In this document: piece by piece, positions 1-64,000 of the stretch | Layout: each line of letters starts with the position of its first letter | Position numbering within the stretch: the stretch's first letter is position 1 | Assembly: GCA_028825445.1 (NCBI GenBank) | Contig: JAPKAD010000001.1 | Location: 186,001-250,000, forward strand | Direction of reading: 5' to 3' | Length of the DNA stretch: 64,000 nt | Origin: Octadecabacter sp. | Lineage (GTDB): Bacteria > Pseudomonadota > Alphaproteobacteria > Rhodobacterales > Rhodobacteraceae | Notes under the pieces: generated by a model | Database searches by the model: none | The model's input: the letters and a program-made list of their open reading frames with translations, nothing else | What the model was told of the DNA's origin: nothing | Position numbers and translations under genes: made by a program

Positions 1-649
1 CTGTAGGAAAGCTGATTTGCATTGATGCTGGTGTGCGTAGTTCTGGAAAATCGGTCATTGGGCGGGCGTGCAACAGCATGAATTCTGGATCCGCTGTAAT
101 GGCGTAAATTGTGGACAAATAATCGGTGTACGTATCAAAGTGGTCTTCGATTATTTGGATTGGCGTTGCGCCAGTACGCAGTCCGCCATAATTTATATAT
201 GGTGTATTGGAAAATTCACTACATTCTAAAAACACGCAACTGAACGTGCCTAGAAGCGCGTCGTTGCGGTAAACTTGAGCGAAAATATCTTCTGTTCTAG
301 CCGCCTTTGTGGTAGGTGTGAAACTCCCCAAAATCTGACCATTTGGTGCATTAATTGAGACATAGGCTTTATTTTGTGCGGCCTTAATAATATTAATATC
401 CCGCACAAAAAGTGGGTCTGGGCCAAGATTAAACAGTACCAGTGCAATATTACCCTGATCCAAATCGATATCCTGTAAAAAATATAAATTTTTGACCTCT
501 GCGACGATGCTTGGTGGGTGTGGCGTGCTTGGGGTTGCAGGTTTTAAGGGATCACTTGAAGATTTTTCAAAGCCACGAACTAGGTGAAAACCCCCAAATG
601 CAATCAGCCCACCAAAAAATATGACACCAATAAATGCTAGCCGTATCAA
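1..649 (-). CDS. Membrane-anchored protein of unknown function, partial (runs off the left edge)
   Basis: Reading the minus strand from 649 to 1 gives an uninterrupted frame of about 216 residues. The ORF track misses it because it has no ATG and no stop inside the window. The first plausible start is a TTG that overlaps the stop of the upstream glutamine-synthetase gene as TTGA, the counterpart of the ATGA couplings elsewhere in this operon. The N-terminus LIRLAFIGVIFFGGLIAFGG is one membrane segment or uncleaved signal anchor. A short Pro/Ser/Thr-rich linker follows, then a soluble, probably periplasmic domain. I do not recognise the family. Its position as the last visible gene of the transport/glutamylation operon suggests a related role, which is inference only. 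An upstream in-frame TGA limits how far the start could be extended. Confidence 0.6.
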   Translation of the reverse strand, partial: MIRLAFIGVIFFGGLIAFGGFHLVRGFEKSSSDPLKPATPSTPHPPSIVAEVKNLYFLQDIDLDQGNIALVLFNLGPDPLFVRDINIIKAAQNKAYVSINAPNGQILGSFTPTTKAARTEDIFAQVYRNDALLGTFSCVFLECSEFSNTPYINYGGLRTGATPIQIIEDHFDTYTDYLSTIYAITADPEFMLLHARPMTDFPELRTPASMQISFPT

Positions 650-1998
650 ACGTTTAACAATAAGTTTTCACGCTCCCAAGGACTTATAACCTGTAAGAAT
701 TCCTCGTATTCGGTGCGCTTGACTATAGAATAGACACGGGCAAAATCTGGCCCCAGAACTTCATGCATTTCAGCATTTTTGTCAAAAAGTGTCAGTGCTG
801 CATCTAGGCCAGTTGGCAATTCACTGTCTCCCTCATAGGCATCACCATTGAAAATAGCGGCTGGCTTAGACTGATTCTTCATACCTAGGTATCCGCAGGC
901 AAGTGACGCAGCAATGCATAAATAGGGGTTACAATCCATACCTGCGATGCGGTTTTCAATTCGTCGTGCGTTCGGGGATGACAGTGGAACTCGCAACCCC
1001 GTAGTTCGGTTGTCACGTGCCCAGCTGAGGTTTATTGGAGCTGCATGGTCTTTCACGTAGCGACGATAGCTGTTCACATACGGTGCCATTACAGCAATGA
1101 CGCTTGGCAAGTGTTTTTGCAATCCACCAATAAAATGCAAAAAAACTTCAGTTTCTTCGTCGTTTGGTCCAGTGAAGATGTTATTGCCATCTTTGTCGAG
1201 TATCGAGTGATGGATGTGCATCGCTGATCCAGGTTCGTTTTCGATTGGTTTGGCCATGAACGTGGCATAGCAATTGTGCTTTAATGCGGCTTCTTTAAGA
1301 AGACGTTTGAAGAAAAAAACCTCATCCGCGAGCTTGACAGGATTGCCGTGATTGAGGTTAATTTCAAGTTGACCTGCGCCACCTTCTTGCGTGATACCGT
1401 CAATTTCAAACCCTTGGATCTCAGCAAATTCATAGATGTCGTCGATCACAGGTCCGTAATCGTCAACGGCAGTCATGGAATAGGCTTGGCGTGCAGCGGC
1501 AGGGCGACCGGACCGTCCAATCATGGGTTCAATGGGTTTGGCAGGATCAGTGTTGGGCGCAACAAGAAAAAATTCCATTTCTGGTGCCACAACAGGTGTC
1601 CAGCCCTCGGCTTCGTATAAGGCAACTACACGTTTAAGCACATTGCGCGGGCTGAATTGTACTGGATCGCCTTGTTGGTTGAATGCGTCATGAATCACTT
1701 GTAAAGTGCCATCTGCTGCCCAGGGGGCGGCAGTTGCTGTCGAATAATCAGGCTTTAGAATCATGTCGGGTTCTGTGAACCCAGCGTCGCCTGCCGCTTC
1801 GCCCCAACCACCTGTAAGCGTTTGAAAAAAAATAGATTCAGGCAGATGAAACTGCATCATTTTTTCCCATTTTGCTGCCGGAACGGCTTTACCGCGCGCG
1901 ATGCCAGGTAGGTCTGAAATCATGCATTCAACCTCGTCCAGACGGTTAGCATCAAGATATTTGCGTGCTGCTTGTGGAATTTTAGTAGTCCAGCTCAT
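646..1998 (-). CDS. Glutamine synthetase family protein (PuuA-like gamma-glutamyl-amine ligase), copy 1
   Basis: A 450-residue GlnA-fold ligase. These enzymes use ATP to join glutamate through its gamma-carboxyl to ammonia or an amine. Visible signatures are EMEFF (first metal-binding Glu), GAGQLEIN, GSAMHIHHS (ATP/metal His loop), NSYRR and NRTTGLRVP (glutamate and phosphate binding). The length and motif wording fit the PuuA-like gamma-glutamylpolyamine synthetase branch better than assimilatory GlnA. The C-terminus lacks the adenylylation loop I would expect in GlnA. The start ATG overlaps the stop of the amidotransferase gene (ATGA), so the two are probably translationally coupled. Being in an operon with an amino-acid/polyamine importer and a hydrolase-type amidotransferase supports amine catabolism. 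The substrate cannot be read from sequence. Confidence 0.88.
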   Translation of the reverse strand: MSWTTKIPQAARKYLDANRLDEVECMISDLPGIARGKAVPAAKWEKMMQFHLPESIFFQTLTGGWGEAAGDAGFTEPDMILKPDYSTATAAPWAADGTLQVIHDAFNQQGDPVQFSPRNVLKRVVALYEAEGWTPVVAPEMEFFLVAPNTDPAKPIEPMIGRSGRPAAARQAYSMTAVDDYGPVIDDIYEFAEIQGFEIDGITQEGGAGQLEINLNHGNPVKLADEVFFFKRLLKEAALKHNCYATFMAKPIENEPGSAMHIHHSILDKDGNNIFTGPNDEETEVFLHFIGGLQKHLPSVIAVMAPYVNSYRRYVKDHAAPINLSWARDNRTTGLRVPLSSPNARRIENRIAGMDCNPYLCIAASLACGYLGMKNQSKPAAIFNGDAYEGDSELPTGLDAALTLFDKNAEMHEVLGPDFARVYSIVKRTEYEEFLQVISPWERENLLLNV

Positions 1999-2672
1999 GC
2001 TTTCGTCCCTTTGAAAAACGTGCCTATTTTGACCGCTAGGTACGCATTGTCGACGTTTTTTATGAGGTCTTTTTTAGCAACTTCAATCTGTTCGGGTGGG
2101 ACTGTACCCGCACGCGCAGTGATCAAACCATTAATAAATATGCTGTCAAATTCTGGGTGGGCTTGCACAGTAAAAATGCGATCGTTGTACACCAGCGCTG
2201 CATTTTTACAAAACGCATTTGAGGCAACTGGCGTCGCTTCATTGGGCCTTTGCACCACCTGATCTTGGTGCCATGCGTTCAGATAAATTTGTTCGCCTTG
2301 CCAGTCGTATGTCTGGCGTCCAACGGCCCAACCGCCCTCGTATTTTTCAACTTTACCCCCCAGAGCCTGCGCAATAATTTGATGTCCAAAGCAGATGCCA
2401 ACTAACGGTCGTCCAATACGGTAGATATCGCGGATCAGGGTTTCGAGTGGTGTGATCCACGGTAGTTCTTCGTATGCGCCATGTTTAGATCCAGTAATTA
2501 GCCAACCATCGCAGCTATTAGGCCCGTCGGGGAAGTCGCCATCCACAACTGCGAACGTCTCGAAAGTGAAACCCTGACCATCCAGCAGTCGTTCGAACAA
2601 ATTGTTCACGTCGCCAGTAATAGGACGCAGCTCATCGGGAGCATGTCCAGTCTGTAAAATGCCGATTTTCAT
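1995..2672 (-). CDS. Type 1 glutamine amidotransferase (class I GATase, GMP-synthase-like)
   Basis: A 225-residue single-domain class I amidotransferase. The nucleophile elbow is GICFGHQ and the catalytic His-x-Glu is in VQAHPEF. It is not fused to a synthetase domain, so it probably acts as a stand-alone gamma-glutamyl hydrolase or amidotransferase. In PuuABCD-like pathways a protein of this fold (PuuD) removes the gamma-glutamyl group after oxidation of the glutamylated amine. This protein belongs to the GMP-synthase-like subgroup rather than the classic PuuD subgroup, so that role is inference. It lies 78 bp after the second ligase gene and overlaps the first one by 4 bp. Confidence 0.85.
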   Translation of the reverse strand: MKIGILQTGHAPDELRPITGDVNNLFERLLDGQGFTFETFAVVDGDFPDGPNSCDGWLITGSKHGAYEELPWITPLETLIRDIYRIGRPLVGICFGHQIIAQALGGKVEKYEGGWAVGRQTYDWQGEQIYLNAWHQDQVVQRPNEATPVASNAFCKNAALVYNDRIFTVQAHPEFDSIFINGLITARAGTVPPEQIEVAKKDLIKNVDNAYLAVKIGTFFKGTKA

Positions 2673-2750
2673 AAAGCACCAGTATTTAAGAATTTAATTG
2701 TATATTAGGCGTTGGCGCGCTGGCACGCAAGCGCATCTAACTTCGGATAT

Positions 2751-4079
2751 TCAGACTGTATCGAGATAAAGGTCAATCTGTTCTTCTGGGCTGAGTTCCG
2801 CAAAAGCCTGCAATTCCTGCCGTTTGGTAGCAACAAGATTATTAATCAATTCGCTGGGGAAAATCCGCGAGATTTGAGGGTCAGTCTCGAATAAATCAAT
2901 AGCATCAGCCCAGTTTCCAGGAAGCTGCGGCAGGCCTTGATCGTAGGCGTTTCCTGTGATTGGTGGAGGAGGCATTTTTGCATCTTCAATGCCGGTCAGG
3001 GCCGCCCCAAGAACAGCAGCTAGCATAAGGTATGGGTTTACATCACCGCCCGCGACTCGGTGTTCTATCCGCCGCGCATTGTGGTTGCCGCCCGGAACAC
3101 GAATGGCGGCTGTGCGATTCTCATATGCCCAACAGATTGATGTTGGCGCATGAGCATTTGGTACAAGGCGATCATAAGAATTGCCATGGGGTGCGAGGAT
3201 TAGTGCTGATGCGGACAGCCCATTCATACAGCCCGCAATGGCGTGGTGCATCACGTCGGTGCCTTCAGGCCCACCATTGTCAAAGATGTTATTGCCATCT
3301 CTGTCTAGTACTGAGAAATGAACATGCATACCGTTACCTGAATATTCGGGGTATGGTTTTGCCATAAATGATGCAGCGAATCCGTGCTGTCGTGCTACAC
3401 CACGCACTAATAGCTTAAAAAGCCAAGTGTCGTCGGCGGCTTTCATGGCGTGGCTGTGGGACAGGTTAATTTCAAACTGCCCAAGGCCAGCCTCCGAAAT
3501 TGCGGTTTCTGCAGGAATGTCCATTGCTTCGGCACCATCATAAAGCGCGGTGAAATAGTTATCGAATGCATCAAGCGCGCGCAGTGACAGAATTTCTGCA
3601 CCGGGGCGGCGTTTGCCTGAGCGTGGGCTAGCCACGACCTGTAAGTCTTTGCCACTGTCATCCACGAGGTAGAATTCCAGTTCTGTACCGCAGATCGGTG
3701 TTAGGCCGCGATCTTTGTAGCGTTTTAACACTGTCGCTAATGCATGGCGCGGATCACCCTCAAAAGCGCGTCCATCTTCGCGGTACATCCACATAGGTAA
3801 GAGTGCTGACGGATTATCAAGCCATGGCATAGGTAAAAACCCACGTTCAGTTGGAAGGCAAACGCCGTCTGGATCGCCTGCTTCAAATACTAGCGGTGAA
3901 TTGTCGATGTCTTCGCCCCAGATATCGAGGTTTAACACGGACAATGGAAAACGCGTTCCATCCTCTTCGATACTCTGTGCGAACCGCGTTGGCATTCGTT
4001 TGCCGCGGGCGACACCATTGAGGTCAGAGGCAGCCAGGCGGATAGTTTTTACATGTGGGTTATCATGAAGCCATGACAT
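2751..4079 (-). CDS. Glutamine synthetase family protein (PuuA-like), copy 2
   Basis: A second GlnA-fold ligase of 442 residues, clearly divergent from copy 1. Motifs include LEFYL, GLGQFEINL, GNGMHVHFS, APHGNSYDRL, ENRTAAIRVP and GGDVNPYLM. Both copies keep the GxMHxH loop and the NRT glutamate-binding segment, so both look catalytically competent. Only 6 bp separate it from the upstream permease gene. Two ligases in one operon could handle two substrates, or could form a hetero-oligomer; sequence cannot decide. Known family members gamma-glutamylate polyamines, ethanolamine or other amines. Confidence 0.87.
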   Translation of the reverse strand: MSWLHDNPHVKTIRLAASDLNGVARGKRMPTRFAQSIEEDGTRFPLSVLNLDIWGEDIDNSPLVFEAGDPDGVCLPTERGFLPMPWLDNPSALLPMWMYREDGRAFEGDPRHALATVLKRYKDRGLTPICGTELEFYLVDDSGKDLQVVASPRSGKRRPGAEILSLRALDAFDNYFTALYDGAEAMDIPAETAISEAGLGQFEINLSHSHAMKAADDTWLFKLLVRGVARQHGFAASFMAKPYPEYSGNGMHVHFSVLDRDGNNIFDNGGPEGTDVMHHAIAGCMNGLSASALILAPHGNSYDRLVPNAHAPTSICWAYENRTAAIRVPGGNHNARRIEHRVAGGDVNPYLMLAAVLGAALTGIEDAKMPPPPITGNAYDQGLPQLPGNWADAIDLFETDPQISRIFPSELINNLVATKRQELQAFAELSPEEQIDLYLDTV

Positions 4080-4085
4080 GGGAGA

Positions 4086-4898
4086 TCACCGGATAATTTG
4101 AGGGCGAAAACGGAATGATGGACGATTGGCATCTTTTGGTAAATGGCTATACAAGCGTTTTGCAATACGGCTCATTATCCCAATGATAACTAACGTCAAA
4201 AGAATGAAATAAAACGCCAAAATTGGGTAAGGGACGAAGGGGTTAAACGTTTTGTCTGCAAAGAAACTTGCATAATAAAGCGCGTCCCCTTTTTGACCCC
4301 AAGCAGGAAAACCACTGAAAAAAACTAGAGTAGTTGAGTGAAACAAAAAGATAGCTTCGTTAGTATAAGCGGGCCATGCAAGACGAAGCATTGTCGGCCA
4401 TATCACGCGACGAAATCTTGACCAACCTGACAAGCCATAGGCGTCAGCGGCTTCGATATCACCTTTGGGGATGGATTGCAGTGCACCGTAGAAAATCTCA
4501 CCGGTATAGGCGGAAGTGTTGAGGAACAGTACGATTAGCGCTCCAAGCCACGCAGCCGTGAACGGGTCAAAAAAGGCATATTGGCCTTTGAGTGAAAGGA
4601 AGAAAAAATAGGCAAAAAAGAATTGGATAAACAGGGGTGACCCGCGAAATATGAAGATAAACCATTCTGATGCTTTTTGAATCACTGGGTTTCGTGCAGC
4701 TTTGCCGAGGGCCACAGCTGTGGCAAGAATGAAACCAGACAAAAGCGCGACAACCCCAAAATATACGTTCCAGATCATGCCTGATCCGATCAGCGTAAAT
4801 TGTTGACACAGGGTAAAATCCTTACGAGGCAGCAGGCGTTCTCCAAATCCAATGGAGCGAAACGCATAGTCGGAAATTGTATCAAGGCATTCTATCAT
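4086..4898 (-). CDS. Polar amino acid ABC transporter permease (HisM-like)
   Basis: A 270-residue inner-membrane permease of the HisM/ArtM type (BPD_transp_1 fold). The N-terminal amphipathic part is followed by about five hydrophobic segments. The cytoplasmic EAA loop that docks on the ATPase is recognisable around GDIEAADAYGLSGWSRFRRV. It overlaps the other permease gene by 4 bp (ATGA), as expected for a heterodimeric pair. With the two binding proteins and the ATPase it forms a complete PAAT-family importer. Substrate class (basic amino acid, opine or polyamine) is inferred from the family and the neighbours. Confidence 0.9.
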   Translation of the reverse strand: MIECLDTISDYAFRSIGFGERLLPRKDFTLCQQFTLIGSGMIWNVYFGVVALLSGFILATAVALGKAARNPVIQKASEWFIFIFRGSPLFIQFFFAYFFFLSLKGQYAFFDPFTAAWLGALIVLFLNTSAYTGEIFYGALQSIPKGDIEAADAYGLSGWSRFRRVIWPTMLRLAWPAYTNEAIFLFHSTTLVFFSGFPAWGQKGDALYYASFFADKTFNPFVPYPILAFYFILLTLVIIGIMSRIAKRLYSHLPKDANRPSFRFRPQIIR

Positions 4899-5701
4899 TC
4901 AGCCGTCCTGCGCTGTGCTTCGCCACCCGATGTGGCCTGCCCGCGGGTGAGGCGGATCATGGCGCTGTGAAGGATGATTTCTGAAATTTTTGTGAAAGAG
5001 AGGTAAAATACCAGTAATGTAAGAAAATACCACATGCGCCAATCACCATGCGGGTAGGCAGTAAACTGGGGTGTTTTTGTAGCACCAAGTTCACGGGCCC
5101 AATAAACTATGTCTTCGATGCCAAGCAAGAACAATAGTGGGGTCGCTTTAATTAGCACCATCCACAAATTGCCCAATCCAGGCAGTGCATAGACCCACAT
5201 TTGGGGCACAATAATACGCCAGAATGTTTGGCGACTGGTCATGCCATATGATTCGGCGGTTTCGACCTGCGCGCGTGGTACTGCACGCATGGCACCCAAT
5301 AAGACGTTTGCGGCAAACGCCCCAAAAACAATGGCAAAAGTGAAAATAGCTATGAAAAAGCCGTACGTTTCATGCATCCACTGTGGCGAATTTCCTAATG
5401 GCATTTTTGCTTCCGCACAAACAATGAAATCACTGCCTTGTCGGATGGCATCAGGCCAGTTGGGGCACTTGATCTTGTGACGCAAAAGTTCAATTCCCTG
5501 ATCCAGTGCGATCACAAAGAACAGGAAGAATGCAATATCAGGCACGCCGCGCACTATTGCAATGTAGCCTTTACCGAACCACGATAGTAATAGAATTTTT
5601 GAGCGTGCGGCTATTGCGCCGCCCATGCCGAATGCCATAGCAAGTGGGGCGGTAATGGCGAGAAGCAACAGGACGGTGCCGAATGACACATAGAAACCCA
5701 T
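4895..5701 (-). CDS. Polar amino acid ABC transporter permease (HisQ-like); true N-terminus uncertain
   Basis: Partner permease with the EAA-type loop at RAQVETAESYGMTSRQTFWR. The ATG at 5701 gives 268 residues, but the reading frame continues upstream with family-like sequence (FQFCADPNALETTKWL, then CYLTTGKH) that homologous permeases carry before the first membrane helix. That upstream stretch has no standard start codon. It is preceded in frame by ATG immediately followed by TAA (about 5801-5806). So either translation starts at the internal ATG 5701, or a rare start is used, or a nonsense change or sequence error sits at codon 2. The core transporter domain is intact. Confidence 0.82.
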   Translation of the reverse strand: MGFYVSFGTVLLLLAITAPLAMAFGMGGAIAARSKILLLSWFGKGYIAIVRGVPDIAFFLFFVIALDQGIELLRHKIKCPNWPDAIRQGSDFIVCAEAKMPLGNSPQWMHETYGFFIAIFTFAIVFGAFAANVLLGAMRAVPRAQVETAESYGMTSRQTFWRIIVPQMWVYALPGLGNLWMVLIKATPLLFLLGIEDIVYWARELGATKTPQFTAYPHGDWRMWYFLTLLVFYLSFTKISEIILHSAMIRLTRGQATSGGEAQRRTAE

Positions 5702-5838
5702 ATGCTTGCCTGTGGTCAGGTAGCAGGTGAGCCACTTTGTGGTCTCTAGGGCATTGGGGTCGGCGCAAAACTGGAAGATGTAAGAGCCTCGGCTAAAGGG
5801 TTTGATTTACATTTTTTGTTTAGATGAAATAGTGAGGT

Positions 5839-5864
5839 GCGCCCCGCTTATGTGGGCAGGGCGC
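5839..5864 (-). terminator. Intercistronic GC-rich hairpin between binding-protein and permease genes
   Basis: GCGCCCTGC pairs with GCGGGGCGC (9 bp with one G-U) around an 8-nt loop, 13 bp downstream of the binding-protein stop. No good U-tract follows on the minus strand, so it is more likely a processing or attenuation hairpin than a full terminator. In many ABC importer operons such a hairpin makes binding-protein mRNA exceed permease mRNA. Confidence 0.5.
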
Positions 5865-5877
5865 AATTTCGGTAGTA

Positions 5878-6600
5878 TCAGAACTTAGAAGCAACTTCCC
5901 ACTTCTCAATCAAAGTGTTGAGCGAACCGTCATCCTTCATGGACTGAATCGCTGCGTCGAATGTGTCACGTAGTTCGGTGTCACTTTGACGTAAACCCAT
6001 CCCAACACCGCCACCGATTGCTTCTTCGCGTGCAAGTATTACTAGGTCTGATTGACCCTTAAGCGCGGCTACTAGGACGGATTTATCGGCCAGAACCGCA
6101 TCTGCTTCGCCGTTGCGTACGGCCGCGATTGTTTCTTCCAGTGTTGCAAATTCTACAACTGTCCAGCCTTGGTCAGCAATAAACGATGCTTGGATCGTAC
6201 CAGTTTGCGCGGCAACTATTGCGCTTTCAACGTCAAGGCCTGCGTCAAGTACAAGGTAGGATGACGGATCAGCAGGAGTGTAAGGTTGTGTGAAATCGAT
6301 GAGTTCAGCACGCTCTGCCGTAATCGACATGCCAGCAATGATTGTATCGTAGTTTCCGGATGTGAGGTTTGGAATAATGCTGTCCCATTCATTTGTGACC
6401 CATTCGCAAGTCAATTCGGCGCGTGCGCACAGCTCATCACCAAGCTCACGCTCGAAGCCATCAACTTCGCCGGCATCGTTGATAAAGTTCCAAGGAGCAT
6501 ACGCTCCTTCAGTTCCCATGCGTACGACGGAGTGAGCGTCTGCAAGTGCCATTGTGGATGTCAAAGCAACCGCAGCTGTTGCCAGAATAAAGTTTTTCAT
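5878..6600 (-). CDS. Periplasmic amino-acid-binding protein of the ABC importer (SBP family 3), copy 1
   Basis: A 240-residue extracellular solute-binding protein. The N-terminus MKNFILATAAVALTSTMALADA is a clear Sec signal peptide with cleavage expected at about residue 20. Family landmarks are GFERELGDELC, WDSIIPNLTSGNYDTIIAGM and ERAELIDFTQPY, the ligand-binding lobe motifs of SBP_bac_3. It would capture the substrate in the periplasm and deliver it to the two permeases. A GC-rich hairpin follows the gene. A second, more divergent binding protein lies 31 bp upstream. Confidence 0.92.
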   Translation of the reverse strand: MKNFILATAAVALTSTMALADAHSVVRMGTEGAYAPWNFINDAGEVDGFERELGDELCARAELTCEWVTNEWDSIIPNLTSGNYDTIIAGMSITAERAELIDFTQPYTPADPSSYLVLDAGLDVESAIVAAQTGTIQASFIADQGWTVVEFATLEETIAAVRNGEADAVLADKSVLVAALKGQSDLVILAREEAIGGGVGMGLRQSDTELRDTFDAAIQSMKDDGSLNTLIEKWEVASKF

Positions 6601-6631
6601 AGGTATCTCCCAGTTTTGATTATCAAGTTAT

Positions 6632-7396
6632 TTAGGTTAGAGCGTTTAAGCTTGGGCAGCGAGCAATCACATCACCTTGGTCACTACCCAACCACCTTAA
6701 ATGAAGACTTCCCAAGGTCCCATCCGTAGATATATCAGCTAATAGCTTATCAATCGCCATAAGCAAGGATGGTGCTTCTTCGGAAATCCCGAGTACTGAG
6801 CCGCCTGAAAAGGTTGGATATCCGCCCAAATCGTAAAAACCACTGTGGCTTTGTGCGATGTCAGCCATGTGTCCTGATCCAAAAACCACATCCACATCAC
6901 CCGCAACTAGTGCATTTAGTGCGGCTACCTCGGTTGGGTATGCGTATACATTACGATCTGCCTGTTCCATGGCTTCTGCAAAAAGTGACTGGTCCAGTGT
7001 TCCAATCCGCGAATTGATAAGGTCAATTTTTTGATTTTTAGCGATGAAATGACCGATGCTATCGCCACGTAAAACATAGGGACAGGTGAAATCTACAAGT
7101 TTATCGCGTTTTAAAGAATAGCCGAATCCACCGGTAACCACGTCGATGTCGCCTCGGGCAAGCGCAGGGAATATATCGCCCATTGGTAGATCAATCCAAA
7201 CGCAGTCATAGCCACCGCGCGTACAAATTTCATTCATCAAGTCTTTATCAAGACCGCTCACGCGTTCAGTTCCAGGGTTGTAAATATAGGGTGGATAATG
7301 TCCACCCGTGGCGATCCGCAGAGTATCTGCTGGCACAGTGCTGGCTAGAAGCGTCAAGAAGACGGTCAACCCTTTAATGTAGAACAAATTCTTCAT
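6632..7396 (-). CDS. Periplasmic solute-binding protein of the ABC importer, copy 2
   Basis: A 254-residue SBP_bac_3 protein. The signal peptide is about 23 residues (VFLTLLASTVPADT). Recognisable parts are GLDKDLMNEICTRGGYDC, GDIFPALARGDIDVVTGGF and RDKLVDFTCPYV. It overlaps the ATPase gene by ATGA, so it is translated right after it. Two different binding proteins feeding one permease pair is known for HisJ/ArgT-type systems and broadens specificity. The pairing of this SBP with these permeases is inferred from the operon. Confidence 0.88.
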   Translation of the reverse strand: MKNLFYIKGLTVFLTLLASTVPADTLRIATGGHYPPYIYNPGTERVSGLDKDLMNEICTRGGYDCVWIDLPMGDIFPALARGDIDVVTGGFGYSLKRDKLVDFTCPYVLRGDSIGHFIAKNQKIDLINSRIGTLDQSLFAEAMEQADRNVYAYPTEVAALNALVAGDVDVVFGSGHMADIAQSHSGFYDLGGYPTFSGGSVLGISEEAPSLLMAIDKLLADISTDGTLGSLHLRWLGSDQGDVIARCPSLNALT

Positions 7397-8163
7397 GCTG
7401 GAACAGTCGCTGACAAGAACCCACGCAACCGCTCAGATTGTGGATTTACGAATAGCTCTTCGGGAGGGCCTTCTTCTTCAATCAATCCTTGATGCAAGAA
7501 TACAACGTGATTTGAGATTTCACGAGCCATGCGCATGTCATGGGTCACGACCAACATCGTTCGGCCTTCAGATGCCAAGTTTTTGATGACTTTGACGACT
7601 TCTTGTTCCAGTTCGGGGTCTAGTGCTGATGTCGGTTCGTCAAACAGCAGCGCCTTGGGTTCCATGCAAAGAGCACGTGCGATGGCGGCGCGTTGTTGTT
7701 GGCCTCCTGAGAGCATTCCAGGGTAGGCGTCACACTTGTCGCCAATACCTACTTTATCGAGGTACTTGCGTGCCGATTCTGCGACTTCAGCGCGATCCCG
7801 TTTCAACACGGTGACGGGGGCTTCCATTACGTTTTGCAAGATTGTCATGTGCGCCCACAGGTTAAACTGTTGAAACACCATAGAAAGGTTAGTGCGGATG
7901 CGGATCATCTGAGCATGATCCCCAGGATGGCGGCCAAGGCCTTGGCCTTTCCACGTTACAGGTTCGCCGCAGAAAATTACGTCCCCAAGCTGGCTGTTCT
8001 CCAACAGATTGGCACAACGCAAAAGTGTTGATTTGCCAGACCCGGACGACCCAATCAGACTTATCACGTGACCTTGCTGTGCCGATATATCGACACCCTT
8101 CAATACCTCTAGTGCGCCGTAAGCTTTGTGAAGATTACGAATCTCAATGATGGGTCCGTTCAT
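7393..8163 (-). CDS. Polar amino acid ABC transporter ATP-binding protein (HisP/GlnQ-like)
   Basis: A 256-residue cytoplasmic ATPase. Walker A is GSSGSGKSTLLR, the Q-loop is around FQQFNLW, the ABC signature is LSGGQQQR, Walker B is ALLFDEPTSALD and the switch His is in VVTHD. The wording is typical of HisP/GlnQ/OccP ATPases. It is the first gene of the leftward operon; about 90 bp separate it from the end of the PhnD-like pseudogene, so the operon promoter probably lies in or upstream of 8164-8252. Confidence 0.95.
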   Translation of the reverse strand: MNGPIIEIRNLHKAYGALEVLKGVDISAQQGHVISLIGSSGSGKSTLLRCANLLENSQLGDVIFCGEPVTWKGQGLGRHPGDHAQMIRIRTNLSMVFQQFNLWAHMTILQNVMEAPVTVLKRDRAEVAESARKYLDKVGIGDKCDAYPGMLSGGQQQRAAIARALCMEPKALLFDEPTSALDPELEQEVVKVIKNLASEGRTMLVVTHDMRMAREISNHVVFLHQGLIEEEGPPEELFVNPQSERLRGFLSATVPA

Positions 8164-8252
8164 GGTGCCTCGTTTAGTTTCTGTTGTGGAGTAAGGCGTA
8201 AATCGGTAGTGGTTGCAACGGTGTTGTCAGGGGAAGTCGGTAAGGCGATATT

Positions 8253-8980
8253 CTAGGTACTGTCTAGCAGCACTGCTAAATTTTGTAATCTTAAAGTTTT
8301 GGCGTAATCTAGCGCAAGCTCTGTAATAGCATTGTGCAAGGCGGCAAGTATTAGCTCGGAATCATTAGTATTGGCTACAACGAATGTCATTTTGGGCGAA
8401 CATTCAGTGTGATCCAGCACGTATAGTTCCTCTGAGCGCGGTTTCTGAGCTTACAACATTAGCTTTGTCACGACGTCAACTGTGGCAAGATCTGCGCGTC
8501 CGTTAAGGAAGGCTAACATGCTTTCGTTATAGGTTTCTGTGCGTAGGTTTATGTGATATTTCAGCATCTTGATGTTTATGGTGGCAAGAGTTGCGCCCCA
8601 GCCAGAATGCGACAAAGCATCATTATAGACAAATCGGACAAGTGTGGCAGTCACAAGACCCCAAGGGGCATTAGCATTAAGTGCCAAAATATCGAATGAT
8701 AATATTTAGCGTGGGTGTCAGGCAGCCCATAATAAGTGCTAGCAATGTGGGTGACACGGTCGAGAAAATTTGTGCGGTAGAGTGGGTCGCAAACCTGATC
8801 GAGCAGCAGGTCATGGTGCCCCTAGCGGGTCAAACGAACTGTTTCGTGGTCCAATTTCTTTGTTCCGTATCCCATAGTATTATGAACAACAGTCTAGAGG
8901 GAGTCATGTGCTGCACTGTTTTCGGGGCGGTCATACATCGGCAAAACAGCGAACATTTCTGTTGCCGTATTTAGGGTCAT
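8253..8980 (-). pseudogene. Decayed PhnD-like (phosphate/phosphonate-type) substrate-binding protein gene
   Basis: Fragments in shifting frames join into one protein. It starts with ATG at 8980, coupled to the terB stop (TAATG), and reads AVLPMYDRPENSAAHDSL before a TAG where a Trp (TGG) would fit. After frameshifts come PLYRTNFLDRVTHIAS, LPDTHAKYYHS, ALNANAPWGLVTATL and FLNGRADLATVDVVT. Another stop follows, then SEELYVLDHTECSP and a C-terminus ending at TAG 8253. These match my recollection of the soluble PhnD/SsuA-type proteins that follow terB in roseobacters. At least two in-frame stops and about two frameshifts make it nonfunctional. The total length, about 242 codons, is near full family size, so the decay is by point mutation and small indels, not deletion. 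The track ORF 8451-8687 is one surviving piece. Confidence 0.8.
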
Positions 8981-9417
8981 TAGCCTGACATGACACGCAG
9001 GCGTGCCTTATGACTGTCTTGGTCCGTCACGCCCAGCAGAGGAGCAACCATCCGTAGCATCGCGTCTTCGTGGTTATCGCGCACACCGTCCACCAGAACG
9101 ACGGACCACAATGCCTCAATCACGGCCTCACGGTCCTCGTAGGGAACTGCATCTTTAATAGCGCGTGTAAATCTCACTGTGTCGGGTGCTTCGGTTTCTG
9201 CGATCTCGCACTGGGCTCTCAAAGCAGATGCATTGGCTTCAGATAAACCGTACCGTTGAACCAATACTGCATCGATGTGCGCGATCTCTGCTTGGTCATA
9301 TGACCCATCGGTTCGAGCTAAACGAACCATCAATGCACCTAGAGCTACACGCGCGTCAGCATCGGGAAGTGGAGCGGGGTCAGGCGCTGTTAGGCGCTTA
9401 AATAAATCGGCGAACAT
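8980..9417 (-). CDS. TerB-family tellurite-resistance-like protein
   Basis: A 145-residue helical cytoplasmic protein of the TerB superfamily. The duplicated acidic-helix layout is visible: ARVALGALMVRLARTDGSYDQAEIAHIDAVL in the first half and DREAVIEALWSVVLVDGVRDNHEDAMLRMVAPLLGV in the second. The D-G-x(3)-E-type positions are the usual metal-binding sites of the fold. TerB proteins of this short, stand-alone type have no proven role in tellurite resistance. Its stop overlaps the start of the degenerate binding-protein gene, so the two once formed an operon. Confidence 0.8.
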   Translation of the reverse strand: MFADLFKRLTAPDPAPLPDADARVALGALMVRLARTDGSYDQAEIAHIDAVLVQRYGLSEANASALRAQCEIAETEAPDTVRFTRAIKDAVPYEDREAVIEALWSVVLVDGVRDNHEDAMLRMVAPLLGVTDQDSHKARLRVMSG

Positions 9418-9919
9418 TTTTTAGGTTCCCTAGTTGAATAGGCCAAGCCTAGATTTTGCGAATAATATTTAGGCGATAGGTGTCACAAACAAAACTGGTG
9501 CTACGTTGCAATGTTAAACATTGCGCTGCAAAGGATACAACCTGCGTTTTAGTGTTACGGCTTGCCCACCGTCATCAAACACCTGCCGCAGCGCACGCAA
9601 CAATTTATTACTAGTTATCTCACATAACAGTATATGGGCCAATTCGCGTGAGTTAAATATTTAACCTCGTTTTTTTACATTCAGCTGGCATGTGCGCGGC
9701 CTCAACAGCATTCAGTTTAGCCAGCAGGATGCTAATTTTTTTTAAAAAATAAGAAATTTCATTATAAGCACCATCAGCTTAATCAACCTGCACTAACAAA
9801 GCATCAAGTGCGCTTCAACTTCTAGTATAAAAGAAAAATCTGTCACAGGCACACTGCGAAGGACAAGTTTTTGTTCACATATTAAATCTTCTTACTCGTG
9901 TTATATATCCCTGCAAGCT
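9418..9919. other. Gene-free AT-rich gap (502 bp)
   Basis: No frame longer than a few dozen codons and no family-like text on either strand. It would contain the terB promoter and the 3' region of rlmJ. Homopolymer runs such as a T8/A6 tract near 9740 are present. I see no clear terminator. Confidence 0.4.
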
Positions 9920-10690
9920 TCAAAGGTTTGCGAAGTGTTTACCAAGATTGGCTAGCTCACCATCTAACCCCCATGGGGCGTTTACCACGACCAATCCTGA
10001 CCCAACCATTCGGTGTCCTTCACGAGCAGGTTCAAAGTAGACTTCATGGTTCATAGCGTCTGGTAAGCTGTGCAAGATCGCTGATTTCATCGTGCGGTGA
10101 CGGGCATCTTTCAGGATCGGGTACCAAAGCATCAACACACCGACTGGCCAAATTTTGGCTATCTTGGCAAGATGATTTGGGATGGTAACATAATCGTCCT
10201 TCAACTCATAGGATGGGTCAATCAACATCAAGCCACGACGTGGTGTTGGTGGGCACATGGAATACGCCATTTCAAACCCATCTTGCGCATGTACGTGAGC
10301 GCCAGGGACAGATTCGTAAAGCCCTTCAAATTCTTGCGGATGAAGCTCGGCTATATGCAAAATATCATCACCACGCAAAAGATGTGATGCTATCCAAGGA
10401 CTGCCAGGATAGGATGTCTTTCCGTTTTCCGTCCGACATGCATTCAATGTGCGAGAATAGGGATGATCAGATGCAAACCAAGGTTCTGAGGTAGTAATAC
10501 CTACTGCAGCCTCACCGGTTTTAACAGCCTCATCCGCACTCAAATCATACAGTCCTCGCCCACCGTGGGTTTCAATGTAGCTGAGTGGTTTATCCTTCCG
10601 GATCATGTAGTTTAAAATCCACGACAGTGCTACGTGCTTGTGTACATCTGCTAAATTGCCAGCGTGATAGAGGTGTTGATAAGATAGCAT
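9920..10690 (-). CDS. rlmJ: 23S rRNA (adenine(2030)-N6)-methyltransferase RlmJ
   Basis: A 256-residue SAM-dependent rRNA methyltransferase that modifies A2030 of 23S rRNA. The family N-terminus LSYQHLYHAGNLADVHKHV is present in full. So are the Gly-rich ETHGGRGLYDL segment and the catalytic LMLIDPSYE motif (the D/N-P-P-Y/F position). The start ATG sits before LSYQH as in known RlmJ proteins. It stands alone, leftward, downstream of pyrG. Confidence 0.93.
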   Translation of the reverse strand: MLSYQHLYHAGNLADVHKHVALSWILNYMIRKDKPLSYIETHGGRGLYDLSADEAVKTGEAAVGITTSEPWFASDHPYSRTLNACRTENGKTSYPGSPWIASHLLRGDDILHIAELHPQEFEGLYESVPGAHVHAQDGFEMAYSMCPPTPRRGLMLIDPSYELKDDYVTIPNHLAKIAKIWPVGVLMLWYPILKDARHRTMKSAILHSLPDAMNHEVYFEPAREGHRMVGSGLVVVNAPWGLDGELANLGKHFANL

Positions 10691-10801
10691 CGCTGACTCC
10701 GCTTATTCTAAAAAAATTTTATCTATTTTTATAATTATTCCGATGAGCACGAAGTGCGGGACAAAGCCCTCTTTGATTAGATCGACGTGGCTGTTTCGAT
10801 T

Positions 10802-12445
10802 TCATACTAGCCGAGAAGACTCAACCGCAGCGCGGACGAAATCTGCAAACAGCGGATGCGGTGCGAAGGGTTTTGATTTTAGTTCTGGATGGAATTGAAC
10901 ACCGATGAACCATGGGTGATCTGTCCACTCTACGATCTCAGGCAGTTTGCCGTCTGGCGACATGCCTGAAAAGCAAAGGCCCACTTCTTCAAGTCTAGCG
11001 CAGTATTTTGTATCAACCTCATAGCGGTGACGGTGACGTTCTTCGATTGTCAGACTACCATAAATATTGGCAACTTTTGATCCAGGTGTCAGCGTTGCAT
11101 TATAAGATCCAAGGCGCATTGTGCCACCTTTGTTGTCATCAGCCTTGCGCATGATCTTGGCATTGCCCTGCACCCATTCTTGCAGATGGTAGACGACGGG
11201 CTCAAACCGCTTTTTACCAGCCTCAAAGTCGAATTCTTCCGACCCAGCATTTACCATGCCCACAACATTCCGAGCAGCTTCAATAACGGCCATTTGCATA
11301 CCTAGACAAATTCCAAAATAAGGAATTTTGTTGATTCGGGCATATTCGGCGGCCTTGATCTTGCCTTCGGTACCACGCTCGCCAAACCCACCCGGAACGA
11401 GGATCGCGTGGAACCCTTCAAGGTAGGGTGCTGCGTCTTCAGAATCAAAAACTTCAGCATCTACCCAAGATACATTTACTTTAACACGGTTGGCCATGCC
11501 GCCATGTGTCAGCGCCTCTTTGAACGACTTATAGGCGTCTTCCAGCTGGGTGTACTTGCCAACAATCGCAATATTTACTTCGCCGTCCGTGGTGTGAATT
11601 CGGTCATAAACATCATTCCAGATCTGCAAATCTGGCTTGGGCGCGGGAGAGATGTTGAATGCGTCCAGCACAGCTTGGTCGAGCCCCTGTTTGTGATAAG
11701 CAAGTGGGGCTTCGTAGATCGATTTTAGATCATAGGCCGCTACTACAGAGTCTTTTCGAACGTTGCAAAACAGCGCAATCTTTTCACGTTCTTTGTCAGG
11801 GATCGGGTGTTCAGAACGGCAAACTAGTATGTCTGGCGCAATGCCAATGCTTTGCAATTCTTTGACTGAGTGTTGTGTTGGCTTGGTTTTTAATTCACCG
11901 GAGGCTGCAAGGTAGGGCAATAGTGTAAGGTGCATGAAAATGCATTCACCACGCGGTCTGTCGTGGCTGAACTGACGGATCGCCTCAAAGAATGGCAGAC
12001 CTTCAATATCACCAACAGTACCACCTATTTCGCACAGCATAAAATCGACTTCGTCTTCGCCAATATGCAGAAAGTCTTTGATTTCATTAGTTACGTGAGG
12101 GACTACTTGGATGGTTTTGCCAAGGTAATCACCACGTCGTTCTTTTTCCAATACGTTGGAATAGACTCTACCAGACGAAATTGAATCTGTATTTCGTGCT
12201 GGTACACCGGTGAAACGTTCGTAATGACCAAGGTCCAAATCGGTTTCAGCGCCATCATCGGTTACAAATACTTCGCCATGTTCGAATGGCGACATTGTGC
12301 CGGGGTCAACGTTTAGGTAAGGATCTAATTTGCGCAAGCGTACTGAAAAGCCACGCGCCTGCAACAACGCTCCAAGGGCGGCAGAGGCGAGCCCCTTCCC
12401 AAGCGAAGAAACCACACCGCCAGTGATAAATACGAAACGCGCCAT
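10802..12445 (-). CDS. pyrG: CTP synthase
   Basis: A 547-residue enzyme converting UTP to CTP with ATP and glutamine. The N-terminal synthetase domain begins [18 protein letters not shown], with the P-loop-like element. [18 protein letters not shown] follows around residue 140. The C-terminal class I amidotransferase domain has the nucleophile in FGICLGMQ and the His/Glu pair in GVQFHPEL near the end. Length and domain order are standard. It lies downstream of secG. A strong perfect hairpin sits 22 bp upstream of the start. Confidence 0.97.
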
Positions 12446-12466
12446 TGATCAGAGGTCCTCTGTTAA

Positions 12467-12493
12467 GTCTGCCTTCTAGTTTAGAAGGCAGAC
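12467..12493. repeat. Perfect 12-bp inverted repeat in the pyrG leader
   Basis: GTCTGCCTTCTA, a 3-nt spacer, then TAGAAGGCAGAC, directly upstream of the pyrG ribosome-binding region (AGAGG). On the plus strand AAATTTTTG follows, which looks terminator-like. On the pyrG (minus) strand there is no U-tract after it. It could be a secG/pyrG intercistronic processing site, a leader control hairpin or an operator. Confidence 0.55.
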
Positions 12494-12658
12494 AAATTTT
12501 TGTGGATAATACCCAAATAGCAGTACGCCAAAACGCATGTATCACGGATATTAATTTTAAGTGGATTCGCGTGCAATTAGCAACCAAGTCAACAGAAATT
12601 TAACAAATAAAACGCAACGTTGAGGGCATTCTGTCACTTATACAGCGACTTGTTGTAA

Positions 12659-13027
12659 TTAGTCTACGTCTGGAACTAAAGGTTCGTTGCTCGGGACCGC
12701 GACTGTAGGGGGCAACAGGCTTCCAGAGGAATTCGGCGAATCTGTTGATTGTTCAGACGAAGGTACCAGAATATCTCCACTTACGACAGATGCGTCGCTA
12801 GCCTTTTGTGCTGCCAGGATTGTCAGGGCCAATGATGTGCATATAAATGCGATCGCTAGGACCCAAGTGACTTTGCCAAGAGCCGTAGCAGCAGAGCGGC
12901 TGGACATTGCACCACCTCCACCACCGCCGCCAATTCCAAGACCTCCACCTTCAGAGCGCTGCAACAAAACCACCCCAATTAAAGTCAGCGCGAGAAGTAG
13001 GTGGACAACAAGAACAACATTTTCCAT
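12659..13027 (-). CDS. secG: Preprotein translocase subunit SecG
   Basis: A 122-residue inner-membrane component of the SecYEG channel. Two membrane segments are visible: MENVVLVVHLLLALTLIGVVLL and VTWVLAIAFICTSLALTILAA. They flank the typical LLQRSEGGGLGIGGGGGGGAMSSRSAA loop. The ORF track starts 23 residues earlier; I choose the ATG at 13027 because SecG proteins begin right before the first helix. A Ser/Pro-rich C-terminal tail is typical of alphaproteobacteria. It lies upstream of pyrG in the same direction. Confidence 0.93.
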   Translation of the reverse strand: MENVVLVVHLLLALTLIGVVLLQRSEGGGLGIGGGGGGGAMSSRSAATALGKVTWVLAIAFICTSLALTILAAQKASDASVVSGDILVPSSEQSTDSPNSSGSLLPPTVAVPSNEPLVPDVD

Positions 13028-13639
13028 GTGATATAGACCTTTGGCGAAAGAACGAGTGGTACCTAGAAGCGAAATGGGCCTCCTGCAACCCCTCAAACAA
13101 CGCTAATGCGTTAAGCGTCCAAATCATTCGTATAAGCTTGCCCCAAATGGCAACCGTGCAGGTGCTACCAATTCAGACTGAAGCCAATTGTATAGAACTT
13201 ATCTCATGAGGTATTTTAGGTGTTTGATTAGAATTTTTGATCTTATTCAGCCCAGATCATTGACGACCAAAATATCGGTTCAGTCATGGCAGCCACAAGC
13301 ACCGTTCTAACAAAGCAAAATTTATTTAGTTATGACGAATATGTAATTAATAAAGTCAGCGATAAGCAATAATTTGGCGAGTTCTAAAATTTTTTTTCTA
13401 TGCATTTAATGTTATTAAAAAGATTAAAAACTTTTTTTTCAGATTATTTAGTCCCCGAAAGTAGGGTGACTTAAAGTTCAAGTGAGACAAAATGATATTT
13501 ATATTCCTCAAAATTCAAATTTAGTGCAGATATAATTAGGCGGCAGCGCTCAGTCTAGCCAATCACATCAAATGCATGCTTTCCCCTCTAGGTGTGATGT
13601 CCTATGACGGTCTCGGATTTACCGATTGGGATCGATGAT
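13028..13639. other. Divergent promoter region between secG and purA
   Basis: An AT-rich gap of about 600 bp with long T and A runs around 13380-13440. It must carry the outward promoters for secG and purA. I see no intact gene and no clear operator. Confidence 0.4.
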
Positions 13640-14935
13640 ATGGCGAATGTAGTGGTTGTTGGCGCCCAGTGGGGCGATGAAGGCAAAGGCAAGATTGTTG
13701 ATTGGCTGTCCGAACGCGCCGATGTGATTGCGCGGTTTCAAGGTGGGCATAACGCAGGTCATACGTTGGTAATTGACGGCAAAGTTTACAAATTGCATGC
13801 GCTGCCATCAGGTGTAGTGCGTGGCGGCAAGCTTTCTGTGATAGGCAACGGAGTTGTGCTTGATCCTTGGCACCTCATGAAGGAAATAGCCACAGTGCGC
13901 GCACAGGGCGTAGATATTAGACCAGAAACGTTAATGATTGCAGAAAACACGCCCTTAATCCTACCCATGCACGGCGAACTTGACCGTGCCCGTGAAGAAG
14001 CATCAAATAAGGGTACAAAGATTGGTACCACAGGACGGGGCATTGGTCCCTGTTATGAAGACAAAGTTGGTCGACGCGCAATTCGAGTTGCTGATCTTGC
14101 TGATACTGCTACTCTTGAAGCTCGCATCGACCGCGCGCTCCAGCACCATAATCCACTACGCAAAGGACTGGGTATCAAAGCTGTAAATCGGCATAAACTT
14201 GTTGCTGATTTACAGGCGATTTCAGTTGAGATTCTGCCGTTTGCCGCCCCCGTTTGGAAGGTGCTGAACGAAAAGCGCAAAGCGGGTAAGCGAATACTGT
14301 TCGAAGGCGCGCAGGGCGCGCTTTTGGATATTGATTTTGGTACTTATCCATTTGTCACGTCGTCCAATGTGATTGCAGGGCAGGCCGCAACTGGGGTTGG
14401 CGTCGGACCGGGCGCGATTGATTTTGTTTTAGGCATAGTCAAAGCATATACCACCCGCGTTGGCGAAGGCCCGTTTCCAACAGAATTGCATGATGCGGAC
14501 GGTCAGATGTTGGGTGATCGCGGCCATGAATTTGGCACCACTACAGGACGTAAACGTCGATGTGGTTGGTTCGATGCCTGCCTTTTGCGTCAGACTTGTG
14601 CAACATCTGGCGTGTCCGGTATAGCTTTGACCAAGCTTGATGTTCTCGACGGGTTCGAGACTTTAAAAATTTGCGTCGGTTATGATCTGGACGGTGAACG
14701 TTTAGACTACCTGCCCACAGCAGCAGACCAACAAGCCCGTTGCAAGCCGATCTATGAAGAAATGAAGGGCTGGTCAGACAGCACTGAAGGTGCACGTTCC
14801 TGGGTAGACTTGCCTGCTGAGGCGATTAAATATGTTCGCCGTGTTGAAGAATTGATCGATTGCCCCGTCGCGCTATTATCCACATCACCAGAGCGCGAAG
14901 ACACAATTTTAGTAACGGACCCATTTGCGGATTAA
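13640..14935 (+). CDS. purA: Adenylosuccinate synthetase
   Basis: A 431-residue enzyme joining IMP and aspartate with GTP, the first committed step to AMP. Motifs are [18 protein letters not shown] (GTP-binding loop), [17 protein letters not shown], and [12 protein letters not shown] near residue 305. The track ORF begins 12 codons upstream; I choose ATG 13640 because family members start [17 protein letters not shown] stretch precedes this ATG at suitable distance. Confidence 0.96.
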
Positions 14936-14962
14936 TGCTTGCTCGCCAAGAAAGGAAGCTAA

Positions 14963-15193
14963 ATGACCCTGTCCCTTAAAGCCCGAAAGCGCTGGTCGTT
15001 GGTCATATTGTTGTTGGGATTGCCAATCTACGTGGTAGTCGCAGTAAGCATGATGAACTTGCTTTACCCTGATCCAGTGGCACGAGGGCCTATCTGGATA
15101 GAGTTGGTTATTTATGTTGGCCTTGGGGTGCTTTGGGCGGTGCCGCTCAAATTTATATTTATGGGTGTGGGACAGCCTGATCCGGACGTATAA
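14963..15193 (+). CDS. DUF2842 family small membrane protein
   Basis: A 76-residue protein of the DUF2842 type commonly found next to purA in Rhodobacteraceae. It has two hydrophobic segments (WSLVILLLGLPIYVVVAVSMM and IELVIYVGLGVLWAVPLKFIFMGV) and ends in GQPDPDV. An AGGAAG ribosome-binding site precedes the start. It sits 27 bp after purA, so they are probably co-transcribed. The function is unknown. Confidence 0.8.
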   Translation: MTLSLKARKRWSLVILLLGLPIYVVVAVSMMNLLYPDPVARGPIWIELVIYVGLGVLWAVPLKFIFMGVGQPDPDV

Positions 15194-17543
15194 GAAATAA
15201 TAGAGATCTGCAGCGCGGCAGACTCAAATTTAGTACTTTTAGTACGTGAAAGTATAGTGGCATTCGAAATTATATCGGCTGCTATCAGCCACTTTAAACT
15301 GTCTATTGCGCACTTTGGTAAATCGGCCCTCAAGCAGAAGATCACCCAAGCTGCACAGCCTGTCTTGGCGGTTGAATGCACGGATTGCTACTGTGCACAC
15401 ACGACGCAAAGTCTGTTGGTGAGAGAATTCACCCGCACCTTCATCGAAGGAGGTTTAGGCGGCTTCAGCTTCAAGAAGGTCAGTCAGTTCGATCGTGCCC
15501 GAGTTGTTTACGAATTCAGTAAATGACCTTGCGGTTTGCATTTTATTGTCTTCCAGGTGAGAAGCGATGTGGTATGTATCCATAAGATTTAAATGACTGC
15601 ATGCTTAGTTGGTGCTTCCCACATCAGTGCGCTGGGCAGTAACCAGCTTAAGAGACGTGGGACGCAGAGGTACTGTGTTAGTTCTGGAGCGAATAACGGT
15701 ACGTAGACGTGGTTCGAATTTTGTTCCTTGTAGGCGAATGGCCTCCGAAAGATTATTTTAAAGCGCGTTTTTTGTTGACTCTGTCATGGTTACCGCTCTG
15801 ACCCACTTTGCGAGCCGCTTGTTTAGTAGCAGCAGCGGCTTTTAGCTTTGAAATTGCGTCGCGGTGACAGCTCCCTGCAGGTTTTTGCATATGCACGTCA
15901 GATTCAGACATGAGGCGATCATTTGTGGCATCTTCAATTTGAGGTTCACTAATATGACAACCTTTAGGTGCACCATAAGCTAATATTTTTGTTTTATTCA
16001 GTTTTAGCAGCGGACACAGAAAAATTATTAGTATTATGAGGTGGGACAGTTGCTTCTTCGTCTTGCAAGCGATTGATGGGCGTTTCAATGGCTGACCTGT
16101 CTTAAAAACCTACTTTAATTTCAGCGAGTTTTTTTACAAAATATTTATCATCCAAATTCAGTAATTAAACGTCGGTAAAACCACTATCTTTTAAGTAGCC
16201 ATCGAGGTCGTGCATGCCATCAAACTAGTCTAGATGAGGTATGATATTAAGCGGTGGTGCTTTTACTTGCGCATTAGCTTTGTCTTCATCCAACGCGTTG
16301 TTGAAGCTGGCACTTTTCATGCGGATTGCATAAGCCTGCGTTTCGGCCTGAGGATTATCTGGCGCCAAATTGTTAGTAGTTTTAGCAGCATCATGCAGCT
16401 ATTTTGCGGCTGTCACTTTTGGTTTGGGCCGACTTGGCTTAACTTTTTCATCACTGCGTGAGTTGTCGTTGAGCTTAAGGTCAGACCATTTTGTTGGAAT
16501 TGAAATTTCAGATAAATTTGTCTTAACTTTTCGCTTGTGTACCGAAACTTCTATTTTTTTAATAGAATTTAGTTTTTTTAAACGAAGCGCTTATGCGTCA
16601 ATTTCATATATATTACCTTGATCAATATCCGCGATCTCAATTTTTTATATTGCGGTAGGAGCTGTTCGATCAGATCATTTGTGATAGCTTTCTTGGCGTA
16701 ATTTGTGTTGCTAACAACTGAACTTATACGATGCAATTTAGTGGCGATGCTGATGAAGTTATGTAGTACTTCCAAGGGATTTAATAATTTAACAACAGGG
16801 GCTGGATTATCTATTTTTTTCTAAGTTATAGATGTTGTGTCTAAAGCACCTACAATAATTGCGACTATGCTGCTTAAAAATGTTGTTTTAAATTTAACTT
16901 CGGCGCTGTGGTCTGAGGTGTTGCGCTTTATTTCTTCTGATTTTGTATCGCCTTCAGCTTTTGTGATAACGTCCACATTTGTCTTTATTTTTGTAGATGC
17001 CTTCACTTTAGTAGTTTTAAGTCTTCCTAGTAGACTTGGCTTGGTTCTCGACTTGAGAATAGCCTTGGTAGTAATTTGCGTAGCTTCTATTTTTGCGCGG
17101 TTATCCGCGTTATGTGTAGTGCCAGGGGAGTCAACTGACCGATCGATGAGAGTGGCGACACGTAAAATGATTCCGTTTTCGTTCTTGCGGGTGTTGTCAG
17201 GATGCAAAATTTCACTTTCGCCAATCTTAGACCACATTTCGGCTTCCGAGGTAGAAGGCTGCGCATCAAAGTACCAATCATCTGAGGCTTAACTGCTAAA
17301 ATATTCCATAATTGTTTTCAGAGTAATTAAAGAATTATTGAATCCTTCAAATGTGCAAAATAAACTATAATTTGAAACAGTAAAAATCTTGCTCCAATCA
17401 ACCGTGTTTTACTAGCTCTCTTTTCATCAAATGAGAATTTATTTACCACCAATTGGGTCGCAATCTGAATCAAAATTGCATTAATCTTGTTATTATTTCT
17501 TGACTATTTTAAGGCAGGATTTAAAAATTGAAAGTTTCCAAAC
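15194..17543 (-). pseudogene. Decayed stretch with protein-like remnants, mostly on the minus strand
   Basis: No intact gene in 2.35 kb. On the minus strand, 17285-16821 reads as a damaged hydrophilic protein with DDWYFDAQPSTSEAE followed by a Lys/Thr-rich linker and a hydrophobic stretch FLSSIVAIIVGAL. This layout would fit an MJ0042-type zinc-ribbon membrane protein whose CxxC knuckle has been lost (a TAA stands where Cys would be), but that is a guess. At 16088-15753 there is a basic 111-residue remnant. A C-terminus-like piece (FEPRLRTVIRSRTNTVPLRP) follows at about 15710-15610, and a 42-codon piece ending in ELTDLLEAEAA at 15583-15455. None is recognisable with confidence. The plus-strand ORFs here look like shadows. 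Confidence 0.45.
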
Positions 17544-18230
17544 ATGTATCAGACGATTGTTTCAAGTGCGGCACCAATTACATTACTTGGTGGAGCGCCG
17601 CTTGCAAATGACACGCTTAGTGTTGCATTTAAATGGGCAAAAACGATTGTATGTGCTGACGGTGGGGCTGAGCATGCGCTGCGGGCTCAGCTGAAACCTG
17701 TTGCAGTGATTGGTGACATGGATTCAATTACTTATGCTGCACGTCAAGCCTTTAGTGATGTGTTGCATCTGATCAAAGAACAAGACAGCACCGATTTCGA
17801 CAAGGCGCTGCGACACATTGTTGCCCCCCTAATTTTGGGGGGCGGGTTCAGTGGTGCGCGGCTTGATCACGAACTAGGGTCAATTACGGTGCTGGTGCGT
17901 CATCCTGATAAGCGCTGCATCTTGATCGGTAATGAAACAATTACTTTGTTGTGTCCACCGCAAATCACGCTTGATTTGCCAATTGGTAGTGTGGTGTCAC
18001 TTTATCCGATGGCAGATGCTGGATGTGGGAGCAGTGGATTGTGCTGGCCAACGGCTGGATTGCGATTTGCGCCTGACAGTCGGGTCGGTACGTTAAACAA
18101 GGTTACTGGATTGGTAACTTTGTGGCCTGACTCACCAAAGATGCTGTTGATTCTGCCTCGCGATGCACTCGATATTACTGTGGGGGCACTTTTAAAAGAA
18201 GATGCGAGATGGCCCATTCGTCCGCGATGA
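17544..18230 (+). CDS. thiN: Thiamine diphosphokinase
   Basis: A 228-residue enzyme transferring pyrophosphate from ATP to thiamine, giving thiamine diphosphate. Motifs of the TPK fold are VCADGGAEHA, VIGDMDSI, EQDSTDFDKAL and GGGFSGARLDHELG. The C-terminal half has the beta-sandwich substrate-binding part (SVVSLYPMADAG, then NKVTGLVTLW). It is surrounded by decayed DNA on both sides, and no thiamine riboswitch is visible upstream. The short AT-rich upstream region has only a weak ribosome-binding site. Confidence 0.88.
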   Translation: MYQTIVSSAAPITLLGGAPLANDTLSVAFKWAKTIVCADGGAEHALRAQLKPVAVIGDMDSITYAARQAFSDVLHLIKEQDSTDFDKALRHIVAPLILGGGFSGARLDHELGSITVLVRHPDKRCILIGNETITLLCPPQITLDLPIGSVVSLYPMADAGCGSSGLCWPTAGLRFAPDSRVGTLNKVTGLVTLWPDSPKMLLILPRDALDITVGALLKEDARWPIRPR

Positions 18231-18931
18231 CATAAATCTCCGCAGTTATCTTGATGCAGATGCCAATAGCGGCCAATTAACTGTGACTGGATTAATTCCT
18301 GGAACCTAAATTTTGAGAATGCCAGTATGGAAAGTCCGACTAATGGTTCAGCAATGACACTGAACATCGTCTGCAAGCTGATTGGGACCACTTCTTTGGT
18401 GATAGCGCAAATGAGCATTGCGAACAGGACGCCCACGTCCTTTTAATAACTTGGGCCAGCCAACGGCTACGGAATTTTGCAGTATCACTAGTAAACTAGC
18501 CACAATTCTAACGGTAAAAATAATGGGGTGATGTGGACTGACGCTCTTATTGAGGTAAGCGTTGCTAAGCAGCGGCAAGATTAATCGCATGACTAACACA
18601 ATGGAGATAGCGTTCTCCAATTTCTAGTATTGCAGGGACGCGGTTATCATTCATGGGCCGCAAACGTGCAGCACCATGCGAACTGCTGTTAGCTAAATTA
18701 ACCGCGCGCCTTTTGGTATTTTGTGAACCGCAAGCCAAATCAATAGTAAGATCAGTTTTGCTTGCGCTAGCAGCAGTATAAAGACAATGCAAAAACAGAT
18801 ACTTCACCCTCCAACATATATGCAACGGCCACGCCAAGTGGGGCCACCACAAAAATGATTGAGCATCAGTACCTTTCCAAGGTTCATTTCGCAAAACGTA
18901 GCGTAAATCTTTGTAAGATTGCTAGGAGAGT
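18231..18931 (-). pseudogene. Probable decayed membrane-protein gene downstream of the EamA transporter
   Basis: On the minus strand after the EamA stop, short open stretches in different frames carry hydrophobic text. Examples are IIFVVAPLGVAVAYMLEGEVSVFA near 18870-18790 and VLFAMLICAITKEVVPISL near 18430. They are separated by stops and frame changes. This looks like the relic of a transporter in the same direction as the EamA gene. I cannot name the family. Confidence 0.4.
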
Positions 18932-19873
18932 TTAAACAGGCGCATGAAGCCGCGTTTTGATCCGTGACGTGACTCGTTCGCGGTGAATCATATAAAGTCC
19001 TGCTCCCATAATAAGGACAATCCCTCCAAGTGCAATTGAATTGGGAAACTCCGCAAACACTAGTAAACCCAGCAGAGTGGCCACTGGAATTTCAAGATAT
19101 TGCATTGGAGCCAATGTTGATGACGGCGCGAGTGTGAGACCATAAGTCATCATCATGTGGCTAATTGTGGCAAAAAACCCAACACCGAATAGCCAGAGCC
19201 AATAGATGCCTTGTGGCCAAATTGGATCAAACATGGCAAATTCTGTCCCATTTGCCATCCAAATAATTGGTAGGCATATGAGTGATGCAATCGCTCCAGT
19301 ATGAAACTGCATCATCACCGGATGTAGCCACCCGCGCAGTTCACGCGTTACCAATACATAACCCGCAAAACAAACCGCAGTCCCAAGCGGATAAAGCGCA
19401 ACCGCACCAAACGTCGCAAATGAGGGCTGGATCACAAAAACGACCCCCAAGAACCCAACGCCAGCGGCTGCAATACGGCGTGGGCCGACGTCTTCGCTTA
19501 AGCCATATTTACCAACTAACATGACTATGAAAGGTTCGATAAACACAATCGCCAATGCATCAGCCAATGGCATGACCCGAATAGCAGAGATGAAAAAGAA
19601 CGTTGAAAGCACCAGCAAAATCGCTCGCAGAGCCAGGATACCAAACCGACCGTTCATCTTGAAGGACAGCCCCATTGCTAGACAGAATGGTAACATCAAC
19701 GCGACCTGCACTAAAAACCGTGTCGCAGTAATCTGCCCAACAGGGATGATGTCCGAAGCCAGTTTGGCAGTTACATCCAATAGTGGCGCTGTCATGCAGA
19801 ACCCCATCATCAGGGTGACACCGAGCATGATGCGGTCTGTTGTTGTATCGAGAGGCTTGGATTGTATTGTCAT
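18932..19873 (-). CDS. EamA/DMT-superfamily transporter
   Basis: An inner-membrane protein of about 313 residues with ten hydrophobic segments in two EamA repeats. The first repeat runs from VTLMMGFCMTAPLLDVTAKLA through the PLADALAIVFIEPFIVM segment. The second ends with TLAPMQYLEIPVATLLGLLVFAEFP and ALGGIVLIMGAGLYMIHRER. Such proteins export or import small metabolites; the substrate cannot be predicted. The track start at 19897 adds eight residues. I prefer the ATG before TIQSK, though neither has a good ribosome-binding site. Confidence 0.85.
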   Translation of the reverse strand: MTIQSKPLDTTTDRIMLGVTLMMGFCMTAPLLDVTAKLASDIIPVGQITATRFLVQVALMLPFCLAMGLSFKMNGRFGILALRAILLVLSTFFFISAIRVMPLADALAIVFIEPFIVMLVGKYGLSEDVGPRRIAAAGVGFLGVVFVIQPSFATFGAVALYPLGTAVCFAGYVLVTRELRGWLHPVMMQFHTGAIASLICLPIIWMANGTEFAMFDPIWPQGIYWLWLFGVGFFATISHMMMTYGLTLAPSSTLAPMQYLEIPVATLLGLLVFAEFPNSIALGGIVLIMGAGLYMIHRERVTSRIKTRLHAPV

Positions 19874-19959
19874 GATATTCACATAGCGGTGTGGCATCGT
19901 CGTGTCAGGTCAAAACTGAAACTGAAATCTAGACTGATCTGAAAGGTTAATAGGACGCA

Positions 19960-20947
19960 ATTAATAAGTGGTGGGTGTATAATTCTTTGTGCTGTGCCAA
20001 TCCGACTAAGATTGCCAGTTTCAATCGAATCACAGCGCTCAGCAAATTCATTCTGAAGGGCGCAATCATTTTGTATAGAATACCACAGCCTTTACAGGTG
20101 ACGGCGTTTGTCAGTGTCTCGCCGGTTAGTTAAACTTATCCGATCGTGCAATTAATTAGTATCATAAATGAAGTTCATGTCGCCATATTGTAGCTGCATA
20201 GAAAATCTTACGGTTCAATCGTTGGCAAAGCTATCTACCAAATTAAGCGCTTTGATTTGCTGATCTGTTATTCGTGAAGTGTTTGCAGAGCGCTTGGCAC
20301 TTTCAATATATTGACGCTGGTTGAATACCGTCAAATTGACTTCATGCTCTTTCAAAACGGGTATGTGCACAATCGGTTCATTACGGTTGGGAACTTCACC
20401 ACGGTGGCCGCTGTCTATCCGATCAAATAACAGTTCCAGCAATTAGGGGGCTAGGCAGCAATGCGGTTAGCGATGTTATGCGCACTGACTAACAGGGTCA
20501 TGCCGCTGATATAGGTTTTGCGCACACACAATCACCAGCCCTCATTGATGCTGGTGGTGTGTAACGTTTGGCCTTCGGAGGTGCATTAAATTCGTGACGT
20601 TGAACTTTATATGGCCAAGATGCGCCCCGATGCCACAAAAGATAATTGTGGCTAATTCGAGGCTATTATTAGACAATGTAATGCTGCGCGGAACTTTAAA
20701 TCTAGGGCTCTGAAGGAGAGTATTTGACAGTTTAGCAAAATGGGACGGCAAAGTTAAGCAGAGGTAATGCTTCCATAGTGATTTTCCCCATATGGCTGCC
20801 CATTGACAAGTATTGCGCATTAGTAATCTCAAGTTCGTTAGCTCGGACAGGTATGTGTGAATCAGCCAGTCGGGTTGTTGGGCTGACACATTGCGATCAA
20901 TTACAAGCGGCTGGGCCAGTGAACGAAGTAGGAAGAGAATGCGCCAT
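19960..20947 (-). pseudogene. Decayed TauD/TfdA-family (Fe(II)/2-oxoglutarate) dioxygenase gene
   Basis: The N-terminus at 20947 reads AHSLPTSFTGPAACN before a stop. After a frame change come QQPDWLIHTYLSELT and NNSLELATIIFCGIGAHLGH. From 20442 downward one frame continues for almost 500 bp: RRDSGHRGEVPN-like text, YIESAKRS and LNLVDSFAND, then after a TGA FSMQLQYGDMNFIYDTN, after a TAA LHDR, then DTDKRRHL, a TAA and RLWYSI. The order GDMxF-LHDR-KRRHL-RLW is the C-terminal signature of these dioxygenases as I remember them. Three in-frame stops in the C-terminal half plus upstream frameshifts make the gene dead. The full span, about 330 codons, is still present. Confidence 0.8.
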
Positions 20948-21571
20948 GAGTGTGACTGTTAGCCAGCACATTTTTTTTAATTATAAAATTTTTAAACCGA
21001 ATGGGTCAGAATGATAAAAAATACATAAATACCAAATAGCCTAGGTAAATTTCAAGTATGAGCAATGTCAACTTTAGCATGATCGATTTTGAGCATGAGT
21101 TTTAATGCTAACGGCTCACTAAATTAATATATCTATAGATATGACCACTTTGCGCAGATTAGCTCTGATATTATACAGTTTTAATCACCAAAATTATTAA
21201 ATAACGTTTAAAAAAAATTTCCAGTAAAATAGAATATGTACGTAACATATTGATTATGAAGTAAGATATTACTCTAATGTTTGTTAAGTGGGCATCTGAA
21301 GTTTTGGTGTAGGGGTTCGATGAGATGGAAAATCTTATCAAATTACGTTTGCCCCAAGATTGATTTTCTGGGGCCAGTAAGGCTATTTTGCCGTCTTAAA
21401 AGTTTTCTTTGTCAGTAATTTGACTATTTTATCGTTTCTCAGGCGTATTAAAATCGCAAAACTGTTATGTGAAAGTGGTATTTATTTTGTAACACTATAA
21501 TCGAGGCCAGCCTGCCAGAAAAACTTCTAAAAATATTTGTTAGTTGCTTCTTAAACTGGCGCCTCTAATTT
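20948..21571. other. Gene-free AT-rich gap (about 620 bp)
   Basis: No supported gene on either strand between the start of the dioxygenase relic and the end of sdaA. Several A/T homopolymers are present. Nothing further recognised. Confidence 0.4.
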
Positions 21572-22945
21572 TTAACAATTCGGTACATTGACGGCTAAGC
21601 CGCCAAGCGATGTTTCTTTGTATTTCACAGACATATCTGCCCCAGTTTGGCGCATGGTTTCAATAGCAGCGTCTAATGGCACAAGGTGCGTTCCGTCCCC
21701 GCGTAGGGCAAGAGATGCTGCACTGACAGCTTTGATCGCTCCAAGGCCATTGCGTTCAATGCAGGGCACCTGAACCAGGCCACGGACTGGATCACATGTC
21801 ATACCAAGATGATGTTCCAACGCAATTTCGGCGGCATTTTCGATTTGCTCGGGTGTCCCGCCCAAGACTGCACAAAGGCCTGCCGCAGCCATTGCAGCCG
21901 CACTGCCAACCTCGGCCTGACAGCCGGCTTCCGCACCGGAGATTGAGGCGTTAAATTTAACCAAGCCACCAATTGCTGCCGCGGTTAGTAAAAAGTCTGC
22001 TATCTTGTCTTTTGAAGCGCTGGGCACATGATCCAAATAATAGCGTATTGCCGCTGGAACGACGCCTGCTGCGCCATTGGTGGGTGCAGTGACAACCTGC
22101 CCCCCGGCGGCATTTTCTTCGTTCACGGCCATTGCATAGGCAGACATCCAGTCATTGATTGTGTGGGGTGCGGTTTGGTTAACGCCAGCTTCGGCCAGTA
22201 ATGCGTCATGGATGCCTTTGGCACGGCGTTTGACGAACAATCCACCAGGTAAAATACCGTCTGTCACCAGCCCTCGGTTAATGCAGTCGTTCATTACTTG
22301 CCACAGTCGATCCAGCCTCGTGTTCAGTTCTGTACCGGTAATCCGGCTTAACTCGTTTTGGCGCTTCATGTCTGCGATGCTTAGTCCGCTCTCTGCTGCC
22401 ATTTCAAGCATTCCAGATGCGCTTTTAAACGGAAACGTTACAGGTGCGCCATCGTCTTTGTCGGCCCCTGACGCCAGCTCATCGGCGGTCAAAACAAAAC
22501 CACCACCGATGGAATAATATGTTACCTGCGTGACCACATCGCCCTGCGCATCACATCCTTTTAAGATCATACCGTTGGGGTGGCCCTCTAGTGGAGGGCC
22601 ATAGTCAAATTTAAGGTGTTCTTTGGGTTTAAACGTTAAGCGCGGAAGACCATCAGGTTCAACCCAGCCATCATTGGTAATCCGCACTATTTCTATATCC
22701 GCTTTGTTGCGATCATAATCGTCTGCGCGAAACCCAGCGAGGCCAAGGACAGTGGCGCGGTCGGTTGAATGCCCGATGCCTGTAAATGCTAGTGATCCAT
22801 GCAGTGATGCTTTGAGGCTCACTACCTCAAACGGCTGTGCACGTAGGTGATCAAGGAACCGCGCAGCGGCTACCATAGGGCCAATAGTGTGTGATGATGA
22901 CGGGCCAATACCCACTTTGAACATATCGAAAACGGAGAGAAACAT
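21572..22945 (-). CDS. sdaA: L-serine ammonia-lyase (iron-sulfur, SdaA type)
   Basis: A 457-residue single-chain 4Fe-4S serine dehydratase, turning L-serine into pyruvate and ammonia. The N-terminal beta domain has [19 protein letters not shown]. The C-terminal alpha domain has [20 protein letters not shown] and the cluster-binding cysteines in [33 protein letters not shown]. The length is that of proteobacterial SdaA/SdaB. It is transcribed away from rpiA; the shared gap of about 180 bp must hold both promoters. Confidence 0.95.
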
Positions 22946-23129
22946 GTGCGGTAAGCCTTATTTATTTAATTAACAATCTACAAATATCATCGCGATTGTC
23001 CCATTTGAAAACGACGCATCGATAGGCGTTTGCGGGGGCCATCAGCAAATTTTATTGTAGGGGTCGCACCATGGGAACGGTCGTTCTATAAGGCTGGCAT
23101 CGTTAATTCATATTGTAGGAGCTATGCCT

Positions 23130-23918
23130 ATGTCGTTCGAACTGTCCCCCATCGAAAAAGCCAAATTCGTTGCCGCCAAGCAAGCGACACAATATGTAAA
23201 AGATGGAATGAAAGTAGGCCTTGGAACAGGATCCACTGCGGCTTGGCTAGTCAAATGTCTGGGTGAGCTGGTTGAAAAAGAAGGCCTTAAAATTAAAGGT
23301 ATACCAACCTCTACCCGGACTGCTGAGCTAGCACGCAATGTTGGGATCGAGGTTATTTCATTGGATGAGGCAAAGTGGTTAGATCTAACAATAGATGGCA
23401 CCGATGAATACGACGATAATTTTAATTTAATCAAAGGTGGCGGTGGAGCATTGCTGCAAGAAAAAATTGTGGCCACTGCAAGTGATCAGATGATAGTAAT
23501 CGCAGATGCTTCTAAACATGTGAAAACGTTGGGACAGTTCCCACTTCCGATTGAAGTTATTCCATTTGGATGGCAAACAACAAAATCTTTGGTCGAAGAA
23601 TCGCTGATTGGAATGGACTTACTAGGGCGTCAAGTGGCCCTGCGCATGAAGGGTGAGGTTCCTTTTTACACTGATGAGGGTAATCACATCCTTGATTTGC
23701 ACCTGAAAAGAATTGGTAATGTGCGGAATTTTTCAATAATTATTAACCAGATACCTGGTATTGTAGAAAATGGGCTGTTTATTGATGTCTGTGATAAGGT
23801 AATAATAGGATATGGTGATGGTAACGTTGAAGTGCTCGACATCAACGAAGGCTTGATTGAAAAAAATCGCATTGATTTCGTGGAGACTACAAATCTTTTT
23901 GCAGATCTTAACGACTGA
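23130..23918 (+). CDS. rpiA: Ribose-5-phosphate isomerase A
   Basis: A 262-residue enzyme interconverting ribose-5-phosphate and ribulose-5-phosphate. Motifs are GLGTGSTAAWLV (phosphate loop), IDGTDEYDDNFNLIKGGGGALLQEKIVA (catalytic Asp and Lys region) and ASKHVKTLGQFPLPIEV. The ORF track starts at 23124. I prefer the second ATG (SFELSPIEK) because GTAGGAG lies only 2 nt before the first ATG but 8 nt before the second. The gene is noticeably more AT-rich at third positions than its neighbours. Confidence 0.94.
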   Translation: MSFELSPIEKAKFVAAKQATQYVKDGMKVGLGTGSTAAWLVKCLGELVEKEGLKIKGIPTSTRTAELARNVGIEVISLDEAKWLDLTIDGTDEYDDNFNLIKGGGGALLQEKIVATASDQMIVIADASKHVKTLGQFPLPIEVIPFGWQTTKSLVEESLIGMDLLGRQVALRMKGEVPFYTDEGNHILDLHLKRIGNVRNFSIIINQIPGIVENGLFIDVCDKVIIGYGDGNVEVLDINEGLIEKNRIDFVETTNLFADLND

Positions 23919-24144
23919 GAAGTTGTGTGGCTTTTAGTAAGCTTGAATATGTTTAAAATAGAGCATTGGGACGGTTTAGTAAAAATATTTTTTTGGCAGG
24001 CTTCTTAAAGATTTAAAGTGATCTTGCTTCTAGATTCCGCGAGACTGGTCATTAGGTTGGAGCTGTGTTTTATCAGAAGTCGAGATTATTGCCGATTTAA
24101 TCACAATCGGATCCTGTCCAAACCTAAGCCGAAAGGCCAGTAAT

Positions 24145-25503
24145 ATGTCTAATTTTGACTATGATCTTTTTGTAATTGGAGGTGGGTCTGGTGGCGTACG
24201 TGCAGCGCGGGTAGCGGCGGCAACGGGCGCGAATGTGGGATTGGCCGAAGAGTTTCGCATGGGTGGCACCTGCGTGATACGTGGTTGCGTTCCCAAAAAG
24301 CTGATGGTTTTTGCATCCGAATACCAAGAAATGTTTGCGGATGCGCGTGCCTATGGCTGGGATGTGCAAGATGGCACATTTAATTGGCCATCGTTTCGCA
24401 CCAACCTAGCCAGTGAATTAGACCGTCTCGAAGCTGTTTATCGAAAATTGCTAGTGGGGTCGGGTGTGGCTATACATGACTCACGCACAACTGTGACTGG
24501 CACCCACGAGGTGGCGCTGTCTGACGGTACAAAATTTAGTGTTAAGCATATTTTGGTTGCAACAGGTGGGCGCCCAGTTTTGCCTGATATTAAAAATTCT
24601 GAACTTGGCATTACCAGCAACAATATCTTTTTATTACCAGAATTACCTAAGAAAATTTTAATTGTAGGCGGTGGCTATATTGCTAGCGAATTTGCCTGCA
24701 TTCTTAATGGCCTTAGCGTTGAGGTGACGCAGTTCTATCGTGGTGAGCAAATCTTGCGTGGCTTTGATGACGAAGCGCGTGGGTTAGTTTCAGAAATGAT
24801 GATTGAAAAAGGCGTTAATCTGCAGCTTGGTATGAATGTGCTGGAAATGGAAAAGTATGATGATGGCATTTGTGTAAAATGCACAAATGGTTCTGAAAAG
24901 ATTTATGACCAAGTAATGTTCGCCACGGGGCGTACGCCCAATACTGATGGGCTTGGACTTGAGGCTGTTGGCGTTGAAGTTGGTCTTAGTAAAGAAGTTA
25001 TGGTTGATGATTACAGCCAAACCAAAGTGCCTAGCATTTATGCGATTGGGGATGTGACAAACCGTGTACAGTTAACGCCAGTTGCAATACGCGAAGGCAT
25101 GGCTTTTGTGGAAACTGTTTTTAAAGGGAATCCAACGAAGATTGATCATGCTCTGATCCCGTCTGCTATTTTCACCCAACCTGAAATGGGAACAGTTGGT
25201 TTGAGCGAGGAAGATGCCCGCCAACAAGAAGCTATTGAAGTTTACGCTACATCTTTTCGCCCGTTGCAAACTGCTTTCGCAAACCGCCCCGATCGGGTGT
25301 TGATGAAGCTGGTTGTGTCAAAAACTACGCGAAAGGTGTTAGGCTGTCATATTGTTAGTCCAAATGCGGGTGAGATGATCCAGCTTGCTGGGATTGCGAT
25401 CAAAATGGGTGCCACAAAAGAGCAATTTGATGCGACCTGTGCTGTTCATCCAACAATTTCTGAAGAATTGGTTACAATGCGTGATCCAGTCAGGACTGCA
25501 TAA
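24145..25503 (+). CDS. gor: Glutathione-disulfide reductase
   Basis: A 452-residue FAD flavoprotein of the pyridine-nucleotide disulfide oxidoreductase family. FAD loop is VIGGGSGGVRAARVAA; the redox disulfide is GGTCVIRGCVPKK; the nucleotide-binding Rossmann loop is IVGGGYIASEFACILNGL. The C-terminal catalytic His-Glu is in CAVHPTISEELVTM. It keeps glutathione reduced using NAD(P)H in the cytoplasm. Intact and of normal length. Confidence 0.95.
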   Translation: MSNFDYDLFVIGGGSGGVRAARVAAATGANVGLAEEFRMGGTCVIRGCVPKKLMVFASEYQEMFADARAYGWDVQDGTFNWPSFRTNLASELDRLEAVYRKLLVGSGVAIHDSRTTVTGTHEVALSDGTKFSVKHILVATGGRPVLPDIKNSELGITSNNIFLLPELPKKILIVGGGYIASEFACILNGLSVEVTQFYRGEQILRGFDDEARGLVSEMMIEKGVNLQLGMNVLEMEKYDDGICVKCTNGSEKIYDQVMFATGRTPNTDGLGLEAVGVEVGLSKEVMVDDYSQTKVPSIYAIGDVTNRVQLTPVAIREGMAFVETVFKGNPTKIDHALIPSAIFTQPEMGTVGLSEEDARQQEAIEVYATSFRPLQTAFANRPDRVLMKLVVSKTTRKVLGCHIVSPNAGEMIQLAGIAIKMGATKEQFDATCAVHPTISEELVTMRDPVRTA

Positions 25504-25635
25504 ATGTAGCGCTTGTATATTGAGCTCAAAGGCACACTTATAATAAGTGAATATGAGTAAGATACGTTCCAGCCCCGCAAGGGGATCTATTACTAAAACC
25601 GCCAGTTGTTGGCGAGAAAAAGGAAGACAAGCTTA

Positions 25636-26877
25636 ATGGCTGGAAATAATGGCGGCCCCTGGGGGGGCGGAGGTGATGGTAGCGACGACGAAGAACGCAC
25701 GCGCCCAAATGGTAATCGTGATAGCAATGATGGACGCCGTCCAAACAGTGGACCACAAATTTCCGAATTTGATGAAATTATTAATAAAACTAAAGACCAG
25801 TTGCGCGTTCTGATGGGTGGTGGAAACGGTGGCAATCGCACTGGCGGCAGTGGTAGCGGGTCAGGTGGTCCACAGATAACTCGCGGTATGGTTGGACTCG
25901 GCCTTCTTGCTGGAGTTGCTTTGTGGCTGTTTACAAGTGTTTACACAGTGCGGCCTGAGCAACGGTCGGTCGAGCTTTTTTTAGGTGAATTTTCGACTAT
26001 AGGCGAATCTGGACTGAACTTTGCGCCTTGGCCAATAATCACATACGAAATAGTCAATGTTTCTCAGGAACGCGTCATTGAGATTGGTGAAGAAGAAGTG
26101 CCAGCACAATTAGGTAGTAGTCGAGCCGTCCAATCCCAGCTTGAGGCTGATATTGGTCTGATGTTGACGGGTGACGAAAACATAGTCGACATCGATTTTC
26201 AGGTAGTCTGGAACATCACCGAGCCGGACAAGTTCCTGTTTAATCTTGCTGATCCAGAAACCACGATTACTGCCGTAGCTGAATCAGCTATGCGCGAAAT
26301 TATCGCAACGTCTGAACTGGCCAGCCTTAACCGTGAGCGTGCTGTCATCCGTGAACGGCTGCAGGAACTGACCCAAAGTACGCTTAACAGCTATGTCAGC
26401 GGTGTGAATATTGTGCGAATTAACCTCGACGAGGCAGACCCACCCGCAACACAGGTTCAGGTTATAGATATTGATGGCAACCAGCGCCTTACATCCCCAT
26501 TGGATGCTTTCCGTGACGTGCAGGACGCCGAGCAAGAACGAATTCAGTTGCAAAACCAAGCTGATGCCTACGCGAACCGTGCAACTGCTGGTGCGCGTGG
26601 TAATGCTGCACAGATAGTGGAGGCTGCAGAAGGTTATCGTGCTCGAGTTGTAAACGAAGCTGAAGGTGAGGCGAGCCGTTTCTTGGCTGTTCTGAATGAA
26701 TACGACAAAGCGCCAGAAGTTACGCGCCAGCGTTTATATTTAGAAACAATAGAAAATGTGTTTAGCACTTCTGACATTATTTTGCTTGATGATACTGGTG
26801 GTTCAGGCGGGGCCGGCGTTGTGCCATACTTACCACTCGATCAGGTCCGTCGTCCAACTACACAGGGGAACAACTAA
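25636..26877 (+). CDS. hflK: FtsH protease modulator HflK
   Basis: A 413-residue bitopic inner-membrane SPFH/prohibitin-domain protein that with HflC caps FtsH. A Gly/Asn-rich cytoplasmic N-terminus (MAGNNGGPWGGGGDG) precedes one membrane helix (GMVGLGLLAGVALWLFTSV). The periplasmic SPFH domain follows (TVRPEQRSVELFLGEF), then a coiled-coil Ala/Glu-rich stretch. The track ORF starts ten codons upstream; ATG 25636 has AGGAAG upstream and matches the family N-terminus. The hflC start abuts its stop. Confidence 0.95.
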   Translation: MAGNNGGPWGGGGDGSDDEERTRPNGNRDSNDGRRPNSGPQISEFDEIINKTKDQLRVLMGGGNGGNRTGGSGSGSGGPQITRGMVGLGLLAGVALWLFTSVYTVRPEQRSVELFLGEFSTIGESGLNFAPWPIITYEIVNVSQERVIEIGEEEVPAQLGSSRAVQSQLEADIGLMLTGDENIVDIDFQVVWNITEPDKFLFNLADPETTITAVAESAMREIIATSELASLNRERAVIRERLQELTQSTLNSYVSGVNIVRINLDEADPPATQVQVIDIDGNQRLTSPLDAFRDVQDAEQERIQLQNQADAYANRATAGARGNAAQIVEAAEGYRARVVNEAEGEASRFLAVLNEYDKAPEVTRQRLYLETIENVFSTSDIILLDDTGGSGGAGVVPYLPLDQVRRPTTQGNN

Positions 26878-27768
26878 ATGAATAAGTCAGTTTTAGTTCT
26901 GCCTGTCATCGTGGTTGCGATTGCGGCTATTATGAGCTCTATTTTCATAGTGGACGAACGTGAAAAGGCGCTGATTTTGCGCTTTGGTAGGGTTGTTCAA
27001 GTTCAGGAAGATCCGGGAATAGGGTTTCGTGTGCCTTTCGTTGACCAGGTAGTTACCTATGACGACAGGATCATTTCTATTGATATGGAAGCGCAAGAGG
27101 TAATTCCAAATGATGACCGTCGTTTGATTATTGACGCTTTCGCGCGCTACCGGATTTCGGATGTTGTGCAGTTCCGTCAAGCTACCGGTGCGGGTGGTGA
27201 ACAAGCCAAAGCAGTTGCCGATCGTCGTCTTGAAGATATCTTGCGCGCACAAACCCGTGAAGTTTTAGGTTCGGTTAGTTCAGGTGATATCTTATCCACG
27301 GACCGAACTGCATTGATGCTGCGTATTCGAAATGGCGCAAGGTCTGAAGCCAGTTCGTTGGGTATGACGCTTATTGACGTGCGATTGAAGCGCACCGATT
27401 TACCGACTGAAAACTTAGCTGAAACATTCCGTCGAATGGTTTCAGAGCGTGAACGTGAGGCCGAAGACGAACGCGCTCGTGGTCGTGAAGCTGCGCAGCG
27501 TATTCGTGCGCTGGCGGATCGTACAGTGATCGAACTGGTGTCAGACGCAGAACGCTTGGCGCGGATCGCTGAGGGCGAAGCGGATGCTGAACGCAACGGT
27601 ATTTTTGCCAGCGCTTATGGACAAAATGCTGAATTCTTTCAGTTTTACCGTTCTCTTGAGGCCTACAGCAAAGCCATTGGTAATGGAAATGCACGTCTAG
27701 TTCTCAGCCCTGATCATGAGTTTTTTGATTATATGCGCAATGAAAACGGTACATCTGCTGATCAGTAA
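26878..27768 (+). CDS. hflC: FtsH protease modulator HflC
   Basis: A 296-residue partner of HflK. It has an N-terminal membrane anchor (VLVLPVIVVAIAAIMSSIFIV), an SPFH domain starting VDEREKALILRFGRVV, and a long charged coiled coil (REREAEDERARGREAAQRI). FFQFYRSLEAYSKAI near the C-terminus is characteristic of HflC. Its ATG directly follows the hflK TAA, so translation is coupled. Confidence 0.95.
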   Translation: MNKSVLVLPVIVVAIAAIMSSIFIVDEREKALILRFGRVVQVQEDPGIGFRVPFVDQVVTYDDRIISIDMEAQEVIPNDDRRLIIDAFARYRISDVVQFRQATGAGGEQAKAVADRRLEDILRAQTREVLGSVSSGDILSTDRTALMLRIRNGARSEASSLGMTLIDVRLKRTDLPTENLAETFRRMVSEREREAEDERARGREAAQRIRALADRTVIELVSDAERLARIAEGEADAERNGIFASAYGQNAEFFQFYRSLEAYSKAIGNGNARLVLSPDHEFFDYMRNENGTSADQ

Positions 27769-27789
27769 ATGATGCCGGTGGAGCTATAA

Positions 27790-27990
27790 ATGGGAATTGC
27801 AATTCTTGCTCTAGGGCTAGTTTTGATCGTAGAGGGGCTGGTGTACGCATTAGCCCCTTCGCTTGTTGAGGAATTTCTTGCGGCCCTGCGGGAATTACCG
27901 CTTGAAATACGACGCTTGGTCGGGCTGGTCGCACTAGCGATTGGAATGGCACTGGTTTGGGCAGCAGCAAACCTTGGAGCGTTGGGCTAA
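27790..27990 (+). CDS. DUF2065 family small membrane protein (YjeT-like)
   Basis: A 66-residue protein with two hydrophobic helices: GIAILALGLVLIVEGLVYALAP and RRLVGLVALAIGMALVWAAANLGALG. It ends the hflKC cluster 21 bp downstream, as YjeT/DUF2065 proteins often do. A GGTGGAG ribosome-binding site lies just before the start. The function is unknown; an accessory role at FtsH/HflKC is inferred from position. Confidence 0.82.
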   Translation: MGIAILALGLVLIVEGLVYALAPSLVEEFLAALRELPLEIRRLVGLVALAIGMALVWAAANLGALG

Positions 27991-28752
27991 ACTGCTAGAT
28001 TTGATGTAGCAACTACTTCTCTGAAATTACGCTAAAGAGCTCAAATTAATATAGCACTTATTATAAATTTGAACTATGAGTTTATGGTTTTCTACTTCAT
28101 GTTTTTTGAGTTCCAGTGCAGTTAATTCTGGACCTGTAGTAAATGTTTTTGTGACTGTGTTGAGCTGTTGCAACAGGTAGGTTTCTGTATATTTAAAAAA
28201 TATAAACCGCGCATTGTGTTTGTGCATTTTGACAACGTAAAAAATCGGTTAACCTCCGGATAACTTTCGGTTGTAACGACTTGATCCACGCTCAAGTTGA
28301 TCTGGTCAGCACTTTTCAACAATAGATTAGATCATGGTAAACACTTGATATATGTCTGTGAGGATGGCGAGTAACGGATTCTTTGAACATTTTAACATAA
28401 GTTTGTCATGCTGGCGAAATTGGCCTCAATCATTACCCTTGTTCTGTAAATACCATCATTCGCAATTGCATTTGATTGGTCAGTCAACTGTCTGAAACAA
28501 ACGCTGTTGCTGCACAGGTGATGAGGATGTTTGTGATAATGGTTTATCTATTTTGTGTTGATCTTAAAAACTAATGTTTTGTTGGAGTAATAGTAAAGAA
28601 TTGTCTATCATACGATCTTATTGAGTTATTTATATTTTAGGATTGTTCACGCGTGAGTGACGTCTCCGTGTTTAGCGTTGCGCTAGCGTACGCTAAGCCT
28701 ACATTATGGACTACTAGCTAATTTATTTTAAGTCCCAAAAAGGAAAAATCCC
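27991..28752. other. 762-bp gap between DUF2065 and degP
   Basis: In this cluster degP usually follows closely, but here the gap is long and AT-rich with no supported gene. A nested palindrome (TTAGCGT...CGCTAGCG...ACGCTAA) lies at 28672-28696, about 55 bp before the degP start, and could be an operator or a leader hairpin. Minus-strand ORFs in the gap have no family-like text. Confidence 0.45.
28672..28696. repeat. Nested inverted repeat upstream of degP
   Basis: TTAGCGT and ACGCTAA form a 7-bp outer stem enclosing the palindrome CGCTAGCG. It is far more GC-rich than its surroundings and sits in the expected promoter/leader region of degP. Confidence 0.4.
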
Positions 28753-30270
28753 GTGATAGCACATGTAGGATCCCAAGTGACAAATAATTCAGTCACAACT
28801 CCACGCGCCATTGCCGCTGCGCCTAATATCGAACCGCGCCAGACAAAGTTAGTGTGCCTTATGGTAGGCCTAGCCCTGTCTTTGGTCACAGTCGTTGGGG
28901 CTGAGGCCCAAAACCGTCCTGGGTCATTTGCGGATTTGGCCGAAGTGATCAGCCCTGCTGTGGTTAACATCACCACTAGTACGATGATAGCGGGCCGTAC
29001 GGGACCTCAAGGGATTGTTCCAGAAGGCTCGCCGTTTGAGGACTTCTTTGAAGAGTTTGGCGAAAACGGTCAACGCCGGTCATCAGCGCTTGGATCAGGA
29101 TTTGTAATTTCTGCCGATGGCTACATCGTGACTAACAACCACGTCATTGAAGATGCTGACGCAATTGAAATTGAGTTTTTTCCAGGTGACGATCAACCTT
29201 CAAAATTACTGCCAGCTGTCATCGTTGGCACTGATCCGAACACGGATATAGCACTTCTGAAAGTAGAATATGATACTCCTTTGAGTTTTGTAAGTTTTGG
29301 TGATAGCAGTGGCCCTGGATCCCGCGTTGGCGATTGGGTCATGGCAATGGGTAACCCATTGGGGCAGGGATTTTCAGTGTCTGCTGGTATTATTTCTGCG
29401 CGCAACCGGTCCTTGCAGGGCACCTATGACGATTACATCCAAACTGATGCGGCTATTAATCGTGGTAATTCGGGTGGGCCTTTGTTCAATATGGACGGGG
29501 ATGTGATTGGTGTTAATACAGCTATACTGTCCCCCAATGGTGGTTCAATCGGCATTGGATTTGCGATGTCGTCTGACGTTGTAATTAACGTGGTTGACCA
29601 ATTAGAGGAATTTGGTGAAACGCGACGCGGATGGTTGGGTGTGCGCATCCAGGACGTGACGGCCGACATGATTGGTGCAATTGATGGTCTAGAAAACGTG
29701 CGCGGCGCAATGGTAACGGATGTGCCTGCTGGCCCTGCAGAAAATGCAGGAATGGAAGCTGGCGATATTATTATGTTGTTTGACGGAATCGCGATAGAAG
29801 ACACCCGTGAGCTGGTGCAAATTGTTGGCAACTCTCCGGTTGGCAAAGAAGTCCCCGTTGAAATCCTTCGCAGCGGCAAGATGTTTGATCTGACTGTTGT
29901 GTTAGGACGACGTGAAACCGCAGAAGCGGCTGCATTCCCCGACGATGGTGATGCGCTGGAAGGAGGTAAACCAAATACGTCCAACATGCTTGGAATGACT
30001 CTGTCCGAAATTACCCCAGATATGGAAGAAAGTCTTGGTGTTGAAGCGGGGAGTGGACTAGTTATCGTCGAGGTTGAAGCCGTTTCAGAGGCTCAAACTA
30101 AAGGCTTAATGGCGGGCGATTTGATAACTGAGGCTGGTCAGCAAAAGATTTCAAGCATCTCCGACTTTGAAGCTCGCGTTGAAAATGCACAACAGGCTGG
30201 ACGTAAGTCCCTTCTGCTGCTGGTGCGCCGAGACGGATCTCCACGCTTTGTAGCTATCGCACTGGAATAA
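28753..30270 (+). CDS. degP: Do-family periplasmic serine endoprotease (DegP/HtrA)
   Basis: A 505-residue envelope protease. It starts at GTG 28753 with AGGA about 8 nt upstream. A hydrophobic export segment (LVCLMVGLALSLVTVVGAEAQ) is expected to be cleaved near residue 52. The trypsin-like triad is visible as TNNHVIE (His130), NTDIALLKV (Asp165) and GNSGGPLF (Ser240). Two PDZ domains follow, roughly 285-375 and 400-500 (VRGAMVTDVPAGPAENAGM; GLVIVEVEAVSEAQTKGLMAGD). It degrades or refolds misfolded periplasmic proteins. It could equally be called DegQ or MucD. The start is long relative to the signal segment, so a later start is possible. Confidence 0.93.
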   Translation: MIAHVGSQVTNNSVTTPRAIAAAPNIEPRQTKLVCLMVGLALSLVTVVGAEAQNRPGSFADLAEVISPAVVNITTSTMIAGRTGPQGIVPEGSPFEDFFEEFGENGQRRSSALGSGFVISADGYIVTNNHVIEDADAIEIEFFPGDDQPSKLLPAVIVGTDPNTDIALLKVEYDTPLSFVSFGDSSGPGSRVGDWVMAMGNPLGQGFSVSAGIISARNRSLQGTYDDYIQTDAAINRGNSGGPLFNMDGDVIGVNTAILSPNGGSIGIGFAMSSDVVINVVDQLEEFGETRRGWLGVRIQDVTADMIGAIDGLENVRGAMVTDVPAGPAENAGMEAGDIIMLFDGIAIEDTRELVQIVGNSPVGKEVPVEILRSGKMFDLTVVLGRRETAEAAAFPDDGDALEGGKPNTSNMLGMTLSEITPDMEESLGVEAGSGLVIVEVEAVSEAQTKGLMAGDLITEAGQQKISSISDFEARVENAQQAGRKSLLLLVRRDGSPRFVAIALE

Positions 30271-30291
30271 GATCAAAGAAATTTTTTGAAG

Positions 30292-30322
30292 AGGGCGAAC
30301 CTGCCGGGGGCGCCCTTTTTTG
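30292..30322 (+). terminator. Rho-independent terminator after degP
   Basis: AGGGCG and CGCCCT form a 6-bp GC stem around a 13-nt loop, followed by a run of T. It starts 21 bp after the degP stop and fits the hflKC-degP transcription direction. Confidence 0.75.
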
Positions 30323-30887
30323 TTAATAAAGTTGATAATCATAAAGAATTATTGAGTTCTCAAATTATTGAAGTTTTTTTAAACCCATCAAATAATCATC
30401 ATTGATGACATCCATTTTATAATTCGGCATTTTGATTTTAATCACGGCTTATGTTCACACTTTATGCTAAATTATTTTCTGGCACATTATTTAAAGAAAA
30501 ATGTGGCTAGCATCCATGCTGATACCCACTGAATTAGGTGGAAATTTATTTTTAAATGTGGAATAATCTATGCTGTGTTTAATTTTAAAATTATATATTT
30601 ATTATTGGAGTTTGTTGAACTTACTACGGTAGTACCGATGAATTTTTGGTGCGGTGTTAGCTAATACAGCATAATTGCTGTCTTTCGATACGATCAACGA
30701 TCATGTTCTTTTGTCTGTTAAGTTGTGCTATGAGGCTTTGATTATTTAAATAATTTTGCAGAATAATACAGTTAATCAAGGCTAGTGATGTAGCAAATCA
30801 CTGAATAAATTTCATGCTTTGAACACTGTCAGATTAGTTAGTGTAGCTGCTGTTGCCTAGGACCGGCTTTCCAGTTATTATTATTTT
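30323..30887. other. Gene-free, very AT-rich gap (565 bp)
   Basis: No frame with family-like content on either strand. It would hold the promoter of the small basic protein gene that follows. Confidence 0.4.
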
Positions 30888-31064
30888 ATGAAACATGTGC
30901 CAAAAGATACTACTGATGATGCCCTTATTCAAGAATACCTTAACAAGGGTGGTAAAGTTAGCAAAGGTAAGACGAAACCGCTTAACCCAAGTTTGGGTCT
31001 GAGCAAGAACGTTTGGAACCAGACACTTTCTAAAGAAGAAAAAGCTGCACGCGACAAGAAATAA
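30888..31064 (+). CDS. Small basic protein of unknown function (58 residues)
   Basis: Too short for the ORF track. ATG at 30888 opens 58 codons ending in TAA. The protein begins MKHVPKDTTDDALIQEYLNK, has a Lys/Gly-rich middle (GGKVSKGKTKPLNPSLGLS) and ends with a charged segment (LSKEEKAARDKK). No signal peptide or membrane segment. The AT-poor, codon-like composition in otherwise AT-rich surroundings argues that it is translated. It looks like a small conserved alphaproteobacterial protein, but I cannot assign a family. No strong ribosome-binding site is visible. Confidence 0.6.
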   Translation: MKHVPKDTTDDALIQEYLNKGGKVSKGKTKPLNPSLGLSKNVWNQTLSKEEKAARDKK

Positions 31065-31145
31065 TTATTTGTTTTTGGTTTGTTTTTTAGATTACGGCCA
31101 ATCTACTTAGTCGACAGCTTGCAATTCAGGGCATTGATGCACATT

Positions 31146-31709
31146 CTAAAATGTCTCGCGTGGTTGAGCCACCAATCCAAGAGCACGTGCAGTCTGCAAT
31201 GTTAACGTGCTTGTGTGCACATAGCCCTGTGCAGTCTGAAATCGTTCAATTGCTGATGAAGTGTATTGGTCAACAACGCCGTTGATGGCACCGTTGTAAT
31301 ACCCACGTGCGATCAAAGCGCGTTGTACTGATGCGATAAGTTGGGGGGTCATAATGGCTCTGCAGGGAATTTCAAATTCAACTTCACGACGTTCCCGCAT
31401 GATTTTTTGTCGTGTTACAGTGTGGAAAGCGGCTGGGGGGACAACGGTGCTATCGCCGCGTATAGATAAAGATTTTAACATGATTTGTTCGGTGACAGTT
31501 TCAATAATCGCAGGAGTTGTTGCACTGTCAAAACAAGCGTTTTTTGTCGGATCTACAATCAAGGGATTGGCCAGTGAGCCGATAGAAGTATCCTCAGCTT
31601 GGGTTACTTGCTCTGTGTTCGTACAGGCAGACAATATGCTTAAGCTTACCCCTAATAAAAGGGTGCGGACTGCTATGTCTGGCTTCAATTTTTTTTGAGA
31701 TAAAATCAC
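31146..31709 (-). CDS. Peptidoglycan-binding domain lipoprotein
   Basis: A 187-residue protein starting at GTG 31709 with GGAG 8 nt upstream. The N-terminus has a lipoprotein signal with lipobox LSAC, putting the lipidated Cys at residue 29. The C-terminal part, about 120-180, is a PG_binding_1-type repeat: IASVQRALIARGYYNGAING, followed by SAIERFQTAQGY. It would be anchored in the envelope and contact the cell wall. The middle region is not recognised. Confidence 0.85.
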   Translation of the reverse strand: MILSQKKLKPDIAVRTLLLGVSLSILSACTNTEQVTQAEDTSIGSLANPLIVDPTKNACFDSATTPAIIETVTEQIMLKSLSIRGDSTVVPPAAFHTVTRQKIMRERREVEFEIPCRAIMTPQLIASVQRALIARGYYNGAINGVVDQYTSSAIERFQTAQGYVHTSTLTLQTARALGLVAQPRETF

Positions 31710-31911
31710 CTACTCATCTCCATAATCTGATGGCCCATGCTATATTACAGTATACCTAACGTATGCGCACAGACAAAGCCTACATCGGAGGAGCTGGTTA
31801 AAAAGTAGGCCAAGAATGTTGTTTGCGTGCCATGTTTGATACATTTTGAGTTGCAACAGGGGTGGCAGGGCTGTGCTGTGCGCCCTATCTAATAGTTAAT
31901 CGTTTCATTGA

Positions 31912-32250
<339 letters not shown>

Positions 32251-33021
32251 ATTGATCCTGCAATGAGCATTAGATCTGGCTTCATGGCTGTTACAGGGCT
32301 TTGCACGTGGTGTGTTGTGCGCACTGTAATGAGGAGTACCAGGAGCTTCTTTGGCCTTTGAGTTTGCAAAATCTGGATTTTAAATTGTGTTCGATGAATA
32401 TCAGCATTGTGACTCGTGCGCCTATATCGATTGATCGGCATTTGAGAGTGTCAGGCGTAAGTCAAATGATGCGCTGACATCTAGTGTAAATGAGGCCAGA
32501 GCTTGATTTGTACTTTGGGACACTGTTGTGAGGTTTGGTGAAGTAACTTGTGATGGCCAGTTTGAGGTCGTAGCTAGCTTGATAAGCTTTATGTTAGAGA
32601 AATTTGGACCTACTATTCTATCAAAGTCTTGAGCACAAAAATGCTATTCATCTGCCAGATACGTCGTTGGTTGCCCCTATCTGGTTCGGGAAATTTTAAT
32701 CAGATGGTCATATTCCATTGGCTTTCGTGACTCGTCTGCACCAGTCAAAAGCTCTTTGGGTATTTTCACGAAAGGGGACATATTGGTTATGAGTACAGAA
32801 AATAGTGGGTTGACCAATTATCGTATTGGGGAAGTTTTTATTTCAAGAGGTGTGCGTGATTGCTGCACAAGATTGAAAATGGTTAGTACAAATGGCGAAT
32901 TGTCTATTCTGATGGATTGTCGGTTCCTAATTGTGCAGTCTTTGTGTTTGCTCACGTTCGAGCGGCTTGCATCAGTTTTAGAAGATTCAGGCGGCGATTT
33001 TGTGCAGATGTAAAGTTGGGC
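32251..33021. other. Gene-poor stretch of about 770 bp, probably containing decayed sequence
   Basis: Between the ferredoxin gene and cobS there is no recognisable gene. The plus-strand ORF 32756-33013 (85 codons, possible inner ATG at 32790 with AAAGGGG upstream) has no family-like text. The open stretch CNEEYQELLWPLSLQNLDF at about 32320 could be a remnant. I see no cobalamin riboswitch. Confidence 0.35.
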
Positions 33022-33861
33022 TCACGAAAGTATAGCTGCTAGGGTGAGCAGCATGGTAATTTCGCAAATTTGTTGTGTTGCTCCAAGGATATCGCCGGTT
33101 TGTCCTTCGATTTTGATCTTTGCTATTGTGATACAAGCTAGGGTGGCAAGAACTGCCACAGTTAGAAGCCAAAGCCCAGTATACTGGAGCAGTATCAAGC
33201 AGGCGAAGACCGCAATACTGCACGCGACTAGGGCTGTTTTTGTATTAGGTCGCCCGACGGACTGGCTAAGGCCTTCTTTGCGTGCATGTGGCAGTTTGGC
33301 CATAACGGGAACCATAACTGCGCGGCTTAACATGGCCGTAGAAATTATAGCTGGCCAAAGTGCATTCTGGTCGATGATGAGGGTGAGAGCCTGCCAGCGA
33401 AGACCGATGCCCAACGTTAAAGCGAGTACACCGTAGACCCCGGTATGGCTGTCTTTCATAATTTTTAGTCTTTGGTTTTTATCCCATCCTCCCCACAGAC
33501 CATCTACAGTATCTGCTAATCCGTCCTCGTGCATAGCGCCAGTTATGATCACAAGTGCCGCTAGAGTGAGGCCCGAAACGAGACTGTTTGGCAGACTTAT
33601 CCATATGGCAATCTGACCAATGATGCATGCCAGTGCTCCAAGGATCAAACCTGCGAGCGGGTAGGCCCACGTTGATGTGGGACCTCGCTCAGTTGCACAG
33701 TCAACTTTGATACGCACGGGCAAACGGCTAAGCAATCCTAATGCTGCAGCGATGTCCCAAAGTTTGGTAAATTTTGATTTTTTGGTGTTATGCGCCAAGC
33801 TTTCGCTTCCTGTCTGATCATTTTCGCTCCATTGGGTAGAGACTACATGAAATGTTTGCAA
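33022..33861 (-). CDS. cobS: Adenosylcobinamide-GDP ribazoletransferase (cobalamin-5'-phosphate synthase)
   Basis: A polytopic inner-membrane enzyme that joins adenosylcobinamide-GDP to alpha-ribazole(-phosphate), the last step of cobalamin assembly. Motifs are [35 protein letters not shown] and [11 protein letters not shown]. Several hydrophobic helices follow. The track start gives 279 residues; the true start may be later, because family members begin about 15-20 residues before LLSRLPV. It is head to head with cobT with almost no space between. Confidence 0.92.
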
Positions 33862-33875
33862 TGAGGCCTTTTATT

Positions 33876-34886
33876 ATGACTGCACCCTTCACTACTCTAA
33901 ACGAATTCCGCGTAACACTGGAGGCTGCAAAAGGACCTGATATGGTATCTATTGTGGGGGCTAAGGATCGCAACGAACACCTAACTAAGCCGCATGGTGC
34001 TTTGGGGCGGTTGGAGGAATTGGCAATTTGGTATGCAAGTTGGCGCGATACGGATCGTCCTAGTATTGAAAAGCCACAAATTATTATTTTTGCGGGAAAC
34101 CACGGCGTTTGTGCGCAAGGTGTGTCGGCGTTTCCACCCCAAGTGACAGCGCAGATGGTGAGCAATTTTGAACACGGTGGAGCGGCAATCAACCAATTGG
34201 CCAAAACCTTTGGTGCAGTGTTAAACGTGCATGCGCTTGATCTTGATCTGCCGACACAGGATTTTACCACCGCCCCTGCAATGAGTGAGACAGAGGTCGT
34301 GGTTGCATTAATAGTAGGTTGGAATGCGGTTGACCCAAACGCGGACCTGCTAGTCACTGGTGAAATGGGCATTGGCAACACAACTTCAGCTGCAGCCGTT
34401 GCAGCGGCAGTAATTGGTGGGACTGCAGCTGAATGGACCGGGCGCGGTACGGGTGTGGATAATGATGGATTGGCGCGCAAGACCGATGTGGTGGCAAATG
34501 GCTTGGCGTTGCATGACACCTCTGATCCGTTGGAGGCGCTGCGCTGCTTAGGTGGGCGTGAGCTGGCGGCCATGGCAGGTGCAATAGCGGCCGCGCGTCA
34601 TTATCGTATTCCAGTTATTTTGGATGGGTTCATTTGCTGCGCAGCCGCGGCGACGTTGGAAAAGGCCGTTGTAGGATCGTTAGATCACACAGTTGCAGGC
34701 CATCTGAGTACTGAAAGTGCGCATGGCAAGTTACTGAATAAATTGGGTAAAACTCCAATTTTGTCACTGGGTTTGCGGCTTGGTGAAGGGTCTGGAGGAG
34801 CGTTGGCGATTGGTATTATGCAGGCCGCTATCGCATGTCATTCTGGTATGGCTACATTTGGAGAAGCGGGTGTCGAAGCAGGCTGA
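33876..34886 (+). CDS. cobT: Nicotinate-nucleotide--dimethylbenzimidazole phosphoribosyltransferase
   Basis: A 336-residue enzyme making alpha-ribazole-5'-phosphate, the lower ligand precursor for cobalamin. Motifs are [42 protein letters not shown] and [10 protein letters not shown]; the catalytic Glu is expected near the C-terminal GEGSGGALA region. The track begins at 33852, overlapping cobS. I prefer ATG 33876 ([10 protein letters not shown]), with GAGG upstream. cobS and cobT are divergent and would share a very compact promoter region. Confidence 0.92.
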
Positions 34887-36794
34887 TCAGGGTTTGACGT
34901 ATGGTTTGGGCTTGGGGCTGTCGCTGCCGCGGGTTGCTTTGCGTTCTGCCTCATCCAAAGTTTCGGTCAGTGCAATTTCAAGATCGCGGTCTGCAGCTTT
35001 GGAGCGTTCGATGTAGGCCGTGTTTTTAGAGATTGGGATGTTTGGGTTCCACACTTCTGCCAGATCGCGCAACATGGCGCGGTCGTGGTGGTAGAAAGAC
35101 ATCTCTGCTTCAGAAGCTTCGTATTCTGAGAGGCCAAGGTTTTCGAGAACGTAACGTCCTGCACGCAGTGAACTGTCGAACAATTCGCGCACGATGTCAT
35201 TTGCACCTGCTGCATAAAGTTCATAGACATGTACACGATCCCGTGCCCGTGCAACAATGTGAATATCGGGGCGGTGGCTGCGAGCATATTTGACGAGGTT
35301 TACGGCAGAGTCTTTGTTATCTAATGCCACCACCAGCACAGTCGCGTCATCCAATCCGGCTGCGTGCAGAATGTCGGGTCGAGTTGGGTCGCCAAAGAAA
35401 CCTTTAAATCCGAATGTTCGCATTAATTGCACAGTTTTAAGATTATTATCAAGAACCACAGTGCTGAAACCACTGGACTGCACAAGGCGGTTGACTACCT
35501 GCCCAAACCGGCCAATTCCTGCGATTATAACTGTTCCTTTTTCATCAATTTCGTCCTCTGGATGGTCTGTGGTTTCGATGTTCATACGGTGTGACACCAC
35601 ATCATAGGCAATAAATAATAGTGGTGTAATCATCATCGATAATGCTACCACCAGCAACAAATCTGCGCCCAAGGTTGGGCCTAGGACGTCTTGTTGTAGC
35701 GAGAACGAAATCAAAACAAAGCCAAATTCACCAGCTTGCGCGAGGCCAAGAGTGAACAGCCATCGTGCACGGCCACGGATGTCGAACACTCTGGCCAGAA
35801 AATAAAGAACGCAGCCTTTGGTCACCATCACCGCGATTGTCAAGCCAACAATACGCATTGGTTTGGTGAACAGTACGTCAAAGTCGATGCCTGCACCCAC
35901 AGTGATAAAAAATAATCCGAGTAAAAGGCCTTTAAACGGCGCAAGGTCACTTTCAAGCTCATGGCGGAATTCCGAGTTTGCAAGAACCACGCCCGCAAGA
36001 AATGTTCCGAGGGCCGCGGATAGTCCGACGAGGCCCATCAACGTGGCGATGGAGACGACAATCAGTAGGGCTAAGGCGGTATACATTTCCCTCAGACGCG
36101 CGTGGTGTATGTATCTAAAGATTGGCTTAGTCAGGAATACACCAACCAAGATAACCATTATGACAGCGCTGATAGTAACAAGGGTCACACCCCATCCGGG
36201 CAGGCCGTCAACGAGGCTAAGGGAGCTGTCGGTGGAGCCTTCAACTGGGCTATGAGATATCGATCCGTCCAGTTGCACACGTACGGGTGCTAGCAGTGCC
36301 AGCAGGGGAAGTATTGCTAACATCGGGATCACCGCTATGTCTTGGGTGAGCAGCACCGAGAAGGTGTTGCGTCCGCCGTTGGTCTGCATCAGGCCCTTTT
36401 CAGATAGTGTTTGCAGCACGATAGCGGTTGAGGACAGCGCAAATATCATACCAATCGCAAGGGCGGTTTGCCAAGGTTGGCCCATCCACATGAACAGGAA
36501 AGTGATCAGAAGCGTAGTCAAGGTGATTTGTAAGCCTCCAAGTCCGATCAATCGGTGGCGCATCCCCCACAAGGCGCGGGGTTCCATTTCAAGTCCAATT
36601 AGAAAAAGCATCATCACGACGCCAAATTCAGCAATATGCTGTAATTCGGCTGCTTCCGCGCCAATCAGTGGCCCAATTGCGACACCTGCAAGCAAATACC
36701 CCAACACGGACCCAAGACCGAGGCGTGCAGCTAAAGGAACCGCAATAACAGCCGCGCCGAGGAGGATCGTGGCGAGAAGAAGGGTTTGTTCCAT
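34887..36794 (-). CDS. CPA2-family monovalent cation:proton antiporter (KefB/KefC-like)
   Basis: A 635-residue inner-membrane transporter. The N-terminal Na+/H+ exchanger domain has about 12 helices (LATILLGAAVIAVPLAARLGLGSVLGYLLAG; LTQDIAVIPMLAILP; LGTFLAGVVLANSEFRHE). From about residue 415 there is a cytoplasmic TrkA-N/RCK domain (VIIAGIGRFGQVVNRLV, then GFKGFFGDPTRPDILHAAG). This is the KefB/KefC architecture, which mediates K+/H+ exchange gated by glutathione adducts or nucleotides. It converges on cobT with no space, stop to stop. Confidence 0.92.
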   Translation of the reverse strand: MEQTLLLATILLGAAVIAVPLAARLGLGSVLGYLLAGVAIGPLIGAEAAELQHIAEFGVVMMLFLIGLEMEPRALWGMRHRLIGLGGLQITLTTLLITFLFMWMGQPWQTALAIGMIFALSSTAIVLQTLSEKGLMQTNGGRNTFSVLLTQDIAVIPMLAILPLLALLAPVRVQLDGSISHSPVEGSTDSSLSLVDGLPGWGVTLVTISAVIMVILVGVFLTKPIFRYIHHARLREMYTALALLIVVSIATLMGLVGLSAALGTFLAGVVLANSEFRHELESDLAPFKGLLLGLFFITVGAGIDFDVLFTKPMRIVGLTIAVMVTKGCVLYFLARVFDIRGRARWLFTLGLAQAGEFGFVLISFSLQQDVLGPTLGADLLLVVALSMMITPLLFIAYDVVSHRMNIETTDHPEDEIDEKGTVIIAGIGRFGQVVNRLVQSSGFSTVVLDNNLKTVQLMRTFGFKGFFGDPTRPDILHAAGLDDATVLVVALDNKDSAVNLVKYARSHRPDIHIVARARDRVHVYELYAAGANDIVRELFDSSLRAGRYVLENLGLSEYEASEAEMSFYHHDRAMLRDLAEVWNPNIPISKNTAYIERSKAADRDLEIALTETLDEAERKATRGSDSPKPKPYVKP

Positions 36795-36845
36795 AGGGTA
36801 CCATCCGCGAATGTTTAGAATTAGGGCTGCGAAACAAAAATTTGG

Positions 36846-39800
36846 TTAGCCAATAACGCGCAGGGTAATTGCGCGTCCGCGCTTGGTGTAATTAAGAGCG
36901 GTCGCGCTGATTGCGGTCACACGGCCCCCGTCAAGGTGATCCCCAACGGTTACGCGCACGTAACGCCCATTGTTCATCCGTAACAGTGCACGTCGATCAC
37001 CGGATCCACCGTAGATGCCTATCAAGTTCATCTCTTCAAGATTGATGGTGTTATGGAGTGTTGCAGCTTGTGCAACTGACCCAGCTGTTGGCCTACTTGG
37101 GGAAACTGTTTGCAGGGCAACTGTAGTTGCTGCAATATGTTTAGCGGCGTTTTCACGTGCATCGATTGCGCGTAATACGATGCGTGCCATATTGCGGGGG
37201 CGTAGATCGGGCCGGCTACTTATTTTAACTGCTTGTGTGGTTGCATTAACAATTGGGTTTGGAAGGCTGGTTGTGGTGAGCACTGAAGTGGCGAATTTAC
37301 GTGAAGTTCGTAAACCTGTTACCGCTGGTTGTGCTACGCTCACATCTAAAATGGGTTTTCGTTCTGCAAGACGTGTGCGTGGGCGAAAGGCTGAGGCTTG
37401 CGCGTCGTTCAACACGCCAAGGACAGTAATATTTTCTGTAACGGCTTGTGCTGCGGAAATTTCTGCTGCGTCTTTAATAACGGCGCTAGGACGGGGCAAA
37501 GGGCGGGGTGTGTCAGAAGTGGGGACCTGTGCTATAAAGGTTGGCACAGCAGAGATACTTTGTTTGAGGTTTTCAGTATCAATTCGTGGCGGACCGGTTC
37601 CTTGACGGTCAGGTCGGAACAATGGGAGCGACCCGGCAATATTATTTACGCTCCTGGGAGAGGTGTTTGGAACACCCATTTCAGGTGCGACGACCACTGA
37701 TGGTGTAATCGTTTTGGGTCGCACAGGTGGCAAGATAGGAGGTGATCCAGTAAGTACCAGCAGATCATCAGTGGCCAGCAGAGTGAGAGCGCTTGACGCC
37801 AGTGCAGACTCTTTTGGCGTGAAGAAGGTTGGGAGTGTTCTTGAGCGGATGGGTGGTGTGATTGTGGGGCGACCGACGATTAAGATCACGCCTACTGGGG
37901 AATCATTTATGGGATTTGCGTCTTGCGAGATGACGCCAGAAAGTTGATGTTGTGTTGTAATTTCAATCGCCAAAGTGCGGGGTCGCTTTGGAGGATTGAG
38001 TGGTGGTCGTCCGGCAATGACCAGAATACCGTCTGGTGTTAGCGCGCCCTGCGTGGTTGCTAAAACCAAACCATCAGCGTTGTAGTCAAAACTTTGGCTT
38101 GGCGGTGGGGGGAGGGTTGGAGTGGCGATTAGGGTGTCACGCGTAGCATTGATGTACGGTTTGAGTGGGCTGGACTGAATCAAATGCACAGGGTGCGACA
38201 AGACACTGTGTGTAATGGTATTAAGCTTTGTTGTGCGAGGAATTTGGGGTATGCGAGGAGCCCTTTGCCAAACGCCAATGGCGGCATACAGGCGAGCTGC
38301 TTCTTGTGGTGTCAGGATCTGTTCCCCAGTCGCTAGGCTATGAGCAACATTCTTAGGTAAAAGGTTCGTTGTGTTTCGTGTTGCAACCAGTTGTTTGTAA
38401 TAGGCAGTTTGTGGTGCTGCCGCCTCCAACGCCGAAGTTGGGGTGGGGTCATATGCTATTTGAGTTGCTGATGTTTTCAAACCGAACCAGCTGGCGAAGT
38501 TTTCCTCAGACAGCGCAGCGACCGCGGCCATTGTGAGGAGGAACAGCAGTAGTACGGCAGTCAGGACGAGCCCCAGAAAGCGTGGTTTACCACCAATGGC
38601 AGCTTTGGGTTTATTTTTTGCTTCTTTGCGTGCACTAAAAAAAGTTAGTTTAGATTTTTTGTTTTTAGTGCTGTAGCGGATATCCGTGGTGTCTGATCGT
38701 GCATTTATTTTGGTGGCGTTGGTTTTTGCATCATTCATGGCTACGCGGCGGCTGGCGAACATGCTGCTGAATGCACCTCCAACGGTTGATGCTGCACCGA
38801 ATGCAGTAGCCCCTGAACTGCGCTTTTTGTTTAGTTTTGCGCTTTGGCCATGATCATTGTCATAAGTATGACCAGGGGGTTCTATGGACTCAATATTTAA
38901 GGATGCCGCAGCGATGGCTGCATCGGGCAACAGGTTCGTTGGTGCATTACCAGTTAAGATGAAACCAACGTCACTGTTGGGCTTTTTAATTGTAATTAGC
39001 GGGGCGACAGCGCCCTTATCTGCAGTGCGATTGGGGGCCGAAAGCGAGGGCATCCGCTTGGTGCGTTTGCCTATTGGAACAAATAAATTTGGTGAAGTTG
39101 AAGTTTGTGGTGTTTGGTGGTTAAGCGTTAGTCTTGCGGGAACGATTGAACGCTTGTTGGCTTGGCGCTTGATTATTTGTGTGGGTGCAGGGCGCTCTTC
39201 GTTACGATCAGCGCGCAGTCGGGATGAGAACATCTGTGCAGCTGTGTCGTTCGCGTCCGTTGCCTCGGGTGTCAGTTTTATGTTGTTAGACGTCAGTCCT
39301 GCTCCGTTGTCTTGCATCATCCGCTGATGAGGGAAGTACTTGTCTAATGCGTCAATGTTAGCTTCGTCAAAGATAAGCGTGTCGAGCTTCAGTGTCGCAG
39401 TAAATTTATTTTCATCCGGTGTTAGTGTTAGATCGATGTCAGGCTCACTGGGGATAAAGGCATCTATGATAGTAGTTTGAGTATCAAATCCAACATCTGG
39501 CACAGGGCGTAGTTCTAGCTTGATATTAGCTTCAGGCAGTCCGTAACCGATAGCGATTTCGTTTGGCTTAATAGGAATATCAGGCTCTGCAACACTTTGC
39601 GTGGCTTCTCCGGTTATGATCACAGAATCTGTGTCGCGTTCGACAAACAACCCGTCTACGCTACCAAAAAATGCCTCTCCAACATAGGTGAATGGTTCGG
39701 GAACTGCAGCAAAACTGATAGGATCAAATCCATGTTCAGTAGAAAATTGTTTTGCTTCGGTCAGGGTTTTTTTAGCGACAGCAGCCACGTAAGTACGCCC

Positions 39801-40115
39801 TCCGCCTCTAACGTAATCGTAGACTAAATCGTCAACGTCATAGGGGGTGGCCTCATGCAACGCTTTTCGGACGTCATCTTCTTCAGCGCGGGTAGTATCC
39901 AATGCAAGGTACTTTATTTGATCATTTGGAATTAACAATTTAGTTAAAATTCCGCTTGGTTCAAGAATTTTAGCCATGACGCGCAAACGATCTAGCTCAC
40001 CCGTCAGATCAGCGTCATCCAGTGCAACCTGACCCACCAAATGCCATCCATCGGAGACGCGATGCATTAGGCGCAGTCCTTCAAAGGACAGTGATAAAGC
40101 GAAATTCGACTTCAT
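36846..40115 (-). CDS. Giant PilM-like/PilP-like envelope protein with Pro-rich repeats (roseobacter 'translation initiation factor 2' type)
   Basis: A 1089-residue protein. Residues 1-150 resemble the actin-like N-terminus of PilM/GspL (FALSLSFEGLRLMHRV; ATPYDVDDLVYDYV; AKKTLTEAKQF). Residues 150-510 are a long hydrophilic linker. One membrane helix lies at about 511-535 (FLGLVLTAVLLLFLLTMAAVAA). The periplasmic part is Pro/Thr-rich with three or four imperfect repeats of the type L-V-I-x-G-x-P-P-I-x-P-P-x-R-P-x-T (about 697-715, 743-762, 786-805 and a weaker copy near 825). The C-terminus (about 1025-1089: NLIGIYGGSGDRRALLRMNNGRYVRVTVGD) looks like a PilP/GspC homology region. It is likely an inner-membrane assembly platform protein bridging cytoplasm and periplasm. 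Databases often give such proteins the wrong name translation initiation factor 2. No pilus genes are adjacent. Confidence 0.75.
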   Translation of the reverse strand: MKSNFALSLSFEGLRLMHRVSDGWHLVGQVALDDADLTGELDRLRVMAKILEPSGILTKLLIPNDQIKYLALDTTRAEEDDVRKALHEATPYDVDDLVYDYVRGGGRTYVAAVAKKTLTEAKQFSTEHGFDPISFAAVPEPFTYVGEAFFGSVDGLFVERDTDSVIITGEATQSVAEPDIPIKPNEIAIGYGLPEANIKLELRPVPDVGFDTQTTIIDAFIPSEPDIDLTLTPDENKFTATLKLDTLIFDEANIDALDKYFPHQRMMQDNGAGLTSNNIKLTPEATDANDTAAQMFSSRLRADRNEERPAPTQIIKRQANKRSIVPARLTLNHQTPQTSTSPNLFVPIGKRTKRMPSLSAPNRTADKGAVAPLITIKKPNSDVGFILTGNAPTNLLPDAAIAAASLNIESIEPPGHTYDNDHGQSAKLNKKRSSGATAFGAASTVGGAFSSMFASRRVAMNDAKTNATKINARSDTTDIRYSTKNKKSKLTFFSARKEAKNKPKAAIGGKPRFLGLVLTAVLLLFLLTMAAVAALSEENFASWFGLKTSATQIAYDPTPTSALEAAAPQTAYYKQLVATRNTTNLLPKNVAHSLATGEQILTPQEAARLYAAIGVWQRAPRIPQIPRTTKLNTITHSVLSHPVHLIQSSPLKPYINATRDTLIATPTLPPPPSQSFDYNADGLVLATTQGALTPDGILVIAGRPPLNPPKRPRTLAIEITTQHQLSGVISQDANPINDSPVGVILIVGRPTITPPIRSRTLPTFFTPKESALASSALTLLATDDLLVLTGSPPILPPVRPKTITPSVVVAPEMGVPNTSPRSVNNIAGSLPLFRPDRQGTGPPRIDTENLKQSISAVPTFIAQVPTSDTPRPLPRPSAVIKDAAEISAAQAVTENITVLGVLNDAQASAFRPRTRLAERKPILDVSVAQPAVTGLRTSRKFATSVLTTTSLPNPIVNATTQAVKISSRPDLRPRNMARIVLRAIDARENAAKHIAATTVALQTVSPSRPTAGSVAQAATLHNTINLEEMNLIGIYGGSGDRRALLRMNNGRYVRVTVGDHLDGGRVTAISATALNYTKRGRAITLRVIG

Positions 40116-40990
40116 GATCTTGACCTAGCATCCTGCATTAGGACTGAAAACTCCCCTTTTTACTAATAACTTAAAAGTACAGCAAGCTTTCGCTCACGCC
40201 AAGTGAGACTTTTAATTTTTAAATACTTCTAAGGCTGGAAGGATAGTCTTTCGAGGTATTTTAAAAAATTAGTAGTAAGATGCCATAATTTTCATGTGTA
40301 TTATTGTTCGATCTTTATTAACCACCTCTGTGCTTTAAGTGCCTTTTGTCGTTCTAGGCTGCAACATCATGGTTACTGGCCAAAGATAAGTCAGCGTAGG
40401 GCCGGACATGGGAACGGTGGTAATCAGGGTGCTGGATCAGGCATAAATTTTGACAATGCATTGGTCTCAGCCAATACGTCTAAATCGACTTTTTCAACGA
40501 CTGTGGACAGCGAAGGCCTTGCAATTTGCAATGGTGCTATCTGGCTGAACCCGTACTATTTACAAAATGTTTAAAGTATAGTGACTTAAACCTCTGTCAA
40601 TTAAGCTGTTAATGAAGTGTAATCAAAAATAACAGGCTAGGCGCACTTGGGTAGAACTTTGGCCACTGTGGACGAGTGTGGTTCGAGCTGACTGGAAGTT
40701 TTACTATACACTTACGTGGCTACTGAAGTAGCTCGTTATCTTATTATTTTAAACATGCTTGGCTTGTAAAGCTTCATGCAGATCCAGCAGGTGTTTTTTT
40801 AGATGAAATGGTGATGCTGAATGAAGCTGGTAGCGGTCGCTAACTCACGTTGGGATTGTTACCCTCCCCGCAATATAAAGTCTAAGTTGCAGTTGGAAAA
40901 ATAAAAATTATCGCGTCATTTATGCTCTTCTTTAATATATTTAATTGGAACAGGGCGCGGCGATGTGCGACGCCCCATTCTGTATAATAA
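40116..40990. other. Gene-poor stretch of 875 bp
   Basis: The plus ORF 40296-40574 has no recognised content. Around 40715-40835, plus-strand pieces such as VATEVARYLIILNMLGL and LHADPAGVFLDEMVMLNEAG read like coding sequence broken by a stop and frameshift, so a small dead gene may lie here. The promoter of the leftward 1089-residue protein gene would be at the left end. Confidence 0.35.
40953..40975 (-). terminator. GC-rich hairpin just after metY
   Basis: GGGCG and CGCCC flank a GC-rich loop, about 15 bp past the metY stop on the minus strand. The T-tract after it is weak, so this is a possible terminator only. Confidence 0.4.
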
Positions 40991-42283
40991 TTAAGCAGTC
41001 GCTTTTGCGAGCGCCTGATCCAAGTCTGCGATCAAATCTGTTGCATCCTCAAGCCCGATGGACACACGCACAACACCGGGGCCAGACCCTGCTGCTTTTT
41101 GCTGATCTGCCGACAATTGGCGGTGGGTTGTTGATGCAGGATGAATGATCAAAGAGCGGGTGTCGCCAAGGTTTGCCACGTGACTGAAGATTTCCAGCGC
41201 ATCGACTAGTTTAATGCAAGCTTCGTAACCGCCCTTCACAGCGAAAGTAAACAACGCGGAAGCGCCGCGTGGACAGACGTCTTTGATGCGGTAAAAATAG
41301 GGCGAAGACTTGAGGCCTGCATAGGTCACGTAGTCAACGCGTTTGTCAGCCTCCAACCAGTTAGCCAACTTGGTAGCATTTTCAACATGGCGATCCATGC
41401 GAAGCGACAGGGTTTCAATTCCCATCAAAGTATAGTGCGCCGCTTGCGGGTTCATCGTCATGCCAAGGTCGCGCAGACCTATAGCGATGCCGTGGAACGT
41501 GTAGGCGAGGGGGCCAAACGTTTCAGCGAACTTAAGACCATGATAGGCTGGTTCTGGCTGAGATAGGCTTGGAAATTTGTCAGACGCAGTCCAATCAAAC
41601 TTGCCGCTATCTACGACACAACCGCCAGTCACAGTTCCATTTCCAGTGAGATATTTGGTTGTGGAATGAACGACCAGCGTCGCCCCATGTTCAATTGGGC
41701 GGCATAAGTATGGTGTGGCCGTGGTGTTGTCGATGATCAGTGGGATGCCAGCGGCGTCAGCAATATCAGCAACTGCACGCACGTCCATGATGTGACCTCC
41801 GGGGTTAGCAATAGCCTCTCCAAAAATTGCGCGTGTGTTGTCGTCAATTGCAGCAGTGACAGCTGCTGTGTCATCAATATCGACGAATTTGGCTTCCCAG
41901 CCAAACCGCTTGATAGTTTGGCTGAACTGGGTGACCGAACCACCATAAAGGCGGGTGGACACTACTATGTTCATTCCTGGAGACATGATCGGAAATAACG
42001 CCATCAATTGCGCGGCGTGACCAGACGAACAACAGACTGCACCTGCTCCGCCTTCAAGTGTGGCTATGCGTTCTTGCAGCACGGCAACGGTTGGATTGGT
42101 CAGACGAGAATAAATATAACCAACTTCTTGCAAGTTAAATAGGGCTGCGGCGTGGTCTGAATTGCGAAAGACATAGGCAGTAGTTTGGTAGATCGGAGTG
42201 TTGCGTGCGCCTGTAGCGGGATCAGGCCGAGCGCCTGCGTGAATTTGCAAGGTATCAAAGCCGTAGGATGAGGTATCGGTCAT
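40991..42283 (-). CDS. metY: O-acetylhomoserine sulfhydrylase (PLP-dependent)
   Basis: A 430-residue cytoplasmic Cys/Met-metabolism PLP enzyme making homocysteine (or methionine) from O-acetylhomoserine and sulfide (or methanethiol). The N-terminus TLQIHAGARPDPATGARNTPIYQTTAYVF is typical of MetY. The PLP lysine is in VVHSTTKYLTGNGTVTGG. The length, 430, fits MetY rather than the shorter MetB/MetC/MetZ. The start has TTGGAGAAG upstream. I looked for a SAM riboswitch in the leader and saw none. Confidence 0.93.
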   Translation of the reverse strand: MTDTSSYGFDTLQIHAGARPDPATGARNTPIYQTTAYVFRNSDHAAALFNLQEVGYIYSRLTNPTVAVLQERIATLEGGAGAVCCSSGHAAQLMALFPIMSPGMNIVVSTRLYGGSVTQFSQTIKRFGWEAKFVDIDDTAAVTAAIDDNTRAIFGEAIANPGGHIMDVRAVADIADAAGIPLIIDNTTATPYLCRPIEHGATLVVHSTTKYLTGNGTVTGGCVVDSGKFDWTASDKFPSLSQPEPAYHGLKFAETFGPLAYTFHGIAIGLRDLGMTMNPQAAHYTLMGIETLSLRMDRHVENATKLANWLEADKRVDYVTYAGLKSSPYFYRIKDVCPRGASALFTFAVKGGYEACIKLVDALEIFSHVANLGDTRSLIIHPASTTHRQLSADQQKAAGSGPGVVRVSIGLEDATDLIADLDQALAKATA

Positions 42284-42834
42284 TAATCTTCTCCAAGTAT
42301 AAAGTTGATATTACATTAAAGTTAAATGTGAGGGACCTCAATGTTGTCTTGGCTGATGCGCGGATCAACCCTGAATGAAGAACGACGTTCGCGGAAAAAT
42401 CGTTTTTTTGGGTAAATGTTCGGTGAGCTAGCTGTGTGAAAGATTGAAGTTCCATACGTACAAATCAGTATCCCAAAAGAAGTATCTATTTTGATAAAGC
42501 CGCTCTTTTCTACCCAGTTTTAATTTGCTCGTATGACGGCGTTGGCACATTCAACGAGCTTTTACATGCGCGTTGAAAAAACTTGTTTTGGTATTTTTTA
42601 ATGGTTCAATTAAAGCTTTTATTTTGAGATCGAGGTTGTTTCACGTTGCCGCGAAGGCAGATATGTAAAGTACGTATTTTACGATTTTCTGGTTCTTCGG
42701 GATAAATAAATTTCTTCGCCAGTGCCACAATCGATTTATCTAAATCCTTAGAGTTTCTTTAGGTGGCTTAAAGAATGATGATATAAAACTTCATGTGTGG
42801 TTTTCAAACCTATTGGTGCAGATCCTCACATAAA
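42284..42834. other. Gap of 551 bp between metY and the glycosyltransferase-like gene
   Basis: AT-rich and without supported genes. The metY leader carries a small TGAGGTCCCTCA palindrome at about 42330-42341 and no recognisable riboswitch. No clear terminator follows the upstream gene. Confidence 0.4.
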
Positions 42835-43863
42835 TTAACGTATCCAGAAGCCTTCTTTTTTGATCTGATTGCGGATTTGGCGTTCGCTTGGAGGCATGTC
42901 GTTTTGATCAAACAATGCACGCACTTTTTCGCCGCGTCCTTGGTAGATCATGAGTTTAAATGGATCATACTGTTTGAGCCATTTCTTAATATTATTGGGG
43001 GCTGTGACTGTGTTTAGCACTGATATAACTGCGTCGGTTTCGCGTGCGTAAAGCAGTGGCAACATACGGTAGTGACAGGTTAGAGTACCGTCCAATCCGG
43101 CAAGATCAATGCCTGGGCGTCCACCCCCAAAACTGTGAATGACCAATGGTAATGTTACTTGGTCAAGCCACGGGTTCAGAGATTGCAATATCAGCTCTTC
43201 TGGACGGTTGTCACGCACCTCAAGCGCCCAGTCTCTCCAACGCGAACCGAACGTTGGTGCATCGTGCCCCGTAATCCAGCCTGCGTTAAAATACAGATAA
43301 CGTTGCCAATATTCGTCTGGCTGATCTGTATCAAGCGTGCTGTCGAAGTCCAGCCCATAGCGGTCATAAAGTGATTTCCAAATGACGCTGTAACCTGGCC
43401 AGTACAGCTCTTCTTTGGGCCATGTACCTGTGCGCCGCATTGAAGCGCTTGGTCGTGAAAAAACGGTGGACAGCGATGCAATATCGCCAACTATCAAGGT
43501 ATCGGTGTCTAAAAATAGGAAATTGCGGCCAGCGGGCATGGCGCAGAGCGCTTCGATCTTGTTGCCGTAAGGGTATTTTGCGCCAAATGCCTTGTTGACG
43601 AAAGGCAAGATCACCGCTCCAAGGGATTCTAGCGCGCCTTTAATATCAAAAGGCATTGTTGGATCTTTTGGCCACAATAGACCAGCTTGCGGTTCAGCGA
43701 CGAAAAGCGTGCCTGCAAACGTCGGTGAGTTGGCCTGAAGAGAAGCCGCTAGCAATATAGCTTCATATTGAAGTCGCCCACTTTGGCCGACGACCATAAT
43801 GTCGAAATCTGATGATGGAATCTGGTTGGTTGCTTGATTGCATGTGGGGATCTGGTCAGACAT
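42835..43863 (-). CDS. Glycosyltransferase-like protein (nucleotide-diphospho-sugar transferase fold)
   Basis: A 342-residue soluble protein without signal peptide. Near residue 120 is FLFLDTDTLIVGDI, a DxD-type metal/nucleotide-sugar motif in the setting seen in family-8-like transferases. Earlier segments (YEAILLAASLQANSP; GAKYPYGNKIEAL) and the later FNAGWITG and VIHSFGGGRPG also fit this fold. Acceptor and donor are unknown. It is leftward, with a partial ORF of unclear status 9 bp upstream. The family assignment rests on the DxD context only. Confidence 0.7.
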   Translation of the reverse strand: MSDQIPTCNQATNQIPSSDFDIMVVGQSGRLQYEAILLAASLQANSPTFAGTLFVAEPQAGLLWPKDPTMPFDIKGALESLGAVILPFVNKAFGAKYPYGNKIEALCAMPAGRNFLFLDTDTLIVGDIASLSTVFSRPSASMRRTGTWPKEELYWPGYSVIWKSLYDRYGLDFDSTLDTDQPDEYWQRYLYFNAGWITGHDAPTFGSRWRDWALEVRDNRPEELILQSLNPWLDQVTLPLVIHSFGGGRPGIDLAGLDGTLTCHYRMLPLLYARETDAVISVLNTVTAPNNIKKWLKQYDPFKLMIYQGRGEKVRALFDQNDMPPSERQIRNQIKKEGFWIR

Positions 43864-43872
43864 TTTATTTCC

Positions 43873-44163
43873 CTACTTACTCAATGAAAATACTATAGGG
43901 GCTCCTTGGTCACCAAGGGAAGGCCAATTTATTGTATCTGTTTTGTTGTAGAGGGAAAGAGCTTTGATTGACTTACTCCTAGTGTTAATTGTCTGAATTG
44001 GTGTAGGAATAGAACTGCCGGAACGATGCAGACCTAAGGACGATGTGGCCGTGGTCCCAACGCAGGACATATTTTTCGAGCCGCTTAGACTTGGGGCTGG
44101 TGATGATCTGAATGCAGTCCGCGAACTGGAACCAAACAGTTCGGCTGATAAACATACCAGCAC
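43873..44163 (-). pseudogene. Possible C-terminal fragment of a disrupted gene
   Basis: An open frame of 96 codons directly upstream of the glycosyltransferase-like gene. Its C-terminal half (LSLYNKTDTINWPSLGDQGAPIVFSL) reads like real protein. The N-terminal part is Ser-rich and runs into an IS5-type relic at about 44240-44330. It may be the surviving end of a gene broken by that element, or a chance ORF. Confidence 0.3.
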
Positions 44164-44239
44164 GATGGAATTTCGCCAAATCCTTGCGGAAACTTAGACC
44201 CAGAATTTATTCTCAAAATATGAACAGTTGGAGTATTCA

Positions 44240-44335
44240 TGATGGCTGGAAGAAAGGCATTGTGCGTGTGTTGTAGCGTGTATTGATGCGTCTCAAGTCT
44301 TTGGTCCTGCTAAACAGATTCGTCAGAACAATCCT
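44240..44335 (-). mobile_element. IS5-family transposase relic (short C-terminal fragment)
   Basis: The minus strand reads LFSRTKDLRRINTRYNTRTM, which matches the conserved C-terminal box (MFGRLKDWRRI.TRYDR) of IS5-family transposases. The same box occurs in the larger relic near 49.4 kb, and the nucleotide sequences are alike (the gcgtctc-agtctttg-tcctgc stretch). Only about 30 codons remain. Confidence 0.6.
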
Positions 44336-44404
44336 TGACGACGCGCATAAAGAAGTGGTTTCTGTTGTAGGCAAAACCCATCTTTGAAGGTCACCCCCAA
44401 AGAA

Positions 44405-45985
44405 ATGTCAGAACGTCCAAATATAGTCGTTATCCTCGCTGATCACGTTGCTTTTTCTGGTCATTATGGGAATGATCGCTTCTCTTATCGTTGGCCTCAT
44501 CTGGAACAGATAGCTGCGAAAGGGGCGTGGTGCGATCGTGCATACGCAATTACTCCCGTTTGTACGCCATCGCGCGCCAGCTTTCTGACGGGCAAGCGTC
44601 CTGATAAGCATGGGATGCGGTGGAATTCTGAATATCCAATTCCTTACAATCGACAAGAATTTCGCGAGGATGAGGTCCTTTATGCACATCATCTGGCACA
44701 CGCCGGTTATGATAACCACTATTTTGGAAAGTGGCACTGTGGGGTCAATAAGACTGCCCAAGACTATGGCTTAAAGGGTTGGAGTTTGCCAGAATATGGC
44801 AACATATACGCGTGTGTAGCCTACAAAGATTATCTGTCGCGGATTGGCGAAGAACATCCAAAATGCGTGATAGAACATCATCTTTTGAAACCAGAGCTTG
44901 GTGGAACTGAGGTTTTGATGGACCCAGCTGAACCTTGGGATTACATGGATGGAGCAGGCATTTTACTCGGATCACCAGAGGTAAATGAGCAATTTTTTGT
45001 AGCAAATTTAGCTTGTGACCGTCTCAGATCACTGCAAGGGCAAGAGCAACCATTTTCTATGGTGATAAGTATGTGGGGTCCACACCATCCTTATTATCCC
45101 AGTTTGGCTTATGCTGATCTGATAAATCCTGGAGATATCCCAAAATACCCAAGCTTTGACGAAAACCTTTCTGACAAACCATGGCGATACAGTGTCCAAC
45201 GGGACCTACGTTGCCAGCATCGTGCCTTTGAACGTTGGCCAGACTGGGAAACGTGGCAGACTGTATTGGCGCGATGTTATGCATCAGGGCTACAAACGGA
45301 TGCTGCAATTGGCCGGATTTCAGCCTGCTTAGATGACACTGGCCTTGCGGATAATACGCTTTTTATCGTGACGGCAGATCATGGCGACGGTATTGCTGCG
45401 CACGGTGCTGGTTGGGACAAATATTCGACTTTTACAGAAGAGGTTGGGCGCATTCCTTTGGTTTTGCGCTATCCGGCCAAAATCCCAGAAGGTACGAGAG
45501 TCAAAGCTCCCGTTAGCCTGCTAGATGTGACTGCGACTATGTTGGATGTGGCAGGTGTAGAAGATGACCGACATCCTTTAACAATGGATGGAACAAGTTT
45601 GATTGCTATTGTAGATAAAAGCCATGGTCGAGACAGTCTTATATGCGATCACTTTGGGCATTCAGGCGATATTAGCTTTCAAAAAATCCTTTATTTAGAT
45701 GGCTGGAAATATGTATCCGTTTGGGGTGACGAAGATGAACTCTACTGCCTTGATGATGATCCCTATGAGCTGAAAAATAAGTTGAAAGATCCCCAAACGG
45801 TTCATCGGCAACGGATCATGCGTGACAAAATAATTGACCACATGATTGATCGGCGAAAAGAGCGAAGCCTATGGCACCCAGCTGAATTTTGGGAAGACGG
45901 TATTGTCTTCTCATCACCAGAATGGCCACGAGAAGAGACGCTACATTTGTACAAGCTACGAACCCAGCAAGGTTATCCTGTTTGA
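44405..45985 (+). CDS. Sulfatase (cysteine-type arylsulfatase family)
   Basis: A 526-residue hydrolase of sulfate esters. The modification motif CTPSRAS puts the formylglycine-forming Cys at residue 53 (numbered from ATG 44405), with the supporting GKRPDKHGM after it. The metal-site start NIVVILADHVAFSGHYG is present, with His where Asp/Gln is common. FGKWHCG and TADHGDGIAAHG are further active-site segments. The track starts at a TTG seven codons earlier; I prefer the ATG. No signal peptide is seen, so it is cytoplasmic or exported atypically. No sulfatase-maturase gene is in the window. The substrate is unknown. Confidence 0.9.
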   Translation: MSERPNIVVILADHVAFSGHYGNDRFSYRWPHLEQIAAKGAWCDRAYAITPVCTPSRASFLTGKRPDKHGMRWNSEYPIPYNRQEFREDEVLYAHHLAHAGYDNHYFGKWHCGVNKTAQDYGLKGWSLPEYGNIYACVAYKDYLSRIGEEHPKCVIEHHLLKPELGGTEVLMDPAEPWDYMDGAGILLGSPEVNEQFFVANLACDRLRSLQGQEQPFSMVISMWGPHHPYYPSLAYADLINPGDIPKYPSFDENLSDKPWRYSVQRDLRCQHRAFERWPDWETWQTVLARCYASGLQTDAAIGRISACLDDTGLADNTLFIVTADHGDGIAAHGAGWDKYSTFTEEVGRIPLVLRYPAKIPEGTRVKAPVSLLDVTATMLDVAGVEDDRHPLTMDGTSLIAIVDKSHGRDSLICDHFGHSGDISFQKILYLDGWKYVSVWGDEDELYCLDDDPYELKNKLKDPQTVHRQRIMRDKIIDHMIDRRKERSLWHPAEFWEDGIVFSSPEWPREETLHLYKLRTQQGYPV

Positions 45986-46217
45986 ACAGATTATGTATTT
46001 AGATTGTAATTTAATCGATCGATCTGTGAAGTAATGATTATAGACTTGTCCACATCATGGGCCAAGCTGAGCTTATTTTTTCACGCAGAGCCGCAGAGCC
46101 GCAGAGCCGCAGAGCCGCAGAGAGCCGAGTACGCAAGGCAATGTTTGGGCGCTTGTTTAATTGTTGGGCAAGGCCGTTGAGATAGCGATGACAATTGCGG
46201 CCTTTGCGGTATAATTA
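45986..46217. other. Gap with a short tandem repeat
   Basis: No gene. It contains the GCAGAGCC repeat listed separately, and the end of the hydrolase-like relic begins beyond it. Confidence 0.4.
46085..46127. repeat. Tandem 8-bp repeat (GCAGAGCC)n
   Basis: Four perfect copies of GCAGAGCC followed by one expanded copy (GCAGAGAGCC), preceded by TTTTTCAC. The phrase TTCACGCAGAGCCGCAGAG resembles short repeats seen between genes in many unrelated bacteria. The copy number is likely to vary by replication slippage. Confidence 0.9.
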
Positions 46218-46765
46218 ATGAAATATCGCCTCAGTCAGTTCTTTCAAAACACATTCACTAACAGGTGTACTAAGAACTTTTGTTTGGCGTAAATATTGCG
46301 CAGTAAAATGCGCGTAATAGCGAACCCTGAGCAAGGGTACATTCGGCCCAGCCAGTAGTTCCGCATACTGTTTATCTTCCAGTCAGCGGGCTTGCTGAAC
46401 GGATATTGAGTATCTTAATCATCTTCCCCCGGCGCAAGTGTGGCCTGTGGTGAAAATGCAATCACAGTGCTGCCCGGCACGAGTGCGGAAAAAGCACAGG
46501 CCGCATAAGCGCCCATTGACGTTGCTGAAAAGATGACTGTTAGGAATTTACTAAAAAATCTATTATCAGAAAGTTGAGATATTTCATCGAAAAGCTTTGG
46601 TGTTCTGAACCAATTTGGCTCAAACAAATCGCAGATTCGACCATCCTGATATTTTTGCAAGATCGTATCCCTAAGGATTGCGTTTCCTAGAGGGTGAGTG
46701 GACACTCTCCAAATTGTCCAAACTACCATAAAGTATATTTGAACTTCTGAATATATATAGCAGCG
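46218..46765 (-). pseudogene. Decayed alpha/beta-hydrolase-like gene (SATSMGAY motif)
   Basis: Minus-strand pieces join across frameshifts: LDNLESVHSPSRKRNP, a TAG, GYDLAKISGWSNL, then FEPNWFRTPKLFDEI. The frame continues with FSATSMGAYAACAFSALVPG (nucleophile-elbow type GxSxG), VIAFSPQATLAPGEDD and a stop. After another shift it reads VPLLRVRYYAHFTAQYLRQTKVLSTPVSECVLKELTEAIFH and TAA. The order matches, from memory, a roseobacter protein family sometimes misnamed phosphoadenosine phosphosulfate reductase. At least two frameshifts and two stops make it dead, and the N-terminal part is missing. Confidence 0.65.
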
Positions 46766-47204
46766 TAAATAAATCGCTAGAGATCAAAAAACCCTTTCGG
46801 TTATTTGATGTAAGCAGGCGATTAAACCATTGATATGTGTATGGAGTTTCAATTGCTTATCACTTGATTAGCTGTTGCTTTTTATCCAGATATTTTAAAT
46901 TTAAACCTATTATCTTACAGATCCCGAATGTCACAAAAATTGAAAGGGCCTACTCATTTCGCTGCCAGTCTCATCTTTAGACATCAGAACCATACTGCGT
47001 CGTTTGGCAAACTCTGCTGTGGGCTTGGTGTTGTTGGTGCCATTGTGGGTAACGAGAAATTATAAGTCTCCGATGACAACATTAAGAAACCTTTTTGCCA
47101 AGGCAAAATGGCCAAACTCGTAAATACTCTTGCTAGGCTGGCGGATCGCAGCACCAGCGCCGAGAAAATCTATTGACCAATAAGATACGCCATCCTGTGT
47201 ATTA
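46766..47204. other. Gene-free AT-rich gap before the IS3-type relic
   Basis: No supported gene and no clear terminal inverted repeat of the neighbouring element. Confidence 0.35.
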
Positions 47205-48389
47205 TTATTTGTTTTACAGATGAGTTTAATTGGCACGCTGAGGCGCAAGTCGTTGAGCGTGGATATGCGTTCAGCGAAGTGGCAGAACAGCTCGGGATCA
47301 GCACCAAGTCACTGTACACGTGTAAGGTGCAGTTTTCTAAGCCAATACGTGTTCCAGACGCTGAGTTAGATTTGGCCGCTGAGCTTAAACCGGTAAAAAG
47401 GAATTGATCCACGTCAACGAGGAACGCAATATCTTAAAAAAGGCGACCGCGTACTTCGCGAGAGAGCCTCAGTGAAGTACGCGTTTATAAAAGCTCATCG
47501 AGCTAATCTTTCAGTCCGTTCAATGTGTTGAGTCCTATTGTTACATTTCAGCGGGTTCTACGCATGGCGTAAAGAACTATTAAGCCTGCGTGCGCTTTAA
47601 GATGTGCGTCAAACGGATCTGATCCAGCAAGCTTGGAAGGATAGTGGAAAAGCCTATGGATACCGCAAACTGCATGACGATCTGCTCGACCTAAGCGAGA
47701 CTCTTTTCAGAGATTCGTGTTGCACGTTTGGCCAGCTTAGCTGGGATTGTGGCACAAATTGGCTACATGCGCCGCAATGGTCGATATTGCGGCAAACCAG
47801 CTGTCGTCACCGACAATAGTCTGGCTCGGCAGTTCGAGGTATATGCCCCAAATACTATTTGGGTAACTGACATCACCTACATCAAGACGCATGAAAGCTT
47901 TTCACATCTTACCGTCGTGATCGATCTGTTCTTCAGGCGCATTGTTGGCCCTTCTTGTTGATTGCTTTGCAATCAACTGTCGGTCAGCGGGATCAATACA
48001 ATCGCGCATGACGACCGACCTCGCTTTGCAGGCGCTTCTGAATGCAGTTTAGCAGAGCAAACCAAAGACCAAGAAAATGATCCATTCTTACCAAGGATCA
48101 CAGTTCACCAGCAAAGAGTGGTAATTGTTTCTCGGCAAAAAACTTAAATGCCAGCATGAGCCTCCGTGGAAATTTCCATTACAAAGCCTTTGCAGAGAGC
48201 TTCTTCCAGCTATTGAAACGGGAGCGCATCAGGCGGCGAACATACGTCAGCCGTGACGCGGCAAGGGAGGACGTGTTGGATTACATCGAGATGTTCTACT
48301 ACCCAAACCATAAGCACACCAAAAACGGCATGCTATCACCTGTTAACTATGAAATTAAACAGCGGAAACTGAACGAGGCAAGTGTCTAG
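47205..48389 (+). mobile_element. IS3-family insertion sequence, degenerate (orfA and orfB broken)
   Basis: OrfA remnant: EAQVVERGYAFSEVAEQLGISTKSLYT (helix-turn-helix), later LKKATAYFAREPQ in another frame. OrfB remnant: YAFIKAHRANLSV, KAYGYRKLHDDLL, then the rve-type catalytic core with NTIWVTDITYI (first Asp), TVVIDLFFRRIVG (conserved segment following it), MIHSYQGSQFTSKEW (second Asp region, D replaced by Y) and FAESFFQLLKRERIRRR (Glu), ending DYIEMFYYPNHKHTKNGMLSPV. Several stops and frameshifts separate these. Loss of the middle catalytic Asp and the broken frames mean it cannot transpose on its own. The ends are not clearly defined. Confidence 0.85.
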
Positions 48390-49289
48390 CAAACTAGGGG
48401 CACCTCAGTTCAGTTTTAATCCACCAATCAAAAAATCACTTTCTTATGTAGTTCCAGTTTTATTTGAAGCAATCAGTAACTCTATGAAATAATATTCTTT
48501 GTGAAAGTAGGTTAGCGATCGTGGTTGTATAATTAGAGTAATTTTTTCTGTAGCAACTAAGAAGCTTCACATGATTTATTAATAGGGCTTTTTCTGCATG
48601 AGAACCAAGATGGCTTTAGTTGATTTAATCCTAATTGGTTTGATATGAAATCAAACCAATTAGGTTTTTTATCTAGAAAAAATTAATTGAGACACTCCTT
48701 TATTACCTCAACAGTAAAGTTTTGAGCGCTGGACAGACAGACCTCTGGCCGAAGGTCTTTCCCTGTTAGGCTATCCTAAAATTGATGGTTGTGATGAATT
48801 TTTGACATGGTTAAAATCTGTGATGAACTTCAGGTTGGAGATATTTCGAGATCTGAAGTAGCTAATAACTACTAAGGCCACGCGTCAAAGAATTTTAAGT
48901 ATTTAAATTTATCAAATAATTTTTCTAGAACTGATGTATCAACAGTACATATTATTGCGTAGTCTGAGTGAGACCTTTTTTGCTGTTGTTTCAAACGGGA
49001 AAAGTATGGAGCTTTGGATATCTGCTTCAAAGCTAAATTGCCGCATTTAATGGATCAATTCAGGCTTCAAGTTATATATATATTGTTAGTCATAACTTAG
49101 TTCCCTGTGACCAACCCGACTTGCCTGTGCTTAGTATCCCAATTCTGAGCGCAGGCCTTTTTTTAGTAAATCGTTAAATTCTTTTTCAACACTAGGTCGA
49201 GATAGTAATTTTTGTTATTACCTCTAAATTTAAAAAAGATTTTTTATGTTTGATCTCCTTGATATCATTAAACTAGAAAGCTTTTTGTA
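48390..49289. other. Gene-free 900-bp stretch between two IS relics
   Basis: AT-rich, with no family-like frame. It contains the orphan terminator-like hairpin listed separately. Confidence 0.4.
48630..48670 (+). terminator. Orphan strong Rho-independent-terminator-like hairpin
   Basis: CCTAATTGGTTTGAT pairs perfectly with ATCAAACCAATTAGG (15 bp, 5-nt loop), followed by TTTTTT. There is no recognisable gene just upstream on the plus strand; the IS3 relic ends 240 bp before. It may end an unannotated small RNA or a lost gene. Confidence 0.75.
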
Positions 49290-49850
49290 ACACTCTGTCG
49301 TCGTTAGGCATGGAAACATTAAGAAAAAATATAACGGTGGCTATGAGCTTGATGGCGTTGAGGAAGACGGTCGGGCTTCTGTCGTAGCATGTTGCGTCTC
49401 CAGTCTTTGATCCTGCCTAACATGCGGTCGATACGATTGCGTCGTTTGTAGCGTCGCTTATCGTATTTGATGTTTATTTTGCGCGTTTTACGACACGGGA
49501 TAAAGGGGCGAGTTAGCCTTTCTTTGAGGTATTCTTGAAACCTGTCAGCGCCATATCCTTGATCTACTGCCCTCTTATCAAAAAGGAGTTTCGATAAAAG
49601 GGCAGTAATCTATCTGCCTGTTTTAGGACGTTCATCAAAGTAGCTGCGTCAACATAATCGCTGACTTGACCTGCCGTGATAAAGAAGCGGACAGGACGTT
49701 GGCTGTGATTAAATGTAGCTTTGTGTTCATCCCACCTTTGGTCTGCTCAATCAGACGCTCACACCCCTTTTTAACCCCAGGCTTGAGGCAGTGTGGTGCG
49801 CTTTGATGTAGGTTGCATCCGCTGTCTGGCATTTTATTACATATAAATTA
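49290..49850 (-). mobile_element. IS5-family transposase relic
   Basis: Minus-strand fragments: CNLHQSAPHCLKPGVKKGCE, IEQTKGGMNTKLHLITAN, then after a frame change DKRAVDQGYGADRFQEYLKE, FIPCRKTRKINIKYDKRRYKRRN and RIDRMLGRIKDWRRNM, and in a further frame CYDRSPTVFLNAIKLIATVIFFL. This is the order of an IS5-family DDE transposase without its N-terminal third. The shorter relic near 44.3 kb shares the last box. A near-perfect 14-bp inverted repeat (ACTGCCCTCTTATC / GATAAAAGGGCAGT, 49566-49606) lies inside it at a frame break. Confidence 0.8.
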
Positions 49851-50247
49851 ATGAGATGGGATCTAAATTGCCTTATTATTATGGGCCTCTTGTAGCTGCC
49901 TCATGATAATCTGCGCGAACACGCTCATGTCACTCTAGCGGTAGTGTAAGGTCTTTAGAAATCTATATTTGCCAGATGTGTCACGCCACTAAAAACCATT
50001 TCGATTCATGAAATAATGCTGCTTAAAAACGGGGATTGTCTACGTGTACAATGCCCCAGATTTTTGGAAAGTATGGTCTAAATAGTCTCATCTGCCCTTC
50101 AATCAGTCAATAAAGACAACTTATTCTATCCCTAAACTTTAAAAATTTGAATCATAAAGGAATAATAGCATCAAGTTGTTTGATGCGTCCTTAAATAGAT
50201 ATTATAAAACTGAGGTTGGCGTAAGTAAATTATTGGTTTTAAAGTAC
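49851..50247. other. Gap between the IS5 relic and tRNA-Tyr
   Basis: No supported gene. It is AT-rich and could carry the N-terminal remains of the IS5 element, but I cannot read them. Confidence 0.35.
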
Positions 50248-50333
50248 TGGTGGGCGACCCTGGAATCGAACCAGGCGTGCGTTTCCGCGAGAGAGTTACA
50301 GTCTCCTGCCACACCTTGCGGCCTGACGCCCAC
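50248..50333 (-). tRNA. tRNA-Tyr (GTA)
   Basis: The minus strand folds as a class II tRNA. The acceptor stem is GTGGGCG/CGCCCAC with encoded CCA. The anticodon stem-loop is GGAGA-CTGTAAC-TCTCT, anticodon GTA. A long variable arm follows, and the T-arm is GCCTGGTTCGATTCCAGGG. 86 nt including CCA. Confidence 0.95.
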
Positions 50334-50443
50334 TTGAGCTTTGAATAACTATGGCCACTAGGGGCGTCAACCTCAATTCGGGGTCAGGTCTTGCGGTTTT
50401 TGTGCGTACTCGCCATGAGGGAACAAATACAAAGGAATTCATC

Positions 50444-51235
50444 GTGAAAAAACCAACCTGGGTTGTCGATAAAGAACGTAACAAGCGAGCCGCTGCTAAT
50501 GAAACTGTATGGCTGTTTGGTATCCACGCGGTTCGCGACGCTCTGCTGAACCCAACACGCGAAAAAATGCGTTTTGTTGTAACCAAGAACGCGTTTGATC
50601 GTCTTGGTGATGCGGTGGCCATTGGGTTGAAAGACAGTGGCCTAAAGCCTGAAATGTGCGAACCTAGGAATTTTACAGCACCAATTGATCCGCAATCGGT
50701 GCACCAAGGTGCTGCATTGGAGGTTAAACCTCTTGACTGGGGCAAAATTGAGGATCGCTGCATGGGTAACGGGGTGAGTCCGCCGCGTGTGGTTTTGCTT
50801 GATAAAGTAACTGATCCACACAATGTAGGAGCAGTTTTACGGTCTGCCGAAGTGTTTGGCGCACAAGCAGTGGTCGCAATGAATCGCCATGCCGCTCCTG
50901 AAACAGGCGCACTGGCTAAGACGGCCAGTGGTGCAATGGAACGCCAACCTTATTTGCGCGTGCGTAATTTAGCGGACGCGATAGTTGAACTTCAGAGCAT
51001 GGGGTATTTGGTTCTCGGGCTGGACGGTGAGGGCGAACAAACGATAGACCAAGTGGTCGCTGGAAAACGCGATCGTGCAATTGCACTTGTTTTGGGCGCT
51101 GAGGGGCCTGGGCTTCGTGAGAAAACGAAAGAAACCTGCGACGCTTTGGTAAGAATAGACTTTGCGGGTGAGTTTGGCTCACTAAACGTTTCAAACGCAG
51201 CAGCCGTGGCCCTATATGCTACTAGAGCGAATTAG
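50444..51235 (+). CDS. rlmB: 23S rRNA (guanosine(2251)-2'-O)-methyltransferase RlmB (TrmH/SPOUT family)
   Basis: A 263-residue SPOUT methyltransferase modifying the ribosomal P-loop G2251. The N-terminal RNA-binding domain has WLFGIHAVRDALLNPTR. SPOUT motifs are DKVTDPHNVGAVLRSAEVFGAQAV, ALVLGAEGPGLRE and GSLNVSNAAAVALY, which form the trefoil knot. The ORF track starts at 50351, close to tRNA-Tyr. I choose GTG 50444 because AAAGGA lies 7 nt upstream and the protein then begins at KKPTWVVDKERN. The divergent tRNA-Tyr gene is about 110 bp away. Confidence 0.93.
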   Translation: MKKPTWVVDKERNKRAAANETVWLFGIHAVRDALLNPTREKMRFVVTKNAFDRLGDAVAIGLKDSGLKPEMCEPRNFTAPIDPQSVHQGAALEVKPLDWGKIEDRCMGNGVSPPRVVLLDKVTDPHNVGAVLRSAEVFGAQAVVAMNRHAAPETGALAKTASGAMERQPYLRVRNLADAIVELQSMGYLVLGLDGEGEQTIDQVVAGKRDRAIALVLGAEGPGLREKTKETCDALVRIDFAGEFGSLNVSNAAAVALYATRAN

Positions 51236-52048
51236 ACTGGAGATAGGATACATAGGTTACTTATGCGCGATAGATACCGATATGAGCTAGACTGCGATTA
51301 AAATATTTTAGTGGTACACTTTACAGATACGCTAGGTTGTTATTTTGCATGCCTAGATCGGCCAAAATAAATGCAATATCCAATTGATAGTAAATTTTAT
51401 GCTAAAACGCATTGTTTTATCGATAGATTTAGAAACTGCACGGCTGACCATATTTTCGCTTGCCTGTTAATAGCTCCTATAACTTATGTTTTAAGTGTAG
51501 GGATCATAGTCATGCCCGGCTTGAACCCTATGCAGTTTTTCCCAGAAGTATTTGTTGTCAAGTTAGCTGTAATTACATCCTTATATAAATCGTTGCGATA
51601 TGGCACTCCTTTGGTGTTGATATTATTAAACTATTCATGGCTGATCCAAGGCTTACGTGTTTCAATATGATGAAACATGCACATATGAGGTGTCCCAAGG
51701 CTATGTTGATACCAATGTTTTAAAAGTTTAGTGATTTAATGGAGGCAACATTCATCTGAAATTTTCATCTGGTGTGCATTGTCACTGAGCGCATGACATT
51801 CTGGGTTAAATCGTATCCGCTGTCGCAAACTTGTCTACAATCACTTCTTAATTGCAGGTAATCACAGAAAATAATGTGGTTTTAGTGTTTTGTTTACTTA
51901 CCCATAATGCTCAAATGTGATGCTTGGTTAAAATTCACGAATAAGTACTACAATTATTTGGCTTTAATAATTGTTCTTATCTAATGATCTGAGCCCAGTT
52001 TATAGACAGGATGCTTTTTTTGGTGCAAAGTTCTGCTAGGTAATTAAC
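51236..52048. other. Gene-poor gap of about 810 bp
   Basis: Contains the plus ORF 51371-51670 (99 codons) with hydrophobic segments such as HIFACLLIAPITYVLSVGIIVM. It has no recognised family, no clear ribosome-binding site, and AT-rich codon use. It may be a small membrane protein or a relic; I would not annotate it as a gene without more evidence. The rest shows nothing. Confidence 0.35.
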
Positions 52049-52513
52049 ATGTATAGTGACAAATTGCTAAAAGATGTATTGAAGCAGATGAAGACAGTCG
52101 CGGTGGTTGGCGTGTCCGCCAATCCACTGCGGCCTAGTTATTTTGTGGCGCAATATTTGTCCCGCAAGGGGATCCGCGTGGTGCCGGTTAATCCTGGGCT
52201 TTACGGGCAGAATCTTTTTGGTGAAATGGTTTATGCATCTCTATCAGACATTCCGTTTGCTGTGGATATGGTTGATGTGTTTCGCCGTTCTGAAGCAGTG
52301 CCCGCAATTGTTGATGAAGCACTATTGCGCTGGACTGATTTGCAGACAATCTGGCTGCAAATCAGTGTCAAGCATGCAGATGCTGCCATAGTGGCCCAAG
52401 AACGTGGTGTGACCATGATTCAAAACAGATGCCCGAAAATTGAATATCAGCGCTTGTTTGGTGAGTTGCGGATGGGTGGTTTTGCAACAGGCGTGATTTC
52501 GTCAAAGTTATAA
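52049..52513 (+). CDS. CoA-binding domain protein (YccU/YneT-like)
   Basis: A 154-residue single-domain Rossmann-fold protein. The CoA-binding loop is VAVVGVSANPLRPSYFVAQYL and the second strand is VVPVNPG. The motifs PFAVDMVDVFRRSEAVPAIVDEAL and IQNRCPKIEY are typical of this stand-alone family. The cellular role is unknown. It converges on the Dabb/his genes. Confidence 0.9.
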   Translation: MYSDKLLKDVLKQMKTVAVVGVSANPLRPSYFVAQYLSRKGIRVVPVNPGLYGQNLFGEMVYASLSDIPFAVDMVDVFRRSEAVPAIVDEALLRWTDLQTIWLQISVKHADAAIVAQERGVTMIQNRCPKIEYQRLFGELRMGGFATGVISSKL

Positions 52514-52586
52514 TGTAGTGTGGGACACTATCTCTATATCGCTGCACTGAAATATTTCTCACATAAAGGCAGGAAAAAAGTTTATG

Positions 52587-52886
52587 TCACGATGGATCTT
52601 TAATCATTAGATCTGCGGCGGCGCGAATTTTACGCAATGGGCGCACACGGCGGATCGATTCTGTGTACAGCGGATGGGCTTTGTAGGCTGTTAGAGCGGC
52701 TTGATCTTTGATGTCAGCAATGACGACAAAATCGGGGTGTGGACCTGGAATTTCGTCTAAGGCTAGGTTGCGTGAAACGCTGAACATTTCGGCGTGTGGG
52801 TTGTCTTTTAGAACCCAAAGACCAGCCTCGATTTCATCTAAATCATTTGAGTCAATTGCGCTAAAAAATGCAATATGGCGGATCAT
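52587..52886 (-). CDS. Dabb (stress-responsive alpha/beta-barrel) domain protein
   Basis: A 99-residue ferredoxin-like-fold protein. The N-terminus IRHIAFFSAIDSN and the later segment HPDFVVIADIKDQAALTAYKAHPLY follow the Dabb pattern (the conserved His-P near the end of the domain). Its ATG overlaps the hisE stop (ATGA), so it rides at the 3' end of the his operon. The function is unknown. Confidence 0.85.
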   Translation of the reverse strand: MIRHIAFFSAIDSNDLDEIEAGLWVLKDNPHAEMFSVSRNLALDEIPGPHPDFVVIADIKDQAALTAYKAHPLYTESIRRVRPLRKIRAAADLMIKDPS

Positions 52887-53185
52887 CGGTTAGCCTTTTC
52901 TGTGAGGCCGGATTGGACGCTACGGCTAGCAAGTTCCACTTCGATATCATCAAAAGTGACATCGTGAGCAGCGCACATTACCAGAAGATGGTACAAAACG
53001 TCGGCTGCCTCGGCTACCAGGCGTGATTTGTTGCCTTTTGTAGCTTCGATGATGGCTTCTATCGCTTCTTCACCAAATTTTTCAGCGGCCTTGTCTGGAT
53101 TATTCAGTAATTTGGCTGTCCAGCTTGTGTCTGGATTTGAATTTTTACGGGCAGCTATCGTTTGAGCGAGGTCTTTTATAGACAT
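52883..53185 (-). CDS. hisE: Phosphoribosyl-ATP diphosphatase
   Basis: A 100-residue all-alpha MazG-like pyrophosphohydrolase, the second step of histidine synthesis (PR-ATP to PR-AMP). Motifs: FGEEAIEAIIEATKGN and VAEAADVLYHLLV, the acidic metal-binding helices. It lies 1-2 nt after hisF and is stop-start coupled with the Dabb gene. The HisI function (cyclohydrolase) is not in the window, so it must be encoded elsewhere. Confidence 0.95.
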   Translation of the reverse strand: MSIKDLAQTIAARKNSNPDTSWTAKLLNNPDKAAEKFGEEAIEAIIEATKGNKSRLVAEAADVLYHLLVMCAAHDVTFDDIEVELASRSVQSGLTEKANR

Positions 53186-53186
53186 A

Positions 53187-53945
53187 TCATAACCTTACAG
53201 GAACGCCAGCGGCATGCATATGCGCTTTGGCTTGTGGGATTGTGTAGGTACCAAAGTGGAAAATCGACGCGGCGAGAACCGCAGAAGCGCCCCCCAGTGT
53301 GACACCTTCGACTAGGTGGTCAAGAGTGCCAACACCACCTGAAGCGATAACTGGAATAGACACAGCATCAGTTACGGCACGGGTCAGTGCGAGATTAAAA
53401 CCGGATTTTGTGCCATCGTTGTCCATTGCAGTGAGCAGGATTTCACCCGCGCCTTTAGCTTGTGCTGTGAGGGCGAATTCAACTGCGTCGATGCCAGTTG
53501 CGCGCCGACCGCCGTGGGTAAAGATTTCCCAGCGGCCAGGGGCGACTGTTTTGGCGTCAATTGCGCAGACAATACACTGGCTGCCAAATCGTAGGGCGGC
53601 TGCGGTCAGCACGTCTGGGTTGGTAACTGCGGCAGAATTGAAAGACACCTTGTCAGCTCCTGCCAATAGTAGATGTCGCACGTCTTGGTGGGTACGAACG
53701 CCGCCACCAATGGTTAGTGGCATAAAACACGCTTCAGCTGTGCGGGTGGCAAGATCATACATGGTGCCACGGTTTTCTTCAGTGGCCATAATATCGAGGA
53801 AGCACAGTTCGTCTGCGCCCGCAGCGTCATAAGCACGCGCGGTTTCAACGGGATCGCCTGCATCTACAATGTCGACAAAATTTACACCTTTTACGACGCG
53901 GCCATTGGCAACGTCGAGGCAGGGGATGATGCGGGTTTTAAGCAT
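53187..53945 (-). CDS. hisF: Imidazole glycerol phosphate synthase subunit HisF (cyclase)
   Basis: A 252-residue (beta/alpha)8 barrel. It uses ammonia from HisH to form imidazole-glycerol phosphate. Motifs are [29 protein letters not shown], the LTIGGGVRT phosphate site, and [13 protein letters not shown] (catalytic Asp). Overlaps hisA by 8 bp. Confidence 0.97.
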
Positions 53946-54660
53946 GGCTTAAAGTCCGCAAAGCAACCGCCAAATCAATTGCACCGTCGTATAACGCCCG
54001 TCCTGAAATAGCGCCAGAAATTACGCCAGTGGCCTTGAGGGCCTCAAGGTCGGCCAATGAAGATACGCCGCCTGAGGCTATGACGGGTATATCCACGGCG
54101 CGAGCCAAATTTGTGGTTGCGGCTATGTTAGGGCCTTTCATTGCGCCGTCGCGTAAAATGTCGGTATAGATGATTGAGGCAATGCCGGCATCCTCAAATG
54201 ATTTTGCTAAATCGGTGACTTGAATATTGGTTTCAGTTGCCCATCCCTTTGTGGCGACAAACCCATTGCGTGCGTCTAATCCGACGGCAACTTGGTTTGG
54301 GAATGCCCGCGCAGCTTCACGCACTAGGTCGGGATTTTCGACTGCCACAGTACCAAGGATTACACGGGTCAGCCCACGGGTCAGCCAGCGTTCGATCGTA
54401 GCCATGTCGCGAATGCCACCGCCCAGTTGTGTTGGTACGGGGCACGATGCAAGAATAGCTTCAACAGGTTTAGCATTAATAGGTTCACCGGCAAATGCAC
54501 CGTTAAGGTCTACCAAGTGCAGCCATTCGCAGCCTGCATCAACAAATGCGCGCGCCTGTGCTGTGGGATCATCGTGAAACACCGTAGATTGTTCCATATC
54601 ACCGTGCACAAGCCGCACAGCTTGTCCGTCTTTGAGGTCGATTGCGGGGTAAAGGATCAT
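53938..54660 (-). CDS. hisA: ProFAR isomerase HisA
   Basis: A 240-residue (beta/alpha)8 barrel isomerase. Motifs: [29 protein letters not shown], and [15 protein letters not shown] with the catalytic Asp. Upstream of hisF in the same operon. The promoter must lie in the gap that also contains DUF2147 on the other strand. Confidence 0.97.
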
Positions 54661-54818
54661 TGCGGCACCTCTGGTTTGATTTAGATGTGTTTATGCACGC
54701 AGTGGAGCCAGATGCAACGTAATCAAAAAGAGTTGATACAACGTGCGACCCTACGTTAAGCTTGTATGAAATAAAATATAATGGCCAATATTAGCGCACC
54801 TCAGGAAGGAGACACTTT

Positions 54819-55205
54819 ATGAAAAAAACCATATCTATGCTTGTGGCCGCTGCTGGCTTTGCTGGTGCAACTCTTGCAGACCCGCTTGAAGGCGCTTGGC
54901 GCACACCAACAGATGACAATGGCAATTCTGGTCTTGTTCTGGTGGCCCCTTGTGGGGCTGTATTTTGTGGGACGCTTTCGCAATCGTTTAATGGTTCGGG
55001 TGCACAGATGGCATCGCCCAATACTGGCCGACAGATTATCTTTGATACGATCCCATTAGGGGACGGCGCATATCGCGGGCAAATCTGGTCACCAGATCGT
55101 GATAAGGTTTACAATTCGCGCCTTCAGTTAACTGGCGACACACTGTCAGTTTCCGGCTGTTTTTTTGGTATTTGTCGCGATGGTGGCACTTGGTTTCGAA
55201 ATTAA
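54819..55205 (+). CDS. DUF2147 family secreted protein
   Basis: A 128-residue protein with a Sec signal peptide (MKKTISMLVAAAGFAGATLA). The mature part begins DPLEGAWRTPTDDNGNSGLVLVAPCGAVFCG and ends SVSGCFFGICRDGGTWFRN, the usual DUF2147 pattern with paired Cys residues. GGAAGGAG precedes the ATG. It sits rightward inside the leftward his cluster, between hisA and hisH. The function is unknown. Confidence 0.85.
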   Translation: MKKTISMLVAAAGFAGATLADPLEGAWRTPTDDNGNSGLVLVAPCGAVFCGTLSQSFNGSGAQMASPNTGRQIIFDTIPLGDGAYRGQIWSPDRDKVYNSRLQLTGDTLSVSGCFFGICRDGGTWFRN

Positions 55206-55284
55206 ATTATAGTTTAAATATTGGTCTATTGCGCTGAAAAAATAAAGAAGCTTAGTTAAGTATTCTACCCTTTGCGCAGTTTTT

Positions 55285-55923
55285 TTACGGCGCCCATTGC
55301 AGAAAGTTTGCGATCAGTTGTAAGCCTGAACTTTGGCTTTTTTCTGGATGAAACTGCGTGCCAATAATGTTGTCACGCCCAACGATTGCGGTGACGCTGC
55401 CCGAGTAATCACAGTGTGCCAGACGTTGCCCTACATCCCACATTACCATTTGCCAAGAATGGACAAAATACGCATGATCTCCAGTTTTTATGCCCTTTAG
55501 CACAGGGTGTGGCGCGTCGATGACTAAATCATTCCATCCCATGTGTGGCACGGGCAGGGCCAAATTAGTGGGCCTGATCTTGTGTACCTCACCGTTGATC
55601 CAGCCGAAGCCTGGAGTTTTTTCGTGTTCGTATCCTTTAATTGCAAGCATCTGCATTCCGACGCAGATGCCCAAGAATGGAACAGCGCGAACCTCAACGC
55701 TTTCACGGATTGCATCTGCCAATCCAGAAATTCCTTGTAGTTCGGCTTGACAGTGTGGGAATGCGCCGTCGCCAGGCAATACTATACGGTCAGCTTTAGC
55801 AATGATATCAGGGTCGCCAGTGACAACAATGGCTCCTGCGTTAGTTTCAATAGCCATGCGTTCAAACGCTTTTTGCGCTGAATGTAAATTGCCGCTGTCG
55901 TAGTCAATGAGAACAGTTGTCAT
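55285..55923 (-). CDS. hisH: Imidazole glycerol phosphate synthase subunit HisH (glutamine amidotransferase)
   Basis: A 212-residue class I amidotransferase feeding ammonia to HisF. Motifs: VLIDYDSGNLHSAQKAFER, GICVGMQML (nucleophile Cys), YFVHSWQMV and GTQFHPEKSQSSGL (His/Glu). The track ORF reaches 56130 by running back into the hisB frame region. I choose ATG 55923, the family N-terminus, 22 bp after hisB. Confidence 0.95.
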   Translation of the reverse strand: MTTVLIDYDSGNLHSAQKAFERMAIETNAGAIVVTGDPDIIAKADRIVLPGDGAFPHCQAELQGISGLADAIRESVEVRAVPFLGICVGMQMLAIKGYEHEKTPGFGWINGEVHKIRPTNLALPVPHMGWNDLVIDAPHPVLKGIKTGDHAYFVHSWQMVMWDVGQRLAHCDYSGSVTAIVGRDNIIGTQFHPEKSQSSGLQLIANFLQWAP

Positions 55924-55945
55924 ATGGTTTGTCCTGCTTAGGTTG

Positions 55946-56533
55946 TCACAAGGCGCCTTTGGTTGATGGGATTGTATCCGCTTTGCGCAGATCGATTTCC
56001 AAGGCGACGCGCAGTGCGCGGGCAAGTGCTTTAAATGCCGCCTCAACAATGTGGTGGCTGTTAAATCCGTGCAACTTATCAATGTGCAGCGTGATGCCGC
56101 CATGAGTACTGAGAGCCTGAAAAAATTCACGAACTAGTTCAGTATCAAAGTTGCCAATTTTTGCAGTTGGCAAATCAAGATTGCAGATCATAAATGGGCG
56201 GGCGGATAAGTCCAGCGCACAGCGCACCTGTGCGTCGTCCATGGCAAGAAGACAATCGCCATAGCGATTTATCCCGCGTTTATCACCCAATGCTTCGACC
56301 AATGCCTGACCCAGTGCAATACCAACATCTTCGACAGTGTGGTGATCGTCGACGTGTTGATCACCCGTAGCGCGAACCACCATATCTATCAGTGAATGGC
56401 GCGCCAATTGATCTAGCATGTGGTCAAAAAAACCCACTCCTGTCTGGTTATCGTAATTACCTGTTCCGTCTAGATTAACTTCTACTGAAATATTAGTTTC
56501 AGCAGTCTCACGGGTAATTTTGCTAGTGCGCAT
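55946..56533 (-). CDS. hisB: Imidazoleglycerol-phosphate dehydratase
   Basis: A 195-residue monofunctional HisB. Duplicated Mn-binding motifs: [20 protein letters not shown] with [21 protein letters not shown], and [31 protein letters not shown]. No phosphatase domain is fused, so histidinol phosphatase lies elsewhere. First gene of the leftward his cluster. A single-copy promoter would be in 56534-56701, shared with the divergent GNAT gene. Confidence 0.96.
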
Positions 56534-56701
56534 GGTGGTACTTCCTTAATTTTGTTTGCCGTATAGAGCGTGCACTATGCATCGCCAAGCGGGGTTGCAC
56601 TAAAAGTAAGAAAGTGGGCGCAATGGCCACAGCAGCAAGGGGTTGGAATTGGTAACGAAATTTCGTCAGATGTTTAAACCAATAAGCAACAGGGATCGAT
56701 C

Positions 56702-57289
56702 ATGAATTCAGAGTTTTGGGACGTTCCAGTGGGTAAGATCGCATCAGTAGTTACGCATCTGCAAATGTTTGAACGCCCCGCACCACGAAAAATCCCGCCG
56801 TTTATCGCAGATCTAATAGTACACGAAACACCCAACTTGGACTGGTATCGCGATCTTTTCAAACGGGTTGGAGGGCAGGACTGGATGTGGTTTTCACGCC
56901 TTGGTATGAATGATGCGGAGTTATCTGCGATTCTGCACTGTGAAAATTTGCATCTTTATTCGGTGCGTGTGGATGGCTATGACGAGGGGATTTTGGAACT
57001 TGATTTTCGCGTGCCAGGTGAATGCGAGCTGGGCTATTTTGGCCTAACATCTGCGATGGTTGGTATGGGTGCGGGGCGATGGTTGATGGAACATGCGCTC
57101 GATAAGGCATGGTCGCAAGTTATCCATCGTTTTCATGTCCATACGTGCACTTTGGATAGCCCGCAGGCTCTGCCGTTCTATATGCGCACTGGCTTTGTCG
57201 CCTATCACCGTCAAGTGGAAATTGCTGATGATCCGCGCAAGGTTGGTGTGTTGCCGATGGATAGTGCACCGCAGGAACCAATTATATAA
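56702..57289 (+). CDS. GNAT family N-acetyltransferase
   Basis: A 195-residue GCN5-related acetyltransferase fold. The acetyl-CoA pyrophosphate loop region is ELGYFGLTSAMVGMGAGRWLMEHAL (motif A, with the Q/RxxGxG/A equivalent), followed by VHTCTLDSPQALPFYMRTGFVAYH (motif B). The N-terminal part is family specific. The substrate is unknown. It is transcribed away from hisB. Confidence 0.88.
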   Translation: MNSEFWDVPVGKIASVVTHLQMFERPAPRKIPPFIADLIVHETPNLDWYRDLFKRVGGQDWMWFSRLGMNDAELSAILHCENLHLYSVRVDGYDEGILELDFRVPGECELGYFGLTSAMVGMGAGRWLMEHALDKAWSQVIHRFHVHTCTLDSPQALPFYMRTGFVAYHRQVEIADDPRKVGVLPMDSAPQEPII

Positions 57290-57668
57290 TTTTGAATTTC
57301 GACAAGAATAAAACATTATTTTTGTGATACGATTGATGCTGTGCAGTCTTATATTGCACCAAGATTTTTTTCTACCATTCAGCATCCTGCTAGGATTACT
57401 AGAAATTGCACTTTTTAAAAATTCGACCGTCACGTAGTTGGTGCATAAAGCGCAGCTCTAGTAAGACTAACATATGTCCCTTGGTGTCATTTAAACATAA
57501 CACGTAATCTAAATTTGAACTCAAATAAAAATTTTAGCTGATTTAGTGTAATGTATGAAAACACTTAGTCAACAATTTTGACTTCATTTTTAAAAAGACG
57601 ACATAGAAAAAAATAAAGCCTGCAAGTATTGATTGCAGGTGAAACATATTTCAATGGTATTGACGAAC
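57290..57668. other. Gap before tRNA-Gly
   Basis: About 380 bp, AT-rich, with no supported gene. Confidence 0.4.
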
Positions 57669-57743
57669 TGGAGCGGGCGAAGAGATTCGAACTCTCGACC
57701 CTAACCTTGGCAAGGTTATGCTCTACCCCTGAGCTACGCCCGC
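57669..57743 (-). tRNA. tRNA-Gly (GCC)
   Basis: The minus strand reads GCGGGCGTAGCTCAGGGGTA, an anticodon arm AACCTTGCCAAGGTT with anticodon GCC, a T-arm GAGAGTTCGAATCTC, and closes with CGCCCGC-T-CCA. 75 nt including encoded CCA. A standard cloverleaf. Confidence 0.96.
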
Positions 57744-59353
57744 ATCCTGTTCGTTGGGGTGATCTATAAAGTCTGGCCCAACCCTGCAAGAGCAAATGTT
57801 GCTATATGTGGACTTTTTTTCAGCAATCCCAGAATGGTGCTATTGCAGAAAAAACTAGCCAAAAAATTAATACTAAAAATGATGTTTAGGTCAGCGTCAT
57901 GTATCCTCCCAGAAAAGTTCATCTTTAATGCGAAGCAGAAAATTTTAAATAGTCTTAACGCGTCAGACTAACACGTCCATCTTTATGAAATGTTACACTA
58001 TGAGTGCTAAGCTTTGAAATTTGACCAGCAGCATCCGCAATAGGCAAAAAAAGGGTATTTTGCGCGTTTTGACTGCGAGCGGATACGCTTTATGAGATAT
58101 TTGTCTTCATAATTGTCAAGACTAGGCTGGATTGCTCATCAACACATAGCTACGATTCAGTTGAAAGCGATAAATAACTTCATAATAAAAGTATTATATA
58201 TACTAGTGATCGTTGTCTTTAGATCATTTAGGTTGGTTACAAATATAAAATAAGTGGTTATACTTACCCCAAATCATGTTCAATCGTTGGCAGGGTGAGT
58301 TTTAGGGCTTATTTTAATTTATAAACTAAAACAAAATAGAGGCTTTGTCGAAATTATCGTTACCTGCAACCACGTCTGATAGTTTAAATAGAAGGATGCG
58401 CAGTTCAGATCGAAAATAAGCCCCCACGATCAACCAATGTGGTTGTTTCTTCGCCACCAGATACGACTTTAGTGCAAAATGCATTCGCTCCGTTGGACGC
58501 CGGGGGCAGGCTGTTTTCAGCTGTGGTAAACGGACATGATTGTAGCCCATTCAGCGTCTAACAAGCTGGGTTCAAATATTTAGGTCACGATGATTGTTTG
58601 GTGTATTGAACAAAACCCCCAATCTATTTAAATTTGAAGGTGTTCAACATAAATCGTTTGCCGCTTCTACAAGTTCATTGCATTGTGCTTACTAGTACCA
58701 ACTCGATAACGCGAGTGGTATCATTATCTTATCCAACGGTGTCAGTATAGCAGTAATAATCTGCAGCTTGAATAAAAGTGAGCGGGAAGAAGCGTACCAT
58801 CCTCGCCTGCGTCATGGGTAACTAGAAAAATTTCTGATGCACTGGCCACGATCATGGGATATTATATAGTACGGGTGTCGACGTCAGTGTTGTTGATTAA
58901 TTCAACTACTTTCATTATAAGATTATTGGGTTTAGCGCCGAGCAATGGTTGTTTATTTTGCCATTGAAATGTCTTTGGTCCGCCTTGGGCTAATGTGGTA
59001 ACCATATGATACTTTTTTAGGCAGATTAGCTAATTTTTTATTAAAAATTTATAAAATAATTTAATCTAAAGTTTTATTAAAAATGCTTTATTACCTTTTC
59101 TATACGTTGATCTAGTTCGTAATTGATATCGTAATTAAAGTGCATCATTAAAATCTTTAATTCTAAACTCTTAAAGTTTAAAAATTATCCTTTGAAGGAT
59201 CGATTTGTACTAATCTCACCCTTTTTCTTAATATAATTATATATTTTCAGTCCGAAGGATTAGTACCACCATTGTCATTTTTTTCAATTGAAAATTTTTG
59301 CTATGAATAATTGTATCTAGCTAAAACGATTAAAATTTTGTTATTTACAAGAA
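57744..59353. other. 1.6-kb stretch without an intact gene
   Basis: The minus strand shows a few protein-like pieces: VTTLAQGGPKTFQWQNKQPL at about 59000, IVASASEIFLVTHDAGEDGTLL at about 58860, and MHFALKSYLVAKKQPHWLIVGAYF at about 58490. They are divided by stops and frame changes. They may be the ruins of one or two leftward genes downstream of pyc, but I cannot name them. The right end is extremely AT-rich. Confidence 0.35.
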
Positions 59354-62300
59354 CTACTCCAATTCAATGAGCAAATCTTTGGCGTCGATCTGACTGCCAG
59401 CTGCCACGTGAATGGCTTTAACAGTTGCGTCTCTTTCAGCGTGGATGCCAGTTTCCATCTTCATCGCCTCGATAGTCAACAATAGATCACCTTCTTTTAC
59501 TTTTTGCCCTGAAGTGATCACGACGCTGGCCACAACGCCAGGCATAGGCGCGCCGATCTGTGCGTCATTGCCTAGTTCAGCCTTTGCGCGCTGCTTGAGC
59601 ATTGAATCGACTGAACGATTTGGCACACGGATTGTGCGCGGTTGGCCGTTGAGTTCAAAGAATACCTTCACCTCGCCCTCATCGTTGGTTTCAGCCACCG
59701 CTTGCAGAAGAATTTCCAATGTCTTGCCTGGATCGATTTCAGCGGAAACTTCTTCAGCGGGTTCCATGCCGTAAAAAAACGTGCGCGTAGGAAGAGTGCG
59801 CACGGGACCGTATAATTCGTGGCGTTGCGCATAATCAAGGTACACCTTAGGATACATCAAATACCCGTTTAGGTCTTCATTGTCGATCTCTGCACCATCC
59901 AGTTTTGCAGACAACTCGGCGCGGACCACAGCAAGATCAACAGGCTTCCGGTGCTTTCCGGGACGTTCAAGGTTAGGTTTTTCGCCTTTTAATACCTTTT
60001 TAACGATGGCGCTAGGAAAGCCATTAGGTGGCTGGCCAAGGTTGCCGCGCATCATATCCACCACGCTTTCGGGAAAGCTAACGTCCATATTAGGATCTTC
60101 GACCTGAGTGCGCGTCAGATTTTGGCTGACCATCATTAAAGCCATATCGCCAACCACTTTTGAAGACGGCGTTACCTTGACGATATCACCGAACATCTGG
60201 TTGACGTCGGCGTAAGTTTGGGCCACTTCGTGCCAGCGTTCTTCAAGGCCCAAGGACCGCGCTTGTGCTTTCAAATTTGTGAATTGACCGCCCGGCATTT
60301 CGTGTAAATACACCTCAGACGCGGGAGCCTGTAAGCCAGATTCGAACGGCGCATAGTGCGCACGCACAGTTTCCCAATAATTACTAATCTCGCGAATAGC
60401 AGAAATATCGAGGCCGGTTTCACGGTCAGTACATTTCAGCGATTCAACTATTGATCCCATCGTTGGTTGACTGGTGTTGCCGGAAAAGCTGTCCATCGCG
60501 GCGTCGATGCAGTCCACACCTGCCGCAGATGCTGCCAACACAGTCGCAATAGCAGCGCCAGACGTGTCGTGGGTGTGGAAATGGATTGGTAAGCCAACCT
60601 CGTTTTTTAGGGTCCTGATCAACACAGAAGCGGTGCCATGTTTCATAAGCCCTGCCATGTCTTTTAGACCAAGTACATGTGCACCCGCCTTTTCCAGTTC
60701 TTTCGCCATGCCGACATAATATTTTAAGTTATACTTGGACCTATTAGGGTCTAGCATATCCCCTGTGTAGCATATTGTTCCTTCGCAAACCTTATCGGCA
60801 TTAACCACTGCATCCATTGCCACACGCATGTTTTCTATCCAGTTCAAGCTGTCAAAAACGCGGAATACATCAACGCCGGATACAGCTGCTTGGCGCACAA
60901 ATTCTTGTACAACGTTGTCTGGATAATTGGTGTAGCCGACGCCGTTGGACGCCCGCAAAAGCATCTGCGTCATAATATTGGGCATCTTTGCACGGATATC
61001 GCGCAGACGCTGCCACGGACATTCCTGCAAGAAACGATAGGCCACATCAAACGTTGCACCTCCCCAGCATTCCATAGAAAACAGACCCGACATATTTGAC
61101 GCATAAGCGGGGGCGATTGATATCATATCAATGGATCGCATGCGTGTGGCAAGTAAAGATTGGTGCCCGTCGCGCATGGTGGTGTCGGTAATAAGCAGCT
61201 GTTTTTGGCTTCTCATCCAGTCAGCCAAAGCTTGTGGACCTTTTTGATCCAGAATTTGGCGTGTGCCATCGAGGACCTTCAAGTTGCGCTGGACGGGTGC
61301 TTTAGGTGCAATTGCCTGCGCACTTGGCTTGGGACGACCTTGGGTTTCGGGATGTCCATTAACCGTGATTTCCGCAATGTAGGTCAGGATTTTTGTGGCA
61401 CGGTCACGGCGCGGTTTAAAATCAAACAGCGCCGGCGTCTGATCTATGAACTTTGTGTGGTATTCATTTTTCAGAAACGTTGGATGTTTAAGCAGGTTTT
61501 CCACAAAGGCGATGTTAGTGGATACTCCTCTGATGCGAAATTCACGCAACGCACGGTCCATTCGCGCAATTGCGGCTTCTGGGGTTGGAGCCCACGCTGT
61601 GACTTTTTCGAGTAGACTGTCGTAGTAGCGCGTGATGACCGCACCGGAATAGGCAGTGCCGCCATCAAGGCGAATGCCCATGCCCGTTGCACTGCGATAG
61701 GTCTGGATGCGGCCATAATCGGGGATGAAATTGTTGGATGGATCTTCTGTAGTGACGCGGGTTTGTAGCGCGTGACCGTCGAGTTTAACATCATATTGGC
61801 TGGCACATCCTGTAGCCTCAACCAGCGATTTTCCCTCAGCGATCTTGATCTGCGCTTGGACAATGTCAATGCCCGTAACTTCTTCGGTGACGGTGTGTTC
61901 GACCTGCACGCGAGGATTAACCTCTATGAAGAAAAAATTGCCTGTATCCATATCCATTAGGAATTCAACAGTTCCAGCACATTCGTAGTTCACATGTTTG
62001 CATATCTTTTTCCCCAAGGCGCAAATTTGTTCGCGCTGTGTGTCAGACAAATATGGAGCAGGCGCACGTTCAACTACTTTCTGATTGCGGCGTTGTACGG
62101 AACAATCGCGTTCCCACAGGTGGTAAATCTCCCCTTTGTTGTCACCAAGGATTTGTACCTCAACGTGGCGCGCCTTGATGATCATTTTTTCAAGGTAGCC
62201 CTCAGAATTTCCGAAGGCGGCCTCGGCCTCACGGCGGCCCTCAAGAACTTTTTCTTCAAGTTCAGACTCATCCATAATGGCACGCATGCCACGCCCGCCA

Positions 62301-62797
62301 CCGCCCCATGATGCTTTAAGCATCAGTGGATAGCCGACTGCAATGGCTTCCTTTTTGATTACTGCCATATCATCGCCAAGTACTTCGGTGGCGGGGATGA
62401 CTGGAACTCCAGCCTCAACGGCAACGCGGCGCGCGCTAGCTTTGTCACCCAGTCGTCGCATAGTTTTGGCGCTGGGCCCGATGAATTTAATGTTGTTGGC
62501 CACGCAGGCATCTACAAAACTGGGGTTTTCGGAAAGCAGACCATACCCAGGGTGGATCGCGTCGGCCCCACATTGCAGCGCCACACGAATGAATTCATCA
62601 ATACTGAGGTAGGCTGCAACGGGGCCAAGGCCTTCACCGATGCGATACGCCTCATCAGCTTTGAAACGATGCAGTCCGAGTTTATCTTCTTCTGCATAGA
62701 CTGCGACGGTTTTCTTACCCATCTCATTAGCAGCGCGCATGATGCGGATGGCAATTTCGCCCCGATTTGCTATCAAGATTTTCTTGAAGTCAGCCAT
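59354..62797 (-). CDS. pyc: Pyruvate carboxylase
   Basis: A 1147-residue biotin enzyme converting pyruvate plus bicarbonate to oxaloacetate. Biotin carboxylase domain at about 1-460 (KKILIANRGEIAIRIMRAANEMG; SWGGGGRGMR; EVNPRVQVEHTVTEEVTG). Carboxyltransferase domain at about 530-810 (TDTTMRDGHQSLLATRMRS, metal-binding; the catalytic Lys is carbamylated in this family). Biotin carrier domain at the C-terminus with EAMKMETG. The single-chain alpha4 architecture and length are standard. Anaplerotic supply of oxaloacetate. Confidence 0.97.
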   Translation of the reverse strand: MADFKKILIANRGEIAIRIMRAANEMGKKTVAVYAEEDKLGLHRFKADEAYRIGEGLGPVAAYLSIDEFIRVALQCGADAIHPGYGLLSENPSFVDACVANNIKFIGPSAKTMRRLGDKASARRVAVEAGVPVIPATEVLGDDMAVIKKEAIAVGYPLMLKASWGGGGRGMRAIMDESELEEKVLEGRREAEAAFGNSEGYLEKMIIKARHVEVQILGDNKGEIYHLWERDCSVQRRNQKVVERAPAPYLSDTQREQICALGKKICKHVNYECAGTVEFLMDMDTGNFFFIEVNPRVQVEHTVTEEVTGIDIVQAQIKIAEGKSLVEATGCASQYDVKLDGHALQTRVTTEDPSNNFIPDYGRIQTYRSATGMGIRLDGGTAYSGAVITRYYDSLLEKVTAWAPTPEAAIARMDRALREFRIRGVSTNIAFVENLLKHPTFLKNEYHTKFIDQTPALFDFKPRRDRATKILTYIAEITVNGHPETQGRPKPSAQAIAPKAPVQRNLKVLDGTRQILDQKGPQALADWMRSQKQLLITDTTMRDGHQSLLATRMRSIDMISIAPAYASNMSGLFSMECWGGATFDVAYRFLQECPWQRLRDIRAKMPNIMTQMLLRASNGVGYTNYPDNVVQEFVRQAAVSGVDVFRVFDSLNWIENMRVAMDAVVNADKVCEGTICYTGDMLDPNRSKYNLKYYVGMAKELEKAGAHVLGLKDMAGLMKHGTASVLIRTLKNEVGLPIHFHTHDTSGAAIATVLAASAAGVDCIDAAMDSFSGNTSQPTMGSIVESLKCTDRETGLDISAIREISNYWETVRAHYAPFESGLQAPASEVYLHEMPGGQFTNLKAQARSLGLEERWHEVAQTYADVNQMFGDIVKVTPSSKVVGDMALMMVSQNLTRTQVEDPNMDVSFPESVVDMMRGNLGQPPNGFPSAIVKKVLKGEKPNLERPGKHRKPVDLAVVRAELSAKLDGAEIDNEDLNGYLMYPKVYLDYAQRHELYGPVRTLPTRTFFYGMEPAEEVSAEIDPGKTLEILLQAVAETNDEGEVKVFFELNGQPRTIRVPNRSVDSMLKQRAKAELGNDAQIGAPMPGVVASVVITSGQKVKEGDLLLTIEAMKMETGIHAERDATVKAIHVAAGSQIDAKDLLIELE

Positions 62798-63015
62798 GGA
62801 GTAATCCTCTCAATTTGCACTTGCAGCATTTATGATTATTTTGTCGCGGGTGTAAACGGTTGAGCGGTTTACTGGCTCGTTGTGTGATCACAAAGTGTGA
62901 CCAGTCTTCCATCAGTTTCGGTCACCTACTAAGATATTTTATCAGTAAAGATATTGTGAACATATCACGAACATCGGGGTTTTCTTGATCTGTAAACGGG
63001 GCTAGATAAAGTCAT

Positions 63016-64000
63016 ATGACTAGTTATTCAGATAATGATGCCTTTGAGGCAGCCGCAACCCCAAGCACAGGGGGTAAACCGCCGCTGTCTCAGCGGGCGA
63101 CGGCTGCACCCCATATAAATTACTTTGAGGGGTTAAACTCCGCACAGCGCCAAGCGGTTGAAACGCTGGGTGGCCCTGTGTTGATGCTCGCGGGGGCGGG
63201 TACGGGCAAGACTAAGGCGCTGACCTGCCGAATTGCGCATTTGATGGCGACGGGTCGCGCCCGCCCGGATGAGATTTTGGCAGTGACTTTTACTAACAAG
63301 GCTGCGCGCGAAATGAAAAACCGTATCGGCGGACTGACGCAAGGTGCGTCGGAGGGAATGCGCTGGCTTGGAACTTTTCATGCAATCTGTGTGAAATTGT
63401 TGCGTCGCCATTCAGAGTTGGTCGGTTTAAAGTCTAATTTTACGATTTTGGACACCGACGACCAGTTGCGACTGCTGAAGCAACTTATCAGGGCGGCGGG
63501 TATTGATGAAAAGCGTTGGCCACCGCGCATGCTCGCAGGCATCATAGATGGCTGGAAGAATAAGGCTTTGACGCCGGCGCAAGTTCCGGTGAGCGAAAGT
63601 GGTGCTTATGACGAAAAGGGTATAAGTCTATACTCCGTCTATCAACAACGCTTAAAAGATCTGAACGCCTGTGATTTTGGCGATCTATTGCTTCACATGG
63701 TGAATATCTTTCAAACCCATGCAGATGTGCTGGCAACCTATCAGCGCTGGTTTAAATACATCCTTGTGGACGAATACCAAGACACTAACGTCGCTCAATA
63801 TCTGTGGTTACGCCTTCTGGCACAGGGGCATAAAAATATCTGCTGCGTTGGTGATGATGATCAATCAATCTACGGTTGGCGTGGCGCTGAGGTTGGTAAT
63901 ATCCTACGGTTTGAAAAAGACTTTCCGGGTGCTCATGTAGTGCGACTTGAACAAAACTATCGTTCCACTGGACATATTTTAGGCGCAGCTGCGGGCGTCA
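63016..64000 (+). CDS. uvrD: UvrD/PcrA-type DNA helicase, partial (runs off the right edge)
   Basis: About 328 residues are visible; the ORF track lacks it because no stop is in the window. ATG 63016 opens a frame with the Q-motif LNSAQRQAVETLGGPVLMLAGAGTGKTKAL (Walker A). LAVTFTNKAAREMKNRI (motif Ia), WLGTFHAICVKLLRR (Ib), YILVDEYQDTNVAQY (motif II) and CVGDDDQSIYGWRGA (motif III) follow. Superfamily 1A 3'-5' helicase of nucleotide-excision and mismatch repair. The N-terminal extension of about 40 residues is typical of alphaproteobacterial UvrD. Confidence 0.95.
   Translation, partial: MTSYSDNDAFEAAATPSTGGKPPLSQRATAAPHINYFEGLNSAQRQAVETLGGPVLMLAGAGTGKTKALTCRIAHLMATGRARPDEILAVTFTNKAAREMKNRIGGLTQGASEGMRWLGTFHAICVKLLRRHSELVGLKSNFTILDTDDQLRLLKQLIRAAGIDEKRWPPRMLAGIIDGWKNKALTPAQVPVSESGAYDEKGISLYSVYQQRLKDLNACDFGDLLLHMVNIFQTHADVLATYQRWFKYILVDEYQDTNVAQYLWLRLLAQGHKNICCVGDDDQSIYGWRGAEVGNILRFEKDFPGAHVVRLEQNYRSTGHILGAAAGV

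Follow-up and report, generated by a model that had tools for sequence, protein, structure and literature searches.

A fused GspL-like/GspC-like membrane protein of Rhodobacteraceae, probably an orphaned inner-membrane platform of T2SS ancestry

Background

In the T2SS, GspL holds GspE, while the HR domain of GspC holds the N0 domain of the secretin (PMC3169554, PMC10128026). The flagellar cage of Campylobacterota (FcpMNO/PflD) reuses platform parts of type IV filament machines outside any pilus (PMC11870540), and the mitochondrial T2SS keeps D, E, F and G, its L, M and C not being detectable (PMC10128026). A literature search for PilM-PilP or GspL-GspC fusions in Rhodobacteraceae found no paper on the protein described here; the list of Rhodobacterales signature proteins of Gupta and Mok holds many hypothetical proteins (PMC2241609). 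The window analysed, a stretch of 64,000 nucleotides from Octadecabacter sp., encodes a protein that unites, on one single-pass chain, a cytodomain of GspL type with an HR domain of GspC/PilP type.

Organisation of the fused protein

The ORF is unbroken, starts with ATG and encodes 1089 aa. Its relatives keep the MKxNFALSLS start, vary in length from approximately 400 to 1190 aa and share a common order of parts: the N-terminal domain (1-170), a variable cytoplasmic linker, one transmembrane helix, the conserved 601-715 element, a variable spacer with invariant RPxxRP-type motifs and the C-terminal domain (1011-1089). The features of the protein are as follows (window positions, strand, description).

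36846..40115, minus strand: fused GspL-like/GspC-like (PilM/PilP-like) single-pass membrane protein, 1089 aa (ORF and translation; family-wide orthologues)
39606..40115, minus strand: cytoplasmic GspL/PilM-like domain, residues 1-170 (AF2 pLDDT, Foldseek, hhalign)
38577..39605, minus strand: variable and disordered linker in the cytoplasm, residues 171-513, that includes a conserved stretch next to the membrane, of the type MTVFGARK...GGKPRFLG (alignment occupancy, conservation, pLDDT <50)
38511..38576, minus strand: single transmembrane helix, residues 514-535 (AF2 helix; sole hydrophobic peak)
37971..38315, minus strand: conserved periplasmic element, residues 601-715, YAxTGxWQRAP ... GLVxATPEGAxTPxGxxVxAGRP (invariant residues, pLDDT, omega)
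37968..38012, minus strand: Pro-rich repeat 1, GRPPLNPPKRPRTLA (702-716), with GRPPLNPPKRP at 702
37830..37874, minus strand: Pro-rich repeat 2, GRPTITPPIRSRTLP (748-762), with GRPTITPPIRS at 748
37704..37748, minus strand: Pro-rich repeat 3, GSPPILPPVRPKTIT (790-804), with GSPPILPPVRP at 790
37488..37505, minus strand: RPxxRP motif RPLPRP (871-876), R871, P872, R875 and P876 invariant
37368..37385, minus strand: second RPxxR motif, RPRTRL (911-916), P912 and R915 invariant
37197..37214, minus strand: third RPxxRP motif, RPDLRP (968-973), P969 and R972 invariant
36849..37085, minus strand: C-terminal GspC/PilP HR-like beta domain, residues 1011-1089 (TIGR03021, Foldseek, hhalign)

In the full-length AlphaFold model the N-terminal domain (1-170) and the C-terminal domain (1030-1088) are confident, and pLDDT lies below 50 for most of 180-510 and 545-972. 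The transmembrane segment is the strongest hydrophobic peak in all 51 relatives. Within the 601-715 element, residues Y610, A611, G614, P620, G682, G690 and G696 are invariant, and pLDDT reaches approximately 80 at 671-700.

Three clear copies of the Pro-rich repeat are followed by a degenerate fourth near residue 826; when the periplasmic part was shuffled 5000 times, three or more repeats arose once. The first-pass annotation was right that these repeats are real and overrated their importance: 42 of 51 sequences have none or one, three to four copies being found in Octadecabacter-type relatives (the window's own clade). They are a local expansion and not a core feature.

Identity of the terminal domains

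The AF2 model of the N-terminal domain has a pLDDT of 94.3. On comparison with the PDB using Foldseek, ranks 1-14 were all GspL or PilM (best hit 5tkw, E 4.5e-8), with the GspL cytodomain structures 5tkw, 4pht, 1yf5 and 1w97 among the best matches; FtsA chains ranked next (E 8e-5 to 1e-3). Alignment of its profile (hhalign) with that of GspL from alphaproteobacterial T2SS operons gave 96.8% (E 2.1e-10), against 0.4% for GspC as a crossed control. The domain matches alphaproteobacterial GspL over the entire cytodomain and is nearer to GspL than to PilM. Neither the window protein nor its relatives matched Pfam T2SSL (PF05134) or PilM_2. A PDB sequence search with the domain profile returned weak, chance-like matches only (centromere protein S, E 0.06), so that GspL would escape a search by sequence only.

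The C-terminal domain has the HR beta fold, Foldseek matching it to GspC (3oss_C; TMt 0.80, rmsd 1.6 A) and to PilP (2y4y; TMt 0.69). Sequence similarity was shown by NF041515 and by TIGR03021 (PilP), the latter matching 34 of 34 relatives and the window protein at E 4.8e-7 (30.8 bits, below the curated cut-off of 34.65). Pfam analysis of the window protein gave PilP only (E 0.007), and hhalign of the domain profile against GspC of alphaproteobacterial T2SS operons gave 94.6% (E 7e-8). Owing to the TIGR03021 match, the protein may easily be misnamed 'type IV pilus biogenesis protein PilP'.

A GspL/PilM-like start, a single membrane helix and a GspC/PilP-like end had been proposed by the first-pass annotation, which had named beforehand, as the outcome that would speak against it, that neither end resembles PilM or PilP/GspC. 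That outcome was not obtained, because both ends match (N-terminal, GspL/PilM; C-terminal, PilP/GspC), with the refinements that the start is closer to GspL and that the kin of the two ends are T2SS components no less than pilus components. The helix is likewise borne out by the AF2 model and the one hydrophobic peak, and the architecture as a whole (intact ORF, both end folds, helix, repeats and neighbours) is confirmed.

Distribution and selection

Orthologues of the fusion were found in 287 of 298 sampled family genomes (254 of the 262 good ones). Of the eleven apparent non-carriers, five (G030, G054, G102, G131, G249) proved on profile search to have a divergent or a split form. Named relatives belong to Rhodobacteraceae in the broad sense and include Octadecabacter, Pseudooctadecabacter, Roseovarius, Sulfitobacter, Marivivens and others. 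Profile searches of 289 and of 385 genomes of the class showed no fusion outside the family. The N-terminal profile matched, among the 289, its own family and one GspL in a T2SS operon; a wider profile added just more T2SS GspL proteins and near-threshold matches. Those extra-family matches that were inspected (six further genomes and G565) are GspL proteins inside T2SS operons, the rest lying near threshold. Within this family of Alphaproteobacteria, the fusion ranks as a core protein.

Among close relatives, omega is approximately 0.02-0.15 for the N-terminal domain, 0.006-0.2 for the C-terminal domain and 0.08-0.17 for the 601-715 element, the cytoplasmic linker being looser (0.17-0.54). 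The protein is under strong purifying selection and is not decaying.

Genomic context and independence from known machines

The genes around the fusion in the window are metabolic, in the order glycosyltransferase-like gene, metZ-like gene, fusion, kefB/C-like gene and cobT, and two of them recur at other loci.

40991..42283, minus strand: metZ-like O-acetylhomoserine sulfhydrylase, conserved upstream neighbour marking positional orthology (beside the fusion on the same strand in 45 of 50 loci)
34887..36794, minus strand: KefB/C-like K+/H+ antiporter, frequent downstream neighbour

The fusion has neither pilus nor secretion genes beside it in the window. That pilus neighbours are missing had been remarked at first pass, and the remark extends genome-wide in several relatives that have no secretin, T2SSE ATPase or N-methyl pilins. 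The gene metZ adjoins the fusion in G102, G131 and G118. A reading of function from the neighbourhood was rejected, as metZ, kefB and cobT are metabolic and the flanks in G054 differ.

The fusion is present in G045, G118, G056 and the genome of the window itself (G000), for which searches showed no secretin (PF00263), no T2SSE-family ATPase (GspE/PilB/CpaF; PF00437) and no N-methyl pilin (PF07963); such absence calls depend on the Pfam models and on genome completeness, G045 being one contig and 100% complete and the window's own genome only 88% complete. G091 and G095 show the same pattern, but their fusion matches are weaker. N-methyl pilins were found in none of 13 of the 17 genomes tested, matches being confined to T2SS-bearing genomes and G195. 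As the fusion persists without secretin, GspE/PilB/CpaF ATPase and N-methyl pilins, its presence requires neither a T2SS nor type IV or Tad pili. It was accordingly not placed with the T2SS (by secretin, ATPase and pseudopilins in genome or locus) or with type IVa/b pili (by N-methyl pilins and PilB/PilT ATPases).

Across the family, secretins, mostly of Tad size (~480 aa), occur in 91 of 101 genomes, the T2SS pseudopilin GspG (T2SSG) in 16 of 101 and CpaF-like ATPases in several. With a secretin in approximately 90% of the family, and HR domains fitting secretin N0 in known systems, a facultative link may exist.

Split L-M-C operons

Two genomes with poor or zero fusion match, G195 and G054, carry three overlapping genes of L, M and C type. 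The split L-type protein possesses a cytodomain, a transmembrane segment and a PilN domain (E 4.4e-8 in G054, 6e-5 in G195), its match to T2SSL having an E-value of only 0.1. The M-type protein matches T2SSM_b (7.7e-11 in G054, 2.7e-5 in G195) and NF040576 (2.6e-15 and 1.6e-13, respectively). The C-type protein matches TIGR03021 in both genomes and T2SSC in G195 (1.7e-4). No further T2SS genes (E, F, D, pseudopilins) lie beside the trio. G054 also possesses a complete T2SS at another place in the genome, and this includes L, M and C of its own. In G195 a pseudopilin-like gene was seen at a contig end; a T2SS is therefore possible there, and the L-M-C genes of this genome could serve it.

The G195 trio lies near metZ, downstream and on the same strand, which is the position of the fusion in the window, G102, G131, G118 and G146 and therefore indicates positional orthology. 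The L-M-C gene order is also that of alphaproteobacterial T2SS operons. The ferredoxin-like PilN/GspL periplasmic domain that follows the transmembrane helix in the split, ancestral-type L is absent from the fusion. An rpoB tree with two outgroups places G195 and G054 together (98/98) outside a 96/96 clade of twenty genomes, nearly all fused; its base is poorly supported, with G102, G004 and G279 also basal and G102 and G004 fused. The L-domain tree carries too shallow a signal to decide for or against one clade of fused and split forms (p-AU 0.29).

From outgroup gene order and synteny, we infer that the split form preceded the fused one. An L-M-C module of a T2SS would have remained after the loss of E, F, D and the pseudopilins, or after these had stayed behind with a second copy; this orphan module would then have dropped M, while L would have shed its PilN-like periplasmic part and become joined to C. 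Neither the core status across the family nor this apparent descent from an orphan gspLMC operon was foreseen by the first-pass annotation.

Proposed role and alternative readings

The fusion is probably an orphaned, fused inner-membrane platform of T2SS ancestry that now serves as an envelope tether. By analogy with GspL and GspC, the most fitting reading is a tether that docks a partner on either side of the inner membrane. Its presence even where the rest of the secretion machine is missing suggests that the scaffold parts have been reused for another job. In the cytoplasm, the GspL-like domain would dock a cytosolic partner on the surface equivalent to that which in the T2SS holds GspE; as GspE is often absent, this partner would be another protein. 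The transmembrane helix would anchor the chain in the inner membrane, and the disordered, Pro-rich spacer with its RPxxRP motifs is predicted to span the periplasm, being flexible and long enough to cross it. At the far end the HR domain may grip a periplasmic or outer-membrane partner, as GspC and PilP grip secretin N0. The protein would thereby hold, or signal between, the cytoplasm and the outer envelope with no filament. Some genomes lack the classical partners, so both docking domains probably have new ones. The 'minimal, self-contained envelope-spanning platform' suggested at first pass is a candidate reading that fits this anatomy and the evolutionary series, its stress on the peripheral Pro-rich repeats excepted. 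We lean slightly towards a wider proposal, namely that nearly all Rhodobacteraceae share a core envelope device made of this one protein, derived from the inner-membrane platform of the T2SS but free of any filament, which links cytoplasm to outer periplasm and has new partners at either end.

Other roles can be proposed for such a protein. It might assist the Tad pilus from the inner membrane as an accessory component, its HR domain holding the Tad secretin and its GspL-like domain the CpaF ATPase. The Tad-size secretins of most family genomes, the CpaF-like ATPases of several and the binding of secretin N0 by HR domains in T2SS and T4P (PMC3169554) favour such a role; this is nevertheless unlikely, as G045, G118 and G056 carry the fusion without secretin or T2SSE and the gene lies outside the tad locus, beside metZ/kefB at most loci. 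A scaffold for the envelope or for cell division, in which the actin-like domain acts like FtsA or as a partner of MreB and the spacer and HR domain bind peptidoglycan or outer-membrane proteins, would account for FtsA being the next fold match, for a near-universal retention expected of a housekeeping envelope protein and for the tether-like anatomy of the full-length model. GspL and PilM match far better than FtsA, however, no division genes lie nearby and no evidence of filament formation was found, making this role quite improbable. It is compatible with the orphan-platform tether, of which it would be a special case.

Exapted PilMNO/PilP parts are known in flagellar motors (PMC11870540) and FliF is present in most family genomes tested, so a motor scaffold resembling the PilMNO-like FcpMNO of Campylobacterota was also considered. 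The fusion is kept in three genomes in which no FliF was found (G055, which is one contig and 100% complete, G118 and G056) and therefore does not depend on flagella; the co-occurrence expected of an FcpMNO-like cage is lacking. No such gene is among the motility genes of a transposon screen in Phaeobacter inhibens, a screen that was not saturating (PMC12363192), and a flagellar role is very unlikely. Equally remote is a protein that works with the T2SS where one is present and is elsewhere a decaying relic. Both domains are of T2SS ancestry and T2SSG occurs in the family, yet the two T2SS operons that were read contain L-, M- and C-like genes themselves, clearly so in G054 and, in G083, as judged from position and a weak HR match. 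Genomes without T2SS retain the fusion, and with omega at approximately 0.02-0.2 the end domains cannot be decaying.

If the tether of T2SS ancestry is correct, there is a near-complete series from a T2SS with L-M-C, through an orphan L-M-C operon, to the L-C fusion, showing how part of a large secretion machine gets cut loose and reused. One of the commonest groups of marine bacteria would then have a core envelope protein that is as yet uncharacterised, and the reuse of platform parts is directly testable by one gene deletion in a tractable roseobacter.

Comparison with known systems

The fusion resembles GspL of the T2SS (5tkw, 4pht, 1yf5, 1w97) in the fold of residues 1-150, in the size and register of the cytodomain and in the single transmembrane helix that follows. 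Unlike GspL, it has no PilN-like periplasmic domain, has a 340-residue cytoplasmic linker and ends in an HR domain, and GspE is missing from several genomes that carry it. With the HR domain of GspC (3oss_C) and with PilP (2y4y, 2lc4) it shares the HR beta fold; in contrast to these, the domain is here no separate protein or lipoprotein, lacks a PDZ or coiled-coil, and is found in several genomes from which the secretin is absent. The split form is like the GspL-GspM-GspC assembly platform, being an L-M-C operon of the same order, whereas most of the family is without M and has L joined to C. Inner-membrane platform parts have been put to new use in the FcpMNO/PflD cage also, but there as separate PilM/N/O homologues in a flagellar motor, while here they are fused and kept without a flagellum. 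Like the mitochondrial T2SS, the fusion is a reduced T2SS remnant under selection, and it is the mirror image of that system, as here only L and C remain.

Annotation of the HR domain

The GspC/PilP-like C-terminal part of the fusion (HR domain; window 36849-37085) has counterparts matching NCBIfam TIGR03021 in all 34 of the 34 relatives, and the window protein's own score lies near the model's cut-off. Databases will probably give family members with this match the name 'type IV pilus biogenesis protein PilP', which need not imply involvement in a pilus. Relatives of the fusion are located on large secondary replicons in Pseudorhodobacter turbinis (NZ_CP039965.1, 673602-676439) and Paroceanicella profunda (NZ_CP040819.1, 495608-496000).

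Other features of the window

40116-40990: 875-bp gap between the metZ-like gene and the fusion
42835-43863 (-): glycosyltransferase-like protein, 342 aa, FLDTDTLIVGD motif
50248-50331: tRNA-Tyr gene (ARAGORN)
57669-57743: tRNA-Gly gene

No conserved ORF was identified in the gap, and its several weak promoter-like sites do not exceed what shuffled sequence would give. Of 50 related loci, 43 conserve the glycosyltransferase-like gene at this place upstream of metZ; a Pfam search with its product gave no match. The tRNA-Tyr gene received no Rfam call at the gathering score.

Unfused operons and the complete T2SS

G054, L123 3774-5961: orphan gspL-gspM-gspC, adjoining a magnesium-transporter-like gene and coxA
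G195, L118 3158-5774: orphan gspL-gspM-gspC, close to metZ and a SIMPL-like gene
G054, L135 708-11325: Rhodobacteraceae T2SS

The adjacent genes of both orphan operons, found in early-branching genomes of the family, include no further T2SS genes. The T2SS of G054 is ordered L-M-C-E-F-G-I-J-K-(O?)-D; its GspL was not detected with the orphan-L profile because it is strongly divergent.
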